From the NCBI GenBank assembly GCA_949298955.1, contig CASFYQ010000011.1, positions 1 to 64,000 on the forward strand: DNA of 64,000 bases, given 5' to 3'. The notes beneath the pieces are model-generated. The model saw nothing but the letters and a program-made list of their open reading frames with translations, was not told where the DNA came from and did not search any database. Source of the stretch: an uncultured Bacteroidales bacterium (GTDB lineage Bacteria > Bacteroidota > Bacteroidia > Bacteroidales > Barnesiellaceae). The translations under genes and the position numbers were made by a program. Positions 1-64,000 of this stretch are shown one piece after another. Numbering within the stretch: position 1 is the first letter of the stretch; every line of letters begins with the position of its first letter.

Positions 1-2
1 CC

Positions 3-167
3 ACAGACAAGGACGGTCTGTATATCATCAAAGGCGGCAGTTGGGATTCCAAACGTGACGATTGCCGCAGCGAAAAATCAGATGACGTGAGGAACGGTGT
101 GCAAAGCTATGCCAATGTTGGTTTCAGAGTAGTAAGAGTGGATTCTACGCATACAAGTTATGATTGA
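3..167 (+). CDS. C-terminal fragment of a formylglycine-generating-enzyme (SUMF1/FGE-sulfatase) domain protein
   Basis: This is the last 54 codons of a gene entering from the left edge, ending at a TGA. The visible residues include a GGSW motif, a Cys-Arg pair and the terminal GFRVVR, which together are typical of the end of the FGE-sulfatase (SUMF1, EgtB/PvdO-type) fold. In Bacteroidota this domain occurs in GldJ/GldK-type gliding and secretion lipoproteins as well as in other extracellular proteins, so the specific role cannot be decided from the tail alone. The next feature is tRNA-Leu on the opposite strand. Confidence 0.7.
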   Translation, partial: TDKDGLYIIKGGSWDSKRDDCRSEKSDDVRNGVQSYANVGFRVVRVDSTHTSYD

Positions 168-238
168 ATTGCATTTAATCCTCCTTTAATAAGTAGGCCA
201 AGAGGTCTGTGTGGAAACAAAACGGGAGCAACGGGCAT

Positions 239-281
239 AAAAAAATCGGCTAAGCGATTGAAAATCAATACTTAGCCGATT
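239..281 (-). terminator. Rho-independent terminator of tRNA-Leu
   Basis: Read on the minus strand, an 11-bp perfect stem (AATCGGCTAAG paired with CTTAGCCGATT) is followed directly by seven T residues. It starts two bases after the 3' end of tRNA-Leu, so it is the tRNA transcript terminator. The loop can form a short second helix. Confidence 0.85.
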
Positions 282-282
282 G

Positions 283-366
283 TACCCAGAGCCGGGATCG
301 AACCGGCATGGAGGTTAATCCACTGGTGTTTGAGACCAGCGCGTCTACCGATTCCGCCATCTGGGC
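283..366 (-). tRNA. tRNA-Leu (anticodon CAA)
   Basis: On the minus strand the sequence folds as a class II tRNA of 84 nucleotides. The acceptor stem GCCCAGA pairs with TCTGGGT, with a G-U first pair. The anticodon arm CTGGT-CTCAAAC-ACCAG gives anticodon CAA for Leu. There is a long variable arm and a T arm with GGTTCGATCC. The 3' CCA is not encoded (ACA follows). A matched promoter lies upstream and a T-tailed terminator downstream, so it is a single-gene transcript. Confidence 0.95.
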
Positions 367-379
367 AGAAAAGACGAGG

Positions 380-411
380 CAAAGGTAAGGATAGATTTTG
401 AATGCGCCAAA
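380..411 (-). promoter_or_regulatory. Bacteroidota-type promoter for tRNA-Leu
   Basis: On the minus strand a -33 element TTTG (408..411) and a -7 element TACCTTTG (380..387) are separated by 20 bases, an exact fit to the Bacteroidota sigma-ABfr consensus TTTG-N19-21-TAnnTTTG. The -7 box ends 13 bases before the tRNA. Confidence 0.85.
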
Positions 412-502
412 TAATCTCTGTTTTTTTTCAAAAAAAGTTATTCGACACATCTTTCTAATAAAAAATAATTACATTAGCGGGAGAATTAACATAAAAAATG
501 GC

Positions 503-1585
503 ATGACCATGGAAAATAGGTATTGTGTAATTATGGGAGGCGGCATAGGAAGCCGTTTTTGGCCGTTCAGCCGGAACAGCAGACCGAAACAATTTCTCGA
601 TTTCTTCGGGATTGGACGCTCCCTGCTGCAAATGAGTTACGACCGCTTCGTAAAAATAATCCCCAAGGATCATATCTTTGTCGTGACCAACGAGATGTAT
701 ATCGATATGATTAAGGAGCAGCTCCCGGAGTTGCCCGACACGAACATTCTGTTGGAACCGGCTCGCCGCAATACGGCTCCCTGTATCGCATGGGCTGCTT
801 ATCATATCCGGGCTATCAACCCCAATGCCAACATCGTAGTGGCTCCCTCGGACCACCTCATTCTCAAAGAAGAGGAGTTTGCCCGTTGCATCAACCAGGG
901 GTTGGAGTTCGTAGCCAAATATCCGGCCCTTCTCACCCTGGGCATCAAGCCCAACCGTCCCGAAACAGGATATGGCTACATACAGATAGGCGATGATGCC
1001 GAAGGCGACATCAAAACAGTAAAAACCTTTACCGAGAAGCCGAACCTCGAATTTGCCAAAATGTTTGTCGAAAGCGGCGAGTTTTTCTGGAATTCGGGTA
1101 TTTTTATCTGGAACGTGCAGAGCATCATCAAGGCTTTCCAGCGATTCCTGCCCGACATCTCGAACCGTTTCGAAGAGCACAACGAGGTATTCAATACCCC
1201 GGCGGAAAAACAGTTTATCAACGAAAATTTTGCTGCCTGCCCCAACATTTCAATCGATTTCGGCGTCATGGAAAAGGCCTCGAACGTATTTGTTCTCTGC
1301 GCCGATTTCGGCTGGAGCGACCTGGGTTCGTGGAGCGCTCTCTATGACCACTCTCCCAAGAACAAGGATGGCAACGTGGCCCAAGGCTGCAAAACGCTGC
1401 TCTACAACACCTCGAACAACGTCATCGCCGTGAAAGGCGACAAGCTGGTCGTTGTCGAAGGGTTAAGCGACTATATCATTGCCGAAGCCGACAACGTGCT
1501 GCTCATCTGCCCCAAGAGCGAGGAGCAGAAAATCAAACAATTCGTCACCGACGCCAAAATGGCCTACGACGACACGTTTATCTAA
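503..1585 (+). CDS. manC: mannose-1-phosphate guanylyltransferase (GDP-mannose pyrophosphorylase)
   Basis: This enzyme makes GDP-mannose from mannose-1-phosphate and GTP in the cytoplasm, the donor for mannose, fucose and related sugars in envelope glycans. The protein is about 360 residues. The nucleotidyltransferase signature GGGIGSRFWPFSRNSRPKQF lies at residues 12-31, and FTEKP further on is the sugar-phosphate binding motif. The short length means it lacks the C-terminal phosphomannose isomerase cupin domain found in longer ManC-type fusions. The reading frame is open further upstream, but the family starts just before the GGG motif, so the ATG at 503 or the one at 509 is chosen over 398. 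The gene diverges from tRNA-Leu and converges on deoC. It may feed the glycosyltransferase cluster 10 kb away, which is an inference. Confidence 0.93.
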   Translation: MTMENRYCVIMGGGIGSRFWPFSRNSRPKQFLDFFGIGRSLLQMSYDRFVKIIPKDHIFVVTNEMYIDMIKEQLPELPDTNILLEPARRNTAPCIAWAAYHIRAINPNANIVVAPSDHLILKEEEFARCINQGLEFVAKYPALLTLGIKPNRPETGYGYIQIGDDAEGDIKTVKTFTEKPNLEFAKMFVESGEFFWNSGIFIWNVQSIIKAFQRFLPDISNRFEEHNEVFNTPAEKQFINENFAACPNISIDFGVMEKASNVFVLCADFGWSDLGSWSALYDHSPKNKDGNVAQGCKTLLYNTSNNVIAVKGDKLVVVEGLSDYIIAEADNVLLICPKSEEQKIKQFVTDAKMAYDDTFI

Positions 1586-1615
1586 GACTCGACAATCTCA
1601 CACATAAAATACAGG

Positions 1616-1645
1616 AAGAGCCCGAGGCAATCGTCCCGGGCTCTT
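1616..1645. terminator. Hairpin between convergent manC and deoC
   Basis: A 9-bp perfect inverted repeat (AAGAGCCCG and CGGGCTCTT) with a 12-base loop sits between the two convergent stop codons. It lacks a strong T tail on either strand, so it is a probable, weak bidirectional terminator. Confidence 0.55.
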
Positions 1646-1671
1646 CTTGTGCATTAAAGTCGACAATTCCC

Positions 1672-2553
1672 TTAAAAGAATTTCGTGGGAGAGCCCCAAA
1701 TATCGGAGAGCAGGTTGTTGGCCAACCGACTGGCTCCAATTCTGAAATACTCATTGGTGAGCCATTTCTCGCCAAGCACCTCTTTCACCACACAATAATA
1801 TTTCACGGCATCGGCTGTCGTAGAGATACCACCGGCAGGCTTGAAGCCAATCATGATACCGGTCTGCTCGTAGTACTCCTTGATAGCCTGGCACATCACA
1901 TAAGCAGCCTCGAGCGTAGCGGCAGGCTCGCTTTTCCCCGTCGAAGTCTTGATAAAGTCGGCCCCGGCATAAATCGAGAGCAACGAGGCTTTCTTGATAT
2001 TCGAAGCCGTCTTCAAGGCACCCGACTCGAGAATCACCTTCAAGTGAGACTCCTTGCATGCCTGTTTCAACTCCTCGATTTCCTGGCACATCTCTTCGTA
2101 GTTACCACCCAGGAAATTCCCCACATTGATGACAATATCTATTTCGTCGGCACCATCGGCTACGGCAAGAGCAGTCTCGGCCACTTTCACCTCGGTAAAA
2201 GTCTGCGAGGTAGGGAAACCGCCCGATACGGCCGCAATATTCACCTCCGAGACATCGAGATTGGCACGTACGGTTCCCGCAAAGTTGGGATAGACGCAAA
2301 TCGCAGCCACGTTGTCCATCTCGGGATGCTCCTCCTCGAAATCGTTTACCCGCTTGGTAAAACGGGTGATAGTCTCGGTATTATCCTCGGTATGCAACGA
2401 CGTGAGATCGATGCAATGAAACAGAAACTTATACACCTCGGGCGTGCTGTTGGCAGCCAAATTGTCACGGACGATTTTCTCAACGGCAGCCGCCACTTGG
2501 GCATCGTCCAACTCGGTATTGTACCGGCTCAGCATTTCTTCGTATTTATCCAT
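1672..2553 (-). CDS. deoC: deoxyribose-phosphate aldolase (DERA)
   Basis: This enzyme cleaves 2-deoxyribose-5-phosphate to acetaldehyde and glyceraldehyde-3-phosphate in deoxynucleoside catabolism. The protein is 293 residues, a TIM barrel. The Schiff-base lysine is visible as K202 in ADFIKTSTGK and the proton-relay lysine as K238 in GFKPAGGI. The length fits the long (E. coli-like) DeoC class. It is the last gene of the dtd-mazG-deoC operon, and its ATG overlaps the end of the mazG-like gene by 8 bases, which implies translational coupling. Confidence 0.95.
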   Translation of the reverse strand: MDKYEEMLSRYNTELDDAQVAAAVEKIVRDNLAANSTPEVYKFLFHCIDLTSLHTEDNTETITRFTKRVNDFEEEHPEMDNVAAICVYPNFAGTVRANLDVSEVNIAAVSGGFPTSQTFTEVKVAETALAVADGADEIDIVINVGNFLGGNYEEMCQEIEELKQACKESHLKVILESGALKTASNIKKASLLSIYAGADFIKTSTGKSEPAATLEAAYVMCQAIKEYYEQTGIMIGFKPAGGISTTADAVKYYCVVKEVLGEKWLTNEYFRIGASRLANNLLSDIWGSPTKFF

Positions 2554-2887
2554 TTTTGGTCAATTTAGGATTATTGATATGTCTTGTTTTATCTCGGTTG
2601 GTCTTCTTCTCGATATTCTTTTCAAAAGCTGCGGTCAAATCGACACCCGTCTGATTAGCCAAACAGAGCAGCACCCAAAACACATCGCACAACTCGTCCG
2701 ACAGGTCGCTCTGCTCCTCGCCGGGCTTGAACGACTGGTCGCCATACCGGCGCGAAATGATGCGAGCCACCTCTCCCACCTCCTCGGTCAAGATGGCCAT
2801 ATTGGTCAACTCACTGAAGTACCTTACCCCGACGCTCTTAATCCACGCGTCGACCTGCTCTTGCGCTTCTTTTATCGTCATCGTCAT
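2546..2887 (-). CDS. MazG-like nucleotide pyrophosphohydrolase
   Basis: This is a 113-residue single-domain all-alpha NTP pyrophosphatase of the MazG/iMazG superfamily. The metal-binding pattern is visible as EEVGEVAR near residue 35 and DELCDVFW near residue 64 (ExxE ... ExxD). Such enzymes hydrolyse non-canonical or surplus nucleoside triphosphates to monophosphates. The ATG directly follows the dtd stop codon, and the stop overlaps the deoC start. A second in-frame ATG lies two codons later. The substrate is not predictable from sequence. Confidence 0.85.
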   Translation of the reverse strand: MTMTIKEAQEQVDAWIKSVGVRYFSELTNMAILTEEVGEVARIISRRYGDQSFKPGEEQSDLSDELCDVFWVLLCLANQTGVDLTAAFEKNIEKKTNRDKTRHINNPKLTKNG

Positions 2888-3340
2888 TCACTCTTTGTTT
2901 TTCGTGTCCATACAAATCGTCACCGGGCCGTCATTTACCAATTCTACCTGCATATCGGCCCCGAAAACACCCGTGGCGACCTCTCGCCCCACCTCCTCGG
3001 AGAAACGCCGGCAAAAAGCCTCATACATGGGTACAGCCACCTCGTGACCGGCAGCCCGAATGTACGACGGGCGATTCCCTTTCTTGGTCGATGCCAACAA
3101 GGTAAACTGGCTCACCACCATTGCCTCGCCACCGGCATCGAGCAACGATCGGTTCATCACCCCGTTTTCGTCGTCGAAAATGCGCAGATTGGCACATTTC
3201 TTCACCAACCATTCAAGCTCCGAGAGCTCGTCACTTTCTTCCACGCCCAACAATATCAAAAGCCCCGGCCCGATAGACGAATGCAACTCCCCGCCTATCG
3301 TCACCGCTGCCCGTTTTACTCTCTGAACAACTACTCTCAT
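2888..3340 (-). CDS. dtd: D-aminoacyl-tRNA deacylase
   Basis: Dtd removes D-amino acids, and glycine from mischarged tRNA-Ala, from tRNAs. The protein is 150 residues, the usual family length. The two signature motifs are present: SQFTLLA at residues 77-83 and a Gly-Pro motif, NDGPVT, at 136-141. It is the first gene of the three-gene operon with mazG and deoC; the mazG start codon follows its stop without a gap. The promoter lies about 90 bases upstream. Confidence 0.95.
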   Translation of the reverse strand: MRVVVQRVKRAAVTIGGELHSSIGPGLLILLGVEESDELSELEWLVKKCANLRIFDDENGVMNRSLLDAGGEAMVVSQFTLLASTKKGNRPSYIRAAGHEVAVPMYEAFCRRFSEEVGREVATGVFGADMQVELVNDGPVTICMDTKNKE

Positions 3341-3430
3341 AAAACTGTGCGTTCTAATAACAACAAACCGTAATTTCCTGCCTCTCGACCCAATAGGCCG
3401 ATACAGGTGCAGCCTGCTTTTGTATCCCTA

Positions 3431-3461
3431 CAAAGATAATACAATCGACAACAGAAACAAA
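3431..3461 (-). promoter_or_regulatory. Promoter of the dtd-mazG-deoC operon
   Basis: On the minus strand TTTG (3458..3461) and TATCTTTG (3431..3438) are spaced by 19 bases, an excellent fit to the Bacteroidota consensus. Transcription would start about 85 bases before the dtd ATG. The rest of the 213-base gap to uvrC shows no other feature. Confidence 0.8.
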
Positions 3462-3553
3462 TTTTATTTGATTCACTCTCCAAACGTTCACAACCCTTAA
3501 AAGAAGGAGAAGCGTCCGATAAACAAATATTTACCTGATTATCAAATACATAA

Positions 3554-5350
3554 CTATTCGAAATATGCTTTAATAATCCGAGCCTTGGCCGGCCCCACAA
3601 CCGCAGCCAAATCGGCCTCCGAAGCCTCTTTGATGCGCTTTACGCTCTTGAAATGCGACAACAGCTGTTCGCGAGTTTTGGGTCCTATTCCTGCGATGGA
3701 ATCGAGAGCCGATTTCACCTGACTCTTGCTGCGCTTGTTGCGATGAAATGTGATGCCAAACCGGTGCGCCTCGTCACGCATGTGTTGTATCACCCGCAGC
3801 GACTCCGAGTTTTTGTCGATATACAGCGGAAAAGAATCGCCGGGGAAATAGATTTCTTCCAACCGCTTGGCAATACCCACAATGGGCACTTTACCCCGCA
3901 ATCCGAGGGCCTCGAGCGACTCGAGAGCGGCACTCAACTGTCCCTTGCCTCCATCGACGATAATCAGTTGAGGCAACTCCTCTCCCTCGTCGAGCAGCCG
4001 CCGATAGCGCCGGTAAATAATTTCGCGCATCGAAGCAAAATCGTCGGGGCCCACCACCGTCTTGATATCGAAATGACGATAGTCTTTCTTCGAGGGCTTC
4101 GCCTTCTTGAAAACCACGCACGAAGCCACCGGATTGGTACCTTGAATATTGGAGTTATCGAAACACTCCATATGCCACGGCAGCTCGGGCAACCTGAAGT
4201 CTTGCTGTATACGTGAGAGCACCCGCATGACCCGCTGCTCGGGGTTCAGTTTTTCATTCTGCTTGAGCCGGTCTATCTTGTATTGCTTCACATTTTGCTC
4301 CGAAACAGCAAGCAGCTTCTTCTTATCACCCCGCTGCGGCACCACGAATACCACATCGTCGAAACTCGACTCGGGCAAGAAAGGAACCAGCGCCTCCTTT
4401 GCCTTACTCCCAAACCGTGACCGCAATTCGGCTATACCCAACGAAAGAATTTCGGGAGCCGATTCATCGAGTTTTTTCTTATACTCGATGGTGATACTTT
4501 GAACAATCGAACCGCCCCGCACATGTAGATAATTGACAAAAGCTACCCCTTCGTCCTCGTCATAAGAGAATACATCTATTTCATGCAAAGCGGGATTTAC
4601 AATTACCGACTTAGCTTTATATTTTTCGATTAAATCGTACTTTTCCTTAATAAGCTGTGCCTCCTCAAAACGCAACTCGGCCGACAAGGCCTGCATCTCT
4701 TCCAGCAGATGATTACTCAACTGGTGTATATCACCATTGAGTATCTGCCGCACCTGCTCGATATATTCGTCATACTCCTGTTCCGAAATCCTACCCTCGC
4801 AACACCCTTTACAGTTCTTGATGTGGTATTGCAAACACACCCGAAACCGTTTTTTGGCAATATTATCGGGAGTAAGAGCATAGTTGCACGTGCGAATGGG
4901 ATAAAGTTCGCGAATCAAAGCAAGCACCGTTTTTGCCAGATGCACATTGGCATACGGGCCGTAATATTTCGAACCGTCACGATAAACTTTGCGAGTGAGA
5001 AAAACCCGTGGAAAGTGTTCGTTACGGAGGCAAATCCACGGATAGGTCTTATCGTCTTTGAGCAAGACATTGTAACGGGGCTTGTACTCCTTGATGAGAC
5101 TGTTCTCGAGATGCAAGGCATCTTCCTCGGTCTTGACGACGATATATTGCAAGTCATGGATATTTTTCACCAGCACATTCGTCTTGGCCGAGTCGTGCAC
5201 CTTGTTGAAATAAGACGAAACCCGACGTTTCAAGTTTTTCGCCTTACCCACATAAATAATCTTACCCGTTTTGTCGAAATACTGGTACACACCCGGCGTA
5301 TCCGGCAAAAGGGCAAGTTTATTCTTGATATTTTCGCTTTTCTCGATCAA
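3554..5350 (-). CDS. uvrC: excinuclease ABC subunit C
   Basis: UvrC makes the dual incisions of nucleotide excision repair in the UvrB-DNA complex. The protein is 598 residues. In order: a GIY-YIG nuclease domain at about residues 15-95 (TPGVYQYF, IYVGKAKNLKRR), a Cys-rich segment, a UVR helix pair near 205-240, the RNase-H-like second nuclease domain (ECFDNSN, IIVDGGKGQL), and C-terminal helix-hairpin-helix repeats (SIAGIGPKTREQLL). The start is a TTG: there is no in-frame ATG before the nuclease domain, and the preceding in-frame codons run directly into the apt stop codon. The gap to apt is only 6 bases, so the two are co-transcribed. Confidence 0.95.
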   Translation of the reverse strand: MIEKSENIKNKLALLPDTPGVYQYFDKTGKIIYVGKAKNLKRRVSSYFNKVHDSAKTNVLVKNIHDLQYIVVKTEEDALHLENSLIKEYKPRYNVLLKDDKTYPWICLRNEHFPRVFLTRKVYRDGSKYYGPYANVHLAKTVLALIRELYPIRTCNYALTPDNIAKKRFRVCLQYHIKNCKGCCEGRISEQEYDEYIEQVRQILNGDIHQLSNHLLEEMQALSAELRFEEAQLIKEKYDLIEKYKAKSVIVNPALHEIDVFSYDEDEGVAFVNYLHVRGGSIVQSITIEYKKKLDESAPEILSLGIAELRSRFGSKAKEALVPFLPESSFDDVVFVVPQRGDKKKLLAVSEQNVKQYKIDRLKQNEKLNPEQRVMRVLSRIQQDFRLPELPWHMECFDNSNIQGTNPVASCVVFKKAKPSKKDYRHFDIKTVVGPDDFASMREIIYRRYRRLLDEGEELPQLIIVDGGKGQLSAALESLEALGLRGKVPIVGIAKRLEEIYFPGDSFPLYIDKNSESLRVIQHMRDEAHRFGITFHRNKRSKSQVKSALDSIAGIGPKTREQLLSHFKSVKRIKEASEADLAAVVGPAKARIIKAYFE

Positions 5351-5356
5351 TCCGTA

Positions 5357-5881
5357 TCAATATTTGATTAGAGCCTCTACCTCGACATCATCGGGGAAAG
5401 CCTCACGACCTTTCAGAAACTCCAGTTCAACGAGGAAATTGACATATACTTTTTTCGGATTAAATCGTTTCACCAGGTTATAAGCGGCAAGCATTGTCCC
5501 CCCCGTCGCCAGCAAATCGTCGTGTAGCAAAACCACGTCGTTTTCGCAAAGGGCATCTTTGTGAATCTCGATTACGTCTACCCCATACTCTTTGGTATAA
5601 CTTTCCTGCCAAGTCTCAGCGGGCAGTTTCCCGGGCTTACGCATAGGTACGAATCCGGCACCGATGCGGGTAGCCACAATAGGCCCCATGATGAACCCGC
5701 GAGATTCGATACCTACCACCTTGGTAATACCCTTTTCGGCATATATCCGAGTGAGCATGTCCGAGAGTTCCCTCAAACAATCGGGTTCTTTAAAAACCGT
5801 AGTCAAATCTCTAAACACGATACCCTTTTGCGGGAAATCGGCCACATCGCGAATCTTGCTTTTAATAGTTTCTAAACTCAT
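5357..5881 (-). CDS. apt: adenine phosphoribosyltransferase
   Basis: Apt salvages adenine to AMP using PRPP in the cytoplasm. The protein is 174 residues, the standard length. The PRPP-binding loop VVLLHDDLLATGGT and the upstream VVGIESRGFIMG are both clear. It lies between mnmG (73 bases upstream) and uvrC (6 bases downstream) on the same strand, which suggests one transcript. Confidence 0.95.
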   Translation of the reverse strand: MSLETIKSKIRDVADFPQKGIVFRDLTTVFKEPDCLRELSDMLTRIYAEKGITKVVGIESRGFIMGPIVATRIGAGFVPMRKPGKLPAETWQESYTKEYGVDVIEIHKDALCENDVVLLHDDLLATGGTMLAAYNLVKRFNPKKVYVNFLVELEFLKGREAFPDDVEVEALIKY

Positions 5882-5954
5882 TTTTATTCTTGTTTTTTTA
5901 TTTGTTCTTTCCTTTTGCAGAGAGGCTTTTCGCTATTTTGTTTCACGTGAAACA

Positions 5955-7829
5955 TCAGCGCCCGCACAGCAACAACAAAATGTTTATATCACTCGGCGAG
6001 ATACCGGGGATACGCGATGCCTGTGCAATGGTTTCGGGGTCTATCCGTTCCAGTTTCTGACGTGCTTCGGTCGACAGAGCCTGTATTTCGCCATACTTGA
6101 ATTTCCCCCGTATGCGAATATGCTCCAATCGGGCAATCTTCTCGGCAATCATCTTCTCCCGATCTATATACCCTTGATATTTCATCTTTATCTCAGCGGC
6201 CTCTACAATTTCGTCTTGTCGGTTTTTAATGGAACTTATCTCCCGTTTCAATGCAGGGACAAGTTGTGAAAGTTGCACCAAATCGAGTTGCGGACGTAGA
6301 ACGAGGTCTATCAGGCGCACTCCCTGTTTCAGCGGCGTAGTACCCAAAGCCTCCAAACCGGCATTGATATAAGCCGGTTTTATCGAATAGTTTTCGGCAA
6401 AACGAATCAAATGATCAATCTTGTCTCGCTTTTCGGTGAGCAAATCATAGCGGTCCTGTTTGGCCAGCCCCAGTCGATATGAGCGTTCTGTCAATCGCAT
6501 ATCGGCATCGTCCTGACGCAGCAGGATACGGTATTCGGCCCGCGAGGTAAACATACGATAGGGCTCATCGACCCCTTTTGTTACCAAGTCATCGATAAGC
6601 ACGCCTATATAGGCTTCGTCGCGCCCCAACGTAAAAGGTGCACCGCCATGACAGTTGACATGAGCGTTTATCCCGGCAATGAGCCCCTGCCCTCCGGCCT
6701 CTTCATACCCGGTTGTTCCGTTTATCTGGCCGGCAAAAAACAGGTTGCGAATCTGCTTCGTTTCGAGATTATGATTCAACTGTGTAGGATCGAAATAGTC
6801 ATATTCGATGGCATATCCGGGACGATATATGTGCACATCGCGCAACGCCGGAATAGCCTGCAATGCCCTCACTTGCACATCGAGCGGCAACGATGAGGAG
6901 AAGCCATTGAGGTAATACTCCTGAGTCGTCTCCCCCTCGGGTTCGAGAAAGAGCTGATGCTCCGTTTTATCGGGGAAAGTAACGATTTTAGTCTCGATAC
7001 TGGGACAATAACGAGGGCCTATGCTCTGTATCTGTCCATTGTAAAGAGGCGAATCGGGTAGTCCGGCACGCAGGATTTCGTGCACTTGTTCGTTGGTATA
7101 GATTGTCCAGCAACTGCGCTGTTTCAATGGACGAGGCTTAAAATCGAGAAACGAAAACTTGTGAAAATCATTCTCTCCTTGCTGTTCGACCGCCTCGTCA
7201 AAATGGATACTACGACCATCGATACGTACAGGAGTACCGGTTTTCATACGCCCGGCCGTAAAACCCAATTCCACCAACTGTTCGGTAATTCCATATGAAG
7301 CCGGTTCCGATATGCGGCCACCATGCAGTTGCGTGCGACCGATATGCATCAAGCCATTCATAAACGTGCCCGTCGTAAGCACCACACACTTGGCTGTAAA
7401 GGTCACATGCATGGAAGTCACTACACCCGTCACCTGCCCATCTTTTACAAGAATCTGATTTACAGAATCTTGCCACATATATAAATTTTCGGTATTCTCG
7501 AGAATCGAACGCCAGGTGGTGATAAACCGAGCCCGGTCGCTTTGCGACCGAGGACTCCACATGGCAGGGCCTTTCGAGCGGTTCAACATTCTGAACTGTA
7601 TCGCCGTCTCGTCGGTCACGATGCCCATGAAACCACCCAAAGCATCTATTTCGCGAACAATCTGCCCCTTGGCAATCCCACCTACGGCCGGGTTGCAACT
7701 CATTTGAGCTATCTTGTTCATATCCATAGTGATAAGCAGGGTTTTCGAGCCTAAATTGGCCGAAGCGCACGCCGCTTCACAACCGGCATGGCCTGCGCCC
7801 ACTACGATTACATCATAATTAAAATCCAT
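5955..7829 (-). CDS. mnmG: tRNA uridine-5-carboxymethylaminomethyl modification enzyme MnmG (GidA)
   Basis: MnmG acts with MnmE to add the cmnm5 group to uridine 34 of certain tRNAs. The protein is 624 residues, the usual size. The N-terminal FAD-binding Rossmann motif is VVGAGHAGCEAA, followed by CNPAVGGIAKGQ, and the second signature GGQGLIAGINA... region (EEAGGQGLIAGINAH) is intact. The C-terminal helical MnmE-interacting part is full length. It lies downstream of ybeY with a 73-base gap. Confidence 0.96.
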   Translation of the reverse strand: MDFNYDVIVVGAGHAGCEAACASANLGSKTLLITMDMNKIAQMSCNPAVGGIAKGQIVREIDALGGFMGIVTDETAIQFRMLNRSKGPAMWSPRSQSDRARFITTWRSILENTENLYMWQDSVNQILVKDGQVTGVVTSMHVTFTAKCVVLTTGTFMNGLMHIGRTQLHGGRISEPASYGITEQLVELGFTAGRMKTGTPVRIDGRSIHFDEAVEQQGENDFHKFSFLDFKPRPLKQRSCWTIYTNEQVHEILRAGLPDSPLYNGQIQSIGPRYCPSIETKIVTFPDKTEHQLFLEPEGETTQEYYLNGFSSSLPLDVQVRALQAIPALRDVHIYRPGYAIEYDYFDPTQLNHNLETKQIRNLFFAGQINGTTGYEEAGGQGLIAGINAHVNCHGGAPFTLGRDEAYIGVLIDDLVTKGVDEPYRMFTSRAEYRILLRQDDADMRLTERSYRLGLAKQDRYDLLTEKRDKIDHLIRFAENYSIKPAYINAGLEALGTTPLKQGVRLIDLVLRPQLDLVQLSQLVPALKREISSIKNRQDEIVEAAEIKMKYQGYIDREKMIAEKIARLEHIRIRGKFKYGEIQALSTEARQKLERIDPETIAQASRIPGISPSDINILLLLCGR

Positions 7830-7902
7830 TGCATTTTATTTCGCCATAACCGATATGGAGAAAAGCTACGCTCTCTCGCCTTCGGTCACACATATTTCTC
7901 GA

Positions 7903-8316
7903 TTATCTCAGTTTCAGAGCCTCGTTTTCGTGACGGGTCATCTCCTCGCGTTCACCCGGCCCTTTATCGTTGATTCCACACAAATGCAGAACACCGTGTA
8001 TAATGATGCGATGGAGCTCCTCGTCATAATCGGTTCCGAACTGTTCGGCGTTGGATCGAACCGTATCCACGCTGATAAATATATCGCCGCTGATTTTATC
8101 GCCTTCGGTATAGTCGAAAGTGATTACATCGGTATAATAGTCATGCTGCAAATAAGTTCTGTTCACGTCGAGAATCTTCTCGTCGGAGCAAAAAATATAG
8201 GCTATATCGCCGCATCTTTTCCCGTATCCCGAAGCGACCCGACGTATCCAGTCGGTCGTTTCTCTTTTCTTGATTGCCGGCATCTTGACATCTTCGGCAA
8301 AATAACTCACAGCCAT
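7903..8316 (-). CDS. ybeY: endoribonuclease YbeY (rRNA maturation factor)
   Basis: YbeY is a metalloprotein in 16S rRNA 3'-end maturation and ribosome quality control. The protein is 137 residues. The family metal motif HxxxHxxxxxH appears here as HGVLHLCGIND: H107 and H111 are present, but the third ligand position is Asp 117. The rest of the fold motif, including GDIFIS and the trailing REEM..HE, is kept. I recall the substituted third position from other Bacteroidota, so it may be lineage-typical rather than inactivating. It is the first gene of a run with mnmG, apt and uvrC. Confidence 0.92.
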   Translation of the reverse strand: MAVSYFAEDVKMPAIKKRETTDWIRRVASGYGKRCGDIAYIFCSDEKILDVNRTYLQHDYYTDVITFDYTEGDKISGDIFISVDTVRSNAEQFGTDYDEELHRIIIHGVLHLCGINDKGPGEREEMTRHENEALKLR

Positions 8317-8345
8317 AATTCCGTTTTTATATTCTTATATCACTG

Positions 8346-8353
8346 CAAAGATA
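8346..8353 (-). promoter_or_regulatory. Promoter -7 element of ybeY
   Basis: TATCTTTG on the minus strand ends 29 bases before the ybeY ATG, in the short gap to the SpmA-SpmB gene. No clear -33 element is seen at the expected spacing. Confidence 0.6.
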
Positions 8354-8378
8354 GTGCAAACGAACTATTCCCGGTTAC

Positions 8379-9611
8379 TTATTTGAAGAAGAAATACGAT
8401 ACCACAATGGCCGATATGGCTCCTATCACATCGGCCAGCAGGGCATACCCCACCGCATAGCGGGTCTTACGCACCCCTACACTGCCAAAATAAACGGCCA
8501 ATATGTAGAAAGTGGTATCGGTCGAACCTTGTACCGTACAAGCGACACGGCCCACAAACGAATCTACCCCATAGGTCGACATGGCATCGACCATCATTCC
8601 CCGCGATCCACTACCGCTCAACGATTTCATCAGCGCCGTAGGCAAAGCCCCCACAAACTCGGTATCGATGCCCAACCAGCCAAAGAAAACCGCGAATCCA
8701 TCGACAATATAATCCAAAGCACCCGAGGCTCTAAATATCCCGATAGCCACCAGGATAGCCACCAAATAGGGTATAATCATCACCGCAGTCTTAAAGCCCT
8801 CCTTGGCTCCCTCGATAAAGGCGTCGTAAACATTGATGCGCTTTACAAGCCCCGAGACAATAAAGACAACGATGATGGTAAACAAAATACTGTTGGCCGC
8901 AAAGGCCGAATAGGTGGAAATCTTCTCCTCGGGCAACGACGAGAAATAATAGAACACTCCGCCCACAAAAGCGGTGAGGCCCAAGCCCCACAGCATGATT
9001 ACCCGATCGAAGATATTGATTCTCTGCTTGATACACAAGGCCAGCAGACCTACAAAGGTGGCCATAAAAGTGGCAATGAGGATAGGCAGGAAAACATCAG
9101 ATGGATTGGCCGCCCCCATTTGAGCCCGATAGGTCATCACCCCGATGGGTATCAATGTCAACCCCGAGGCATTAAGCACCAAAAACATCAGCATCGCATC
9201 GGTTGCCGTGTCCTTCTTGGGATTCAGCTCCTGCAACTCTTTCATCGCTTTCAGCCCCAGCGGAGTAGCAGCGTTATCGAGTCCCAACATGTTGGCCGAT
9301 ACATTCATAAACATCGACCCCAACGCCGGATGCCCTTTGGGTACCCCCGGAAACAAGCGGGTGAAGAGCGGACTTATCAGACGCGACAAAACAGCCACCA
9401 TACCGCCCCGCTCGCCAATCTTCATCAGTCCCAACCAAAGGGTGAGTACACCGGTCAGCCCCAGCGAGATATCAAACGCATTGCGGGCCGACGAAAACGA
9501 AGCGTTCATAATATCGGTCCAAATGGCCGTATTGCCATACACCACACTCTGTACCACCGCCACCACAAAGGCAATGATAAAAAATGCAATCCAGATGTAA
9601 TTAAGAACCAT
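8379..9611 (-). CDS. SpmA-SpmB fusion (nucleoside-recognition domain) membrane protein
   Basis: This is a 410-residue polytopic membrane protein with two related halves. The first half resembles spore maturation protein A (NVSANMLGLDNAATPLGLKAM, TLIPIGVMTYRA). The second half, from about residue 225, resembles SpmB (SGSGSRGMMVDAM, CTVQGSTDTTFYILAVYFGSVGV). In Firmicutes these are separate sporulation-associated genes. This lineage does not sporulate, so the role must be different, perhaps transport, and is unknown. It is the only gene between the alkD-like region and ybeY. The C-terminus ends in SYFFFK. Confidence 0.85.
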   Translation of the reverse strand: MVLNYIWIAFFIIAFVVAVVQSVVYGNTAIWTDIMNASFSSARNAFDISLGLTGVLTLWLGLMKIGERGGMVAVLSRLISPLFTRLFPGVPKGHPALGSMFMNVSANMLGLDNAATPLGLKAMKELQELNPKKDTATDAMLMFLVLNASGLTLIPIGVMTYRAQMGAANPSDVFLPILIATFMATFVGLLALCIKQRINIFDRVIMLWGLGLTAFVGGVFYYFSSLPEEKISTYSAFAANSILFTIIVVFIVSGLVKRINVYDAFIEGAKEGFKTAVMIIPYLVAILVAIGIFRASGALDYIVDGFAVFFGWLGIDTEFVGALPTALMKSLSGSGSRGMMVDAMSTYGVDSFVGRVACTVQGSTDTTFYILAVYFGSVGVRKTRYAVGYALLADVIGAISAIVVSYFFFK

Positions 9612-10063
9612 ACGACCGCGTCTGTATTTTCTACCGTTTTCAAAAAAATAAAAAATAGGTACAGGTAAAGCAACGACAAGTAAAAAACTGATGGAGCCAA
9701 GCCATAGCCTATTTTTTACAAAAATAGCGATTTTAAAGAAACAAGCCCTGTTTACCTCTCAAAAAAAGGGAGCTTACTCCCGTCCAATGAGCGTCCAATG
9801 AGCAAACATTCTATTTCACACACCGAACAGCACCATCGAAATACATGATATAGCACTATATATCAATATATTATAAAAGATTTATCTCCATGAGAATCGA
9901 ATATTTTTTTCTTTTCGACCAATTATGCGAAATTTTTCGAGCCAGGAACCTCTATTTTAACAAATAGAAATATTGTTAAGAACAACCGTTTCATCAAACA
10001 ACTATTGAGCACCAATCGACGAACTGAAAATTTTACTACCTTTGCCGACTACGACACATCACC
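9612..10063. other. 452-base non-coding gap with an 11-bp tandem repeat
   Basis: Two divergent genes flank this AT-rich gap. It holds no credible ORF. The only structure seen is a perfect head-to-tail duplication of CGTCCAATGAG at 9781..9802 and, at the right end, the -7 element of the alkD-like gene. No promoter motif is evident for the SpmA-SpmB gene. Confidence 0.5.
10037..10044 (+). promoter_or_regulatory. Promoter -7 element of the AlkD-like gene
   Basis: TACCTTTG ends 19 bases before the ATG at 10064, which implies a leader of about 13 bases. No matching -33 element was found at 19-21 bases. Confidence 0.6.
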
Positions 10064-10771
10064 ATGCACACCGCTCAAGAAATCGAAAAAGCCCTTCGGG
10101 CAGCAGCCAATCCCGAAAAAATAAAAACCCTCTCGGGTTTCTTCAAAACAGGCAAAGGCGAATATGGAGAAAACGACATCTTCATTGGGCTGCCCGTCCC
10201 CTCCATACGAGCTATCGTCAAGCAATATCGCGACACACCGCTCACCGAACTTTCTACACTCCTGCAAAGCCCAGTTCACGAGTTGCGCATGGCTGCCCTG
10301 TTGTGTATGGTCGAACAATTCAAATCGGCCGACGACACCCGCCGCACGGCCATATACAATACCTATCTGGCCCATACGACCTATATCAATAACTGGGACC
10401 TGGTCGATCTCTCTGCTGCACAAATCGTAGGAGGGTATCTCGAACATCGCGACCACGCCCCACTCTACCAACTGGCCCAAAGCTCCCTGCTGTGGGAACA
10501 ACGCATTGCCATCGTAGCCACATGGCAGTGGATTCGCCGCGGACAACTCGACGACACCCTGGCCATTGCCGACCTGCTGCTTCATCACAAACACGACCTC
10601 ATACGCAAAGCCACAGGGTGGATGCTACGCGAAGTAGGCAAAAAAGACAAAGCCCGCCTGTGCCGGTTCCTCGACAGCCGCTACCGCCAGATGCCCCGCA
10701 CCATGCTACGCTATGCTATCGAGCGATTCTCCCCCGAAGAGCGGAAACATTATATGCAAAAAGAAAAGTAA
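10064..10771 (+). CDS. DNA alkylation repair protein (AlkD-like, HEAT-repeat glycosylase family)
   Basis: AlkD-type proteins remove N3- and N7-alkylated bases using a HEAT-like helical solenoid. The protein is 235 residues, the usual family length. Recognisable family motifs are GLPVPSIRAIVK near the N-terminus, NNWDLVDLSA in the middle and WMLREVGKKD near the C-terminus. It stands alone with its own promoter. Similar proteins are sometimes annotated only as hypothetical, so the repair role is taken from the family and not shown here. Confidence 0.9.
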   Translation: MHTAQEIEKALRAAANPEKIKTLSGFFKTGKGEYGENDIFIGLPVPSIRAIVKQYRDTPLTELSTLLQSPVHELRMAALLCMVEQFKSADDTRRTAIYNTYLAHTTYINNWDLVDLSAAQIVGGYLEHRDHAPLYQLAQSSLLWEQRIAIVATWQWIRRGQLDDTLAIADLLLHHKHDLIRKATGWMLREVGKKDKARLCRFLDSRYRQMPRTMLRYAIERFSPEERKHYMQKEK

Positions 10772-10907
10772 CACGCGCGTCCGCGAGAAAAGGCCACGAC
10801 CGATGGAAATATCGGGAGGGGGATTCTGGGATTCGGGACAGTTCATCGACCACAAAGGCAGAATGTAGCCCACACCCACAACATTTCACGCACAAGCCGT
10901 TTCACTA

Positions 10908-11792
10908 TTACAGCAGTCCTTCGCGACGCCACCGACGCTTGTATTTATAGAGCCGTTGCAGCAGTTTGAGCGACGAAATGTGCCAATAATAACGCCGGAA
11001 ATGCTCACGACAGCACGACTCGATAAAGTCCCAGTTACCCACCCGCTTCTTCATCAACATTCTGATAAAGAGAAACGACATTCTTATCTCCCTGAAATAA
11101 GAGACCAGAGAATTGGGCTTTTCGAGATAAAAGGGCAAACAACCGGCCCATTTCCGGTGAAACCGTGCCGTATCATCGAGCCACGCCTGGTTGTAGGAGC
11201 CCTCGGAAAAATGCTCCAGCAGCACATCGTTTGTCACATAGTTGATATATTTCTGACCCACGGCCATCGAAATATCGAGATCATACAAGTGAAATCCTTG
11301 GAAAGTCGCCTCGTCGAACCGAATCTCGGCCCACACCTCCCGACGCATAAACAGACACATACCGTCGAGTACGATTACCGGCGAAGCCGAAACCTTATCG
11401 GGGTTGGCAATGCAATATTTAATCGAGCCGTCCCTAAACCGCTGCACATAATTATAGCGTGTGTATTGCCTCATCGACCCCCACCCCGAGCAGGTCGCCA
11501 ACTTGGCCGTCGAGCCCGCAAAGCCCACCACTCCTGTCGTAGGTTTCTGCAACAGCGACACGATGCGCTCACCCCAATCAAAAGTTCTGAAAAATATATC
11601 CTCATGAGCAAAACAAAAGTATTCGCCCTTCGCTTTCCCGGCACAATGGTTATACACATGGGTAATGCTGTCTCCGGCTTCCCTATTATCATATATAATA
11701 AATTCGCAAGGCTGCCCTATCGTTTCGAGGACATTGGTTCGAAATGCCTCAGCCCGGGCCGGATTGATGGAACAAACTATGATAGAAATCAT
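10908..11792 (-). CDS. GT2-like glycosyltransferase (Glyco_tranf_2_5 type)
   Basis: This 294-residue protein has the N-terminal half of a GT-A fold. It starts with ISIIVCSINP, followed by IIYDNREAGDSITHVYN and FCFAHEDIFF, where the His-Glu-Asp replaces a classical DxD. VLDGMCLFMRREVW and a Phe-His-Leu-Tyr-Asp-x-Asp segment follow, as in the small family related to rhamnan and LPS sugar transferases. The C-terminal 60 residues are basic and aromatic. It stands at the left edge of the glycan cluster, divergent from the GT8-GT4 fusion. Donor and acceptor cannot be read from sequence. Confidence 0.82.
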   Translation of the reverse strand: MISIIVCSINPARAEAFRTNVLETIGQPCEFIIYDNREAGDSITHVYNHCAGKAKGEYFCFAHEDIFFRTFDWGERIVSLLQKPTTGVVGFAGSTAKLATCSGWGSMRQYTRYNYVQRFRDGSIKYCIANPDKVSASPVIVLDGMCLFMRREVWAEIRFDEATFQGFHLYDLDISMAVGQKYINYVTNDVLLEHFSEGSYNQAWLDDTARFHRKWAGCLPFYLEKPNSLVSYFREIRMSFLFIRMLMKKRVGNWDFIESCCREHFRRYYWHISSLKLLQRLYKYKRRWRREGLL

Positions 11793-12157
11793 GACAATAA
11801 ACCTCCTTTCTACTCTTGTTTTTTTTACGAAACCCGACTCTTATTCCCCGGTACCCCACAAAAACTCACCGCCCTCTTTGGGCGATATAAAAGGTTGAAT
11901 AGCGTTATAACAAAATGTTTATATTTAAGATACATTTGGTAATATTATGTTTTGTTGGTTGCTAAAAACACCTTGCAGATATAATATTATTTTATTCAGT
12001 TCTAAAATTTACCCGTAAATTCCTACAAAAGAAGACCAGATATTCTATGTGTCACCTGCATCCTCTGAGAAAACACTATCCCTGAGATTCCTTTAAAATA
12101 GAATCTCACTTAACCCATTTTTCAATAGCTTATTTATATGCATCAATTTTAAAGTAT
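11793..12157. other. AT-rich gap between divergent glycosyltransferases
   Basis: The stretch is visibly more AT-rich than its flanks and has no credible ORF. It ends in the palindromic promoter element at 12158. I see no repeat, tRNA or terminator in it. Confidence 0.5.
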
Positions 12158-12174
12158 TATCTTTGTCAAAGATA
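12158..12174. promoter_or_regulatory. Palindromic double -7 element between divergent glycosyltransferases
   Basis: The 17-base sequence TATCTTTGTCAAAGATA is a perfect inverted repeat of the -7 box TATCTTTG around one central T. It could fire on the plus strand toward the GT8-GT4 fusion and on the minus strand toward the gene at 10908..11792. A TTTG -33 box was not found at exact spacing on either side. Confidence 0.5.
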
Positions 12175-12253
12175 AGATAACAATTTTTCTCTTATATATT
12201 ATTTGGACAAACTGGCATCTTATATCGAAAAAGAACAATCAAGCCACCCCGAA

Positions 12254-14251
12254 ATGGAACATATTCATCTGTTTTTCGCCTTGAACGATTCCTACTGTCG
12301 ACACTGTTGTACAGCAATAGTTTCCATCTTGGAAAACAATCCCGACGACTTTTTCGACATCTACCTCCTCTCGGACTATATCTCGCCCGAGAACCGGCAG
12401 AAACTCTCGTCGCTCGAGCAACAATACAGCCACCACACGATACATTTCCACATCGTCGATGACAGTGATTTCCGCCATTTCAACCTCAATATCGGATATA
12501 TCACCCTGCAAACCTACTACCGATATGCCATTGCCGAATGGTTCCCCCAACTCGACAAAGCCCTCTATCTCGATTGCGACCTGGTGGTAAACGGATCGCT
12601 CAAAGCCCTTTGGGAAACCGACATAACCGATTATATCTGTGCCGGGGTGCCCGACCTGTGGATTGAAAACATCTATTACAAACCCGAGATAGGCCTGTCG
12701 CTCGACCAGCTTTATATCAATGCCGGGGTACTCCTGCTCAACCTGAAAAGAATGAGAGAGGAACACATCGGCCGTCTTCTGTCGCAGGCCACGGCGCAAC
12801 CGCCCTGCAAAATAAGATTTCAAGACCAGGACATTATCAACCTCGTGTGCGAAGGCAAAATCAAGGCTCTGCCCGAGAAATTCAATTTCACCACCGAAAA
12901 CGCATTTAAACACCCCGACCAGCGGGCCAAAGCCGCCATCATCCACTATACCGGCGAGCGCAAGCCCTGGTGTGGCAATGCTTGTACGAATCCTTTGAAA
13001 CACCTGTATTTCGACTATTTAGAAAAAACACCTTATAGCAATACCCCAAAAAAAGACTCCATGTTGAAACGACTGACTCACCTCTTTGCCCGCAAACCGA
13101 AAGAGTCGTCCCGCCCCATACGCGTGGCTCTGCTCATCGACGAATTTTTCGGTGGTGCCGGAACGGCTTTCGGCGGATACGGCTTCCTGGCCCGACATTA
13201 TATTGCCAAATATATCCCGTGCGACGATATACAAATAGATGTACTGCTGCGACTCGACTCCCGACGAAAAGTCAAGAAGGCAACCAAAACCCGGGTAGAC
13301 AACGTCGACGTGTATGTTCTCCCCGGCCGGAAATACGCCTCGGCCTGGCTGAAAAAAAAGAACTACGACCTCTACTTTTCCATCGAACTGACCAGCTCGT
13401 TCCTCAAATACGAGCCTGATGCCAACAAGCGTCTGCTCTTGTGGGTTCAGGACCCGAGGCCCTGGAAAGACTGGCTCGAAATACAAACCGTCAAACTATT
13501 CCCCGAGTCGTGCTACTGGAATACCGAGGTCTACGAACTCGTGCACCGGCTCTATACCGAGGGGCGAGTTACCTTCGTCACCCAAGGCCGTTTCCTCATC
13601 GAGAAAGCACGCTGCCTCTATCGCCTTTCGCCCGAGACTCCCATCGACTATCTGCCCAACCCGGTAGACATCGACCCCGCATTCGACGTGAAGAGTTTCC
13701 CCAAGAAAAACCACATCGTCTTCATCGGCCGCATCGAATCGGTAAAACGGGGCTGGCTCTTCTGCGAGATAGCCAAGCGTATGCCCGAGTATGAATTTTA
13801 TATGCTGGGACAATCCTTCCGGGAGAAAGAACAGAACGACTCGGTCATGGCACAATACCGGTCGGGAATCAAAAACCTGCATTTCACCGGGCATGTCGAA
13901 GGTGAAGAGAAATTCAACTACATCAAAGAGGCCAAAATTCTCGTTAATACCTCCATACACGAGGCTCTGCCTGTCACCTTCCTCGAAGCGCTCGCCTACG
14001 GTACCCTGTTGGTAAGTTGCCAAAACCCCGAGAACCTTACCGAGAAATTCGGCATCTACACCGGCCCCGTGCTGGGAGACGGTTTCGACAAAATCGACCT
14101 TTTCGTCGAAGCCATTCGCTCCCTCATGGAGAACGAAGAAAAGCGAAAAGTGCTCTCCACGGCCGGGTATGAATATGTAAAACAGGTACATAACGTGCCC
14201 GATTTCATACGCAACACCCGAGAACTTATCCGCCGCGAAGCCCGCAGGTAA
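12254..14251 (+). CDS. GT8-GT4 two-domain glycosyltransferase fusion
   Basis: The protein is about 665 residues with two complete glycosyltransferase domains. Residues ~1-260 are a GT8 domain (GT-A fold): HLFFALNDSYC at the start, the metal-binding DCD in YLDCDLVVNGSL at 107-109, YINAGVLLLNL, and IIHYTGERKPW at its end. Residues ~290-665 are a GT4 domain (GT-B fold): GAGTAFGGYG, then HIVFIGRIESVKRGW, and EALPVTFLEALAYGTLLVS for the nucleotide-sugar site. The frame is open from a TTG at 12203, but the family begins with the sequence right after the ATG at 12254, so that start is preferred. Two sugars may be added in sequence by one polypeptide (inference). It begins the plus-strand glycan operon. 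Confidence 0.88.
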   Translation: MEHIHLFFALNDSYCRHCCTAIVSILENNPDDFFDIYLLSDYISPENRQKLSSLEQQYSHHTIHFHIVDDSDFRHFNLNIGYITLQTYYRYAIAEWFPQLDKALYLDCDLVVNGSLKALWETDITDYICAGVPDLWIENIYYKPEIGLSLDQLYINAGVLLLNLKRMREEHIGRLLSQATAQPPCKIRFQDQDIINLVCEGKIKALPEKFNFTTENAFKHPDQRAKAAIIHYTGERKPWCGNACTNPLKHLYFDYLEKTPYSNTPKKDSMLKRLTHLFARKPKESSRPIRVALLIDEFFGGAGTAFGGYGFLARHYIAKYIPCDDIQIDVLLRLDSRRKVKKATKTRVDNVDVYVLPGRKYASAWLKKKNYDLYFSIELTSSFLKYEPDANKRLLLWVQDPRPWKDWLEIQTVKLFPESCYWNTEVYELVHRLYTEGRVTFVTQGRFLIEKARCLYRLSPETPIDYLPNPVDIDPAFDVKSFPKKNHIVFIGRIESVKRGWLFCEIAKRMPEYEFYMLGQSFREKEQNDSVMAQYRSGIKNLHFTGHVEGEEKFNYIKEAKILVNTSIHEALPVTFLEALAYGTLLVSCQNPENLTEKFGIYTGPVLGDGFDKIDLFVEAIRSLMENEEKRKVLSTAGYEYVKQVHNVPDFIRNTRELIRREARR

Positions 14252-14321
14252 AACGTATTCTGCTCACCCTCGAATCGACTGCCGTATTATCCCGACTTAA
14301 AAAAAGAAAAACGACAAGAGC

Positions 14322-15299
14322 ATGACACCCCAAGTATCGGTCATCATTCCCGTTTACAACGTAGGCAAATACCTCGAAAAATGTCTCACATCGGTTGTGG
14401 GGCAAACCTTCTCCAACCTGGAAATCGTAGTTGTCAATGACGGCAGTACCGACGATTCGCCCCAAATCATCGCCCGGTTTGCCCGGCAAGATTCTCGCAT
14501 CGTGGTCATCGACAAACCCAACGAAGGACTGGCCTATGCCCGCAAATCGGGCGTAGAGGCTGCCCGAGGCATATATATCTACCACCTCGACGGCGACGAC
14601 TACATCGAGCCAGATGCCATCGAGCTGATATATGCCAAAGCCCGGGAAACCGATGCCGATATGGCTGTGGCCCGCTTCTCGATCGATTACCCCGAGACCG
14701 GCACGTCGCAGCACTCGCTCCTCCCGAGCCGCGAAAGCTACACCGGTCTGGAATATTTCTCCGAGATTGCTTTTTCCAAAGCCCACTGGTCGGTATTCAG
14801 CTACCTGCACAAGCGCAGCCTGTACGACCACGTTGCCTTCCGCAAAGGACTCAGCTACGGCGAGGATGTCTACCTCACCACACAGTTGACCTACTACGCC
14901 TCGCGCGTTGTCATACTCAAAAGCAAACCTCTATTCCACTACATTATCCGAAAAAGCTCCATCACCAACAGCCGGTTCAGTGAACAAAAAGCTCGTGACA
15001 TTCTGCTCTATCCCGACCTGGTAAACGATTTTCTCAAAGATAAACCCGAATATTCCTCGTTGCAAAAAGAACTCGGAGCTATCCGCATACAAGCCTACAA
15101 CACCCTGTTGAGCAAACGGTGGTTCAACGATGCCCACCGGCTGAGCCGGGAGTCGCTCACCATTTTGCGCCAATACCCCGACCTCAGAAACATACCCCAG
15201 ATACGGGCCTTCCGCAAACTCTTCACCCTCTATGCCCACAGCCGGGTATTAGGAAGATTGTATGCCCAGTATTATATTTGCAAAAAGAAAATCAAGTAA
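14322..15299 (+). CDS. GT2 family glycosyltransferase (first of a tandem pair)
   Basis: This 325-residue GT-A enzyme starts with VSVIIPVYNVGKYLEKCL, has VVVNDGSTDDSP for nucleotide binding and the DGDD metal motif in HLDGDDYIEPDA, then the GEDVYL acidic motif. It resembles the WcaA/EpsJ-like envelope glycosyltransferases. The C-terminal part is basic and lacks a membrane anchor. Its stop codon overlaps the ATG of the next gene by one base. That neighbour is a close paralogue, so one of the two arose by tandem duplication. Confidence 0.9.
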   Translation: MTPQVSVIIPVYNVGKYLEKCLTSVVGQTFSNLEIVVVNDGSTDDSPQIIARFARQDSRIVVIDKPNEGLAYARKSGVEAARGIYIYHLDGDDYIEPDAIELIYAKARETDADMAVARFSIDYPETGTSQHSLLPSRESYTGLEYFSEIAFSKAHWSVFSYLHKRSLYDHVAFRKGLSYGEDVYLTTQLTYYASRVVILKSKPLFHYIIRKSSITNSRFSEQKARDILLYPDLVNDFLKDKPEYSSLQKELGAIRIQAYNTLLSKRWFNDAHRLSRESLTILRQYPDLRNIPQIRAFRKLFTLYAHSRVLGRLYAQYYICKKKIK

Positions 15300-16267
15300 T
15301 GGTACCCCGAGTCTCTGTCGTTATTCCCGTTTATAACGTGGGCAAGCAGCTCGAAACCTGCTTGCAATCGGTTATCGGTCAAACTTTTACCGACCTGGAA
15401 ATCATAATCGTCAACGACGGCAGTACCGACGACTCGCCCCAGATTATCGCCCGATTCGCCCGACAGGACCCTCGTATCATAGTCATCGACCGTCCCAACG
15501 AAGGGGTGGCCTATGCCCGCAAACGTGGTGTGGAGGCAGCTCGCGGCGAATACATACAATACCTCGACGGTGACGATTATCTCGAACCCGATGCCATCGA
15601 ACTGCTCTATCGGAAAGCTGTCGACGAACAAGCCGACATGGTGGTACTCCCCTTTTGGCTCGAAAGTGAAAACCGAAAGAAAGCCTCCAATCCGGCTCCG
15701 GGCACCTATGATTCGGTATCGTTTTTCTACTCACTGGCCTTTTGCCATAACTACTGGGCCGTATGGTCGTTCCTGCACAAGCGGTCTCTATATACCGGGG
15801 TTCATGTCGAGAAAGGGTTAAGCTATGGCGAGGATGCCTATCTGGCCTCGCAGTTAACCTATTTCGCCCGTAAAATCGTGGTACTCGAGTCACACCCTCT
15901 GCTACACTATATCATTCACAGCGGCTCGGCCACTTTGGGCAATTTCTCCGAGAAGAAGGCTCGAGACATCGAGTTGTACCCTCGGTTGCAACGGCGTTTT
16001 TATGCCGATAAGCCCACCTATCCACAAGTAGAAAAGGCCTTGGCCAATGTCGAGCTGGGAGCTATTGTCCTGTTGTTGAGCAAGCGGTGGTTCGGCGAAG
16101 CCCGGCGGCTGGCCCTGCGAGCCCTGGAAATCGAAAAACAATTCCCCGGACTGCTGCACCAACGACCTGCCCGTCACTATCGCAAATTGCTGAAAGCCTA
16201 TGCCCACAGTGAATTTATGGGCAAACTGATGGCCCGATATTATCTTTTAACCCGGAAAATAAAATAA
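15299..16267 (+). CDS. GT2 family glycosyltransferase (second of a tandem pair)
   Basis: This 322-residue paralogue of the preceding gene has the same order of motifs: VSVVIPVYNVGKQLETCL, VNDGSTDDSP, DGDDYLEPDA and GEDAYL. The two are almost identical over the first 100 residues and then diverge in the middle, where acceptor specificity is usually set (TSQHSLLPS in the first, NRKKASNP in the second). The real start is the ATG at 15299, which shares a base with the upstream stop; the open frame further upstream is not homologous to the family. The genes probably add different sugars or linkages. Confidence 0.9.
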   Translation: MVPRVSVVIPVYNVGKQLETCLQSVIGQTFTDLEIIIVNDGSTDDSPQIIARFARQDPRIIVIDRPNEGVAYARKRGVEAARGEYIQYLDGDDYLEPDAIELLYRKAVDEQADMVVLPFWLESENRKKASNPAPGTYDSVSFFYSLAFCHNYWAVWSFLHKRSLYTGVHVEKGLSYGEDAYLASQLTYFARKIVVLESHPLLHYIIHSGSATLGNFSEKKARDIELYPRLQRRFYADKPTYPQVEKALANVELGAIVLLLSKRWFGEARRLALRALEIEKQFPGLLHQRPARHYRKLLKAYAHSEFMGKLMARYYLLTRKIK

Positions 16268-16277
16268 ATACGACCCC

Positions 16278-17408
16278 ATGAAGATTCTCTTCTTTTCACA
16301 CGGAAAACGAGCTAACGGAGGTGCCGAACGATGCTTGCTCGACCTCATCAAGGGAATAAAACAAACCCATGATTCGTGGGAAATCTATGTCGTCTTCCCG
16401 GGACAAGACGAGTTGTGGGAGATGGCCCGCCCTTACCTCTCGGGATATGCCTTCATACGACAGCCTTGGTGGCTGGTGCGTCCTAAAAAACGCAGCTGGC
16501 GCAAACGATGGCTCTTCAACCTGCAAAAACGTTCGGCCATTCGCCAGACCCGCAACTACCTCCGGGCCGTCAATCCCGATATCGCCATCAGCAACACCCT
16601 GGCTACACCCATCGGTGCTTGGGCTGCCCGGGAAGAGAATATCACGCACTACTGGTTCATACACGAAATTCCCCCACTGGCACAAAACCTCGTCTACCTC
16701 TTCAACGAGCAGGAGTGCCTGAGCCAAGTAGATGCCTTGTCGCAGAAAATCATCGTCCCCTCCCATTTCGTGGGCGAATACTACAAACCCTATTTCCCCA
16801 CTCCCGGAAAGATAGCGGTCGTATACCAGTCGGTCGACATCGTGCCCCCGGCGCGTCCCCTGTCCGACCAGCCTTTCACCATAGGCATGCTGGCCAATTT
16901 CGAACCCAACAAAGGGCAACATATCGCTATCGAAGCCTTGCAAGAAGTCGTAAAAGAATACCCCGACACCCACCTGCTGCTCATCGGTAGCAACCACAGC
17001 CGGTATGCTCGAAAAATCGAGGAGAATGTCATCGCCTGCGGGCTGGAATCGAATGTCTCGATTGTCGAGCACACCATTCACCCCCACGATTACCTCATAC
17101 AGGCCGATGCTGCCCTGGTATGTTCGGGCTTCGAATGCTTCGGCCGGACCATTGTCGAAGGGCTCAAATGCGGGCTGCCCGTCATTGTCCCCGACAAACC
17201 TTTTGGACGAGAACTGATTCGAGAGGGATACAACGGATTCCTCTATAACCGGGACGATGCCCGGGAACTGGCTCGCAAAATCATTTTGCTGCGCCGGCAA
17301 GACCTCTCTACTTTGAAACAAAATGCCCTGAACTCGGTCGAAAACCGCTTTTCGGTTCACTCTTTCGCAGAGGAATTTATCTCGATTATCAATCCCGCAA
17401 AACCATGA
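16278..17408 (+). CDS. GT4 family glycosyltransferase
   Basis: This 376-residue GT-B enzyme has the N-terminal acceptor domain MKILFFSHGKRANGGAER and a C-terminal GT4 domain. IGMLANFEPNKGQHIAIEAL and ECFGRTIVEGLKCGLPVIV give the conserved Glu residues of the nucleotide-sugar site. ATGA at 17405 overlaps the start of the next gene by 4 bases, so the two are translationally coupled. The acceptor is unknown. Confidence 0.9.
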   Translation: MKILFFSHGKRANGGAERCLLDLIKGIKQTHDSWEIYVVFPGQDELWEMARPYLSGYAFIRQPWWLVRPKKRSWRKRWLFNLQKRSAIRQTRNYLRAVNPDIAISNTLATPIGAWAAREENITHYWFIHEIPPLAQNLVYLFNEQECLSQVDALSQKIIVPSHFVGEYYKPYFPTPGKIAVVYQSVDIVPPARPLSDQPFTIGMLANFEPNKGQHIAIEALQEVVKEYPDTHLLLIGSNHSRYARKIEENVIACGLESNVSIVEHTIHPHDYLIQADAALVCSGFECFGRTIVEGLKCGLPVIVPDKPFGRELIREGYNGFLYNRDDARELARKIILLRRQDLSTLKQNALNSVENRFSVHSFAEEFISIINPAKP

Positions 17409-18205
17409 ACAAGTCCTCGGTAGTCATCGTCATTCCCATCTATACAACCCGGCTGAACGACAAAGAACATGCCTCGCTGCACCAGTGTTTCAAGATACTC
17501 GCCGGTTACGAAAAGTGCTTCGTGAAGCCCCGGTCGCTCGACCCGAAGCCCCTTACCGACCTCTATCCGGCCGACCTCGTGGTCGATTTTCCCGACGACT
17601 TTTTTAAAGATATAGCCGCCTACAACCGGCTCATGATGTCGCCCGCATTCTATGAGGCCTTCGACAAATGGGACTATATGCTCATCTATCAGCCCGATGC
17701 CTGGGTATTCAACGACCGGCTGGACGACTGGTGTGCCCGCGGGTATGACTACATAGGGGCTCCCTGGATTCCCAAACCTAAATACGGCAAACTATATTAC
17801 CGGCTTTTCAACAGATTGAAACGGATTTACTGCCAACTCTCGGGTGCAGCCGATTACAGCCGCCTCTACTATCGGGTGGGTAATGGGGGACTTTCGTTGC
17901 GCCGCAACCGAATATTCGCCCGGATAGCCCGCGAAATGAAGCCTCAGATAGAACACTATCTAAACCACCCCGGTGTCGACTTTTACAACGAAGACATCTT
18001 TTGGAGTCTGGAAGTAAACCGCCGGGAGGAGAAATTGAAAATACCCGGGTGGCGAGAAGCCCTTCAATTCTCGTTCGACAAGAACCCGGCCGTTTGCTAC
18101 GAACTCAACGGGCACCGTCTGCCTTTCGCCTGCCACGGTTGGAGCAAAAAAAATATGTTGCCCTTTTGGGAACAACATATACAAACACTCAGACGCGGCA
18201 ATTAA
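17405..18205 (+). CDS. DUF5672 family protein, probable glycan-cluster transferase
   Basis: The protein is 266 residues. The DUF5672 signature is clear: an N-terminal VVIVIPIYTT, then WDYMLIYQPDAWVF, RGYDYIGAPW, RVGNGGLSLR and NEDIFWS. Members often sit in polysaccharide loci, and the VGNGG and Asp-rich motifs suggest a GT-A-like sugar transferase, but no activity has been established as far as I know. It is the last plus-strand gene of the cluster and overlaps the GT4 gene upstream. Confidence 0.85.
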   Translation: MNKSSVVIVIPIYTTRLNDKEHASLHQCFKILAGYEKCFVKPRSLDPKPLTDLYPADLVVDFPDDFFKDIAAYNRLMMSPAFYEAFDKWDYMLIYQPDAWVFNDRLDDWCARGYDYIGAPWIPKPKYGKLYYRLFNRLKRIYCQLSGAADYSRLYYRVGNGGLSLRRNRIFARIAREMKPQIEHYLNHPGVDFYNEDIFWSLEVNRREEKLKIPGWREALQFSFDKNPAVCYELNGHRLPFACHGWSKKNMLPFWEQHIQTLRRGN

Positions 18206-18235
18206 GGGAGCCGCACCCTTTCCTTCCCTTCTTCC

Positions 18236-19444
18236 TTAGAAAAAAGGAAGGTATCGCGATATTTTTGTCCGCATGTTCGACGAGGTCTGCACAAAACGCT
18301 CTTCGTCGGCAGTGTTATCGTCGAAACATTTCAAATAGACGGTGTTCATCTCATCGGCCAGGAGTTTCGGGTCGAACCGCGTCACATATGCTTTACCCGC
18401 CTCGATCATCTCCCGACGCAAATTTTCGTCGCTCAACACCCGTTTCATGGCACAAGCCATACCCGCTACATCGTCGGGGTTCACATATATCGAGTGAGGC
18501 CCGCCTGCCTCTTCGAGACACGACCCCGTAGCGGCAATCACCGGCACACCAGCCGAGAGAGCCTCGACAATGGGAATACCGAACCCCTCGAAACGCGACG
18601 GATAGACAAAAGCCGTAGCCAGATGATACAACACCGGTAAATCGCTGAATTTCAGGTTATGAATAATATGCACCCGGTCGCTCAACCCGTGAGCCTCGAT
18701 ATAGGCTTTCACCTTATCGGTATAAGAGGTACTCTTGCCTACGGCTACCAAATGCACGTCGCCCAACTGCTCGACAGCTTTCACCGCCAACATCAGATTC
18801 TTACGCTCTTCGATGGTCCCCACACTCAACACAAAGTGCTCGGGCAAACCGTAGGCCTCGCGCACACGCGCCAACTCGTCGGCTCCCACCGGTCGAGCAA
18901 AAACCGGGTCGCAGCCCTGATAAACCACATCGATTTTGTCGGGCGAAATACCGTAGAACTTCACAATGTCGCGTTTGGTACATTCGCTCACCGCCACAAT
19001 GCGATCGGCCTTGCGGCATGCATATCTGAATTTGCGGTTATAAATCAAGCGATCAAGCAAATGATAATATTGAGGATAACGTAAGAAAATCAGATCGTGA
19101 ATCGTCACCACGCTACGAATCCCCGTGCGATGAATCCCCACCGGCAACTCATTGCTCAGGCCGTGGTACAGCTGTACACCGTCTTGCAACAACCCCCGCT
19201 TGATAAAGAAAGTTCGCCACAAGGTTCGGAATTTTTTCATAAACAGGGATCGAGGCAATATCGAAGCTACATTCTTGTGTTTCAACAACGAATCGTACAA
19301 GGCATTCTTGCATTTCTTGGGAATGTACATGCGATAATTATGTTCGTTGCCATACGTAGCCATCGTATCTACCAAAAACCGGCTGTAATTACCCAGACCG
19401 GTAAAATTGGCATTAGCTCTCTTTGCATCGAATCCTATAATCAT
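18236..19444 (-). CDS. GT4 family glycosyltransferase (WbaZ/mannosyltransferase-like)
   Basis: This 402-residue enzyme begins with MIIGFDAKRANANFTGLGNYSR, the acceptor-side Gly-rich motif of mannosyl-type GT4 enzymes. HDLIFLRYP, VVYQGCDP, LSVGTIEERKN and EGFGIPIVEALSAGVPVIA follow and complete the GT-B donor site. It is encoded on the opposite strand to the rest of the cluster and convergent with the DUF5672 gene. Given manC nearby, GDP-mannose is a reasonable but unproven donor. Confidence 0.9.
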   Translation of the reverse strand: MIIGFDAKRANANFTGLGNYSRFLVDTMATYGNEHNYRMYIPKKCKNALYDSLLKHKNVASILPRSLFMKKFRTLWRTFFIKRGLLQDGVQLYHGLSNELPVGIHRTGIRSVVTIHDLIFLRYPQYYHLLDRLIYNRKFRYACRKADRIVAVSECTKRDIVKFYGISPDKIDVVYQGCDPVFARPVGADELARVREAYGLPEHFVLSVGTIEERKNLMLAVKAVEQLGDVHLVAVGKSTSYTDKVKAYIEAHGLSDRVHIIHNLKFSDLPVLYHLATAFVYPSRFEGFGIPIVEALSAGVPVIAATGSCLEEAGGPHSIYVNPDDVAGMACAMKRVLSDENLRREMIEAGKAYVTRFDPKLLADEMNTVYLKCFDDNTADEERFVQTSSNMRTKISRYLPFF

Positions 19445-19671
19445 TCCTCAAATACAATTTACTGTTTACATAAACATAGATGTATTACACCCCTGTTTTG
19501 CTGCATGCCCCTTAAAAAAATTCGTCTCTTTTTTCTTTCTCGGGGAGAAGAAAATAAAATTCTCACTTATAAAACGTTACAGACGCAATTTCTTCCTATC
19601 CCGTCTTTTTGTTTTTTTACTTGCCCGAGATTCCGTCTCGCGCGGCAACTATTCTATACAGAATCTGGGTG

Positions 19672-19679
19672 CAAAGGTA
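19672..19679 (-). promoter_or_regulatory. Probable -7 element for the GT4 gene
   Basis: TACCTTTG on the minus strand, 220 bases ahead of the GT4 start. No -33 element at standard spacing, so support is moderate. Confidence 0.45.
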
Positions 19680-19699
19680 CATTTTGTTGCAATTATTTT

Positions 19700-19707
19700 T
19701 ATCTTTG
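19700..19707 (+). promoter_or_regulatory. Promoter -7 element of nadB
   Basis: TATCTTTG lies 52 bases before the nadB ATG, 20 bases from the opposing element. The two form a divergent promoter. Confidence 0.6.
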
Positions 19708-19759
19708 TGCAAAGAAAAATGCGGAACAACCCCCGTATTTCCTCCTAAAAGAAAGAAAG

Positions 19760-21343
19760 ATGATACAAAAATTCGACTTTTTAATCATCGGTTCCGGAAT
19801 TGCCGGAATGAGTTTTGCCCTCAAAGTAGCACATAAAGGGAAAGTAGCTCTCATTTGCAAAACCGAATTGGAAGAGGCCAACACTTATTTCGCCCAAGGT
19901 GGTGTGGCCTCGGTGACAAACACACTGGTCGACAACTTCGAGAAACATATCGAAGACACCATGATAGCCGGCGACTGGCTGAGTGACCGCGCTGCCGTCG
20001 AAAAGGTGGTTCGAGAAGCCCCTTCGCAAATCAAAGAGCTTATCAAATGGGGCGTCGATTTCGACAAGAACGAAAAAGGCGAGTTCGACCTGCACCGTGA
20101 AGGCGGCCACTCCGAGTTTCGAATCCTCCACCACAAGGACAACACAGGAGCCGAAATCCAAGACAGCCTCATCAAGGCCGTCAAGCAACACCCCAACATC
20201 ACCATCTTCGAGAAACATTTTGCCATCGAAATCATCACCCAACATCACTTGGGAGTAACCGTCACCCGGCAAACGCCCGACATCGAATGTTACGGAGCCT
20301 ACGTGCTCGACCTCGATACCGGCAAAGTCGATACCTTCCTCTCCAAAATTACCCTCATGGCTACCGGTGGTGTAGGAGCCATCTACCAAACCACTACCAA
20401 CCCGCTCGTAGCCACCGGCGACGGCATCGCCATGGTATACCGCGCCAAAGGTACCGTCAAGGACATGGAGTTTATCCAATTCCACCCCACAGCTCTCTAC
20501 CACCCGGGCGACCGCCCGTCGTTCCTCATCACCGAAGCGATGCGCGGATATGGTGCCGTGTTGCGCACCCTCGACGGCAAGGAATTTATGCAAAAGTACG
20601 ACCCGCGTCTGTCGTTGGCCCCCCGCGACATCGTAGCCCGCGCCATCGACAACGAAATGAAAAACCGGGGCGACGACCACGTCTACCTCGATGTAACCCA
20701 CAAAGACCCCGAGGAGACCAAGAAACATTTCCCCAACATCTACGAGAAATGCCTCAGCCTGGGTATCGACATCACCCGCGACTACATACCCGTAGCCCCG
20801 GCAGCCCATTACCTGTGTGGCGGCATCAAGGTCGACCTCGACGCCCGCTCGTCCATCAACCGCCTCTATGCGGTGGGTGAATGTGCTTGCACAGGTCTGC
20901 ACGGCGGCAACCGACTGGCCTCCAACTCGCTCATCGAAGCCGTAGTCTATGCCGACGCCGCTGCCAAACACAGCCTCCAAGTCATCGACAACTACACCTT
21001 CCAGGAAAATATCCCCGAATGGAACGACGAGGGAACCCAATCGCCCGAAGAGATGGTGCTCATCACCCAAAGCGTCAAAGAAGTAGGCCAAATCATGAGT
21101 ACGTACGTGGGTATCGTGCGCTCCAACCTACGACTCAAACGCGCCTGGGACCGCCTCGACATACTCTACGAAGAGACCGAGAGCCTCTTCAAGCGCAGCA
21201 AAGCCTCGAAAGAGATTTGCGAATTGCGCAACATGATCAACACCGGTTATCTGGTCATGCGCCAAGCCATGGATCGCAAGGAGAGCCGCGGGCTGCACTA
21301 CACCATAGATTATCCTCACCCCGACAATCCGCTCCACAAGTAA
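19760..21343 (+). CDS. nadB: L-aspartate oxidase
   Basis: NadB oxidises aspartate to iminoaspartate, the first step of quinolinate and NAD synthesis; NadA, the next enzyme, is at 43.9 kb here. The protein is 527 residues. It begins with the FAD motif IIGSGIAGMSFA, has the family motifs HREGGHSEFRILHHKDNTG and MEFIQFHPTALY, and ends with the helical capping region (LKRAWDRLDILYEETE). The start is the ATG at 19760; the open frame far upstream is not coding. Confidence 0.95.
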   Translation: MIQKFDFLIIGSGIAGMSFALKVAHKGKVALICKTELEEANTYFAQGGVASVTNTLVDNFEKHIEDTMIAGDWLSDRAAVEKVVREAPSQIKELIKWGVDFDKNEKGEFDLHREGGHSEFRILHHKDNTGAEIQDSLIKAVKQHPNITIFEKHFAIEIITQHHLGVTVTRQTPDIECYGAYVLDLDTGKVDTFLSKITLMATGGVGAIYQTTTNPLVATGDGIAMVYRAKGTVKDMEFIQFHPTALYHPGDRPSFLITEAMRGYGAVLRTLDGKEFMQKYDPRLSLAPRDIVARAIDNEMKNRGDDHVYLDVTHKDPEETKKHFPNIYEKCLSLGIDITRDYIPVAPAAHYLCGGIKVDLDARSSINRLYAVGECACTGLHGGNRLASNSLIEAVVYADAAAKHSLQVIDNYTFQENIPEWNDEGTQSPEEMVLITQSVKEVGQIMSTYVGIVRSNLRLKRAWDRLDILYEETESLFKRSKASKEICELRNMINTGYLVMRQAMDRKESRGLHYTIDYPHPDNPLHK

Positions 21344-21401
21344 CGACCCGCAGACAAGGTCATTTCCCCAAAAGAAAAACCTTGTCTCCCAAAAGATACT
21401 A

Positions 21402-21437
21402 CCCCTCAAAAGCGGTATGACTCGCTTTTGAGGGGTT
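21402..21437 (+). terminator. Terminator after nadB
   Basis: A perfect 13-bp stem (CCCCTCAAAAGCG with CGCTTTTGAGGGG) and an 8-base loop, followed by TTCTC, 58 bases after the nadB stop. The T tail is weak but the stem is long and exact. Confidence 0.75.
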
Positions 21438-21502
21438 CTCGAATAAGCCGATAACAACCAACCTCCCCCCCCAAAAAAAACAATTAATGACAACATATCA
21501 TC

Positions 21503-23641
21503 ATGAAAAATCGATTAATCCCGTTTGCTATGGCAACAATAGCGATGACAGCTCTTTCAAGTTGTGACAATGTGTCCAAAATCAAACACTTGCCTTATCC
21601 CGAAACCGAACGCGGCGATGTGACCGACAACTATTTCGGGACCGAAGTGGCCGACCCCTACCGCTGGCTCGAAGACGACAACTCCGAAGCTACGGCCGCC
21701 TGGGTAAAAGCCGAAAACGAGGTAACCTTCGACTACCTGTCGAAGATTCCTTTCCGTGAGGAAATCAAAAAACGGTTGACCGAACTGTGGAACTACCCCA
21801 AAGAGAGTGCCCCCACGAAAAAAGGCGACTGGCTCTATTTCTCGCGCAACGACGGGCTGCAAAACCAAGATGTCATCTACCGGCGTGCCACAGCCGGAGG
21901 CGAAGCCGAGGTATTTCTCGACCCCAATCAACTCTCGAACGACGGGACGGTAGCCCTGGCAGCCATTTCGTTCTCGAAAAACGGCAAATATCTGGCTTAT
22001 GCCACAGCAGCATCGGGTTCCGACTGGGTAGAGATTCGTGTCATGGATACCGAAAGTAAACAACAACTCGACGATTGCATCAAGTGGGTGAAATTCTCGG
22101 GAGCGACATGGGCCCCCGACGGAAAAGGGTTCTATTATAGCCGATACGACGAACCCAAACAAGGCGTATATTCCTCTAAAAACGAGTTTCAAAAAGTGTA
22201 TTACCATCGGATAGGGACTCCCCAAAGCGCCGACCGCCTCGTCTATACCGACCCCAAACACCCCCTGCGCTATTTCTCAGCCTGGGAAAGCGACGACAGC
22301 CGCTGGATTTTCGTATTGTCGTCGGAGGGAACATCGGGAAGCGAGATACTCTACAAACGCCGTAACGCCTCGAAATTCAACGTGCTGCTCAAAGGCTTCG
22401 ACTACGATTATAGCATCGTCGAGTGCATAGACGATAATCTCTATGTCATGAGTAACGAGGGTGCCGAGAACTACCACCTCATCAAAATCGACCTCAACGA
22501 CCCATCGAAACGCGAAATTGTAATCGCCGAGAAAGAAAACCTGCTCGAAGGAGTGAGCTCGGCCGGAGGCTGCCTGACGGCCATCTACCTCGAAGATGCC
22601 CAAAACAAAGTTTACCAATATGAAATGAACGGGACTCTCATTCGCGAAATAGATCTACCCGGAATAGGCACAATCGGAGGTTTCGACGGAGAAAGGGAAG
22701 ATACCGAACTTTACTACTGGATTACCACCTTCACGGCCCCCGCAACCATCTATTCGTTCGACGTCAAGAGTGGAGAATCGAAACTTTATCTACGTCCCGA
22801 GGTAGCTTTCAACCCCGACGATTTCACTACCGAACAGATATTCTTCACCAGCAAGGACGGCACGCGTGTACCCATGTTCGTATCATACAAAAAGGGACTG
22901 AAACGCAACGGCAAGAATCCCTGCTACCTGTACGGTTACGGCGGTTTCCAGATAAACCTCACCCCCTCGTTCAGCCCCTCATCGATTATGTTCATGGAAC
23001 AGGGCGGTGTCTATGTATTCGTCACCTTGCGCGGCGGACTCGAATATGGCGAAAAATGGCATAAGGCCGGCATGCTCGAAAACAAACAAAACGTGTTTGA
23101 CGATTTCATCTCGGCAGCCGAATACCTCATCGAAAACAAATACACTTCGTCGCACAAACTCGCCATTGCCGGAGGTTCGAACGGCGGCCTGCTGGTGGGT
23201 GCTTGCGAGGTGCAGCGCCCCGACCTTTTCGCCGTGTGCCTGCCCAGCGTAGGAGTAATGGATATGCTCCGCTACCACAAGTTCACCATCGGCTGGGGCT
23301 GGGTGGTAGAATACGGTTCGAGCGACAACCCCGAACAGTTTGAATACATCTACAAATATTCGCCGCTGCACAACATCAAGGAGGGTGTGGAATATCCTGC
23401 CACACTCATCACCACCGGCGACCACGACGACCGGGTAGTACCGGCCCACTCGTTCAAGTTTGCGGCTCAAATGCAATATGCCCAGGCCGGCGATGCCCCC
23501 ATACTCATACGCATCGAGACCAAGGCCGGCCACGGAGCCGGGAAACCCACCTCGAAACGTATCGAAGAAGCTACCGACAGCTATGCATTCCTGTTCCAAA
23601 ACACCAACACTCCCTACGTCCCCGTAAACAAGACGAAATAG
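21503..23641 (+). CDS. prolyl oligopeptidase family lipoprotein (S9A)
   Basis: This 712-residue serine peptidase starts with a lipoprotein signal (hydrophobic MAT...ALSSC, lipobox Cys at about 20). An N-terminal seven-bladed beta-propeller (~45-440) and a C-terminal alpha/beta-hydrolase follow. The catalytic triad is visible: S559 in GGSNGG, the Asp in GDHDDRVVP (642/643), and H677 in GHGAGK. It cleaves proline-containing peptides. The lipobox suggests a periplasmic or outer-membrane location, which is unusual for the cytosolic porcine homologue but common in Bacteroidota. Confidence 0.92.
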   Translation: MKNRLIPFAMATIAMTALSSCDNVSKIKHLPYPETERGDVTDNYFGTEVADPYRWLEDDNSEATAAWVKAENEVTFDYLSKIPFREEIKKRLTELWNYPKESAPTKKGDWLYFSRNDGLQNQDVIYRRATAGGEAEVFLDPNQLSNDGTVALAAISFSKNGKYLAYATAASGSDWVEIRVMDTESKQQLDDCIKWVKFSGATWAPDGKGFYYSRYDEPKQGVYSSKNEFQKVYYHRIGTPQSADRLVYTDPKHPLRYFSAWESDDSRWIFVLSSEGTSGSEILYKRRNASKFNVLLKGFDYDYSIVECIDDNLYVMSNEGAENYHLIKIDLNDPSKREIVIAEKENLLEGVSSAGGCLTAIYLEDAQNKVYQYEMNGTLIREIDLPGIGTIGGFDGEREDTELYYWITTFTAPATIYSFDVKSGESKLYLRPEVAFNPDDFTTEQIFFTSKDGTRVPMFVSYKKGLKRNGKNPCYLYGYGGFQINLTPSFSPSSIMFMEQGGVYVFVTLRGGLEYGEKWHKAGMLENKQNVFDDFISAAEYLIENKYTSSHKLAIAGGSNGGLLVGACEVQRPDLFAVCLPSVGVMDMLRYHKFTIGWGWVVEYGSSDNPEQFEYIYKYSPLHNIKEGVEYPATLITTGDHDDRVVPAHSFKFAAQMQYAQAGDAPILIRIETKAGHGAGKPTSKRIEEATDSYAFLFQNTNTPYVPVNKTK

Positions 23642-23660
23642 AAAAGATGAATCCCTCCTC

Positions 23661-23699
23661 AAAAAGAGTTCGGCCCTCGTCCGGGTCGGACTCTTTTTT
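23661..23699 (+). terminator. Terminator after the prolyl oligopeptidase
   Basis: AAAAAGAGT pairs with ACTCTTTTT around an imperfect GC-rich upper stem, and the right arm ends in six T residues. It begins 19 bases after the stop. Confidence 0.85.
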
Positions 23700-23952
23700 C
23701 GTTTATCCCCCGGCACAAATAAAAATTGTCGCCTCCTGCTCGAGATTTCTTTGAACTTTTTTCAACGACTGTTGTTTATCTTGTACAAAATCAAATTGCC
23801 ATTATAAAATCGATTCGAGGGAAACAAACCGAACAAAACTATCTATCTTTTCATACGACCCTGCCCGTGACTCGCGACATACCGTCGCTATCACGGGCAT
23901 TTTCCCTATCCGGTCGCCCCTCATCGACCGATTATCTCTCGAAATATGCCAA
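23700..23952 (+). other. Non-coding gap with an unassigned terminator-like hairpin
   Basis: No credible gene lies here. At 23862..23903 TGCCCGTGA and TCACGGGCA form a stem enclosing a second stem (GCGAC and GTCGC), followed by TTTT on the plus strand. Its nearest plus-strand gene already has its own terminator, so this could end a short unannotated RNA. On the minus strand it lacks a T tail. Confidence 0.4.
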
Positions 23953-25236
23953 TCAGGGTTTCATGGCCGACCGCGAAAGCAGTTTATGCCCTATGCGACA
24001 ATAAAGGCACTTGTGCGCCTGGCAATACTCGTTGTTGAGTTGAATCACCGCCTGACTCTCCAAAGCATTAGCTGCCGCTATACCCAATGCGGCAAAGCGA
24101 CGCACAATCGCATTCTTCTCGGGCTTGATTGACTCGAGCAGCGAGAGAGCCCGATCGGTCATGGTCTCATTGCCGATATAAGAGCCATAGGCATAGAGCA
24201 ACGGCGCTACGGCATTGATAAGCACGATGTCGATAGCACCCTCGCCCAAAACCGCCGACGCTTCGGGCGAAGCGTGTCCGAAAAGATAATGGGTAGTCCA
24301 ATAGCCCGACAGCTCCACTTTGAAAAGCGCTCGCAACTCCTCGTCGCTACCCGCCTCGCAAATGCGCGAAAACAGATTGAATCCCCGATGGATATACTGC
24401 GCCAGCATCGCGATGCGACGGTGGGGAAAATTGGCCGGACGCAAACGGAAGAATTTCCAGCTGTCGGGATTGATGGGTGTTAACCCGAATTTGTTTCGCA
24501 AGAAAGCATACTCGCTCGTCAAACGGGCATAATAGTCGTCTCCCGCATTCTCACCCTCGACCAGCAATCCCGCCTGCCCGAAAAGGAAGGCCTCGACTTG
24601 CGGCAGCGAGTCGGCATGCTTCTGCATGAAGAGCAGCGGCAGGCTGCGGGCCAACCGCTCAAACGCATCGCCGTTGATACCGAATCCCATGCTGCGAGCC
24701 ACGACAATATAACACACCTCTTCCCAACTGCCCCGATAAAGATCCAGCCAGTCGCGCAACCGCTGCGCCTTTGACTGTAACCGCTCAATGGCCAGCGATG
24801 CCACCCAATCGGCCAACAGCACCGGGTCGAGCGTATCGATATGCCGGGCACACGACTGGGTAGACGAGTGTGCCACTAATGCCTCGTAGTCGGTACGAAA
24901 CATGGGCGAACACGAAAGCACCAATGTGGGAATCTCCTCACCGTTGGTGCGATACACTTGTGCATCGGGAACCTCGACCACATGCAACACCACCGAGTCG
25001 TAGGCCGGGTCGAGGTGATGGTTGTGGCGTCGCCAGTCCGAAGCTCGCCGATGAATCTCCACGTTACCGGCCCACACACAACCATCGACTCCGATTTTGG
25101 CATTGAAAAAATCGGGCCCCGAATCGGTATTCAACCGTCCCACGTCGATTACCCGCAGCTTGCGACCGTCGACCGTGGTCAGCTTCGTCGGGTCGAAGAG
25201 CCGGTGCTGCCACACATATTGCATGAGTTTCTCCAT
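23953..25236 (-). CDS. DUF2851 family protein
   Basis: This 427-residue Bacteroidota-specific family is of unknown function. The strongest motifs are near the N-terminus: RLNTDSGPDFFNAKI, then WAGNVEIHRRASDW, then HHLDPAYDSVVLHVV. The last 30 residues hold a C-x5-C-x2-C cluster (CQAHKCLYC) that could bind a metal. The Pro-Asp followed about 18 residues later by Glu-x-His recalls a PD-(D/E)xK nuclease core; this is my inference, not an established assignment. It is divergent from dapB. Confidence 0.85.
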   Translation of the reverse strand: MEKLMQYVWQHRLFDPTKLTTVDGRKLRVIDVGRLNTDSGPDFFNAKIGVDGCVWAGNVEIHRRASDWRRHNHHLDPAYDSVVLHVVEVPDAQVYRTNGEEIPTLVLSCSPMFRTDYEALVAHSSTQSCARHIDTLDPVLLADWVASLAIERLQSKAQRLRDWLDLYRGSWEEVCYIVVARSMGFGINGDAFERLARSLPLLFMQKHADSLPQVEAFLFGQAGLLVEGENAGDDYYARLTSEYAFLRNKFGLTPINPDSWKFFRLRPANFPHRRIAMLAQYIHRGFNLFSRICEAGSDEELRALFKVELSGYWTTHYLFGHASPEASAVLGEGAIDIVLINAVAPLLYAYGSYIGNETMTDRALSLLESIKPEKNAIVRRFAALGIAAANALESQAVIQLNNEYCQAHKCLYCRIGHKLLSRSAMKP

Positions 25237-25335
25237 AAAAAATCTATTGAGTGTGTCTCTCTATCATCATAGCTTTTTCAACAAGGCCCAAAGAGTATCC
25301 TGCATAGCCAAATTTGTTAAAATCATAGATTTTAA

Positions 25336-25367
25336 TTTGCCTCGACTCTCACCTTTCACTATCTTTG
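25336..25367 (+). promoter_or_regulatory. Promoter of the dapB-lepB operon
   Basis: TTTG (25336..25339) and TATCTTTG (25360..25367) with a 20-base spacer, an exact consensus match. The predicted leader is about 74 bases. Confidence 0.85.
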
Positions 25368-25446
25368 TTTCACGAAATATGCAAAATAAACCAACCTTGT
25401 TGAATAAATCGGTACAAACCGAGATGTTTTGTAACAGAAATTTGAT

Positions 25447-26166
25447 ATGAAAATAGCGCTTATCGGATACGGAAAAATGGGACACGCCATCGAAGAGATA
25501 GCCTTGTCCCGAGGTCATGAAATTGTGTGTCGCATCGACAAAGACAATCAAGACGATTTTGACTCGCCGCAATTCAAAAGTGCCGACGTAGCTATCGAGT
25601 TTACCGCCCCCGCCGTGGCCCTCGGCAACTATCGCCGTGCCTTTGCGGCCAACGTCCCCGTGGTTTCGGGTACAACCGGTTGGCTCGAACACCTGCCCGA
25701 GATAAAAGAGGCTTGCGAGCAAGGGCAAACATTCTTCTATGCCTCTAATTTCAGCCTGGGGGTGAACATCTTTTTTGCCGTGAATAAATACCTGGCCGGC
25801 ATCATGAACCATTTCCCCCAATATGAAGTGAGTCTCGAAGAGATTCACCACATACACAAGCTCGACCACCCCAGCGGTACCGCCATCACTTTGGCCGAAG
25901 ACATTATCTCTCAAATCGACTCGAAACAGTCGTGGACCGAAGCTCTGCCTGCCCCGGCCGACGCTATTCCCGTCGTAGCCCGTCGAGAAGGCGAGGTGCC
26001 CGGCACACACTCCGTCACCTACGATTGCCCGGTCGACTCGATTCGCATCACACACGAAGCCAAGAGCCGCAAAGGATTTGCTTTGGGTGCTGTCGTCGCC
26101 GCCGAGTTTACGGCCGGCAAAAAAGGGTTCCTCACCATGCAAGATCTCTTTTCGTTCCTCAAATAA
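25447..26166 (+). CDS. dapB: 4-hydroxy-tetrahydrodipicolinate reductase
   Basis: DapB makes tetrahydrodipicolinate in the lysine and diaminopimelate pathway. The protein is 239 residues. An N-terminal NAD(P)-binding motif (IGYGKMG) is followed by VSGTTGW and the catalytic block EIHHIHKLDHPSGTA, whose His and Lys residues are intact. It heads a four-gene run with two signal-peptidase-type genes and wbqC; I recall this order from other Bacteroidales. Confidence 0.95.
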   Translation: MKIALIGYGKMGHAIEEIALSRGHEIVCRIDKDNQDDFDSPQFKSADVAIEFTAPAVALGNYRRAFAANVPVVSGTTGWLEHLPEIKEACEQGQTFFYASNFSLGVNIFFAVNKYLAGIMNHFPQYEVSLEEIHHIHKLDHPSGTAITLAEDIISQIDSKQSWTEALPAPADAIPVVARREGEVPGTHSVTYDCPVDSIRITHEAKSRKGFALGAVVAAEFTAGKKGFLTMQDLFSFLK

Positions 26167-26178
26167 CACCCCACTGTC

Positions 26179-27627
26179 ATGGATCAAAACATCACATCGA
26201 AATACAGCCTCAAAGCACGTTTGAGGCAGGTTAAAAAGACCCGTTGGATACGTTTCTCGATTGTAGCCCTGCTCTACATCGGGTGGACCATTTGGCTCGA
26301 CAATTACTACGTACTCTTCGGCCTCCTGCTCCTCATCGATATCTACCTCACCCAGTACATACCCTGGAGCTGGTGGAAAACCAGCAAAAACCGAGCCGTA
26401 CGCACCATCATGGAGTGGGTCGACGCCATCGTCTATGCCTTGGTTCTGGTCTATTTCATCTTCGTATTCGTGTTCCAAAACTACCAGATACCTTCCTCTT
26501 CACTCGAAAAATCGTTGCTCGTAGGCGATTTCCTGTTAGTCAGCAAAATGAGTTACGGTCCCCGGGTACCCAACACACCGTTGCATTTCCCTCTGGCCCA
26601 ACACACACTGCCTATCATCAACACAAAATCGTATATCGAGTGGCCTCAGTGGGATTACCACCGCTTGAAAGGTTTCGGTACCGTACAACGCAACGACATC
26701 GTCGTCTTTAATTTCCCTGCCGGCGACACCGTGGCTACCAAACAGCCCAACCCCGACTATTATTCGCTCTGTTTTTACGACGGACGCGAAGCCGTAAACC
26801 GCAACAAAGACCTCTACGGCGACATCATCTACCGCCCCGTAGACCGTCGTGAAAACTATGTAAAACGCTGCGTGGGTTTGCCCGGCGACACATTCAGCAT
26901 CGTCAACAACGACATTTACATCGACGGTGTGAAACAACCCCGTCCCAAGAATATGCAGCTCAACTATCTGGTAAAAACCAACGGCCGCTACCTGGCCAAC
27001 AGCGATTTCGAGAAATGGGGCATCAGTGTCGACGACCGGATTCCGCTCGACATCTCGAGCGTAAATGCCCGCATAAACCTCTCCAACTGGGGTATCACCC
27101 CCAATTCCGATGGTAGCATGAACCCCGTCTATGAGTTACCCTTGACACAGGCCAAGATCGACATGATGAAGAAAGATCCTTCGATTGAACAAATTGTCGA
27201 AGAACCCGGATTCTTGGGCGGACAAACCTATCCGTTAGTGACCTCGAACACTTGGACCCGCTCCAACTACGGACCCGTGTGGATTCCCAAGAAAGGTGCC
27301 ACCCTCAAACTTACTCTCGAAAACCTGCCCATCTATGAGCGCCCCATCGTTGCCTATGAGCGAAACACCCTACGGGTTAAGGACGGAAAAATCTACATCA
27401 ACGGGCAGGAGACCGACTCCTACACCTTCAAGATGGACTACTACATGATGCTGGGCGACAACCGGGACAAATCGGCCGACAGCCGCTACTGGGGCTTCGT
27501 ACCCGAGGACCATATCGTGGGCAAACCCATGTTTGTATTCCTTTCGCTCGATAAAGACAAAGGGCTGTTCAGCGGAAAAATTCGTTTCAACCGCATGTTT
27601 CGCTCGGTAGACAGTCTCGTTAACTAA
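26179..27627 (+). CDS. lepB: signal peptidase I
   Basis: Leader peptidase removes signal peptides from secreted proteins at the outer face of the inner membrane. The protein is 482 residues. Two or three membrane segments occupy residues ~25-100. The catalytic serine is S108 in IPSSSLEKSL and the general-base lysine is K229 in ENYVKRCVGLPGD. The GDNRDKSADSRYWG box lies near the C-terminus. A long insert between the catalytic regions explains its length, as in other Bacteroidota. It starts 12 bases after dapB. Confidence 0.95.
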   Translation: MDQNITSKYSLKARLRQVKKTRWIRFSIVALLYIGWTIWLDNYYVLFGLLLLIDIYLTQYIPWSWWKTSKNRAVRTIMEWVDAIVYALVLVYFIFVFVFQNYQIPSSSLEKSLLVGDFLLVSKMSYGPRVPNTPLHFPLAQHTLPIINTKSYIEWPQWDYHRLKGFGTVQRNDIVVFNFPAGDTVATKQPNPDYYSLCFYDGREAVNRNKDLYGDIIYRPVDRRENYVKRCVGLPGDTFSIVNNDIYIDGVKQPRPKNMQLNYLVKTNGRYLANSDFEKWGISVDDRIPLDISSVNARINLSNWGITPNSDGSMNPVYELPLTQAKIDMMKKDPSIEQIVEEPGFLGGQTYPLVTSNTWTRSNYGPVWIPKKGATLKLTLENLPIYERPIVAYERNTLRVKDGKIYINGQETDSYTFKMDYYMMLGDNRDKSADSRYWGFVPEDHIVGKPMFVFLSLDKDKGLFSGKIRFNRMFRSVDSLVN

Positions 27628-27631
27628 AACG

Positions 27632-28525
27632 ATGAAAAGAGAGACCATACGCACGATTGTCATCACGGTAATTATCATTATCGGGAGCGTATGGGCTATT
27701 CGCTTTTTTATCGCCGAACCTTATCGCGTACCACCCGGACAGATGGAAAACAGCCTCCTGCCGGGCGATCGCCTGTGGGTCGACAAATGGTCGTTCCGCT
27801 GGAGTAACCGCACCCCCGCCTATCGCGACTTGCTGGTCTTTACGCTACCTCCGCTCCACCAGTCGCAAACAGGTGTTGTCGAGATAGCGATGGCTCGCTG
27901 CACAGGCCGCCCCGGCGACACTATCAGAAGCACCGGGAGCCAACTGTTTATCAACGGGAAGGCCGTAGCTCAACCGCCCTTGATACTCGAAGCCTATCTC
28001 TCGCCCGACTCGGTGAGAAACACCGTAAACCGCACCCTGCGTCAAAACGGAGCTTACTATGTAGAACAAGGAAAAGTGGGGAGCGCCCGTCTGCTCTTCC
28101 TTTCGCGATACGACTACGAGAAAGTGCACAAAGAACTCGCTGCCGACTCGCTGCTCTACCCTGTATTCCTCAACCGCGACATCTATGAAATAGAACTCCC
28201 CACCCGAGGAAAATCCATACAGGTTACCCCTCGGAATGCCGAATGGCTCGCCCTACTCCTCAACCAGTACGAAGGTGTAGCCGTTACCTGTCGCGAAGGC
28301 AAAATCTATCGTAACGGGCTGGAAATCACACAATGCCGCCTTTCTCACGACTACTATTGGGTTATCGGCGACAACCGCGCCGGTATGGCCGACTCGCGTA
28401 CATTCGGCCCCCTGCCCCACACCCTGCTCATTGGGAAAGGTTTGTGGATAGGCTTCTCGCGAGACCCGCAAAAACCTTTTTGGCAATCATTCCGCCCCCA
28501 CCGCTTTTTCATGAAGCCGTTATGA
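27632..28525 (+). CDS. signal peptidase I paralogue lacking both catalytic residues
   Basis: This 297-residue S26-family protein lies 4 bases after lepB. It has one N-terminal membrane anchor (residues ~8-27). In VPPGQMENSLLPGD, Gln 37 stands where LepB has the catalytic Ser, and in AMARCTGRPGD, Ala 88 stands where LepB has the catalytic Lys. The GDNRAGMADSRTFG box and the core strands remain, so the fold is kept but activity is unlikely. It could be a regulator or partner of LepB; that is inference. It overlaps the next gene by ATGA. Confidence 0.85.
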   Translation: MKRETIRTIVITVIIIIGSVWAIRFFIAEPYRVPPGQMENSLLPGDRLWVDKWSFRWSNRTPAYRDLLVFTLPPLHQSQTGVVEIAMARCTGRPGDTIRSTGSQLFINGKAVAQPPLILEAYLSPDSVRNTVNRTLRQNGAYYVEQGKVGSARLLFLSRYDYEKVHKELAADSLLYPVFLNRDIYEIELPTRGKSIQVTPRNAEWLALLLNQYEGVAVTCREGKIYRNGLEITQCRLSHDYYWVIGDNRAGMADSRTFGPLPHTLLIGKGLWIGFSRDPQKPFWQSFRPHRFFMKPL

Positions 28526-29148
28526 CCACCGCCTATCTCTCCACCGCCTATTTCGCCCCGATATCCTACTACGTGGCCCTGCTCGCCTACGACCGCATCG
28601 TAATCGAGCAGTGGTGCAACTACACCAAGCAGACCTACCGCAACCGCTGCCACATAGCCGGAGCCAACGGAATATTATCGCTATCGGTGCCCGTGGTCAA
28701 ACCCGACACCCCCAAATGCCCCACCCGCGACATCCGCATCTCCGACCACGGGGAGTGGCGACATCTGCACTGGAACGCCATCGCCTCGGCCTACGGGTCC
28801 TCCCCTTTCTTCGAATACTATCAAGACGACATACGACCTTTCTTCGAGAAACGATACACTTTCCTGCTCGATTTCAACGAAGCGATACGCCAAACCTTGT
28901 GCGAACTCATCGGCATCGACCCCCAAGTAGAATATTCCACCCGATATGCCCAGCCTGCCCCGGACGAAACCGACCTGCGCGAAGCCATACACCCCAAACG
29001 CGATATTGCCGTGACCCGACCCGAGATGCACCTCAAACCCTATTACCAGGTATTCGCTCCCAAATATGGATTCCTGCCCGACCTGAGTATACTCGACCTC
29101 TTGATGAACATGGGCCCCGAATCTATTCTTATCCTCAAAGATTCATAA
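28522..29148 (+). CDS. WbqC family protein
   Basis: This 208-residue protein matches the WbqC-like family (YDRIVIEQWCNYTKQTYRNRC, HWNAIASAYGSSPFFEYY, KPYYQVF). The start at the ATG within ATGA overlaps the upstream stop by 4 bases, so it is the last gene of the dapB-lepB operon. The family is associated with O-antigen and amino-sugar loci, but its biochemical role is not settled. Confidence 0.85.
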   Translation: MTTAYLSTAYFAPISYYVALLAYDRIVIEQWCNYTKQTYRNRCHIAGANGILSLSVPVVKPDTPKCPTRDIRISDHGEWRHLHWNAIASAYGSSPFFEYYQDDIRPFFEKRYTFLLDFNEAIRQTLCELIGIDPQVEYSTRYAQPAPDETDLREAIHPKRDIAVTRPEMHLKPYYQVFAPKYGFLPDLSILDLLMNMGPESILILKDS

Positions 29149-29187
29149 GAAATAACTCTTAAAGGCTTCATTATCGGCTATATTTCT

Positions 29188-29195
29188 TATCTTTG
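29188..29195 (+). promoter_or_regulatory. Promoter -7 element of cysE
   Basis: TATCTTTG, giving a leader of about 95 bases to the ATG at 29298. No TTTG box was found at the standard -33 distance. Confidence 0.55.
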
Positions 29196-29297
29196 TACCC
29201 AAATGTAAACAGGCTGCCTCCGACCCGGTTCTTTTTGCACAAATGTACGGTTCACCGGCAACCCCGTTTTGGATCTACCCATATTTTGACATTGCAC

Positions 29298-30200
29298 ATG
29301 AGCAGCTATAAATACGCCGAAAATCTGAAAGAAACGGTCAAAAATCTGTCCGATTTCCTTTCGCTCGAAGAGTTGCACCATCAGAGTTGCAAGGGAGAGA
29401 TGCTCCCCTCGGAAGCCCAACTGCAAGAACTCATCGCGCTCTGTCGATCACTCATCTTCCCCGGGTTCTACGGCTCACCCGACGTAAGCGACAAAAATCT
29501 GCTCTATCACACCGGTATCAATGCCGAGAAACTTTTCGACCTGCTGGTCAAACAGATTTCGGCCGGACTCCTGTTTGCCGCCAACGACCCCCTCGCACAC
29601 AGCGACCCTAAACGAACCGAAGAACAAGCCGAGCAAAAAGCAATCGATTTCATCTCCTATCTACCCGAGATGCGGCGTATCCTTTCGACCGATGTCACCG
29701 CCATGTACAACGGCGACCCTGCCGCGCAGAGCAAGGCCGAGGTAATCTTATGCTATCCCGCCATACGAGCCATCTGCAACTACCGCATCGCACACAAGTT
29801 GCTCACGCTGGGGGTTCCCCTCATTCCCCGCATTATTACCGAGATGGCCCACTCCGAGACGGGTATCGACATACACCCTGCCGCCACCATCGGCGAATAT
29901 TTTGCCATCGACCACGGCACCGGCGTGGTGATTGGTGCCACCTCGATTATCGGCAACCGGGTGAAACTCTACCAAGGTGTCACACTGGGAGCTCGCAGCT
30001 TCCCGCTGGACGACAACAACAACCCCATTAAGGGTATCGCCCGACACCCTATTATCGAAGACGATGTCATCATCTACTCCAATGCCACCATACTGGGCCG
30101 TATCACCATCGGCCGGGGTGCCGTCATAGGCGGTAACATCTGGGTGACCGAGAATGTCGCTCCCGGCGAGCGCCTTGTACAAGCCAAAGCAAAACAGTAA
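29298..30200 (+). CDS. cysE: serine O-acetyltransferase
   Basis: CysE acetylates serine from acetyl-CoA for cysteine synthesis. The protein is 300 residues. A helical N-terminal half is followed by the left-handed beta-helix from about 190, with the signature DIHPAATIGEYFAIDHGTG and EDDVIIYSNATILG hexapeptide repeats. The N-terminus is longer than in E. coli CysE, as in the longer Bacteroidota and plant-type forms. The start is the ATG at 29298, since the frame further up runs through the promoter. Confidence 0.93.
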   Translation: MSSYKYAENLKETVKNLSDFLSLEELHHQSCKGEMLPSEAQLQELIALCRSLIFPGFYGSPDVSDKNLLYHTGINAEKLFDLLVKQISAGLLFAANDPLAHSDPKRTEEQAEQKAIDFISYLPEMRRILSTDVTAMYNGDPAAQSKAEVILCYPAIRAICNYRIAHKLLTLGVPLIPRIITEMAHSETGIDIHPAATIGEYFAIDHGTGVVIGATSIIGNRVKLYQGVTLGARSFPLDDNNNPIKGIARHPIIEDDVIIYSNATILGRITIGRGAVIGGNIWVTENVAPGERLVQAKAKQ

Positions 30201-30223
30201 AAAACCTACAATACACACATGTC

Positions 30224-31714
30224 GTGAACACCGAAAAATTTGAAATCGTAGCAAAAACTTTCCAGGGACTCGAAGATGTCTTGGCCGAAGAGATAAGACA
30301 ACTCGGAGGCGAAAACGTAGAGACAGGTCGACGAATGGTCTCTTTCACGGGTGACAAAACCCTTCTCTACAAAACCAATCTGGCCTGCCGAACAGCCCTG
30401 AGAATACTCAAACCCATCTATAAGTTCGAAGCCTCGAACCCCGACGAAGTATACGACAAGATGAAAGCTTTTCCCTGGGAGACACTGCTCTCTACCGAAA
30501 CCACCTTCTCAATCGACTCCGTCACCTACTCCGACAGCTTCAAACACTCCAAATTTGTCACCTACCGGGCCAAAGACGCTATTGCCGACTATTTCGTGGA
30601 GAAAACGGGCAAACGACCGTCGGTGCGCCTCAACGGGGCCGAAATGGTGCTCAACCTGCACATCTCGCACATGAGCTGCACCCTCTCGCTCGACAGCTCG
30701 GGCGAATCGCTCCATAAACGGGGATACCGCGTGGGACAGACCGAAGCCCCCATCAACGAGGTGCTGGCCGCCGGCATGATACTCAAAACCGGCTGGCACG
30801 GCGAGAAAGACCTCATCGACCCCATGTGCGGTTCGGGAACCATTCTCATCGAAGCTGCCCTCATCGCCACCAACACCTATCCCGGTATCTTCCGCAAGAA
30901 TTTCGCTTTCGAGCGGTGGAAAGATTTCGACGAAGAACTCTTCGAATCGCTCTACAACGACGACAGCCACGAGCGTGAGTTCACTCACCGCATATACGGC
31001 AGCGACATCTCGCCACGAGCCATCGACATCGCCACCCAAAATATCAAAAGTGCCGGAGTATCAAAATACATCGACCTCAAAATCATGCCTTTCCAACGGT
31101 ATGAAACCGCACCGTCGCCCGAGGGTATCCTCATCACCAACCCGCCCTACGGCGAGCGCATCTCATCGAGCGATCTGCTGGGTCTCTACGAGTCGATAGG
31201 CAACCGGTTGAAACACGTATTCAAGGGGTATGACGCCTGGATTATCAGCTACCACAAAGAGTGCTTCGACCGTATAGGGCTGAAACCTTCGGTGAAAATC
31301 GACCTCATGAACGGAGCACTCGAATGCGAATACCGTAAATACGAAATCTTCGACGGACGCTATAAGGAATTTAAGGGCGAAGGCCATAATCTCGACAAAC
31401 GGCACGGATCATTCCGTTCGGCTACGCGCAACCAATCGCCCTACCACCGGCGAAATAGCTACGGAGGCCGACGCGGCGAACGACCCGAACGCGGCGAACG
31501 ACCGGAAGGTTCCGCTTTTCGCCCGTCGGGCCGCCCACAAGGCAAGCCCTTTAACCCCCGCGACCGATTCAAACCCGATGGTGAAAAACCTCACCGCCTC
31601 CATGGCGACGAGGCTTTCAACAAGTTTGTCACCTTCAAGCGCCCCTCCATCAAACCCAACGACGAGGTGGCAAATCCCCACAAGGAAGAGAACGATAACC
31701 AAGATAAACCCTAA
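30224..31714 (+). CDS. THUMP-domain 23S rRNA methyltransferase (RlmL/YcbY N-terminal-like) with Arg/Gly-rich tail
   Basis: This 496-residue SAM-dependent RNA methyltransferase has an N-terminal THUMP domain (~5-165). The methyltransferase domain then shows DPMCGSGTILIEAAL, GSDISPRAIDIA and the catalytic NPPYGER (N2-guanine type). RlmL methylates G2445 of 23S rRNA in E. coli. After about residue 395 comes a ~100-residue low-complexity tail rich in Arg, Gly, Pro and Lys (RRGERPERGERPEG region), probably disordered and RNA-binding. It starts with GTG; the nearby ATG at 30219 is followed by an in-frame stop. Confidence 0.9.
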   Translation: MNTEKFEIVAKTFQGLEDVLAEEIRQLGGENVETGRRMVSFTGDKTLLYKTNLACRTALRILKPIYKFEASNPDEVYDKMKAFPWETLLSTETTFSIDSVTYSDSFKHSKFVTYRAKDAIADYFVEKTGKRPSVRLNGAEMVLNLHISHMSCTLSLDSSGESLHKRGYRVGQTEAPINEVLAAGMILKTGWHGEKDLIDPMCGSGTILIEAALIATNTYPGIFRKNFAFERWKDFDEELFESLYNDDSHEREFTHRIYGSDISPRAIDIATQNIKSAGVSKYIDLKIMPFQRYETAPSPEGILITNPPYGERISSSDLLGLYESIGNRLKHVFKGYDAWIISYHKECFDRIGLKPSVKIDLMNGALECEYRKYEIFDGRYKEFKGEGHNLDKRHGSFRSATRNQSPYHRRNSYGGRRGERPERGERPEGSAFRPSGRPQGKPFNPRDRFKPDGEKPHRLHGDEAFNKFVTFKRPSIKPNDEVANPHKEENDNQDKP

Positions 31715-31726
31715 AAAACAACCGTC

Positions 31727-32995
31727 ATGAATATATTGCTGTTAGGCTCGGGAGGACGCGAATGCGCCTTGGCCTGGAAACTGAAACAAAGTCCCAAAAC
31801 AGACCTCCTCTATATCGCTCCCGGTAATGCCGGTACCGCCTCGATTGGTATCAACGTGGAAATATCGGCGACCGATTTCGATGCCCTCGGCCGATTTGCC
31901 GTCGAAAATCACATCGACATGGTGGTCGTAGGCCCCGAAGACCCGCTGGTAAAAGGGATATACGACTATTTCGAAACCCACGACGAATTGAAAAAAATTC
32001 CCGTCATCGGCCCTTCGAAAGAGGGTGCCCGCCTCGAAGGTAGCAAGGAATTTGCCAAAGGATTCATGATGCGTCATCACATTCCTACCGCCCGCTACGA
32101 AAGTTTCACTCGCGAAAACCTCGACGCCGCATACGCGTTCCTCGAAACACTCAAAGCCCCCTATGTGCTCAAAGCCGACGGACTCGCAGCCGGTAAGGGA
32201 GTGCTTATCATCGACGACCTGCAAGAAGCCAAAGAGGAGTTGAAACAAATGCTCGACGGTATGTTTGGAAATGCCAGCAAAACAGTGGTCATCGAAGAGT
32301 TTCTATCGGGTATCGAATGCTCGGTATTCGTACTTACCGACGGGAACGACTATCGAATACTCCCCGTAGCCAAAGACTACAAACGCATAGGCGAAGGCGA
32401 CACGGGTCTCAATACCGGCGGTATGGGTGCCGTTTCGCCCGTACCTTTTGCCGATGCCACCTTTATGCAAAAAGTCGAGGAGCGTATCGTCAAACCTACC
32501 ATCGAAGGGTTGAAAGAAGAGAACATCACCTATAAGGGTTTCATCTTCCTGGGCCTCATCAACGTAGAAGGCGAACCCATGGTAATCGAGTATAACGTGC
32601 GCATGGGCGACCCCGAGACCGAGGTGGTGATGCTGCGCATCCAGTCCGACCTGGTCGAGCTGCTCGAAGGGGTGGCCCAAGGCAATCTGCGCGAAAAGGA
32701 ACTTGTCGAAGACCCCCGTTGTGCCGTTACCGTGATGCTGGTATCGGGCGGCTATCCGGGACACTACGAAAAAGGCAAGGAGATAACCGGTCTCGACCGG
32801 GTGACCGACAGTATCCCGTTCCATGCCGGTACCGCTTTCAAAGAGGGTAAAATCGTGACCAACGGTGGTCGTGTCATCGCACTCAGCTCCTACGGTGCAA
32901 CCCGGAAAGAGGCTCTCGCCAACTCGTTCAAAAGTGCGAAAACAGTCTCGTTCGAAGGCAAGTATTTCCGTTCCGACATAGGAGCCGACCTCTAA
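31727..32995 (+). CDS. purD: phosphoribosylamine-glycine ligase
   Basis: PurD joins phosphoribosylamine and glycine with ATP in purine synthesis. The protein is 422 residues with the usual ATP-grasp architecture: [17 protein letters not shown] at the N-terminus, [14 protein letters not shown], and [19 protein letters not shown] in the metal-binding region. It starts 12 bases after the methyltransferase gene, and the next gene follows after 6 bases. Confidence 0.96.
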
Positions 32996-33001
32996 CAAAT
33001 C

Positions 33002-33976
33002 ATGAACCTGAAACTCTTCATAACCGGTAAATATACATCGGTCGGGTGGATTATTCTCTACCTGACCGGTGTGTATCTGACCAGTCGGTTTGCCCCGCTT
33101 CCTGCTGTCGAGCCGCATGTAGGACTGCTCTTTCCCGGAGCCGGGGAATGGCTTGCCCCTACCCTACTCAACCGACTCGCCAACAGCCTGCTCGTGCTGC
33201 TGGGAGGGATCTTGCTGTTGCGCATCAACAACCGCTTCTCTCTCATTCAAAAACATACCCAGCTACCGTTTCTTTTCTTCCTGCTGTTGGAACTCGCCTC
33301 TCCTACCCTTAACCTGCTGGGCGACGGAAATGTAATGTCGGTTGTCTTGCTCTTTTTGCTCACCCTCTTTTTTCAATCCTACCAGCAGGAGAGAGCGCAA
33401 CCGGCCTTTCTCATCATGGGGACTCTCGCCTTGTGTACCCTCTTCTGTACCCGGTTTTCCTATTTCATACCGCTGTTTCTCATCGGTTTTTTTCAAATAA
33501 GATACCTGTCGGTCAAGTCGCTCTTGGGTGCTCTCATCGGGTTTGTCACTCCTTTCTGGATAGGGATAGGACTCGACCTGATTCCCTTCGAGCAGCTCTC
33601 CCTGCTTCTACCCGATTTCACCCTCGTAATCCCCCAGACCCTGCCATATGACAATCCTCGATTTTGGATTGTGGTTTTAACGGTGCTCCTGGGACTTTTC
33701 TCGGGCACGATGATGATGTATACCACTTTCAACGAGAAACGCCAAATACGGGCTTATAACGGCTTCATAAACCTGATGTCGGTCTATACGGCACTACTGC
33801 TTATGCTCGACTATCCCAACTACACCTGCTATTTGCCGGTGCTCAATGCGGCGGTAGCCATGCAGGCAGCCTTTTTCTTCACCAACAACAGTCACCGAAA
33901 ACCGGGCGTAATTTTGTTTTACCTCATACTTACCCTTTACATTGCATTATTCGTATGGAATTTCTTGCCAGTTTAA
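33002..33976 (+). CDS. uncharacterised polytopic membrane protein (DUF6427-like)
   Basis: This 324-residue protein has about nine hydrophobic segments, starting with WIILYLTGVYLTSRFA and ending with LFYLILTLYIALFVWNFL. It looks like the Bacteroidota membrane family DUF6427, but I cannot confirm that without a profile search. It has no catalytic motif I recognise. It is co-transcribed with purD (6-base gap) and overlaps the following YqaA-like gene by 22 bases, so a shared membrane function is possible. Confidence 0.65.
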   Translation: MNLKLFITGKYTSVGWIILYLTGVYLTSRFAPLPAVEPHVGLLFPGAGEWLAPTLLNRLANSLLVLLGGILLLRINNRFSLIQKHTQLPFLFFLLLELASPTLNLLGDGNVMSVVLLFLLTLFFQSYQQERAQPAFLIMGTLALCTLFCTRFSYFIPLFLIGFFQIRYLSVKSLLGALIGFVTPFWIGIGLDLIPFEQLSLLLPDFTLVIPQTLPYDNPRFWIVVLTVLLGLFSGTMMMYTTFNEKRQIRAYNGFINLMSVYTALLLMLDYPNYTCYLPVLNAAVAMQAAFFFTNNSHRKPGVILFYLILTLYIALFVWNFLPV

Positions 33977-34425
33977 GCGAATGGGGATACTTAGGCCTCT
34001 TCATAGCGGCTTTCCTGGCCGGCAGTATAATTCCTTTCAGTTCCGAGGTGGTTCTGGGACTCCTGCTGGTAGCCGGATACGACCCTTGGGGGTGTGTGAT
34101 TTCGGCTACGCTGGGCAACTGGCTGGGCGGCGTTACCTGCTACTATATAGGCTATTTGGGTAAAACCGAATGGATACATACCTACTTGAAAATGCCCGAA
34201 GACAAACTCAACAAGATGCAACATTTTCTCAAAGGCAAAGGTTCGCTCTTCGGGTTCTTTGTCTTCATTCCCGTTATCGGCGATATCATGATTGTAGCTC
34301 TCGGACTGTTGCGGGCCAATCCCATCGGCACGCTGCTCTCGATGATGGCAGGCAAATTCTCACGCTACTACCTGGTAATTATCGGAGTGAATTATCTGAA
34401 AGTGTGGTTTCCCAACCTGTTTTAA
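33955..34425 (+). CDS. YqaA/DedA-type (VTT domain) membrane protein
   Basis: This 156-residue protein is short for the DedA superfamily but typical for its YqaA branch. Motifs include FIAAFLAGSIIPFSSEVVL, NWLGGVTCYYIGYLGK and FFVFIPVIGDIMIVALGLLR. DedA proteins are linked to membrane lipid and undecaprenyl-phosphate handling. It overlaps the previous gene by 22 bases and its stop codon overlaps the convergent NUDIX stop by 4 bases. Confidence 0.88.
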   Translation: MEFLASLSEWGYLGLFIAAFLAGSIIPFSSEVVLGLLLVAGYDPWGCVISATLGNWLGGVTCYYIGYLGKTEWIHTYLKMPEDKLNKMQHFLKGKGSLFGFFVFIPVIGDIMIVALGLLRANPIGTLLSMMAGKFSRYYLVIIGVNYLKVWFPNLF

Positions 34426-34961
34426 CCGATTTGCCAGCAAGTATCGTCCTGTAACAGGAGAGTGATGGCCCGACGAATGGACTGAAAAGCGAACTCGTCG
34501 GGACGAATCTCTTCCCGAGACAACCAAAAACACGACTCCACATCATCGTGTGCCACCAGCGAAGCAAAACCGTCATCGATCTTGCAGAGAAAAAAAAGAT
34601 CCATCGTGTGTACATCGAAACCCGAATAGCGATACACATTGGGAAACGAGTACATATAACGCATCTGACGGGGACTCCACCCTATCTCCTCCGACAACTC
34701 CCGCACGACAGCCTCCTCGGCCGTCTCGCCGCACTCGGTAAACCCACCGGGCAAATCGAGCATACCCCGCGACGGTTCAAATGCCCGGCGACAAACCAGC
34801 AAACGCGACTGCCTGTCCATGACAAAAGCCGCCACCGAAGCCTTGGGATTGAGATAATAGACAAAACCGCAATCCTCGCAACGCTTCGATGAAGCATCGT
34901 TCTCGACAAACCGCCGCGAACCACACCGGGGACAATATTCAAATAAATGGAGGGGGTGCAT
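34422..34961 (-). CDS. NUDIX hydrolase with N-terminal zinc ribbon (NudC/NADH pyrophosphatase-like)
   Basis: This 179-residue protein begins with a four-Cys zinc ribbon (CPRCG ... CEDCG). The Nudix box is intact: GGFTECGETAEEAVVRELSEEIG fits Gx5Ex7REUxEExGU; the whole motif is at about 72-94. The zinc ribbon plus Nudix order recalls the NADH pyrophosphatase/NudC group, but the substrate is unresolved. It is the last gene of the rdgB-porZ-nudix run. Confidence 0.9.
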   Translation of the reverse strand: MHPLHLFEYCPRCGSRRFVENDASSKRCEDCGFVYYLNPKASVAAFVMDRQSRLLVCRRAFEPSRGMLDLPGGFTECGETAEEAVVRELSEEIGWSPRQMRYMYSFPNVYRYSGFDVHTMDLFFLCKIDDGFASLVAHDDVESCFWLSREEIRPDEFAFQSIRRAITLLLQDDTCWQIG

Positions 34962-34972
34962 CTTTTTCTGGT

Positions 34973-37357
34973 TTAATTGACCACCAATATTTTAGTAACA
35001 ACTCCCGACTGTTTGCCCGTAGCACCCGACGAGGCAAAAACCAGATAAACCCCGGTTTTTACCCGGTCGCCTTTACGGTCGCGACCGTCCCACGAAATTT
35101 GTCCGCCGTTGGAGTAACCCTCGAAAAAGAGATTGCCGGCCGTATCGGTAATCTTCACCAGACTGTTGTCCATCAAACCGGTCACCGAAATCCAGCCCTC
35201 ATAGTCGGGCCGCACCGGATTGGGAAAAGCATAAACGCTGCTGTAATCCTCCGAAGCTTGTACCGCATCGGAACGATAAGCAGCCAAACCGTTGGTTGTA
35301 CCCACATAGGCTATACCCGTCACCGGGTCGACAACCACCTCGGTTACGAAATCGGAGGGGAGTTGACTGTTACCGGTAGTAAAATGTTCGAGCACTTCCG
35401 AACCATCGGCACTCACCACATACAACCCCGACTCCCGGGTGCCTATCCACTTGCGGTTGGCCCCATCGACAAAGATGTCGGTAATATTGATATTCTGCAA
35501 CAGATAGTCGGCATTGTCGGTTCCGTCGTTACGGGCTATCTTTATACGTGTACAACGGAAACTGTCGCTAAACACATTACCGGGATTCGTAATCACGATA
35601 GGACCCGACGAGGTTCCTATCCAAATATGGCCGTTGTTATCCTCGGCTATACAGTTATAGTAGTTGGGAGTAAACGTTTTGTTGTCTTGATCTACAAACG
35701 AAATCATTTTTCGCGTATTGTCATCGGCTGTCGTGTTGTAGGTTCCTTTGTCGTCAAAGGCAAAAACCCAACCCGGCCAGTTACCATAAATCACCCATTT
35801 GGCCGTAGAGTGCTTGGGTAAAAGCAATTTGGCGTACTTGTTATTGGCTATATCGGCATACTTGAACTGATACCAGTCGTTTATGGTAAGTTCGTCGGTA
35901 CTTTTCGACAATTTCGATTGGGGCAACATACTCACACCCACATCGCCAAAATGAGCCACCCACAAGTTTCCTTCCTTGTCAAATTTTACCTGAGGAACAC
36001 TTATTGTCCAATTTTCCACACGATTAAAAGGCGAATTGGAAGGTGTATAGTGTCCCACAAACACATTGTCGGTAAACTTATATATTCCTTCAAACCAGGT
36101 ACCTATGTAAAAGGTATTCGGGTCGTTGGGATCGAAAGCCATGTTGTAACTCGAATACAACGTAGCGGCATGCTTGTTGTTAACTAACGGCACTTCTCCC
36201 ACATCGATAATCGACCAATCGTTTTGATTTTGATTCAATACACTTATACAAGTTTTTACATGCTCGTCTTCGGTTCCCCGTCGAGGTCCCGAATTGCTCA
36301 CATACAGTTTGTTGTCATTGATAAGCAAATTCCACGGGGTCGATACATTCAGCACATCGGGTAGAAATGGCTCTTTCAGTATTGTCAACTGGTCTCCTTT
36401 CATCTTGAAATGACACAATCCATATTCTCCCAAAGCCCATATGGACTCGTCTTTTTCATACGACGAGGTTTCTACTTTGACCAAGTAATCCGACTTATTT
36501 TGAAAATTGAATATATTCTTATACAGGATATTGCCGTTTACAATATCGGGTTGACAAAAAGCAACATAAACCAATCCACGCAACACGAAACTGTCGTAAT
36601 AAGAATCGATCTGTCTCACACCCATGTTCAAGGTTCCCAACAAAGTCAACGCACTACTTTGCAAATCATAAAAATGAAGCACGCCTCCTTTGGAATAAAA
36701 CAGATACTTGTCATCGAAAGGCAATAAATCGTAAATCGTATCATCGACCGTATCCAGCTCTTTCCAACTCGACAAGTCATATTTAATGGCATCTTTGTCG
36801 ATGTAACAAATCGATTCGTCTGTTACCAAAAACCAATATTTGCTGCAAGCCCCTACCTGGTTTATCTTCTTTCCATAGTTGTACGATTCGCTCACCTCAT
36901 ACTTTTCGTCGTTAAGCACGACAATACCAAAATCGGTAGCCAGGTAAATGCTGTTTCCATAGAAATTTACATCGTTGATGCTCTTCGACGAAGTCATAAC
37001 AGCATTCTTTATATCGGGAATATTATATATTTTCCCGTTATCATAGAGAATATCCACGTTTGAATTGGCATACACCACTACCAGATAGTTCTTATCGTGG
37101 TTATAGTAAATACCCGACACCTCGATGTCGTTCAGCTTATTGTTTTTGTTATAGGCTTCCAGTTCTTCGGTCTCCTTGTCGAAACCGAAAAGCGAAATAC
37201 CCGATATGAAATAGACTTTTTCTCCACCGTCTATCACCTTTACCGGGTTGCCTATCGAAGAGTAAACCTGCCAGCTGCCCACGGCCAACTGCCCACGAAC
37301 CATAAAGGTACACGACAATAGGATAATGCCTATCAAAGCCGATATTCTTCTTGACAT
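34973..37357 (-). CDS. porZ: type IX secretion system protein PorZ
   Basis: PorZ is a surface protein of the type IX secretion attachment complex. In Porphyromonas gingivalis it delivers anionic LPS for anchoring of cargo proteins. The protein is 794 residues. A signal peptide (ending near FMVRGQ) is followed by VGSWQVYSSIG, the typical PorZ beginning, two beta-propellers with repeated blade motifs (NGHIWIGTSSGP, NRKWIGTRESGLYVV), and a C-terminal beta-sandwich that ends in KILVVN, like a type IX sorting domain. Gaps to rdgB and NUDIX are 10-11 bases, so all three share one transcript. Confidence 0.9.
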   Translation of the reverse strand: MSRRISALIGIILLSCTFMVRGQLAVGSWQVYSSIGNPVKVIDGGEKVYFISGISLFGFDKETEELEAYNKNNKLNDIEVSGIYYNHDKNYLVVVYANSNVDILYDNGKIYNIPDIKNAVMTSSKSINDVNFYGNSIYLATDFGIVVLNDEKYEVSESYNYGKKINQVGACSKYWFLVTDESICYIDKDAIKYDLSSWKELDTVDDTIYDLLPFDDKYLFYSKGGVLHFYDLQSSALTLLGTLNMGVRQIDSYYDSFVLRGLVYVAFCQPDIVNGNILYKNIFNFQNKSDYLVKVETSSYEKDESIWALGEYGLCHFKMKGDQLTILKEPFLPDVLNVSTPWNLLINDNKLYVSNSGPRRGTEDEHVKTCISVLNQNQNDWSIIDVGEVPLVNNKHAATLYSSYNMAFDPNDPNTFYIGTWFEGIYKFTDNVFVGHYTPSNSPFNRVENWTISVPQVKFDKEGNLWVAHFGDVGVSMLPQSKLSKSTDELTINDWYQFKYADIANNKYAKLLLPKHSTAKWVIYGNWPGWVFAFDDKGTYNTTADDNTRKMISFVDQDNKTFTPNYYNCIAEDNNGHIWIGTSSGPIVITNPGNVFSDSFRCTRIKIARNDGTDNADYLLQNINITDIFVDGANRKWIGTRESGLYVVSADGSEVLEHFTTGNSQLPSDFVTEVVVDPVTGIAYVGTTNGLAAYRSDAVQASEDYSSVYAFPNPVRPDYEGWISVTGLMDNSLVKITDTAGNLFFEGYSNGGQISWDGRDRKGDRVKTGVYLVFASSGATGKQSGVVTKILVVN

Positions 37358-37367
37358 ATCAAACGGT

Positions 37368-37943
37368 TTATAATGTATTCAAAAACTCCGACAACTTTTT
37401 CACGGCTTTTGCCCGGTGACTGATTTTGTTTTTCTGTTCTTCTCCCATTTGGGCAAAGGTTTCGTCATAACCATCGGGCATGAACACCGAGTCGTATCCA
37501 AATCCCGACGAACCTCTGCGTTCGCCAATGATACTCCCCTCTATCTCGCCATAAAAAAGATGTTCCTCTCCTCCCGAAATCAACGCTATGCACGTGATAA
37601 AACTGGCTCGTCGATCGGTTTTACCTTCCAGATTGGCCAGTAATTTGTCGATATTCCGCTCCGAGTTGGCAGGTTCACCCGCATACCGGGCCGAATAGAC
37701 TCCCGGCTCCCCGTTCAGGGCCACAACCTGTAAACCCGTGTCATCGGCAAAACAGTCATAACCATATTTTTCCTTCACATAGCGGGCTTTTTGCAAGGCG
37801 TTTCCCTCAAAGGTATCGGCTGTTTCGGGTATATCGTCATGACAATCTATATCGTTCAAACTGAGTATCTTTATCTTGTCGCCGACCATAGCCGAAATTT
37901 CTTCCAACTTGTGTTTATTATTCGTGGCAAAAACCAGTTTCAT
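37368..37943 (-). CDS. rdgB: XTP/dITP diphosphohydrolase (RdgB/HAM1)
   Basis: RdgB removes deaminated purine nucleotides from the pool. The protein is 191 residues. The family signatures are [12 protein letters not shown] at the start, [25 protein letters not shown] in the middle and [10 protein letters not shown], which carries substrate-binding residues. The gene is the first of the operon with porZ and a NUDIX enzyme. Confidence 0.95.
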
Positions 37944-37956
37944 AGTGCAAAATTGT

Positions 37957-37964
37957 TATTTTTG
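37957..37964 (+). promoter_or_regulatory. Promoter -7 element of the 37983 gene
   Basis: TATTTTTG ends 18 bases before the ATG; the leader would be very short. No -33 element at correct spacing. Confidence 0.45.
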
Positions 37965-37982
37965 TAGCAAAAACAAAAGCAT

Positions 37983-39116
37983 ATGAATTCCTATTCAAAA
38001 ATTCAAAAATGCCTTTCTCTATTCATGTTTATAACGATAAATATCTTTTTTTATTTTAAATACTTATCGAAGATATCGGTGGTGTGGGGCATAGTTTCCT
38101 GTTTTGTCTATCTCGTAGCCATACTCCTTGTGATAAAATACCGTCCTACCTTGAAACGTAAAACGATTACCACGGGACTCATCGCTTTTATCATCACAGC
38201 AGCCATATTATTGTTCTTTATTCCTAAGGAACTATTCACAGCCGACCGATGGCTCATTATCGATCTCTTTTGGGATTCGGTTTCGAACCAACTCTATCCC
38301 TATGCCCAACAAACAGCCATAGGAAATTCACCGGGAGCCATGCCTTTCTATTTCCTGCTTTGTCTCCCGTTTCACGGTATGGGCGAAATAGGATTCATCA
38401 CTCTTGTTGCCATAGCTTTGATGGCTCTCTATTTTTACCGTAAACCTGTTCAAAATTATAGTTTATTTTTCATATTTCTCATATCCTCGGCTTGCATCTA
38501 TTGGGAAATTTTCTCGAGAAGCACTCTGCTCATCAACGCTACTTTGTTTACTTTCTTCCTCTTTTGGCTGACATCGTATCCCTCCTTCTCTACTCGTACG
38601 TGGATATGCAGCGCCATTGCAGGAGGATTGTTGTTCTCGACACGCACCGTATTTGTGTTGCCTCTTGTCGTATGGGGATTGTATCAGATTTTTACAGAAA
38701 AAGTTCCTCTTTTCAAAATCATACTTTGGGGAGTCATCTTCCTGCTTGCTTTTGCCGCCACCTTTTTGCCCTTTATCATGGCCTATCCACACGAGTTTTG
38801 GGAAATAAATCCTTTCCTCATACAGTCCACACTGGTACCATCGGTTTTCATCGTTATTTTTGTCATCTTGGCCGCCATTGGCAGTTTCTTCTGTCGCAAC
38901 GTGAACGATGTCAATTTTTTTAGTGCCGTACTATTGTTCGGTATCGTCACCGTTCATGTGATTACCTCGGCTTGCCAATATGGATTTGAAGCCATTATTT
39001 TCGAGTCGAAAGCCGATATCTCGTATTATCTCTTTTGTATTCCCTACCTGTTGCAGATACTTACCAGCAGCAATATTGCCGGGAAAGAGAACATATACAC
39101 TCCTACCCGCTCATGA
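37983..39116 (+). CDS. uncharacterised polytopic membrane protein, possible GT-C-type transferase
   Basis: This 377-residue protein has about ten hydrophobic stretches and few charged loops. I do not recognise the family. The loop after the third segment (TADRWLIIDLFWDSVSNQLYP) holds acidic residues that recall the first extracytoplasmic loop of GT-C glycosyltransferases, but the evidence is weak. Base composition is more AT-rich than that of genes further left. Its TGA overlaps the ATG of an acyltransferase by 4 bases (ATGA), so the two act as a pair. Confidence 0.6.
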   Translation: MNSYSKIQKCLSLFMFITINIFFYFKYLSKISVVWGIVSCFVYLVAILLVIKYRPTLKRKTITTGLIAFIITAAILLFFIPKELFTADRWLIIDLFWDSVSNQLYPYAQQTAIGNSPGAMPFYFLLCLPFHGMGEIGFITLVAIALMALYFYRKPVQNYSLFFIFLISSACIYWEIFSRSTLLINATLFTFFLFWLTSYPSFSTRTWICSAIAGGLLFSTRTVFVLPLVVWGLYQIFTEKVPLFKIILWGVIFLLAFAATFLPFIMAYPHEFWEINPFLIQSTLVPSVFIVIFVILAAIGSFFCRNVNDVNFFSAVLLFGIVTVHVITSACQYGFEAIIFESKADISYYLFCIPYLLQILTSSNIAGKENIYTPTRS

Positions 39117-40153
39117 ATACGACGAAAAGAATATTGTGGATTGACTATACCAAGGCAATATGTATCTATTTGGTTCTCTTGGGACATGCTCATGTTTCCC
39201 AACCCATTGCCGATTTTATCTACTCCTTCCACATGCCTCTTTTCTTTTTTCTTTCGGGATGCCTCTTTTCCTATGATAAACACCCTACTTTCAGGGAATT
39301 TGCCTTGAAACGGTTCAAAGGGCTCATGGTTCCTTATTTGTGGATTAATCTGTTTACCTACCTTTTTTGGCTCTTGATAGGTAAAAATTTCGGTGAAGAT
39401 TCTTCTATTTCCATTCCCTGGTATTCTCCTCTGATAGGCATATTGACAGGAAACGGCAAATTAATGATACACAACACTCCCATGTGGTTTTTCCTCTGCC
39501 TTTATTTGCTGGAAATTATCTACTATCCCCTGTTCAAACCTTTGCAAAACCGACCTTATTCTACCCTCGCAGCTATCCTGCTCACAGGTGTTGCCGGATA
39601 CATCAACTACACCTACAACCCCGTGACATTGCCTTTCTGCATGGGGCCGGCCATCGTAGGTATGACATTTTACGGAACAGGTAATCTCATGGTCCGTTAC
39701 ATCAAACCCATACAAAGGATAAACCTGTTGTACATAATTCTTCTTTTGGCTACATTTTTCACCGTATTTTTCATCTCCCGAAAAAACGGCTATGTTATTA
39801 TGAGTACAAACGACTACAAAAACTATCTGTTCTTCTTTATCGGAAGTTTGGCCGGCATTGGGTTAATATGCTCTGTCGGCAATTTGCTATCGTTAAAACC
39901 CGTTTTCAAGAATACTATTATTTATATATCTCAAAACACCTTGCTTATCAACAGCTTTCATCTGCTGGTATTTTCTTTTATGAAAGGCATCATGGTATTT
40001 GGGCTGCACATACCGTTGGAATCGCTTTATGCAAACACGACAGCCGATATCGTGTTTTCGTTCATAAGCCTGTTTCTTTGTCTGCCTGTAGCCTATATCG
40101 TAAATCGCTATTTTCCCTTCATCGTTGGGAAAAAACGAGTACGCACAGAGTAA
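39113..40153 (+). CDS. acyltransferase family 3 membrane protein
   Basis: This 346-residue protein of the acyltransferase-3 (OafA/WecH-type) family has about ten membrane segments. The signature is IDYTKAICIYLVLLGHAH, with the conserved catalytic-type His, and SFHMPLFFFLSGCLFS. Such proteins O-acetylate or O-acylate cell envelope sugars. The ATG at 39113 overlaps the stop of the upstream membrane gene. It converges with yitT, 6 bases from its end. Confidence 0.92.
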   Translation: MNTTKRILWIDYTKAICIYLVLLGHAHVSQPIADFIYSFHMPLFFFLSGCLFSYDKHPTFREFALKRFKGLMVPYLWINLFTYLFWLLIGKNFGEDSSISIPWYSPLIGILTGNGKLMIHNTPMWFFLCLYLLEIIYYPLFKPLQNRPYSTLAAILLTGVAGYINYTYNPVTLPFCMGPAIVGMTFYGTGNLMVRYIKPIQRINLLYIILLLATFFTVFFISRKNGYVIMSTNDYKNYLFFFIGSLAGIGLICSVGNLLSLKPVFKNTIIYISQNTLLINSFHLLVFSFMKGIMVFGLHIPLESLYANTTADIVFSFISLFLCLPVAYIVNRYFPFIVGKKRVRTE

Positions 40154-40159
40154 CCGGAA

Positions 40160-41029
40160 TCAGGTCTTTATCTTGTCGAAACCCTCGCCATAAACACCCA
40201 CGACGTTCGATTGCGAAATGAAGGCTTTGGGATCTATCGACTTGATAAGTCGGAATATCTTTACCGACTCGTTTCGCTTGGCCAAAATCATCAATACCTT
40301 TTTCGGCTGTTTGGAATACCAACCCATACCCTCGATGACGGTTACGCCTCGACGTATATCCTGGTTGACATGGGTAGCTATCTCTTCATATTTATCCGAC
40401 AAAATCAATATCTGTACCGATTGACGTTTACCGTTGATGACCATATCCATCGTGTAGCTCATCACTCCCATCACCACATAACCGAATATCATCTTCTCTA
40501 TACTGTGGAACAATACATAAGAACTGGCAATAATCAAGAAATCGATATACATCATCATCTTGGCAAACGAAATGTTCTTATATTTGTTTACGATAGCAGC
40601 GATAATATCGGTTCCTCCCGTCGAGCCGTTCGATACAAATACCAAACCTACACCGCCACCGCATAGAATACCGCCGATAATGGCCGACATAAAAGGTTGT
40701 TCTTCTACCAAAGAGCCCGGTATAAACTCTGGCAACAAGCCTAAAAAGAACGAACACATGATAACACTGAATATCGTGCGCACGAAAAATTTAAGTCCCA
40801 ATACCTTGATGGCTGCCAACAATAAAATCACATTGATGGTGAAATAAGAAGCCGACACAGGTATTTTCGTCGCATAGTATATCAAGGCAGCTATACCGGT
40901 CACACCACCGGTAGTGATTTCGTTGGGCAATAAAAAACCTATCCAACCCAAAGCATACAGCAACAAGCCGAATATAATGACTAAGTAGTCTTTTATCGCA
41001 TACCAAATACTGTTAAAAGCCAAACGCAT
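40160..41029 (-). CDS. YitT family membrane protein (DUF161 + DUF2179)
   Basis: This 289-residue protein carries five membrane helices (residues ~1-175: NEITTGGVTGIA, SNGSTGGTDIIA repeated DUF161 motifs) and a C-terminal soluble DUF2179 domain (GVTVIEGMGWYSKQPKKVLM). The family is widespread and has no confirmed transport activity that I know of. It is separated from leuS by about 100 bases. Confidence 0.9.
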   Translation of the reverse strand: MRLAFNSIWYAIKDYLVIIFGLLLYALGWIGFLLPNEITTGGVTGIAALIYYATKIPVSASYFTINVILLLAAIKVLGLKFFVRTIFSVIMCSFFLGLLPEFIPGSLVEEQPFMSAIIGGILCGGGVGLVFVSNGSTGGTDIIAAIVNKYKNISFAKMMMYIDFLIIASSYVLFHSIEKMIFGYVVMGVMSYTMDMVINGKRQSVQILILSDKYEEIATHVNQDIRRGVTVIEGMGWYSKQPKKVLMILAKRNESVKIFRLIKSIDPKAFISQSNVVGVYGEGFDKIKT

Positions 41030-41125
41030 ATTATCTCCTGTTTCTAAATTTCACTCTTTTCGAACAATTAAAAATATATCCATGTTCGCTACTTTTCTTC
41101 TTTCACGAACATGGATACTTGTCTT

Positions 41126-43897
41126 TTATATTACGATATTGACAATCTTGTTGGGCACTACGATAATTTTTTTGGGAGTTTTACCATCGAGCCATCGGGC
41201 CGATGATTCGTGATTGAGAACGATTTGCTCAATCTCTTCCCGTGGAGTTCCGGCCTTTATTTCGAGGCTGAACCGGGCCTTTCCGTTGAACGAAACAGCA
41301 TAAGTCGCCACATCTTCTTTCAGATATTCTTCATTCCACTCGGGCCATTGGGCATCGCAAACCGTGTGTTCATGTCCCAACTCGTGCCACAGCTCTTCGC
41401 TGATATGAGGTGCAAAAGGAGCCAACAAAACAACAATCTTCTCGAGCATTTGTTTGTTGCGCGATTTGAGTGCAGTCAACTCATTTACACAAATCATAAA
41501 GGCACTTATCGAAGTATTATATGAGAAATTCTCAACGTCCCACGAAATTTTCTTGATGAGTTTATGTACCGATTTCAACTCCTCCTTGGTAGGTTCATCG
41601 TCTTTTACTGCCAAACTATCGCCTTGATAGAAAAGGTTCCACAATTTTTTCAAGAAGCGATGTACTCCGTCTATACCGTTCGTATCCCAGGGTTTGCTCT
41701 GCTCGATGGGGCCCAGGAACATCTCATACAGACGCAACGTATCGGCTCCGTATTTCTCTACAATATCATCGGGATTTACCACATTATACATCGATTTCGA
41801 CATCTTTTCCACAGCCCAGCCGCATACGTAGCGGCCATCGTCTTCCAATATAAATTCGGCCGTAGCAAACTCGGGACGCCAGTTTTTGAATGCCTCTATG
41901 TCGAGTACATCGTTGTTAACGATATTTACATCGACATGGATAGGCGTCGTGTCATAATCTTTCTTTTTACCGAGCGTTACAAATGTATTGGTATCTTTTA
42001 TACGATACACAAAATTGGAACGTCCCTGTATCATACCCTGATTGATGAGTTTCTTGAAGGGTTCGTCTTCGCAAACTACCCCTTTGTCAAACAGAAATTT
42101 GTTCCAGAAACGGCTGTAAATGAGGTGACCTGTCGCATGCTCGGTACCTCCTATATAGAGATCGACATTGCGCCAATATTCGTTGTTTTCTTTCGATACC
42201 AATGCCTGGTCGTTGTGAGGATCCATATAACGCAAATAGTAGGCCGACGAACCAGCAAAACCGGGCATCGTACACAACTCGAGCGGAAAATGATCTTCGG
42301 TTTCCCAGTTTTTGGCACGTCCCAACGGAGGTTCACCCGTCTCGGTAGGTAAAAATTTATCTACCTCGGGAAGCTTCAAAGGCAATTTACTCTCGTCGAG
42401 CATATAAGGCATACCCTCTTTATAATAAACAGGGAAAGGTTCTCCCCAATAACGTTGACGGCTGAATATGGCATCGCGCAGACGATAGTTTACTTTCACC
42501 CGACCGATACCTTTCTCTTCGATAAATTTCTTAGTGGCGGCAATAGCCTCTTTTACCTCCATACCATTCAGGTCAAGACCGTTTCCACAAGAATTTATCA
42601 TCTTGCCTTCCTTGGCATCGAAACTCTCTTCCGACACATCGCATCCTTCTATCAACGGAATGATAGGCAAATCGAAATGTTTGGCAAAGGCATAGTCGCG
42701 ACTGTCGTGAGCCGGTACGGCCATAATGGCACCTGTACCATATCCGGCCAATACATAGTCGCTTATGTAGATAGGAATATGTTTGTTATTCAACGGGTTG
42801 ATTGCATAAGCTCCCGTAAATACACCCGTTACACTGCGATCCATGAGGCGTTCGCGTTCGGTGCGATGCTTGATGCTGTCCAAATATTTATCGACAGCCT
42901 CTTTTTGGTCGGCAGTCACTACCTGTTTCACATATTCGCTTTCGGGAGCCAATACCATGAAAGTAACACCGAATACCGTGTCGGCACGAGTCGTAAATAT
43001 GGTAAACTCCACATCAGAATCGACTACCTTAAACTGCATTTCGGCACCTTCCGAACGACCTATCCAATTCTTTTGAGTTTCTTTGAGCGAGTCGGTCCAG
43101 TCAATTTTATCAAGACCTTCGAGCAGACGTTGGGCATAAGCCGATACCCGAAGGCACCATTGACGCATCACTTTCTGCTCTACGGGATATCCGCCACGAA
43201 TCGATACACCTTCGCTTACTTCGTCATTAGCCAACACGGTACCCAACTGCGGACACCAATTTACCATCGTATCGCCCAAATAGGCTATACGGTAGTTCAT
43301 CAGTATCTCCTGTTGTTCTTTTTCGTTCTTGGTTTTCCACTCTTCGGCCGTAAACGAAAGTTCTTCACTACAAGCCGCATTCAAACCTTCGGTACCTGCT
43401 GTCTCGAAAATCTTTACCAGCTCTTCGATGGGACGAGCCTGTTTTTTATCGTTGCTATAATAGCTGTTGAACATCTGTATGAAGGCCCACTGTGTCCACT
43501 TGTAATATTCGGGATCACATGTGCGTATCTCACGATTCCAATCATAGCAAAAACCTATCTTGTCCAACTGCTCGCGATAGCGGTCTATATTCTTCTCTGT
43601 CGTGATGGCCGGATGCTGTCCCGTCTGTATGGCATATTGCTCGGCCGGAAGTCCATAGGCATCGTATCCCATAGGGTGAAGCACATTAAAGCCTTTCAAA
43701 CGTTTGTAACGAGAATAGATATCGGAAGCAATATATCCCAGCGGGTGACCTACGTGCAAGCCCGCACCCGAAGGGTAGGGGAACATATCCAACACATAGT
43801 ATTTGGGTTTGTCTTTATTTTCGGTTATCTGGTAGGTATGATTCTCTTTCCAGTATTTCTGCCACTTTTTCTCTATTTCTTTGAAATTATATTCCAT
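41126..43897 (-). CDS. leuS: leucyl-tRNA synthetase
   Basis: LeuRS charges tRNA-Leu. The protein is 923 residues. The class I signatures are both present: the HIGH motif as [11 protein letters not shown] near residue 45 and KMSKS near 705 ([12 protein letters not shown]). The CP1 editing domain lies in between ([30 protein letters not shown]). Its start lies 40 bases after nadA, so the two may be co-transcribed. Confidence 0.97.
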
Positions 43898-43937
43898 GAC
43901 GAAAATATGATAAATATTATTTTATTTATTTCTTCTA

Positions 43938-44927
43938 TTAAATTCCCAGCGAAGCCGATATGTCGAGCATACGCCGTATAGGCTTGATAGCCTCCCGGGC
44001 TATTGCCTCGTCGACAATTATCTCGGGTAACTCGTATTTGAGCGTATTATACAGTTTTTCCATCGTATTCAACCGCATGAAATTACATTCGCTGCAACCG
44101 CAAGTACTGTCTTCGGGAGGAGCCGGAATAAACTCTTTATCGGGATTATTCTTTTTCATTTCGTGGAGAATACCCGATTCGGTAGCTACTATAAACCGTT
44201 TACATTCGCTCTGCGTGGCAAAACGCAATAGAGCTGCCGTCGAACCTACCTTATCGGCAACGAGCAAAATATCGCGTTTGCACTCGGGGTGAGCCAACAG
44301 CAAAGCATCGGGATACTGTTTTTTCAAAGCGACAATCTTTTCAAGAGAGAATTGCGAATGCACATGACAGGCACCATCCCACAACAACATATTTCGACCG
44401 GTCACTCCGTTGATATAATTGCCTAAATTTTTATCGGGCCCGAATATGATTTTTTCGTTTTCGGGGAAACTTTCTACAATTTGTTTGGCGTTCGACGATG
44501 TAACTACCACATCGGTATGAGCTTTCACGGCTGCCGATGTGTTCACATACGAAACCACCTTGTAACCGGGATGCTGTTTTACAAACTCGGCAAAGCTGTC
44601 GGCCGGACAACTGTCGGCCAACGAACAACCGGCATTCAAATCCGGTATAAGCACTTTTTTGTCTGGACAGATAATCTTGGCCGTCTCACCCATGAAATGA
44701 ACACCGCAAAGAACAAGAATCGAAGCATCGGTCTTGGCAGCCCACTGAGCCAAAGCCAACGAATCGCCTACATAATCGGCAATATCCTGTATCTCGCCAG
44801 CCTGATAGAAATGAGCCAATACAACGGCATTCTTCTCTCGTTTCATCTTTTCGATTTCAGTTACCAGGTCTACACCTTCGGGAACAGGCATATCCACATA
44901 ACCTTTTGAGATATTTACATCGAACAT
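43938..44927 (-). CDS. nadA: quinolinate synthase A
   Basis: NadA condenses iminoaspartate with dihydroxyacetone phosphate to quinolinate using a [4Fe-4S] cluster. The protein is 329 residues. The three Cys ligands fit CGVHFMGE near residue 85, NAGCSLADSCPAD near 110, and STCGCSECN near the C-terminus. The start used is the ATG at 44927; an in-frame TTG nine codons upstream follows a lysine-rich run and is not homologous to other NadA starts. Its partner nadB is 24 kb away. Confidence 0.95.
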   Translation of the reverse strand: MFDVNISKGYVDMPVPEGVDLVTEIEKMKREKNAVVLAHFYQAGEIQDIADYVGDSLALAQWAAKTDASILVLCGVHFMGETAKIICPDKKVLIPDLNAGCSLADSCPADSFAEFVKQHPGYKVVSYVNTSAAVKAHTDVVVTSSNAKQIVESFPENEKIIFGPDKNLGNYINGVTGRNMLLWDGACHVHSQFSLEKIVALKKQYPDALLLAHPECKRDILLVADKVGSTAALLRFATQSECKRFIVATESGILHEMKKNNPDKEFIPAPPEDSTCGCSECNFMRLNTMEKLYNTLKYELPEIIVDEAIAREAIKPIRRMLDISASLGI

Positions 44928-45130
44928 ATATATATTCTTTTTTTTATTTTTCAATTAAATCTTTTTTTGTTGATGATAATAGATTGTTGACAGCAATGAT
45001 AACTTCTTGTTAAAAGACTTGCTTTTTATTTTATCAACGTCAGGCTCTCGGTTATATTGGTTTTGTCAACATCATTATCTATTTACAATGAGTTTTTTAT
45101 ACTCTTTATCAACGCCTTGTTTACAAACTG

Positions 45131-45138
45131 CAAAGTTA
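45131..45138 (-). promoter_or_regulatory. Possible -7 element for nadA
   Basis: TAACTTTG on the minus strand, about 200 bases before the nadA ATG. No -33 element at standard spacing. Confidence 0.4.
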
Positions 45139-45221
45139 ATAACTTTATTCTATTTGTATGATTGATAAACAGATATTTTGAGGTGGATATATCAACTAAA
45201 AACTTGTGGTTTTATTATTTG

Positions 45222-45229
45222 TATCTTTG
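45222..45229 (+). promoter_or_regulatory. Possible upstream -7 element toward the SPOUT gene
   Basis: TATCTTTG on the plus strand, 198 bases ahead of the methyltransferase ATG, with DnaA-box sites downstream of it. It may be a second promoter or a start point for transcription through the candidate origin. Confidence 0.4.
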
Positions 45230-45394
45230 TAATGTTTGCTTGTATAGCGATAAATTCATAATGTCAAAATTTAGATGTACTTTTTATGCAATCGTTTTAT
45301 AACCTTTTATCCACACTTGTACACACACTTATTCACGATGTTGTCGATAAAGCTGTAATTCTGTTGTAAATCTATATTTATTATCGATTTGCAT

Positions 45395-45402
45395 TATCTT
45401 TG
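45395..45402 (+). promoter_or_regulatory. Promoter -7 element of the SPOUT methyltransferase gene
   Basis: TATCTTTG ends 25 bases before the ATG at 45428, so the predicted leader is about 18 bases. Confidence 0.6.
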
Positions 45403-45427
45403 TAAACGTTTGTAGAAGCTATAATTT

Positions 45428-45958
45428 ATGAAGAAAAAGAGTATTCTCGATCTGCATCGCATTACGCAAGAAGAGTTTAAACATATCGAAAAGATACCAT
45501 TAGCCGTAGTTTTGGATAATGTACGCAGTTTAAATAACATCGGTTCGGTTTTTCGCACGGCCGATGCTTTCAAGGTATCGTGCATTTATTTGTGCGGAAT
45601 CACGGCTACACCGCCTCATACCGATATACACAAGACAGCCCTGGGTGCCGAAGATAGTGTCGATTGGATATATGAGCAAGATACTTGTGCGGTTGTCGAT
45701 GAGTTATTAAGCAAAGGATACGAGGTTTATGCCGTAGAGCAGGTAGAAGGAAGTATAAGTCTTACCGACATCGAATTGGACAGAAATAAAAAATATGCGG
45801 TCATATTGGGCAACGAGGTGAAAGGAGTACAACAGTCGGTCGTAGATAAGTGCACGGGAAGCATCGAGATACCTCAATTCGGTACCAAACATTCATTAAA
45901 TGTGTCGGTTACTGCCGGCCTGGTTATTTGGGACTTTTTCAAACAGTTGGGATTATAG
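45428..45958 (+). CDS. TrmH/SpoU-type RNA 2'-O-methyltransferase
   Basis: This 176-residue single SPOUT domain protein has the three TrmH motifs: VLDNVRSLNNIGSVFRTADAF (motif 1, with the catalytic Arg), YAVILGNEVKGV (motif 2) and IEIPQFGTKHSLNVSVTAGLVIW (motif 3). It forms a knotted SAM site and methylates a ribose in tRNA or rRNA; the target base is not predictable. It lies alone between the two AT-rich, DnaA-box-containing gaps. Confidence 0.92.
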   Translation: MKKKSILDLHRITQEEFKHIEKIPLAVVLDNVRSLNNIGSVFRTADAFKVSCIYLCGITATPPHTDIHKTALGAEDSVDWIYEQDTCAVVDELLSKGYEVYAVEQVEGSISLTDIELDRNKKYAVILGNEVKGVQQSVVDKCTGSIEIPQFGTKHSLNVSVTAGLVIWDFFKQLGL

Positions 45959-46555
45959 CGATCCTTGTTCTACCAAAACACAAATTCGTTCTATTGTCTT
46001 GTCTTTACCTTCGGGATCCCAATCGGTTTTAAGCGAAGCACCGAATAATTTACCAAAGAATTGCCAAAAATTAGCTCTGAAACTACCCAAAAAAGCCTTT
46101 ATCAATTCATATGATGATTGATTACATTCCCTGTTAATCAACTTGATAAGCATTTTACCCTGCGATAGGGTAAATTTTTTCAACACAGGTTTATATTGTT
46201 GGAAAACTTCTTTTTCCATACGTTTCATGTGCTCTTCGCGAGCCTTGTCGTCGGGCAGAGTTTCCATATATTCATAAGTCTCTATGAATATGGCATAGAT
46301 GAGTTTGGCATATGGTAATGCCTTTTTTACATCGCGCACCGTTTTCCAGTAGAATTTCTCCTCTTTTTTGTTTTTGAATTTTTCAGGAGGATATACATAG
46401 AAAGTGCGCAGTCCAATCATACGCACGGTATCGTTATCAATGATAACCCGATAAAAATGTTTATAAGCCGGGTGTTCTTCCTGAAAAACTTGTGCTCGAA
46501 GGGCAGGTATAGTCAGAAAAACAGTAAAGAATAATATGAATAATCCTCTCTTCAT
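45953..46555 (-). CDS. DUF4294 family exported protein
   Basis: This 200-residue protein begins with a cleavable signal peptide (MKRGLFILFF ... PALRAQ). The DUF4294 core follows, with VIIDNDTVRMIGLRTFYVYPP, KFYWKTVRDVKKALPYAKL and NRECNQSSYELIKAFLGSF. The family is confined to Bacteroidota and its function is unknown to me. It overlaps the end of the SPOUT gene by 6 bases. The start at 46555 (ATG) is preferred to the TTG three codons upstream. Its -7 box sits 6 bases upstream of the ATG. Confidence 0.88.
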   Translation of the reverse strand: MKRGLFILFFTVFLTIPALRAQVFQEEHPAYKHFYRVIIDNDTVRMIGLRTFYVYPPEKFKNKKEEKFYWKTVRDVKKALPYAKLIYAIFIETYEYMETLPDDKAREEHMKRMEKEVFQQYKPVLKKFTLSQGKMLIKLINRECNQSSYELIKAFLGSFRANFWQFFGKLFGASLKTDWDPEGKDKTIERICVLVEQGSL

Positions 46556-46561
46556 TGGGTA

Positions 46562-46569
46562 CAAATGTA
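46562..46569 (-). promoter_or_regulatory. -7 element of the DUF4294 gene
   Basis: TACATTTG on the minus strand; only 6 bases separate it from the ATG, so the transcript might be leaderless. Confidence 0.45.
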
Positions 46570-46963
46570 AATCATTCGCTATTTCAATGATTATTTTTTT
46601 GCAATAATTATAATATTCACAGCTGTTTATAGCGAGTGTGCATAGATTGTCGATAGTTTGTGAATAAAGAAGTTTATAATAAGTAAATAGGTTGATAAAT
46701 AATTATTTATAAATTGTTGATAAATGCACATACAATGAGTTTTCCATGGTTGAAATCTTGTGAATAAGCTGTTGGTATGGTTTTGAAAGCTATATAGTAT
46801 TTTATCTCTTTGCCAATAAGTTTACAAGTTGTTGATAGAAATGTAAATATAAAATTCATATCATTGAAAAACAGATAAATAGTAGCTATTCACAGGTGTG
46901 TATAAACTTAAAAATCTATATATTGATTTTTCTAAAATCTATGGTTGAATAATAGATAAACCC

Positions 46964-46971
46964 TACCTTTG
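46964..46971 (+). promoter_or_regulatory. Promoter -7 element of the radical SAM gene
   Basis: TACCTTTG ends 21 bases before the ATG at 46993. A short palindrome (CCCT...AGGG) encloses it. Confidence 0.6.
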
Positions 46972-46992
46972 CAGGGTAAAAAGTATTTTGTT

Positions 46993-47772
46993 ATGCAGAC
47001 GGTACTATTTCATGAAATCATTTACGGGCCCGTGCACAGCCGTCGTCTGGGCATATCGTTGGGTGTAAATTTGTTGCCGACCGACGGCAAGTTGTGTTCG
47101 TTCGACTGTGTCTACTGCGAGTGCGGATACAATGCCCAAGGGGTAGGCAAGAGCGGTTTGCCTTCGGCCGACCAGGTGGAAAAGGAGTTAAAAACCCGTT
47201 TACAAGCCATGCACGAGGCGGGCGAAAAGCTCGATGTGATTACTTTTGCCGGTAACGGTGAGCCTACTCTTCACCCGCAGTTCGAGCAGATTATAGATAC
47301 TACGCTTTATTTGCGAGATCATTATTATCCCGAGGCCAAGATAAGTGTATTGTCCAATGCGACCCGCATTCACGACGAGTCGGTATTCAGGGCATTGAAC
47401 AGGGTCGATAACAATATTCTCAAACTCGATTCGCTGTGTCCCGAGACGGTGGCACTAATCGACAATCCCAACGACCCGCATTTCGATGTGAATCGTGTGG
47501 TATGCAACTTGAAGCGTTTTTCGGGCAATGTGGTTGTGCAGACCATGTTTCTGCGGGGGTGGCACAACGGGCAGCGCATCGACAATACCGTTGAAAAAGA
47601 ACTCACGCCGTGGTTGGAAGCTTTGCAATATGTTTCGCCCCGCTCGGTGATGATTTATACCATCGACCGGAAAACTCCCGAGGAATCGCTCGAAAAGGTC
47701 TCTCGCGAGGAGTTGGAACAGATTGCCGGAAGGGTGAGGGAATTGGGCTTTGAGGTTTCGGTATCGGCCTGA
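46993..47772 (+). CDS. radical SAM enzyme (COG0731-like, wyosine-synthetase-related group)
   Basis: This 259-residue protein has the radical SAM cluster motif CSFDCVYC (C-x3-C-x2-C) near residue 31, followed by FAGNGEPTLHPQF, the SAM-binding 'GGE-like' motif. It starts with FHEIIYGPVHSRRLGISLG, typical of the small TYW1/COG0731-like bacterial group. The reaction is unknown; bacteria lack wyosine, so RNA modification is only a possibility. The start is the ATG at 46993, as the open frame upstream passes through the promoter. Confidence 0.88.
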   Translation: MQTVLFHEIIYGPVHSRRLGISLGVNLLPTDGKLCSFDCVYCECGYNAQGVGKSGLPSADQVEKELKTRLQAMHEAGEKLDVITFAGNGEPTLHPQFEQIIDTTLYLRDHYYPEAKISVLSNATRIHDESVFRALNRVDNNILKLDSLCPETVALIDNPNDPHFDVNRVVCNLKRFSGNVVVQTMFLRGWHNGQRIDNTVEKELTPWLEALQYVSPRSVMIYTIDRKTPEESLEKVSREELEQIAGRVRELGFEVSVSA

Positions 47773-47810
47773 TAATAAATAGAATAAAATGCCTGATGAT
47801 ACAGGTGTAT

Positions 47811-47852
47811 AAAAAAACAAACCCGGAGTGAAAACCCCGGGTTTGTTTTTTT
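47811..47852. terminator. Bidirectional terminator between radical SAM and sdhB
   Basis: AAAAACAAACCCGG and CCGGGTTTGTTTTT form a perfect 14-bp stem with a 10-base loop. It has A runs on one side and T runs on the other, so it works for both converging genes. Confidence 0.9.
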
Positions 47853-47874
47853 ATAGTGAAAGTCTGTTCGTATT

Positions 47875-48630
47875 TTAGTCTTTCAGTTTGGCGCAGATAA
47901 ACTCGCGGTTGAGGCGGGCGATGTTGGTCAGCGAGATGTTTTTGGGGCATTCAGCAGCGCAGGCACCGGTATTGGTACAGTTACCGAATCCCAGTTCGTC
48001 CATCTTGGCAACCATGGCGCGAGCGCGTTCGGCAGCCTCTACACGGCCTTGCGGCAGAAGGGCAAACTGGCTCACCTTGGCCGATACGAACAACATGGCC
48101 GAACCATTTTTACAAGCAGCTACGCAGGCACCGCAACCGATACAGGTAGCCGAATCCATAGCCTCGTCGGCAGCCAGTTTGGAGATGGGTATGGCATTTG
48201 CATCTTGTGCACCGCCCGTGTTTACCGAGATGTAACCGCCGGCTTGTTGTATTTTGTCGAATGCACGGCGGTCTACCATCAAGTCGCGGATTACGGGAAA
48301 TCCGGCCGAGCGCCAGGGTTCAACCGTAATCACGTCGCCATCTTTGAATTTACGCATGTGCAGTTGACAGGTGGTCACGCTGGTGTCGGGGCCGTGGGGG
48401 TGTCCGTTGATATAGAGCGAGCACATACCGCAGATACCTTCGCGGCAGTCGTGGTCGAAAACTACGGGCTCTTTACCCTCGTTGATAAGTTGCTCGTTAA
48501 GCAGGTCGAGCATTTCGAGGAAAGAGCTGTCGGTAGATACACCGTTGAGTTTGTATTCCTCAAATCTACCTTTTTCTTTGGGCCCTTTTTGGCGCCAAAC
48601 TTTGAGTGTTATATTGATTGTTTTTTCCAT
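47875..48630 (-). CDS. sdhB: succinate dehydrogenase/fumarate reductase iron-sulfur subunit
   Basis: This 251-residue electron-transfer subunit links the flavoprotein to the membrane hemes. The [2Fe-2S] motif is C62, C67, C70 and C88 ([11 protein letters not shown]). The [4Fe-4S] ligands C163-x2-C-x2-C-x3-C ([11 protein letters not shown]) and the [3Fe-4S] cluster ([12 protein letters not shown]) follow. It is the last gene of sdhCAB. In gut Bacteroidales this complex mainly reduces fumarate in anaerobic respiration. Confidence 0.95.
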
Positions 48631-48673
48631 AACTTTATTGTATTATACCGGAATTAAACGGCGATTTTACAAA

Positions 48674-50695
48674 TTATTTCTTGTAGTTACGTTGTTGAAC
48701 TTTGATAGCTTCGTATTTCAGTTCTTCTTTCAATAATTCGGGCTTTTTATCTTCGCCTTGGTATTTCCAGCAACTTACATACATAAAGTGTTCATCGTCA
48801 CGTTTAGCCTCTCCGTCTTCGGTTTGATATTCTTCACGGAAATGGCCGCCACAAGACTCTTCGCGGTTGAGGGCGTCGAGAGCCATCAGCTTACCGATTT
48901 CGAGGAAATCTTCTACGCGCAGGGCTTTTTCGAGCTCGACGTTCAGCGTGTTGGCTTCGCCCGGGATACGTACGTTGGTGTAGAACTCTTTCTTCACCTC
49001 TTCGATTTTCTTGAGAGCGGTTTCCAGTCCGGCTTTGTTACGGCCCATGCCTACATACTCTACCATGATGTGGCCCAATTCTTTGTGAATCGAGTCTACC
49101 GAACGTTTACCCTTGATGTTCATCAGGCGGGCAATACGGGCTTTGACAGCCTTTTCGGCTTCTTCAAACTCGGGCAGGTCGGTCGAGAAGCGGGGTACCT
49201 GGATTTGGTCGGAGAGGTAGTTTTGGATTGTGTAGGGGAGCACGAAATAACCGTCGGCCAAACCTTGCATCAGCGCCGATGCACCCAGACGATTGGCGCC
49301 GTGATCCGAGAAATTGGCTTCACCGATAGCGAACAAACCGGGGATAGAGGTCATCAACTCGTAGTCTACCCAAATACCACCCATCGTGTAGTGCGATGCC
49401 GGGTAAATCATCATAGGGGTTTCGTAGGGGTTTTCATCGACAATCTTTTCGTACATTTGGAACAGGTTGCCATAGCGGCTGGCCACAGCCTCTTTACCCT
49501 TGATTTGGATAGCGGCGGCTTCGCCTCCCATGCTTTCGATGATGTGGTGATCGAGACCTTGGATAGCTTGTTTACCCAATCGTTCGATACTTTCTTTGAA
49601 ATCGAGGTAAACGGCATATCCCGTAGCGCCTACACCGTAACCGGCGTCGCAACGTTCTTTGGCGGCACGCGAAGCCACGTCGCGAGGCACGAGGTTACCG
49701 AATGCCGGGTAACGACGTTCCAGATAGTAGTCGCGGTCTTCTTCTTTGATGTCGGTCGGTTTCAGTTTGCCGGCGCGAATAGCCTCGGCGTCTTCTTTTT
49801 TCTTGGGAACCCAAATGCGGCCATCGTTACGCAGCGACTCCGACATCAGTGTCAGTTTCGATTGAAATTCTCCGTGTACAGGAATACAAGTGGGGTGAAT
49901 TTGAGCGTAAGCCGGATTGGCGAAATAGGCGCCTTTGTGGTAGCATTGAACGGCAACCGAGCCATTCGAAGCCATGGCATTGGTCGAAAGGAAATATACG
50001 TTACCGTATCCGCCGGTGGCGATAACTACGGCATGAGCAGCAAAACGCTCGATTTCGCCGGTCACCAGATTGCGGGCGATAATACCGCGGGCGCGACCGT
50101 CGATAACCACCAGGTCGAGCATTTCGTAGCGGGTATATTGTTTTACCGTACCTTTCTTTACCTGACGGTTGAGCGATGCATAGGCACCCAGCAACAGCTG
50201 TTGTCCTGTTTGACCTTTGGCGTAGAATGTACGCGATACCTGGGCACCGCCAAACGAACGGTTGGCCAGCTGGCCTCCGTATTCGCGGGCGAACGGTACG
50301 CCTTGGGCCACACATTGGTCGATGATGTTGTTCGACACCTCGGCCAAACGATATACGTTGGCTTCGCGGGCGCGGTAGTCGCCACCCTTGATTGTGTCGT
50401 AGAAGAGGCGGTATACCGAGTCACCGTCGTTTTGGTAATTTTTGGCTGCGTTGATACCGCCTTGTGCGGCGATAGAGTGAGCTCGACGGGGTGAATCTTG
50501 AATACAGAAATTCAGTACGTTGAATCCCAGTTCGCCCAATGTGGCGGCAGCCGAACCGCCGGCAAGACCCGTACCTACGACGATAATGTCAAGACGGCGT
50601 TTGTTGGCCGGGTTCACCAGTTTTTGGTGAGCTTTATAATTGGTCCACTTTTCAGCCAAGGGGCCTTCGGGTATTTTAGAATCTATTGTAGTCAT
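48674..50695 (-). CDS. sdhA: succinate dehydrogenase/fumarate reductase flavoprotein subunit
   Basis: This 673-residue catalytic subunit interconverts succinate and fumarate. The FAD motif is [19 protein letters not shown], with [13 protein letters not shown] and the [15 protein letters not shown] substrate region. The B-type form (about 670 residues, as in Wolinella-like FrdA) fits the SdhC partner with two hemes. It lies between sdhC (36 bases) and sdhB (43 bases). Confidence 0.96.
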
Positions 50696-50731
50696 AACAA
50701 TTTTTTTTCTGTGAAATGAATAGGTTGGTTA

Positions 50732-51418
50732 TTAAAGACAAGCTCCGCAGCCGGTCAGGCTCATCACGTAGAATGAGATGGCAACGGCAACAAAGCCCAG
50801 GCAAACGATGGTTGCAAAAACGTTGGAGATACATTTCCAACGGTTGAACCATACGTGGTTGTTGATACCCAGGGTTTGGATAGCGCTCCAAAACCCGTGA
50901 GTGAGGTGGAACCACAAGGCTACGAACCAAATGAGGTAAAGAACTACATAAACCGGGTTGCTGAATGTCTGTTGAATCAGAGCAATACCGTCGTGAGGAT
51001 TAACCTCGGGAAGGTGTCCCACGATTTCGTTAAGCTGCATTTTGTACCAGAAATTGAAAAGGTGCAATCCCAAGCCCAGTACTACGATGATACCCAGCAC
51101 GAGCATGTTTTGCGAAGCCCACTCTACCGTTTGCGGACGGGTGTTGACCAGGTAACGGTCGTTGCCGCGGGCCTTCCGGTTTTGCAAAGTCAGCCAAAAG
51201 GCGTAGATGATGTGAATCACGGCTCCGGCGGCGATAATGACTGTGCCTATCAGGGCATACCAGTGTGCACCCAGAAATTGGCAAACGGCATTGTAGCCGT
51301 CATGGCTGATTAACGCCACTAAGTTCATACACATGTGAAACGTTAAAAATAGGACGAGAAAGAGCCCGGTAATACTCATGACTACTTTTCGTCCTATGGA
51401 CGAGTTACTTAACCACAT
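50732..51418 (-). CDS. sdhC: succinate dehydrogenase/fumarate reductase cytochrome b subunit
   Basis: This 228-residue B-type membrane anchor has five membrane helices (for example VVMSITGLFLVLFLTFHMCMNLVAL and YVVLYLIWFVALWFHLTHGFWSA). Histidines at the heads of several helices could bind two hemes. The start at 51418 (MWLSNSSIGRKVVMS) is preferred to a GTG eighteen codons upstream, which would include a hydrophilic run and the promoter's leader. It is the first gene of sdhCAB. Confidence 0.93.
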   Translation of the reverse strand: MWLSNSSIGRKVVMSITGLFLVLFLTFHMCMNLVALISHDGYNAVCQFLGAHWYALIGTVIIAAGAVIHIIYAFWLTLQNRKARGNDRYLVNTRPQTVEWASQNMLVLGIIVVLGLGLHLFNFWYKMQLNEIVGHLPEVNPHDGIALIQQTFSNPVYVVLYLIWFVALWFHLTHGFWSAIQTLGINNHVWFNRWKCISNVFATIVCLGFVAVAISFYVMSLTGCGACL

Positions 51419-51476
51419 AGGATTTGAATTTAAGTTATTATTTGTTGTAAAAAAAATTATGCAATTTTGCACTATG

Positions 51477-51507
51477 CAAAAGTAAATGAAGTAAGCGGAA
51501 TATACAA
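51477..51507 (-). promoter_or_regulatory. Promoter of sdhCAB
   Basis: On the minus strand a TTG box (51505..51507) and TACTTTTG (51477..51484) are separated by 20 bases. It predicts a leader of about 50 bases before sdhC. Confidence 0.75.
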
Positions 51508-51610
51508 GTTAATAAGGAAATATTTCTTTAATGTATAATCCTTTGGCTCCTGCTTTTCCAATCTGAAACGATAAAGAATGTAAATCTTCCTTTTTTTATC
51601 AGAATATCCC

Positions 51611-51618
51611 TATCTTTG
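51611..51618 (+). promoter_or_regulatory. Promoter -7 element of the thioredoxin-like lipoprotein
   Basis: TATCTTTG ends 24 bases before the ATG at 51643. Confidence 0.6.
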
Positions 51619-51642
51619 CCTCGCTATCAATTTACAACGTAT

Positions 51643-52728
51643 ATGAAAAATAGAAATCTTTTCTTGTTAATGGCTACTGCTGCCGCAACAGTTGTTTCTT
51701 GCAACTCCAATCTTTCGTCGTATACCATCAACGGTATAGTTTCTGACTCGATATTGAACGGCCAAACGATTTATCTCACCGATATGGCTTCGCGAGACGT
51801 GCTCGACAGTGCCGTAATCGCCGATGGCAAGTTTGAGATTACAGGCAAAGTCGATACTGCTTTCGTGGGTATGTTGCAGGTTCGTCCCTATCGCATGGGT
51901 TTTATTATCGAGAAAGGCAATATCGATGTCGAACTGGGCAAGACCGACAAGGTATCGGGTACACCTCTGAACGATGAGTTCGCTGCGTTTATGAACGATA
52001 TCGATTCTTTGAATCAAATCTTCATCGCCAAGCAGCAGGAGATTCTGGATAAAGGTCTTTCCAAAGAAGAGGCTTCGGCCGAATGGGATAAGACGCAGGT
52101 AGAATTTATCATGCCCGAGATAAACAAGCTTTTCTCTCACTATTACGATCGCAATAACAACAATGCCGTGGGTGCATGGACGCTCTTCAACTGGGATCTT
52201 GCTCCCGAGCCTCTCGACTCGGCCATCAATTTGGCAGGCGATGTGCTCAAAGCCGACCCGCTCGTAAAATTGATGCAACAACGTCTCGAGTTGTATAAGA
52301 AGACTGCCGAGGGTCAGATGTTTACCGATTTCACTATCGAGCAACCCGACGGTACGAAAGCTTCGCTCTCCGATTACGTAGGTAAAGGCAAATATGTATT
52401 GGTCGATTTTTGGGCTTCGTGGTGCGGTCCCTGCCGGGGCGAAATTCCCAATATTAAGGAGCTGTATGACAAGTACCACGACAAAGGCCTCGATGTGCTG
52501 GGTGTAGCCGTATGGGACAGCCCCGAGGATACTCGCAAGGCTATCGACGAGCTGGGTATCGTTTGGCCGCAAATCATCAATGCACAACAGATACCTACCA
52601 CCCTTTACAGCATTCAGGGTATTCCCCACATCATCTTGTTTGCTCCCGATGGTACTATCGTGGCACGCGACTTGCGTGACGAAGCTATGAAAGAAAAAGT
52701 AGCCGAAGTGATGAAAACCGTGAAATAA
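51643..52728 (+). CDS. thioredoxin-like lipoprotein with N-terminal DUF4369 domain
   Basis: This 361-residue exported lipoprotein has a lipobox Cys at about 20 (AATVVSCNS). A beta-rich DUF4369-like domain (~25-115) and a linker helix region follow, then a TlpA/ResA-type thioredoxin domain from about 235. The redox site is WCGPC with C261 and C264 in FWASWCGPCRGE. It probably reduces or reshuffles disulfides in the periplasm; partners are unknown. It stands alone between sdhC and a terminator. Confidence 0.93.
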   Translation: MKNRNLFLLMATAAATVVSCNSNLSSYTINGIVSDSILNGQTIYLTDMASRDVLDSAVIADGKFEITGKVDTAFVGMLQVRPYRMGFIIEKGNIDVELGKTDKVSGTPLNDEFAAFMNDIDSLNQIFIAKQQEILDKGLSKEEASAEWDKTQVEFIMPEINKLFSHYYDRNNNNAVGAWTLFNWDLAPEPLDSAINLAGDVLKADPLVKLMQQRLELYKKTAEGQMFTDFTIEQPDGTKASLSDYVGKGKYVLVDFWASWCGPCRGEIPNIKELYDKYHDKGLDVLGVAVWDSPEDTRKAIDELGIVWPQIINAQQIPTTLYSIQGIPHIILFAPDGTIVARDLRDEAMKEKVAEVMKTVK

Positions 52729-52757
52729 GCATAAACTTACTGTTTCCATAAAAGTTT

Positions 52758-52803
52758 CGACAGAGCCTCTCTTGCCACCGCGCAAGGGGGCTCTGTCGTT
52801 TAT
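52758..52803 (+). terminator. Terminator after the thioredoxin-like gene
   Basis: CGACAGAGCC pairs with GGCTCTGTCG (10 bp perfect), followed by TTTAT. It begins 30 bases after the stop. The inner loop has a small extra stem. Confidence 0.8.
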
Positions 52804-52805
52804 TT

Positions 52806-53031
52806 GTCTATCTATCAGAGAGTGTCGTGAGGCATTCGACGCAACAGTTTTGACTCTTTGGATTCTCGATACCTTTTTTGCCCTGAAATATCCGCCATAA
52901 AAGAGCATTTGTAAGTTCTGTTTCGAGTAATTATCCCAACTGTTTTTGATGTTTCATTTCTTTTTCTTTTTCATGTCGTTTTTGTTTCTAATAGAAAATT
53001 ATCGAATTTATAAAGAAACTAAACGAAATCT
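52806..53031. other. Gene-free AT-rich gap before the beta-helix gene
   Basis: No credible ORF is present; the only supported elements are the terminator just before and the promoter just after. The right half is strongly AT-rich. Confidence 0.4.
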
Positions 53032-53062
53032 TTTGTATATAAATAAAAAAATATTATACTTG
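53032..53062 (+). promoter_or_regulatory. Promoter of the beta-helix surface protein gene
   Basis: TTTG (53032..53035) and TATACTTG (53055..53062) with a 19-base spacer. One base differs from the -7 consensus. The predicted leader is about 42 bases. Confidence 0.7.
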
Positions 53063-53110
53063 CAGAAAATAATAAATTTCATTTCTTATCATCATCTAAA
53101 AAGTGCTATT

Positions 53111-54976
53111 ATGAAAAACAAATTACTCCTGTTGAGTTGCGCTTTCTGTTTGTTTTCGAGCACAGCTTTTGCCGAAACATTTTTGGTGACCAAGACATCG
53201 GGCGACGCCAGCGAAGAAGGCACGCTTCCCTATGTGGTGGCCAATGCTCCCGGAGGGTCGTTGATTGAACTTTCTATCGGCGACGAAACCACAGTAACCA
53301 TACCCTCTACGCTATTAATCGAGAAAAACCTCACAATCGACGGAAAAGGAAAAACCATCTCGGTAGCCGAGCCGGGGGTATCGAATTATCGTATTTTCAA
53401 AATCGGTCTCTATGCACCGGCCGAGGAAGCAGAACTCGTATGGCTCGAGCTTAAAAACTGTACGCTCTATGGTGGCGACGGCACCTCGATGATCGATGCC
53501 GAAGAGTCGATGGCCAGTTGGTCGGCAACCATTCTCGTGGGGAAAAACGGTAGACTCACCGGTGAGAACCTGCTCTTCGACAAAGCCAAAAACGGCTATT
53601 CGCCCGGTATCATGGCTTGCGGCGACATTACCCTCACCAACTGTACATTCCAAAATCTCTCGGCCACGAAAGTAGGCGGTGCCGTGTATACCAACAGTGG
53701 CGTGATTGCCCGTTTCACCGACTGTACCTTTACCGACAACGCCAGTACCACCCACGGTGGTGCCGTAGGTTGCTCGGGCAGTACAAACTATTTTACAGGC
53801 TGTACCTTTACCGGCAATGAGGCTTCCGGTTCGTCAGCCGATGGCGGTGCCATATTTTTGCAAAATGCCGGAGCTTCGGCCGAAATCGATAACTGTACAT
53901 TTACGACCAATAGTGCAGGTCATTACGGCGGAGCCGTGGTGCAAAAAAACAATGTGACCGACGGTGTTTTGAAAATTACCAATTCTACATTCAACGACAA
54001 TACGGCCAACGGTGGCGGTGCCTTGTTGACATGGATGGGCAATATAACGGTAGAAAACTGCTCGTTCGAGGGTAATAGCTCTACGGGAACCTCGGGTGGT
54101 GCCTGGTATGCATCATTCAAGACGGAGGTAAACTACAATATCTCGGGCTGCTATTTCGGCGAGAATACATCGGCTGCACACGGTGGCGCCATTCTCTCGA
54201 CCTCCGATGCCGCAACCATTACCAACTGTACATTCTATAAGAATAAAATCACAGGCAAGTCCAGCGGTGGCGGTGCTCTCGCTTTCCAAGGCAATGCCAG
54301 CATCTACAACTGTACACTTGTAGGTAACGAGAGTGTACACGAGACCTATGGAGCGGGCATTCACATTGCTTCGAGTGCCATTGTTAATCTGTATAATACT
54401 ATTGTTGTAGGTAGTGTGGGCGGCCCCGACATCTATACCCACGACAAATGTACGTTGGCCGGTTCGAACAACATCTATGGAACCGCGTTGGTAGGTACGA
54501 CAGAGGTTACTGTCGATGGGTTTGTCGACAACATCGTATATACCGACCAAGTACTGTTTGAAGAAGCCGATCCCGTTCCGGCTCTCAACGAAGGAACGAC
54601 TAAAAATATCGCCATCTCGGCCGAAGGCATCGCTGCCGGAGCCGGTGTTGTGGTAGAAGGTGTACCTGCGGTCGACCAGCGAGGCAAGGCTCGTTCGGAG
54701 ACAGCTCCTTCGATAGGAGCTGTCGAGGTAGAAAAAGTCTCCTCAATCGAGCAGGTAGCCGTTGAAAAGCTCTTCTGGCCCAATCCGGCACAAGATTTCA
54801 TCAATTTGGCCGACGGCGTTTCGCAAGTAGCCATCTACGACTTGCGGGGTGCTTTGGTTCAAGTTGCCGAAGCTCCTGTACAACTCCTCTCAATCGAGGG
54901 TCTCGATGCTGGTATCTATCTCTTGCAAATGACAGTCGATGGCAAGGTTTACAACCAACGGTTGGTCGTTAGATAA
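53111..54976 (+). CDS. right-handed beta-helix surface protein with type IX sorting domain
   Basis: This 621-residue secreted protein has a signal peptide (MKNKLLLLSC ... STAFA). A parallel beta-helix (~90-490) follows, in which nine turns carry a repeated short motif NCTF-x-x-N: NCTFQN, DCTFTDN, GCTFTGN, NCTFTTN, NSTFNDN, NCSFEGN, GCYFGEN, NCTFYKN and NCTLVGN. The last ~70 residues form a type IX C-terminal sorting domain (WPNPAQDF ... GLDAGIYLLQMTV ... RLVVR). It should pass through the type IX system and be attached to the cell surface; PorZ is in this window. The ligand is unknown. Confidence 0.9.
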   Translation: MKNKLLLLSCAFCLFSSTAFAETFLVTKTSGDASEEGTLPYVVANAPGGSLIELSIGDETTVTIPSTLLIEKNLTIDGKGKTISVAEPGVSNYRIFKIGLYAPAEEAELVWLELKNCTLYGGDGTSMIDAEESMASWSATILVGKNGRLTGENLLFDKAKNGYSPGIMACGDITLTNCTFQNLSATKVGGAVYTNSGVIARFTDCTFTDNASTTHGGAVGCSGSTNYFTGCTFTGNEASGSSADGGAIFLQNAGASAEIDNCTFTTNSAGHYGGAVVQKNNVTDGVLKITNSTFNDNTANGGGALLTWMGNITVENCSFEGNSSTGTSGGAWYASFKTEVNYNISGCYFGENTSAAHGGAILSTSDAATITNCTFYKNKITGKSSGGGALAFQGNASIYNCTLVGNESVHETYGAGIHIASSAIVNLYNTIVVGSVGGPDIYTHDKCTLAGSNNIYGTALVGTTEVTVDGFVDNIVYTDQVLFEEADPVPALNEGTTKNIAISAEGIAAGAGVVVEGVPAVDQRGKARSETAPSIGAVEVEKVSSIEQVAVEKLFWPNPAQDFINLADGVSQVAIYDLRGALVQVAEAPVQLLSIEGLDAGIYLLQMTVDGKVYNQRLVVR

Positions 54977-55008
54977 TCAATAATTTTCTCATTCATCACA
55001 AGGGGAGG

Positions 55009-55034
55009 GGCTATGCATTAAATTCTGCATAGCC
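55009..55034 (+). terminator. Possible hairpin after the beta-helix gene
   Basis: GGCTATGCA and TGCATAGCC form a perfect 9-bp stem with an 8-base loop 32 bases after the stop. There is no T tail, so termination is uncertain. The stretch from here to 55220 holds no credible gene. Confidence 0.45.
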
Positions 55035-55220
55035 TCTCGCGTATTATATAGAGGGTAAGACAATCGGAGGCGAGTAGGGGTTGCAGCAAGGAGCAGCGAA
55101 GCGAACAGATTGAGTTTCATGATTCTTGTTTTCGAGGTTGTGATACACGGATATGCCAAACGGCGGTGCGACTCCTGAAAAATATGTTTTATGAAACGGT
55201 TTTCTTGCCGGAACAATTTG

Positions 55221-55228
55221 TACTTTTG
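55221..55228 (+). promoter_or_regulatory. Promoter -7 element of the EamA gene
   Basis: TACTTTTG ends 17 bases before the ATG at 55246. Confidence 0.55.
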
Positions 55229-55245
55229 CGCCTAAAATTAGGGTA

Positions 55246-56250
55246 ATGAAAGAGAAATTGAAGGGTCATGCGGCCATGTTCTCGGCCAATTTTCTGTGGG
55301 GAGTGATGTCTCCGCTTTCCAAATCTATTTTTTTCACGGGTGTCATATCGGCCTTTTCGTTGACCAACATGCGTATGGCAGGGGCTGCCGTTTTCTTTTG
55401 GGTTGCCTCGTTGTTTATGCCTCGTGAGCGGGTGACGCGCCGCGATTTGCTGCTTCTTTTTGCCGCCTCTCTGTTTGGTATCACCCTCAATCAGGGCTTT
55501 TTTGTCATGGGACTTTCCTACACGACGCCTATCGACGCATCGGTGGTGGCTTCGCTTACGCCCATTATTACCATGATTTTGGCGGCATTTATTCAAAAAG
55601 AGCCGATGACGGGCAAGAAGGTGATAGGGGTGTTTATGGGACTTTCGGGGGCCTTGATGCTGATATTGAACGGGGTCGACAGCTCTTCGGGCGGATTGTC
55701 GGGCGACCGGGTCATGGGCGATCTCTTTTGCTTGATTGCCGAGGTGAGCTTTGCCATCTATTATGTGGCTTTCAAAGGGCTTATCAGCCGTTATACCCCT
55801 GTGACACTGATGAAATGGATGTTTCTTTTCTCGACCGTCTGCTGTCTGCCCATTGGTGGGGCCGAGGTATCGAGTATCCCGTTTGCTTCGCTCGATGGTG
55901 CCATTTATTTCGACTTGTTTTTTGTGATATTCGGGGCCACCTTCCTGTCGTATATGCTGGTGTCGGTGGGGCAGAAGCGGTTGCGTCCCACGGTGGTGAG
56001 TATGTATAACTACATACAGCCTATCGTTGCATCGTTGCTCGCCATTTGGTGGGGCATAGATAGCTTCGACTTGAAGAAGGGTTTTGCCATTTTGTTGGTA
56101 TTCCTGGGCGTATATGTGGTGACTACCAGTAAATCGAGGGCGCAACTCGAAGCCGAGATGGCTCTTAAAGCGGCTCGTGCGGATCGAGAACGTGAGGCTT
56201 CGGAGGGAGACAAGGCTACCGGCGATATGCCGCAGGACCGAATCCATTAA
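55246..56250 (+). CDS. EamA/DMT family transporter
   Basis: This 334-residue protein has ten hydrophobic segments in two homologous EamA halves, typical of drug/metabolite transporters. The half repeats are visible as ANFLWGVMSPLSKS and LIAEVSFAIYYVAFKGL. A charged C-terminal tail of about 40 residues (EAEMALKAARADRERE) is predicted cytosolic. Substrate unknown. It converges with the HAD gene, 37 bases from its end. Confidence 0.9.
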   Translation: MKEKLKGHAAMFSANFLWGVMSPLSKSIFFTGVISAFSLTNMRMAGAAVFFWVASLFMPRERVTRRDLLLLFAASLFGITLNQGFFVMGLSYTTPIDASVVASLTPIITMILAAFIQKEPMTGKKVIGVFMGLSGALMLILNGVDSSSGGLSGDRVMGDLFCLIAEVSFAIYYVAFKGLISRYTPVTLMKWMFLFSTVCCLPIGGAEVSSIPFASLDGAIYFDLFFVIFGATFLSYMLVSVGQKRLRPTVVSMYNYIQPIVASLLAIWWGIDSFDLKKGFAILLVFLGVYVVTTSKSRAQLEAEMALKAARADREREASEGDKATGDMPQDRIH

Positions 56251-56287
56251 ATGTGGGTGCAGCCATGATAATCTTACGGCTGTGATT

Positions 56288-57142
56288 TTATTCGTGGCAG
56301 TTGTGCCGTTGCAGGTAGTCGCGATAGAGAAAGCGGGCTACTCCGTCGTGGTTGTTGTCGGGGATAATGGCGGTAGCCTGTCGTTTCACCTCGTCCATGG
56401 CATTCTTGGGAGCATATCGCCGGTCGGCCAGACGGAATAGGGGCAAGTCGTTGAGGTTATCGCCGAAGGCCACGACCTCCCAGGGGTTGAGACTGTCGAC
56501 AATCTGTTGGGTGGTAGAGGCTTTGGAAACGCCTTGCGGATAGATTTCGAGATTGCCGTATTCGTTGTCAGCGTTGTCGCGGTAGCAGAAGATACTGCAT
56601 TTGCCGGCCCGGCCAATTTCGGCCGCAGCGGTTTCGAGTCGGTCGAAACGGTCGATGACCAGGATAAAGAGGGGCGGCCGGTCGAGCAGCGGTTCCCGGT
56701 AACTGTCGACGAGTATGAAATCTTTATAGGGAGTGTTTTCCCGCAGCCGTTTAAAATCGCGTTGCATATCGTTGGACAGCGGTTTGTGGAAAGTCCGCAG
56801 TTTGTTGTCATCGATGCGATAGACAAACGGTGTCAGCTCTCTCTTTTCGAGCAGTTCGATATATTGCAGGGCCGAGTCGTCGGTGAATCCGTTGGCGCGG
56901 ATATACTGCTTGCGGCGTATATCATAGAGCGCGGCCCCGTTCATGAGTACAGCCGGTATATTGAGATTGAGCTGTTGCAACAGCGGTACGACGGTAGCCG
57001 GGGTGCGTGCCGTGGCTACGGTGAACAGCATGCCTTTTTGTAGCAGGCTGTTGATTATTTCGGTCGAGCAGGGCGATACGACCGAACGGCTGTCGAGCAG
57101 TGTACCGTCGAGGTCGGAGATGTAGAGGGTTTGGGTTTTCAT
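56288..57142 (-). CDS. HAD-superfamily phosphatase (Cof type)
   Basis: This 284-residue Cof-subfamily (HAD-IIB) hydrolase has the DLDGTLLDS motif near residue 10 (nucleophile and second Asp), ATARTP for motif II and AFGDNLNDLPLF for motif III/IV. A C2B cap lies in the middle. It probably dephosphorylates a sugar or cofactor. The neighbouring CorA gene is transcribed toward it on the same strand. Confidence 0.93.
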   Translation of the reverse strand: MKTQTLYISDLDGTLLDSRSVVSPCSTEIINSLLQKGMLFTVATARTPATVVPLLQQLNLNIPAVLMNGAALYDIRRKQYIRANGFTDDSALQYIELLEKRELTPFVYRIDDNKLRTFHKPLSNDMQRDFKRLRENTPYKDFILVDSYREPLLDRPPLFILVIDRFDRLETAAAEIGRAGKCSIFCYRDNADNEYGNLEIYPQGVSKASTTQQIVDSLNPWEVVAFGDNLNDLPLFRLADRRYAPKNAMDEVKRQATAIIPDNNHDGVARFLYRDYLQRHNCHE

Positions 57143-57235
57143 CGTTAAGCAGATAGAGTCGTTTGCGGGTTGTTTGATGTTAACGCCGGTGGGCGGGTGA
57201 GAACCCGGTTTCCCGGTCCTCGCCCGGGCAATGTG

Positions 57236-58162
57236 TCAGAACCACTTGATTTTTCGGAAGATAACAAATGCTAATGCCGACAGTAGAATCGAGCAGAACA
57301 CAATCAGCGAGAAGGCATGAGGTATCTCTTCGATGTGAATGTCGACATTCATGCCGTAGAAACTGGCAATGAGCGTGGGCACCATGAGTATGATCGAGAG
57401 GCTCGTCATGCGTTTCATGATGGTGTTCACATTGTTGGAGATGATGGAGGCAAAGGCGTCCATCGTGCCGGTGAGAATATCGCTGTAAATATTCACCATG
57501 TTGTGGGCCTGCCGCAATTCAATCATTACATCGTCGAGCAATTCGGGATTTTGGTAGTCTTTTTCGTGGAAAATTTTGGGCAGTTTGCTTATCATCATTT
57601 CGTTGCCTCGAATCGAAGTGTTGAAATAGACGAGGCATTTTTGCAGATTCATGAGCCGCAGCAGGTCTTCGTTGCGGATACTCCGTTGCAGCTCTTTCTC
57701 GGCCGAGCTAACCTCGTTGTAAATCTGTTTCAAATATTTAAGATACCACACGGCCGAAGAGTAGATGAGGCGGAGGATAAACTCATATTTGTTGGGCACC
57801 GTAATCTCTTTGCGACGGGTATGCTCGATGAAATCGGAAATCATGTCGGTCGACCGATAGCACACCGACACGGTAATTTCGTTGTTGGTGATGATACCGA
57901 TGGGTACGGTGGTGTAGGAGATAGAGCTGTTTCTCTCGACGACGGGAATGCGCAAGATGGTCAATAGCCAGTTGCCTTCGGTATCGATACGGGGCCGTTC
58001 GTCGGTATCGGCGATGTCGTTCAGGAAAGAAGACGGCACTTTCAAATCATTTTGCAGGAAATCGAAATCTTCTTGCGTAGGGCATTCTACGTTTACCCAG
58101 CAGTTGGGAAGCCAGTGAGGTTTTTCTACAAATCCGGCTTCACAAAAGAGATACTTTCTCAT
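57236..58162 (-). CDS. CorA family divalent cation transporter
   Basis: This 308-residue magnesium/cobalt channel protein has a large N-terminal cytosolic domain and two membrane helices at the end. The pore signature YGMN is visible in ASFYGMNVDIH. The second helix ends with IFRKIKWF, a basic cytosolic tail. The length is typical. Confidence 0.93.
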   Translation of the reverse strand: MRKYLFCEAGFVEKPHWLPNCWVNVECPTQEDFDFLQNDLKVPSSFLNDIADTDERPRIDTEGNWLLTILRIPVVERNSSISYTTVPIGIITNNEITVSVCYRSTDMISDFIEHTRRKEITVPNKYEFILRLIYSSAVWYLKYLKQIYNEVSSAEKELQRSIRNEDLLRLMNLQKCLVYFNTSIRGNEMMISKLPKIFHEKDYQNPELLDDVMIELRQAHNMVNIYSDILTGTMDAFASIISNNVNTIMKRMTSLSIILMVPTLIASFYGMNVDIHIEEIPHAFSLIVFCSILLSALAFVIFRKIKWF

Positions 58163-58310
58163 TGCGGTTACTCCTTTCTTTTTTTTGTATCCCGGAGGAG
58201 AGCCCGCAAAATTTGACTGTCAAACCTTACTTGCTCCCTTGGGAGAGGTGAATACTACTGTTTATTCGCGGGTTTGAATCGTCCATAATTTGATTTGAAT
58301 TTAGGGAGAA

Positions 58311-58341
58311 TAAAAAGAGTTCGTCTGGCGGACGAACTCTT
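58311..58341 (-). terminator. Terminator of the tRNA-Asn transcript
   Basis: On the minus strand AAGAGTTCGTC and GACGAACTCTT pair over 11 bp with a 5-base loop, followed by TTTTTA. It begins 6 bases past the tRNA copy at 58347. Confidence 0.9.
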
Positions 58342-58346
58342 CGAAG

Positions 58347-58420
58347 CTCTTCAGGTTGGACTTGAACCAACGACCCTCTGATTAACAGTCAGATGCTCTA
58401 ACCGACTGAGCTACTGAAGA
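58347..58420 (-). tRNA. tRNA-Asn (anticodon GTT), downstream copy
   Basis: A 74-base cloverleaf on the minus strand: acceptor stem TCTTCAG with CTGAAGA, D arm GCTCAGTCGGTTAGAGC, anticodon loop CTGTTAA (GTT, Asn), T arm GTTGGTTCAAGTCCAAC. CCA is not encoded. It is identical to the copy 96 bases away. Confidence 0.95.
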
Positions 58421-58442
58421 ATAAATGTATCAAAATGTTTGG

Positions 58443-58516
58443 CTCTTCAGGTTGGACTTGAACCAACGACCCTCTGATTAACAGTCAGATGCTCTAACCG
58501 ACTGAGCTACTGAAGA
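58443..58516 (-). tRNA. tRNA-Asn (anticodon GTT), upstream copy
   Basis: Identical in sequence to the 58347..58420 copy, in the same orientation with a 22-base spacer. The two share the promoter on the right and the terminator on the left, so they form one transcript. Confidence 0.95.
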
Positions 58517-58543
58517 AGATAGCATCTCGTTAAAAATGCGATG

Positions 58544-58574
58544 CAAAAGTAATGGGTTATTTCCAATTATGCAA
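58544..58574 (-). promoter_or_regulatory. Promoter of the two tRNA-Asn genes
   Basis: On the minus strand a TTG box (58572..58574) and TACTTTTG (58544..58551) are spaced by 20 bases. The transcript would start about 20 bases before the tRNA. Confidence 0.75.
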
Positions 58575-58582
58575 TATATTTG
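58575..58582 (+). promoter_or_regulatory. Promoter -7 element of the PfkB kinase gene
   Basis: TATATTTG ends 18 bases before the ATG at 58601. It is back to back with the tRNA promoter. Confidence 0.5.
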
Positions 58583-58600
58583 CAAAAAAAATTTCCATAA

Positions 58601-59593
58601 ATGAGGATAGTAGGATTGGGAAACGCACTTACCGATGTGTTGGCGCGCTTGCGTTCCGATTTGTGTTTCGACGAGTTGGGCCTGTTGAAGGGGGGTATGC
58701 AACTGATTGACGAAGGACGTTTGTTGAAAATCATGTCGCTCTTCGAAAGTTTGGATACGACCCTGGCATCCGGCGGTTCGGCCGCTAATGCGGTTTCGGG
58801 GGTTACCCGAATGGGCGTGGAGGGCGGATTCATAGGTAAGGTGGGTCGTGATGCCTATGGACGTTTTTTCCGGGAAGACATGGAACGCAACGGGGTGAAG
58901 ACCTCGTTGATTGAGTGTAACCGGGCGTCGGGGTGTGCCATGACCTTGATTACTCCCGACGGCGAGCGCACCTTCGGTACCTTTTTGGGAGCAGCGGCTA
59001 CGCTTGGTGCCGATGAGCTTACCCACGAAATGTTTGCCGGATACGACGTGCTGCATATCGAGGGCTATCTGGTGCAGGACGAAGCTCTTATCTTGCGGGC
59101 CGTGCAACTGGCCAAGGAGCTGGGGTTGCAGGTTTCTTTCGACATGGCGAGCTACAACGTCGTGAAGGAAAACCATCACATTATCCATACTTTGGTGGAG
59201 AATTACGTCGATATTCTTTTTGCCAACGAAGAAGAGGCAATGGCCTATGCCAACGAAGAACCTCGCCGGGCAGTCGAGACATTGGCCCGGCATTGTCGCA
59301 TTGCCATAGTCAAATGCGGGGCACAAGGTTCTTTTATAGGCTGCGACGGTACGATTGTCGAGGTGCCGGCCACGCCCGAGGTCCGGGTCGACTCTACGGG
59401 TGCCGGAGATTTGTATGCCTCGGGATTCCTCTATGGGTTGTCGCAAAACTGCTCGCTGCGGCTGTGTGGCGAGATAGGGTCGTTGCTGGCAGGCCGAGTG
59501 ATAAAAGTCATCGGTACCAAGATGGACGACGAGATATGGGCTGAAATAAAGTTAAAAGTGGCTGCGATGATTGCCGAAGAGCGTCGGCATTGA
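58601..59593 (+). CDS. PfkB family carbohydrate kinase (adenosine kinase-like)
   Basis: This 330-residue ribokinase-family protein starts with IVGLGNALTDVLAR, has GGSAANAV in the substrate-binding part and DSTGAGD at 264-270, with the catalytic Asp at 270. It most resembles the adenosine kinase group; other sugar or nucleoside substrates are possible. It stands next to the S41 protease gene, 30 bases away. Confidence 0.9.
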   Translation: MRIVGLGNALTDVLARLRSDLCFDELGLLKGGMQLIDEGRLLKIMSLFESLDTTLASGGSAANAVSGVTRMGVEGGFIGKVGRDAYGRFFREDMERNGVKTSLIECNRASGCAMTLITPDGERTFGTFLGAAATLGADELTHEMFAGYDVLHIEGYLVQDEALILRAVQLAKELGLQVSFDMASYNVVKENHHIIHTLVENYVDILFANEEEAMAYANEEPRRAVETLARHCRIAIVKCGAQGSFIGCDGTIVEVPATPEVRVDSTGAGDLYASGFLYGLSQNCSLRLCGEIGSLLAGRVIKVIGTKMDDEIWAEIKLKVAAMIAEERRH

Positions 59594-59626
59594 CTATCTT
59601 CGTGAGGCTAAGACAAAAATAGAGTG

Positions 59627-61303
59627 ATGAAAAAAATAAGTTTGAGCGTAGGAATAGCATTTGTATTGGCCCTGTGTGTGGGGAGTACAGGTGCGGTATC
59701 GGCCGGGAAATCGGACCGAAAGGATTTCGAAATTTCGCGTAATCTCGATATATTCAACTCGCTGTTTAAGGAGTTGAATCTGTTTTATGTCGATACTATC
59801 GATGCCGAGAAAGCCATTAGCAACGGTGTCAATGCGATGTTGAGCCGGCTCGATCCTTATACCGAGTATATCCCCGAAAAAGAGAAGGAAGACTTTTTCT
59901 TCTCTACGACCGGCGAATATGCCGGTATCGGTTCGCTCATCATGGAGCGCGACAAGGCTGTTTATATTTCGGAGCCTTACGAGGGTATGCCGGCCCAGTT
60001 GGCCGGATTGCGGCCCGGCGACAAGATTGTCATGATCGACAACGACTCGGTTGCCGGGTGGCGTAGCGCAGCCGTGAGCGAACGGCTCAAAGGCCCTGCC
60101 AATACCAAACTGAAAGTGACGGTAGAGCGGCCCGGAGTCGAAGGAGTGCTTACGTTCGATATTATCCGCAAGAAAATACAGATGCCCGCGGTTCCTTACT
60201 ATGATGTAGTGTGCGACAGTGTAGGCTATATCTATCTAAGCAGCTTTACCGACTCGGCCGCCGATGAGGTAAAACACGCCTTGCAGGAGTTGAAACGCCG
60301 GGGCATTACCTCATTGATTCTCGATTTGCGCAGTAATGGAGGCGGTATTCTGGAACAGGCTGTGCAGATTGTCAACTTGTTTGTTCCCAAAGGGGTAGAG
60401 GTGCTCTCGACCCGGGGGCGGAACAAGAAAATGGACAAGATTTACAAGACGACGCAGGAGCCGGTCGATGAACATATACCGCTGGCCGTACTTATCGACG
60501 GGGGCACAGCCTCGTCGTCGGAAATTGTGGCCGGGGCCCTGCAAGATCTCGACCGGGCCGTTATCGTGGGCTCGCGCTCGTTTGGCAAAGGGCTGGTACA
60601 GTCGACCCGTCCGCTTCCCTACAACGGCATGCTTAAAGTGACCATTGCCCGGTACTATATTCCCAGCGGACGCCTTATCCAGGCTATCGACTATTCGCAC
60701 CGCAATCCCGATGGCAGCGTGGCCCGTATCCCCGACAGTCTCACTCATGAGTTTAAGACGGCTCATGGGCGTATTGTGCGTGACGGCGGCGGTATCAAAC
60801 CCGATGTGGAGACCTCGTTCGAGCGTCGGGGTAATATCAGCTACTATCTGATGAAAGATTTCTATTTCTTCGATTTTGCCACGCAGTATGCGGCAGCACA
60901 CGATACGATAGCTCCGGCCAAGGAGTTTGTATTGCCCGACTCGGTTTATAACGATTTCAAGGCGTTTGTCAAGTCGAAAAATTTCAAATACGACAAGCAG
61001 AGCGAACGTATTCTCGCCGATTTGAAAGAGGTGGCCAAATTCGAAGGCTATTTCGATGAGAACACTCAAAAACAGTTCGAGGCATTGGAGGCTTGTCTGA
61101 ATCACGATCTGGATCGCGATTTGGAGACTTTCCGTGACGAGATAGGGCAGTTACTCTCGATAGAGATTGTGAAGCGCTATTATTACCAAAAGGGCGAAAT
61201 CATCGAGTCGATTAAAGACGATAAGGATTTGACCGAAGCCTGTACGATTCTGAACGATGCACAACGTTATTCCCAAATTTTGAATCTCTCGCCGAAGCAT
61301 TGA
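59627..61303 (+). CDS. S41 family C-terminal processing protease (CtpA/Prc-like)
   Basis: This 558-residue exported protease begins with a signal peptide (FVLALCVGSTGAVSAG). A helical part and a PDZ domain (~90-175, with EYAGIGSLI and GLRPGDKIV) follow, then the S41 catalytic domain. GGTASSSEI at about 294-300 contains the catalytic Ser and K321 in SFGKGLVQ is the general base. A long C-terminal helical tail follows. The start is the ATG at 59627 rather than the GTG one codon earlier. Confidence 0.94.
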   Translation: MKKISLSVGIAFVLALCVGSTGAVSAGKSDRKDFEISRNLDIFNSLFKELNLFYVDTIDAEKAISNGVNAMLSRLDPYTEYIPEKEKEDFFFSTTGEYAGIGSLIMERDKAVYISEPYEGMPAQLAGLRPGDKIVMIDNDSVAGWRSAAVSERLKGPANTKLKVTVERPGVEGVLTFDIIRKKIQMPAVPYYDVVCDSVGYIYLSSFTDSAADEVKHALQELKRRGITSLILDLRSNGGGILEQAVQIVNLFVPKGVEVLSTRGRNKKMDKIYKTTQEPVDEHIPLAVLIDGGTASSSEIVAGALQDLDRAVIVGSRSFGKGLVQSTRPLPYNGMLKVTIARYYIPSGRLIQAIDYSHRNPDGSVARIPDSLTHEFKTAHGRIVRDGGGIKPDVETSFERRGNISYYLMKDFYFFDFATQYAAAHDTIAPAKEFVLPDSVYNDFKAFVKSKNFKYDKQSERILADLKEVAKFEGYFDENTQKQFEALEACLNHDLDRDLETFRDEIGQLLSIEIVKRYYYQKGEIIESIKDDKDLTEACTILNDAQRYSQILNLSPKH

Positions 61304-61324
61304 AGCGTTCGGCTTGCAAAATAA

Positions 61325-61360
61325 CAGAAAAGGCGATGAATCGATTCATCGCCTTTTCTG
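61325..61360. terminator. Perfect 36-base palindromic terminator between S41 protease and ychF
   Basis: Positions 61325-61342 are an exact inverted repeat of 61343-61360, with AAAAGGCGATGAATC at the core and no unpaired loop in the DNA. The arms start and end with short A and T runs, so it can serve both converging genes. Confidence 0.85.
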
Positions 61361-61377
61361 TTGGGGTATTTAGCCGG

Positions 61378-62481
61378 TTATACGTTGAAGCGGAAATGCA
61401 TGATGTCACCGTCCTGTACCACGTAGTCCTTACCCTCGATATACATTTTGCCGGCTTCTTTACAGGCATTTTCCGACCCGAGGGTTACGTAGTCGTCGTA
61501 TTTGATGACTTCGGCCCGAATGAACCCTTTTTCGAAATCGGTGTGGATAATCCCGGCGCACTGCGGAGCCTTGCTCCCTTTCAGATAAGTCCAGGCGCGC
61601 ACCTCTTGGGGGCCTGCGGTAAAATAGGTTTCGAGATTGAGCAGGCTGTAAGCGGCACGAATCAGTCGCGATACACCCGACTCTTCGAGTCCTATTTCGT
61701 TGAGAAACATCTGCCGCTCCTCGTAGGTTTCGAACTCGGCAATCTCCGATTCGGTCTTGGCGGCAACAATCAATATTTGGGCATTCTCCTCCTTGACAGC
61801 CTCGCGCACCATGTCGACATATTTGTTGCCCTTCACGGCACTGTTGTCATCGACGTTGCAGATATACATCACCGGTTTGTTGGTGAGTAGGAAGAGGTCG
61901 TGTGCAATTTTTTGTTCGTCTTTGGTCTCGAAGGTAACGGTGCGAGCCGGTTTGCCCTGTTCGAGAGCCTCTTTGTAGCGGCTCAGCACCTCGTAGGCGA
62001 TTTTGGCCGCCTTGTCGCCGCCCGTCTGAGCCTGTTTCTGCACTTTCGAGATACGCGACTCGATGGTTTCCAAGTCTTTGAGTTGCAACTCAAAGTCGAT
62101 AATCTCTTTATCTCTCACGGGATTTACCGAGCCGTCGACGTGGGTGATGTTATCGTCGTCGAAGCAACGGAGCACGTGCAGAATAGCATCGGTTTCACGT
62201 ATGTTGGCGAGGAACTTGTTGCCCAAGCCTTCGCCTTTGCTCGCCCCTTTTACCAAACCTGCAATATCGACAATCTCGACCGTTGTGGGTACGATGCGCT
62301 GGGGGTGAACCAGCTCGGCCAGTTTGTTCAACCGTTCGTCGGGAACGGTAATGACGCCCACGTTAGGCTCGATGGTGCAGAACGGGAAATTTGCCGATTG
62401 TGCTTTGGCGTTGGACAAGCAGTTGAAAAGAGTCGATTTGCCCACGTTGGGCAGCCCGACTATACCACATTGTAAACTCAT
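61378..62481 (-). CDS. ychF: redox-regulated ATPase YchF (OLA1 family)
   Basis: This 367-residue Obg-like ATPase has the Walker A GLPNVGKST at 8-16, the Obg-type switch motif PTTVEIVDIAGLVKGAS, the NVDD in place of the G4 NKxD, and a C-terminal TGS domain ending in DGDIMHFRFNV. It binds ribosomes and hydrolyses ATP rather than GTP. The ATG is at 62481. Confidence 0.96.
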   Translation of the reverse strand: MSLQCGIVGLPNVGKSTLFNCLSNAKAQSANFPFCTIEPNVGVITVPDERLNKLAELVHPQRIVPTTVEIVDIAGLVKGASKGEGLGNKFLANIRETDAILHVLRCFDDDNITHVDGSVNPVRDKEIIDFELQLKDLETIESRISKVQKQAQTGGDKAAKIAYEVLSRYKEALEQGKPARTVTFETKDEQKIAHDLFLLTNKPVMYICNVDDNSAVKGNKYVDMVREAVKEENAQILIVAAKTESEIAEFETYEERQMFLNEIGLEESGVSRLIRAAYSLLNLETYFTAGPQEVRAWTYLKGSKAPQCAGIIHTDFEKGFIRAEVIKYDDYVTLGSENACKEAGKMYIEGKDYVVQDGDIMHFRFNV

Positions 62482-62521
62482 TATATCGTATTGTTTTTGT
62501 TTATATTCCCAAAAGGTGTTG

Positions 62522-62537
62522 CAAAGATAGTGAAAGG
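62522..62537 (-). promoter_or_regulatory. ychF promoter -7 element, proximal copy of a 16-bp repeat
   Basis: TATCTTTG (62522..62529) 40 bases before ychF sits inside a 16-base sequence repeated exactly at 62610..62625. Confidence 0.6.
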
Positions 62538-62609
62538 TGAGTGGAGAATAAAATATCGAAACATCGTTTCAGATATTTTTATCCCGAACCGTATCCTATC
62601 TTCGTGTAA

Positions 62610-62625
62610 CAAAGATAGTGAAAGG
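62610..62625 (-). repeat. Distal copy of the 16-bp ychF promoter repeat
   Basis: CAAAGATAGTGAAAGG on the plus strand, identical to 62522..62537 and 88 bases away in the same direction. It also carries a -7 TATCTTTG on the minus strand. The rest of the 311-base gap between ychF and the MscS gene shows no other feature. Confidence 0.6.
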
Positions 62626-62792
62626 AGAGAGCTGAGACAAATGAAAACACAGTTTTCAATTTGTGGTCATGCCGAATCGATTTCTGCTTTTATCCCACAG
62701 TCGGTGAAAGGCGCGTGTGGAAACATGCCCTTTTGCCGGGGCTCGTGAACCCAATGAGGTTGCGGTTCGTTTTAGGAAGAAAAGAGATTGCG

Positions 62793-64000
62793 ATGTATAA
62801 AACGTATGAAATAGCCGATAGGCTCATGGCCTGGGTATCGGATTTGCTACAACGGTTCACCGGTGAGCCCTCGCCGGTGTGGAACCAGATTGTATATAGC
62901 CTTTTGGTCTTTTTAATAGCCATTGTGTTGGGACGCATTTTGCGGGTGATTGTAGTTTATGCCATTCAAAAGCTGGTCCGATACCGGGGTAGCAGTTTAA
63001 TTAAAGGATTGGCCGAAGCGCATATTTTTTCCCGCATGACGCATATCATTCCGCCATTGGTGATATTGGCCTTGCTGCCGTTTGCTTTCCATGGATTGCC
63101 CACCTTCCTGAAACTTATCGAGAAATTGTGTTGGATTTATGTGCTGGGAGTGATTGTTTTCTCGATTAATACGCAACTGTCGGTTTTTTGGAAAATCTAT
63201 TCGCCCCGCACCGCCTTGCGTGATCGTCCTATGAAAGGCATGCTTCAAATCATAAAGGGCATATTGGCCGGTTTTTGGGTAATCGTGACCGTGTCGATTC
63301 TAATCGAACGATCGCCTATGGCTCTGATTACCGGGTTGGGAGCCTTTGCCGCTGTGCTGATGCTGGTCTTCAAGGACAGTATTCTGGGTTTTGTGGCGGG
63401 GGTTCAGTTGTCGCAAAACGACATGATTCGCAATGGCGATTGGATTGTTGTGCCGGGCGGCAGTGTAAACGGCATCGTCATCGACGTGTCGCTCAACACG
63501 GTGAAGGTGCAGAATTTCGATAACACGATTGTGACCTTGCCCCCTTATTCGCTGGTGTCGGGCGAGGTGCAGAACTGGCGGGGAATGACCGAGTCGGGCG
63601 GTCGACGCATCATGCGCTCGTTTACCATCGATTTGAGTACCGTGAAATTCTGCACACCCGAGTTTCTGGACCAGATGAAAGAAATCGGTATTTTGCGAGA
63701 TTTCATTGAAAAAAAAGAGGCTCAACAGCAGCGAGGAGCGGTGGAAAATACCCAAAACAGCGAGGGCTTGGTAAACGGAACCATCGAGACCAACCTGGGA
63801 TTGTTCAGGGCTTACATGACTCTCTATCTGCAACAACACCGGTTTATAGGCAGGCAGATGACTTTGATGGTACGTACGCTCGACCCCACCGATAACGGGC
63901 TCCCCATGCAGCTCTACTGCTTTTCGACCAATACCGATTGGGTGAGCTACGAGTCGATTCAATCGGAAATTTTTGAACACTATGCGGCCATCATGCCGCA
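62793..64000 (+). CDS. MscS-family mechanosensitive ion channel (YbdG-like), incomplete at the right edge
   Basis: The open frame runs for 402 codons from the ATG at 62793 and continues out of the window. The protein has four to five membrane segments, then the MscS pore helix and beta domain: GLGAFAAVLMLVFKDSILGFVAGVQ, NGDWIVVPGGSVNGIVIDVSLNTVKVQN and the NW-type continuation (EVQNWRG). The long C-terminal cytosolic domain fits the miniconductance (YbdG/YnaI-type) group. It would release solutes on osmotic downshift. Confidence 0.9.
   Translation, partial: MYKTYEIADRLMAWVSDLLQRFTGEPSPVWNQIVYSLLVFLIAIVLGRILRVIVVYAIQKLVRYRGSSLIKGLAEAHIFSRMTHIIPPLVILALLPFAFHGLPTFLKLIEKLCWIYVLGVIVFSINTQLSVFWKIYSPRTALRDRPMKGMLQIIKGILAGFWVIVTVSILIERSPMALITGLGAFAAVLMLVFKDSILGFVAGVQLSQNDMIRNGDWIVVPGGSVNGIVIDVSLNTVKVQNFDNTIVTLPPYSLVSGEVQNWRGMTESGGRRIMRSFTIDLSTVKFCTPEFLDQMKEIGILRDFIEKKEAQQQRGAVENTQNSEGLVNGTIETNLGLFRAYMTLYLQQHRFIGRQMTLMVRTLDPTDNGLPMQLYCFSTNTDWVSYESIQSEIFEHYAAIMP

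Follow-up and report, generated by a model that had tools for sequence, protein, structure and literature searches.

The window analysed here is a stretch of 64,000 nucleotides (C11:1-64000) from a draft assembly whose 30 contigs add up to 2,544,807 bases, and the contig to which it belongs, C11, comprises 86,006 bases. The gene order at the locus is a YitT-like gene (-), leuS (-), nadA (-), a first gap, a gene for a SPOUT RNA methyltransferase (+), a DUF4294 gene (-), a second gap, a radical-SAM gene (+) and sdhB/A/C (-), with the YitT and sdh names being our assumption from the protein sequences. The original prediction had described two AT-rich gaps, rich in DnaA boxes, around the SPOUT and DUF4294 genes, and this description was confirmed both by the base composition (74% AT in either gap) and by the domain matches of the two proteins. 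Beyond that description, nadA and the radical-SAM gene are the outer neighbours of the gaps, and the start codon of nadA abuts the AT tract of gap 1 (Table 1). Among the matches listed, the closest relatives at the locus are Barnesiella metagenome genomes, whose SPOUT protein is 89-90% identical. Both gaps are among the least stable DNA of the window, where stability was computed and opening is a prediction; the least stable 50-mer of the window lies at 46664, in gap 2 and not in gap 1. A sigma-70 promoter scan showed no excess (seven found, 9.9 expected), and an Rfam scan gave five matches, all below threshold and all on a single hairpin at 47.8 kb, outside the origin. This hairpin (window 47799-47867) lies between the radical-SAM and sdhB genes and is probably a two-way terminator. 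Two tRNA-Asn (gtt) genes stand in tandem on the minus strand at 58346-58516 of the window.

Table 1. Positions of the features at the candidate origin and of the parS site (window coordinates).
Feature	Position	Strand	Basis and remarks
parS, exact TGTTTCACGTGAAACA	5939..5954		genome-wide the sole site at 0-2 mismatches; putative marker of the origin domain
nadA (quinolinate synthase), left border	43938..44927	-	PF02445, TIGR00550; start codon by alignment of relatives
Gap 1, candidate main origin region	44928..45427		74% AT; 7 TTRTNNACA matches; skew minimum inside
AT tract, predicted unwinding element	44928..44971	-	third separate least-stable 50-mer place of the window, not the least stable
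Trinucleotide run ATT-ATC-ATC, predicted DnaA-trios	44972..44980	-	sequence; core conservation
Spacer ATCT	44981..44984	-	alignment; GC-rich in close relatives (e.g. GGCT, GCCT)
Core DnaA box CTGTCAACA	44985..44993	-	matrix match; 2 mismatches to TTATCAACA, 3 to TTATCCACA
DnaA box	45008..45016	-	matrix match
DnaA box TTATCAACG	45031..45039	+	matrix match
DnaA box TTATCAACG	45106..45114	+	matrix match; largely retained in Barnesiella relatives
Probable nadA promoter element TAACTTTG	45131..45138	-	GCAAAGTTA in gaps of relatives (see text)
DnaA box TTATCCACA (E. coli consensus)	45307..45315	+	pattern match; slightly below matrix threshold
DnaA box TTATCGACA	45342..45350	-	pattern and matrix match
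Probable SPOUT promoter element TATCTTTG	45395..45402	+	conserved in 5 aligned Barnesiella-type gaps
SPOUT (SpoU family) RNA methyltransferase gene	45428..45958	+	PF00588; between the clusters
DUF4294 gene	45953..46555	-	PF14127; between the clusters
Gap 2, second box cluster	46556..46992		74% AT; 6 matrix matches; stability scan
DnaA box	46624..46632	-	matrix match
DnaA box TTATCAACA	46715..46723	-	pattern and matrix match; conserved in aligned Barnesiella gaps
DnaA box TTATTCACA	46759..46767	-	pattern and matrix match
DnaA box	46830..46838	-	matrix match
DnaA box	46886..46894	+	matrix match
DnaA box TTATACACA	46897..46905	-	pattern and matrix match

The pattern TTRTNNACA was matched seven times in gap 1, at six sites of which one is readable on both strands, as compared with 0.61 expected from dinucleotide shuffles (p 0.001). 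Gap 2 holds four matches (0.50 expected, p 0.003), and both gaps are in excess of the shuffles while the 1.1 kb of SPOUT and DUF4294 sequence between them is not (1 match, 0.46 expected, p 0.36). The stricter pattern TTATNNACA gave a weaker result in gap 1 (2 against 0.40, p 0.056), and a single one of the boxes reads as the E. coli consensus. Clusters were compared between the window and 40 stretches of 20 kb each, drawn from 20 contigs, with about 64% of the genome outside this sample; the best 500-bp cluster counted seven boxes and lies at position 44984 of the window, the next best counted four. A box matrix was trained on the 73 nadA-SPOUT gaps described below. Its consensus is TTATCAACA, with A at position 6 in 85%, where the E. 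coli box has C. Across the window, the matrix gave 96 matches, five in gap 1, six in gap 2, one between them and 84 elsewhere; because so many fall elsewhere, single matches mean little and only their clustering counts.

A switch in the sign of GC skew had been noted at the same place, and it was confirmed at gap 1, from minus to plus. In 2-kb windows, skew left of 45 kb ranges from -0.07 to -0.22 (the first window has -0.02), and from 45 kb rightwards it is positive apart from a near-zero dip at 51-55 kb (+0.007, -0.017, +0.003). With 10 kb taken on each side, cumulative skew reaches its minimum within gap 1, at 278 bp 5' of the SPOUT start. Skew stays positive over 47-52 kb despite the minus-strand sdhB/A/C genes; therefore, gene orientation alone is not the cause of the switch. 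The wider survey comprised 43 stretches of 20 kb plus the window from contigs C1-C20 of the draft assembly, with C21-C30 (about 106 kb) outside the sample. C11 is the only contig among these 20 of 30 that turns clearly from minus to plus, so that the cumulative-skew check proposed for the candidate gave a local minimum in gap 1 and no other clear turn of this kind in the contigs sampled. There are small exceptions: the sampled part of C9 ends in 10 kb at +0.016 that follow negative values, and a plus-to-minus change inside one stretch occurs both in C2 and in C20. On C1, skew turns from plus to minus near 200 kb, which fits the expectation for a terminus. Near this skew maximum we searched for dif, using what we take to be the E. 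coli dif sequence; the best match had 7 mismatches, as compared with 7-10 in 19 control stretches. Since this is no better than the controls, dif was not identified and the placement of the terminus by this site was rejected.

The exact parS site and the candidate origin share one contig and are 39 kb apart, and in the same genome the reversed parS pattern, used as a control, has three chance places at up to 2 mismatches. The site lies directly 3' of a gene that we presume from its protein sequence to be mnmG/gidA (5955-7829, -), between this gene and an apt-like gene (5357-5881, -). In E. coli, mnmG/gidA sits in the origin region, while here it carries parS at 39 kb from the origin; E. coli is not known to have a parS system. 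The genes for ParB (C7:27830-28360) and DnaA (C9:219-1583) are both found away from the contig of the origin and parS. The original prediction had held that the absence of dnaA beside the candidate is no objection. This view agrees with the position of dnaA on another contig and with the parts consulted of an account of the phylum in which origins are commonly distant from dnaA (PMC4755523). In twelve gut bacteria, parS clusters and GC skew, backed by read coverage, were used to locate the origin, which is not always at dnaA (PMC10197239, as far as consulted). At our locus, a box cluster above chance, a skew minimum, AT-rich DNA by the boxes and a parS site in the surrounding domain occur together in a genome that has parB.

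We next to these features considered the same locus in relatives. SPOUT homologues were collected at 109 loci, composed of the best 80 of 583 and 29 from further genomes; at least two contigs are represented twice in this set (L017/L104 and L009/L040). At 73 loci, the window included and the pair L017/L104 counted within, nadA lies divergently beside SPOUT. The expectation that boxes would be kept at the same position in relatives was borne out across these nadA-SPOUT gaps: TTATCAACA was recovered without a prior motif in 44 of the 73, with 1.2 expected from base shuffles. GCAAAGTTA was found in 47 of the 73 (0.3 expected); TAACTTTG and TATCTTTG of the window are taken to be promoter elements on the assumption of a TAnnTTTG consensus. 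Within 8 kb on both sides, the cumulative-skew minimum falls inside the gap at 28 of 45 linked loci, outside it at 17 of the 45, and inside at 2 of 12 unlinked loci. The SPOUT loci without a nadA neighbour are not a clean negative group, as in some of them (L043, L048, L060) the contig breaks off shortly upstream of SPOUT. The best box cluster lies inside the gap at 34 of 45 linked and 2 of 12 unlinked loci; this count is partly circular, as the matrix was trained on the same gaps, while the skew count is not. The best matrix cluster of the window itself is in gap 2.

E. coli has clusters of DnaA boxes without a replication function, datA and DARS, and the clusters seen here might by analogy be a site of DnaA titration or reactivation near the true origin, for which the putative mechanism of gap 2 leaves room. 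However, the skew minimum falls within the cluster itself, both in the window and at those 28 linked loci, and no equally dense cluster was met in the 40 stretches scored, which leave about 64% of the genome outside the sample. We regard a titration site as very improbable and an origin at this place as the better reading.

In eight relatives, nadA and a parS-like site were found on one contig. From nadA, the nearest such site is at 12 kb (G153), 13 kb (G145), 15 kb (G154), 32 kb (G149), 38 kb (G148), 85 kb (G151), 115 kb (G152) and 145 kb (G150, a poor site, with the next one at 303 kb). These distances are strong only in part, because the site is exact in G149 and has 1 or 2 mismatches in the remaining seven, and because G152, G153 and G154 have extra matches on other contigs. 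On the 1.38-Mb contig of G145, skew changes at nadA-SPOUT, with noise.

Where nadA and SPOUT stand head to head, the gaps have a conserved core in common, which on the nadA strand reads TATCAACA-GGCT-ATTATCATCA and is positioned ahead of an AT tract that runs to the nadA start codon. The core can be parsed as a box TTATCAACA, a spacer GGCT and the trinucleotides ATT-ATC-ATC, which read 3'-TAA-TAG-TAG-5' on the other strand. Within 6 mismatches, the core TATCAACAGGCTATTATCATCA was found in 65 of the 73 gaps, as compared with 7 of 1460 shuffles (20 per gap). The copy in the window is weaker than those of the relatives, with 3 mismatches, an AT spacer and a core box 3 mismatches off the E. coli box. 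To find a basal unwinding system (BUS), a published rule asks for a DnaA box, a spacer of up to 16 bp and at least three 3'-NAN-5' (PMC8287927), and a GC-rich motif of 4-5 bp has been described between the box and the DnaA-trios (PMC8235120; both sources seen in part). In the window, the spacer has 4 bp (44981-44984) and three 3'-NAN-5' are present at 44972-44980, under a loose rule and with 3'-GAT-5' repeats absent; with up to 2 mismatches allowed for the box, that of the window has 3 to TTATCCACA and 2 to TTATCAACA, and the boxes of the relatives are better. The order of parts, a box followed by a short spacer, trinucleotides whose middle base is A and AT-rich DNA, resembles that in the BUS of the B. 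subtilis type as far as given in the parts consulted (PMC8287927, PMC6669920). In contrast to that system, TAA-TAG-TAG stands here in place of GAT repeats and the box belongs to the TTATCAACA type; the window copy, moreover, has a degenerate box and no GC-rich spacer.

We searched for the core with one mismatch in 148 genomes of the order and obtained 39 matches, as compared with 16 for the reversed control. The pattern is present in 31 of these genomes, and the window's own copy is missed at this stringency. Fifteen of the 39 matches lie within 220 bp upstream of nadA, eight of them in genomes with SPOUT elsewhere (hand count); SPOUT is a direct neighbour of nadA in 16 of the 148 genomes. The other 24 matches are not upstream of nadA, and two of these were placed, in G110 and G120. 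In G110, an exact match (C15:45454-45472) lies 81 bp upstream of SPOUT on SPOUT's own strand, with nadA on another contig. The G154 core (6 mismatches) is found just upstream of nadA at a skew change, together with four boxes and the parS-like site mentioned above. Among 198 genomes of the phylum (197 outside the order), the core pattern was not in excess, with 21 matches against 24 for the control.

In G120, a single contig of 4.3 Mb, the core (1,652,811) is surrounded by DNA free of ORFs of at least 80 aa and is far from both nadA (1,844,205; 191 kb from the core) and SPOUT (968,973). Seven matrix boxes in 500 bp form a single cluster in this region, and two parS-like sites with 2 mismatches each are found 20 kb from the core. 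Skew is mostly negative before about 1.65 Mb and mostly positive after, with noise. The origin of G120 is itself a prediction, because a further match to the core pattern occurs at 2,049,357 and skew changes sign several times. Skew flips of this kind along the contig (C1, loci L182-L201) look like those that follow large inversions. As the core is found away from nadA in other genomes, it is more than a nadA leader.

Boxes also extend into the SPOUT coding sequence of relatives. At the 73 linked loci, 52 of 81 xVD[KN] sites of SPOUT read TGTTGATAA, as compared with 3 of 91 in six other genes of the same loci and with 6% predicted from the codon use of the same SPOUT genes; a binomial p for this excess would be too small because the loci are related. 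Counting codons from zero, the box is present at codon 88 in 29 of 38, at codon 137 in 10 of 20, at codon 81 in 8 of 8 and at codon 87 in 2 of 5 sites. The control set of SPOUT genes without a nadA neighbour (37 loci) has it at 4 of 8 sites, and the window copy of SPOUT has no such in-gene box. The codon choice in SPOUT goes beyond what the protein sequence requires and is consistent with DnaA boxes being kept within the gene. These boxes bear on a rival reading, in which the gaps are regulatory regions where DnaA acts as a transcription factor on the radical-SAM gene, nadA and SPOUT, while replication starts elsewhere. The divergent promoter-like elements in gap 1 and the presence of the core pattern upstream of nadA in 15 genomes would suit such a role. 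However, it would not account for boxes within the SPOUT gene of relatives, for the core and boxes of G120 away from nadA with a skew change and parS-like sites, or for the fact that skew switches at our locus, with the genome's single parS site on the same contig. Regulation without an origin therefore appears highly unlikely to us, and we continue with the origin reading.

The second cluster is real but variable, as judged from the box counts upstream of DUF4294 and the single cluster of G120. On average, 2.10 matrix boxes were counted in the 400 bp upstream of DUF4294 (63 loci) and 0.37 in the control windows (827, AT-rich and overlapping); at least four boxes are found at 17 of the 63 loci and in 9 of the 827 controls. 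It is conceivable that the origin lies here as proposed, with the DNA opening in gap 2 and gap 1 being accessory, given that gap 2 has six matrix boxes to the five of gap 1, the densest matrix cluster within the 20 kb (8 in 500 bp) and the window's least stable 50-mer. However, the conserved core and the skew minimum are both in gap 1, and the 400 bp upstream of DUF4294 are devoid of matrix boxes at 16 of the 63 loci, which makes opening in gap 2 an unlikely course. We favour gap 1, whose conserved core by nadA refines the original prediction, gap 2 being a cluster that varies between species. The two clusters recall the bipartite origins of H. pylori and B. subtilis (PMC8235120, PMC5043019, in the parts consulted), where gene sequence separates two clusters of which one has a predicted unwinding element. 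In those bacteria, dnaA lies between the clusters; here it is SPOUT and DUF4294, and some relatives lack the second cluster. The bipartite appearance that gap 2 lends to the locus is not universal, and action in two parts is a lead.

Taken together, these results make 44928-46992 very likely to be the origin of chromosome replication (oriC), and we predict that its DNA opens in gap 1 by nadA. The origin function originally proposed from boxes and skew gains support from the conserved core and from the genome's only parS on the same contig. The mechanism with the best support has the DNA opening at the nadA-side core. DnaA, whose gene is on the other contig, would bind the boxes clustered in gap 1, load from box 44985-44993 onto the adjoining trinucleotide run as a single strand and open the AT tract ending at the nadA start, as in the B. 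subtilis BUS. The gap 2 cluster, about 1.1 kb off past SPOUT and DUF4294, may have an accessory role, with DnaA looping the two clusters together, comparable to what has been proposed for bipartite origins.

The host DnaA gave a full-length match, and in the alignment to 1j1v it has alanine at the position of E. coli T435 and also at that of P423. T435 is named as base-specific in the parts consulted of one study (PMC7561715). Alanine at the T435 position was found in all 20 readable of 21 Bacteroidales DnaA genes (L267 was unreadable by pattern). In other classes of the phylum, serine was found 22 times and threonine once, among 23 readable of 30 genes fetched; 61 genomes were searched, and the 30 include no other orders of the same class. 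The alanine alongside the TTATCAACA box is a correlation only, and a co-change of DnaA with its box may be taken as a lead.

E. coli oriC is likewise not beside dnaA and has an AT-rich unwinding element next to a box, while its box sequence and its neighbours differ from those described here. Among Bacteroidota, origins from Ori-Finder/DoriC such as that of Prevotella intermedia OMA14 are similar in having a DnaA-box cluster at a skew transition distant from dnaA; in the parts consulted, this account names neither core nor gene neighbourhood (PMC4755523). The same place in relatives may already be a DoriC entry. Our literature search, with supplements and DoriC outside its scope and papers seen in part, found no such core, no nadA-linked origin and no paper containing 'Bacteroidetes' together with 'DnaA-trio'.

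It is tempting to speculate that Bacteroidales possess an origin module of their own that can move as a unit to a new neighbourhood. In many families, its BUS-type core would sit on the nadA leader; its boxes would extend into the SPOUT coding sequence, kept there by fixed synonymous codons, and a DnaA alanine at the T435 position would be paired with the TTATCAACA box in place of TTATCCACA. We give this idea an even chance. Since dnaA is no origin marker in Bacteroidota, growth-rate estimates from read depth, the orientation of genomes and plasmid design are hampered. The core and its gene neighbourhood could serve as origin marks in many Bacteroidales, which would make placement of the origin possible even in draft genomes. 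Moreover, the core would turn the working of the B. subtilis unwinding system in this phylum into a testable question. If true, boxes kept by codon choice within a gene and a changed DnaA residue beside a changed box would represent co-evolution of initiator and origin.
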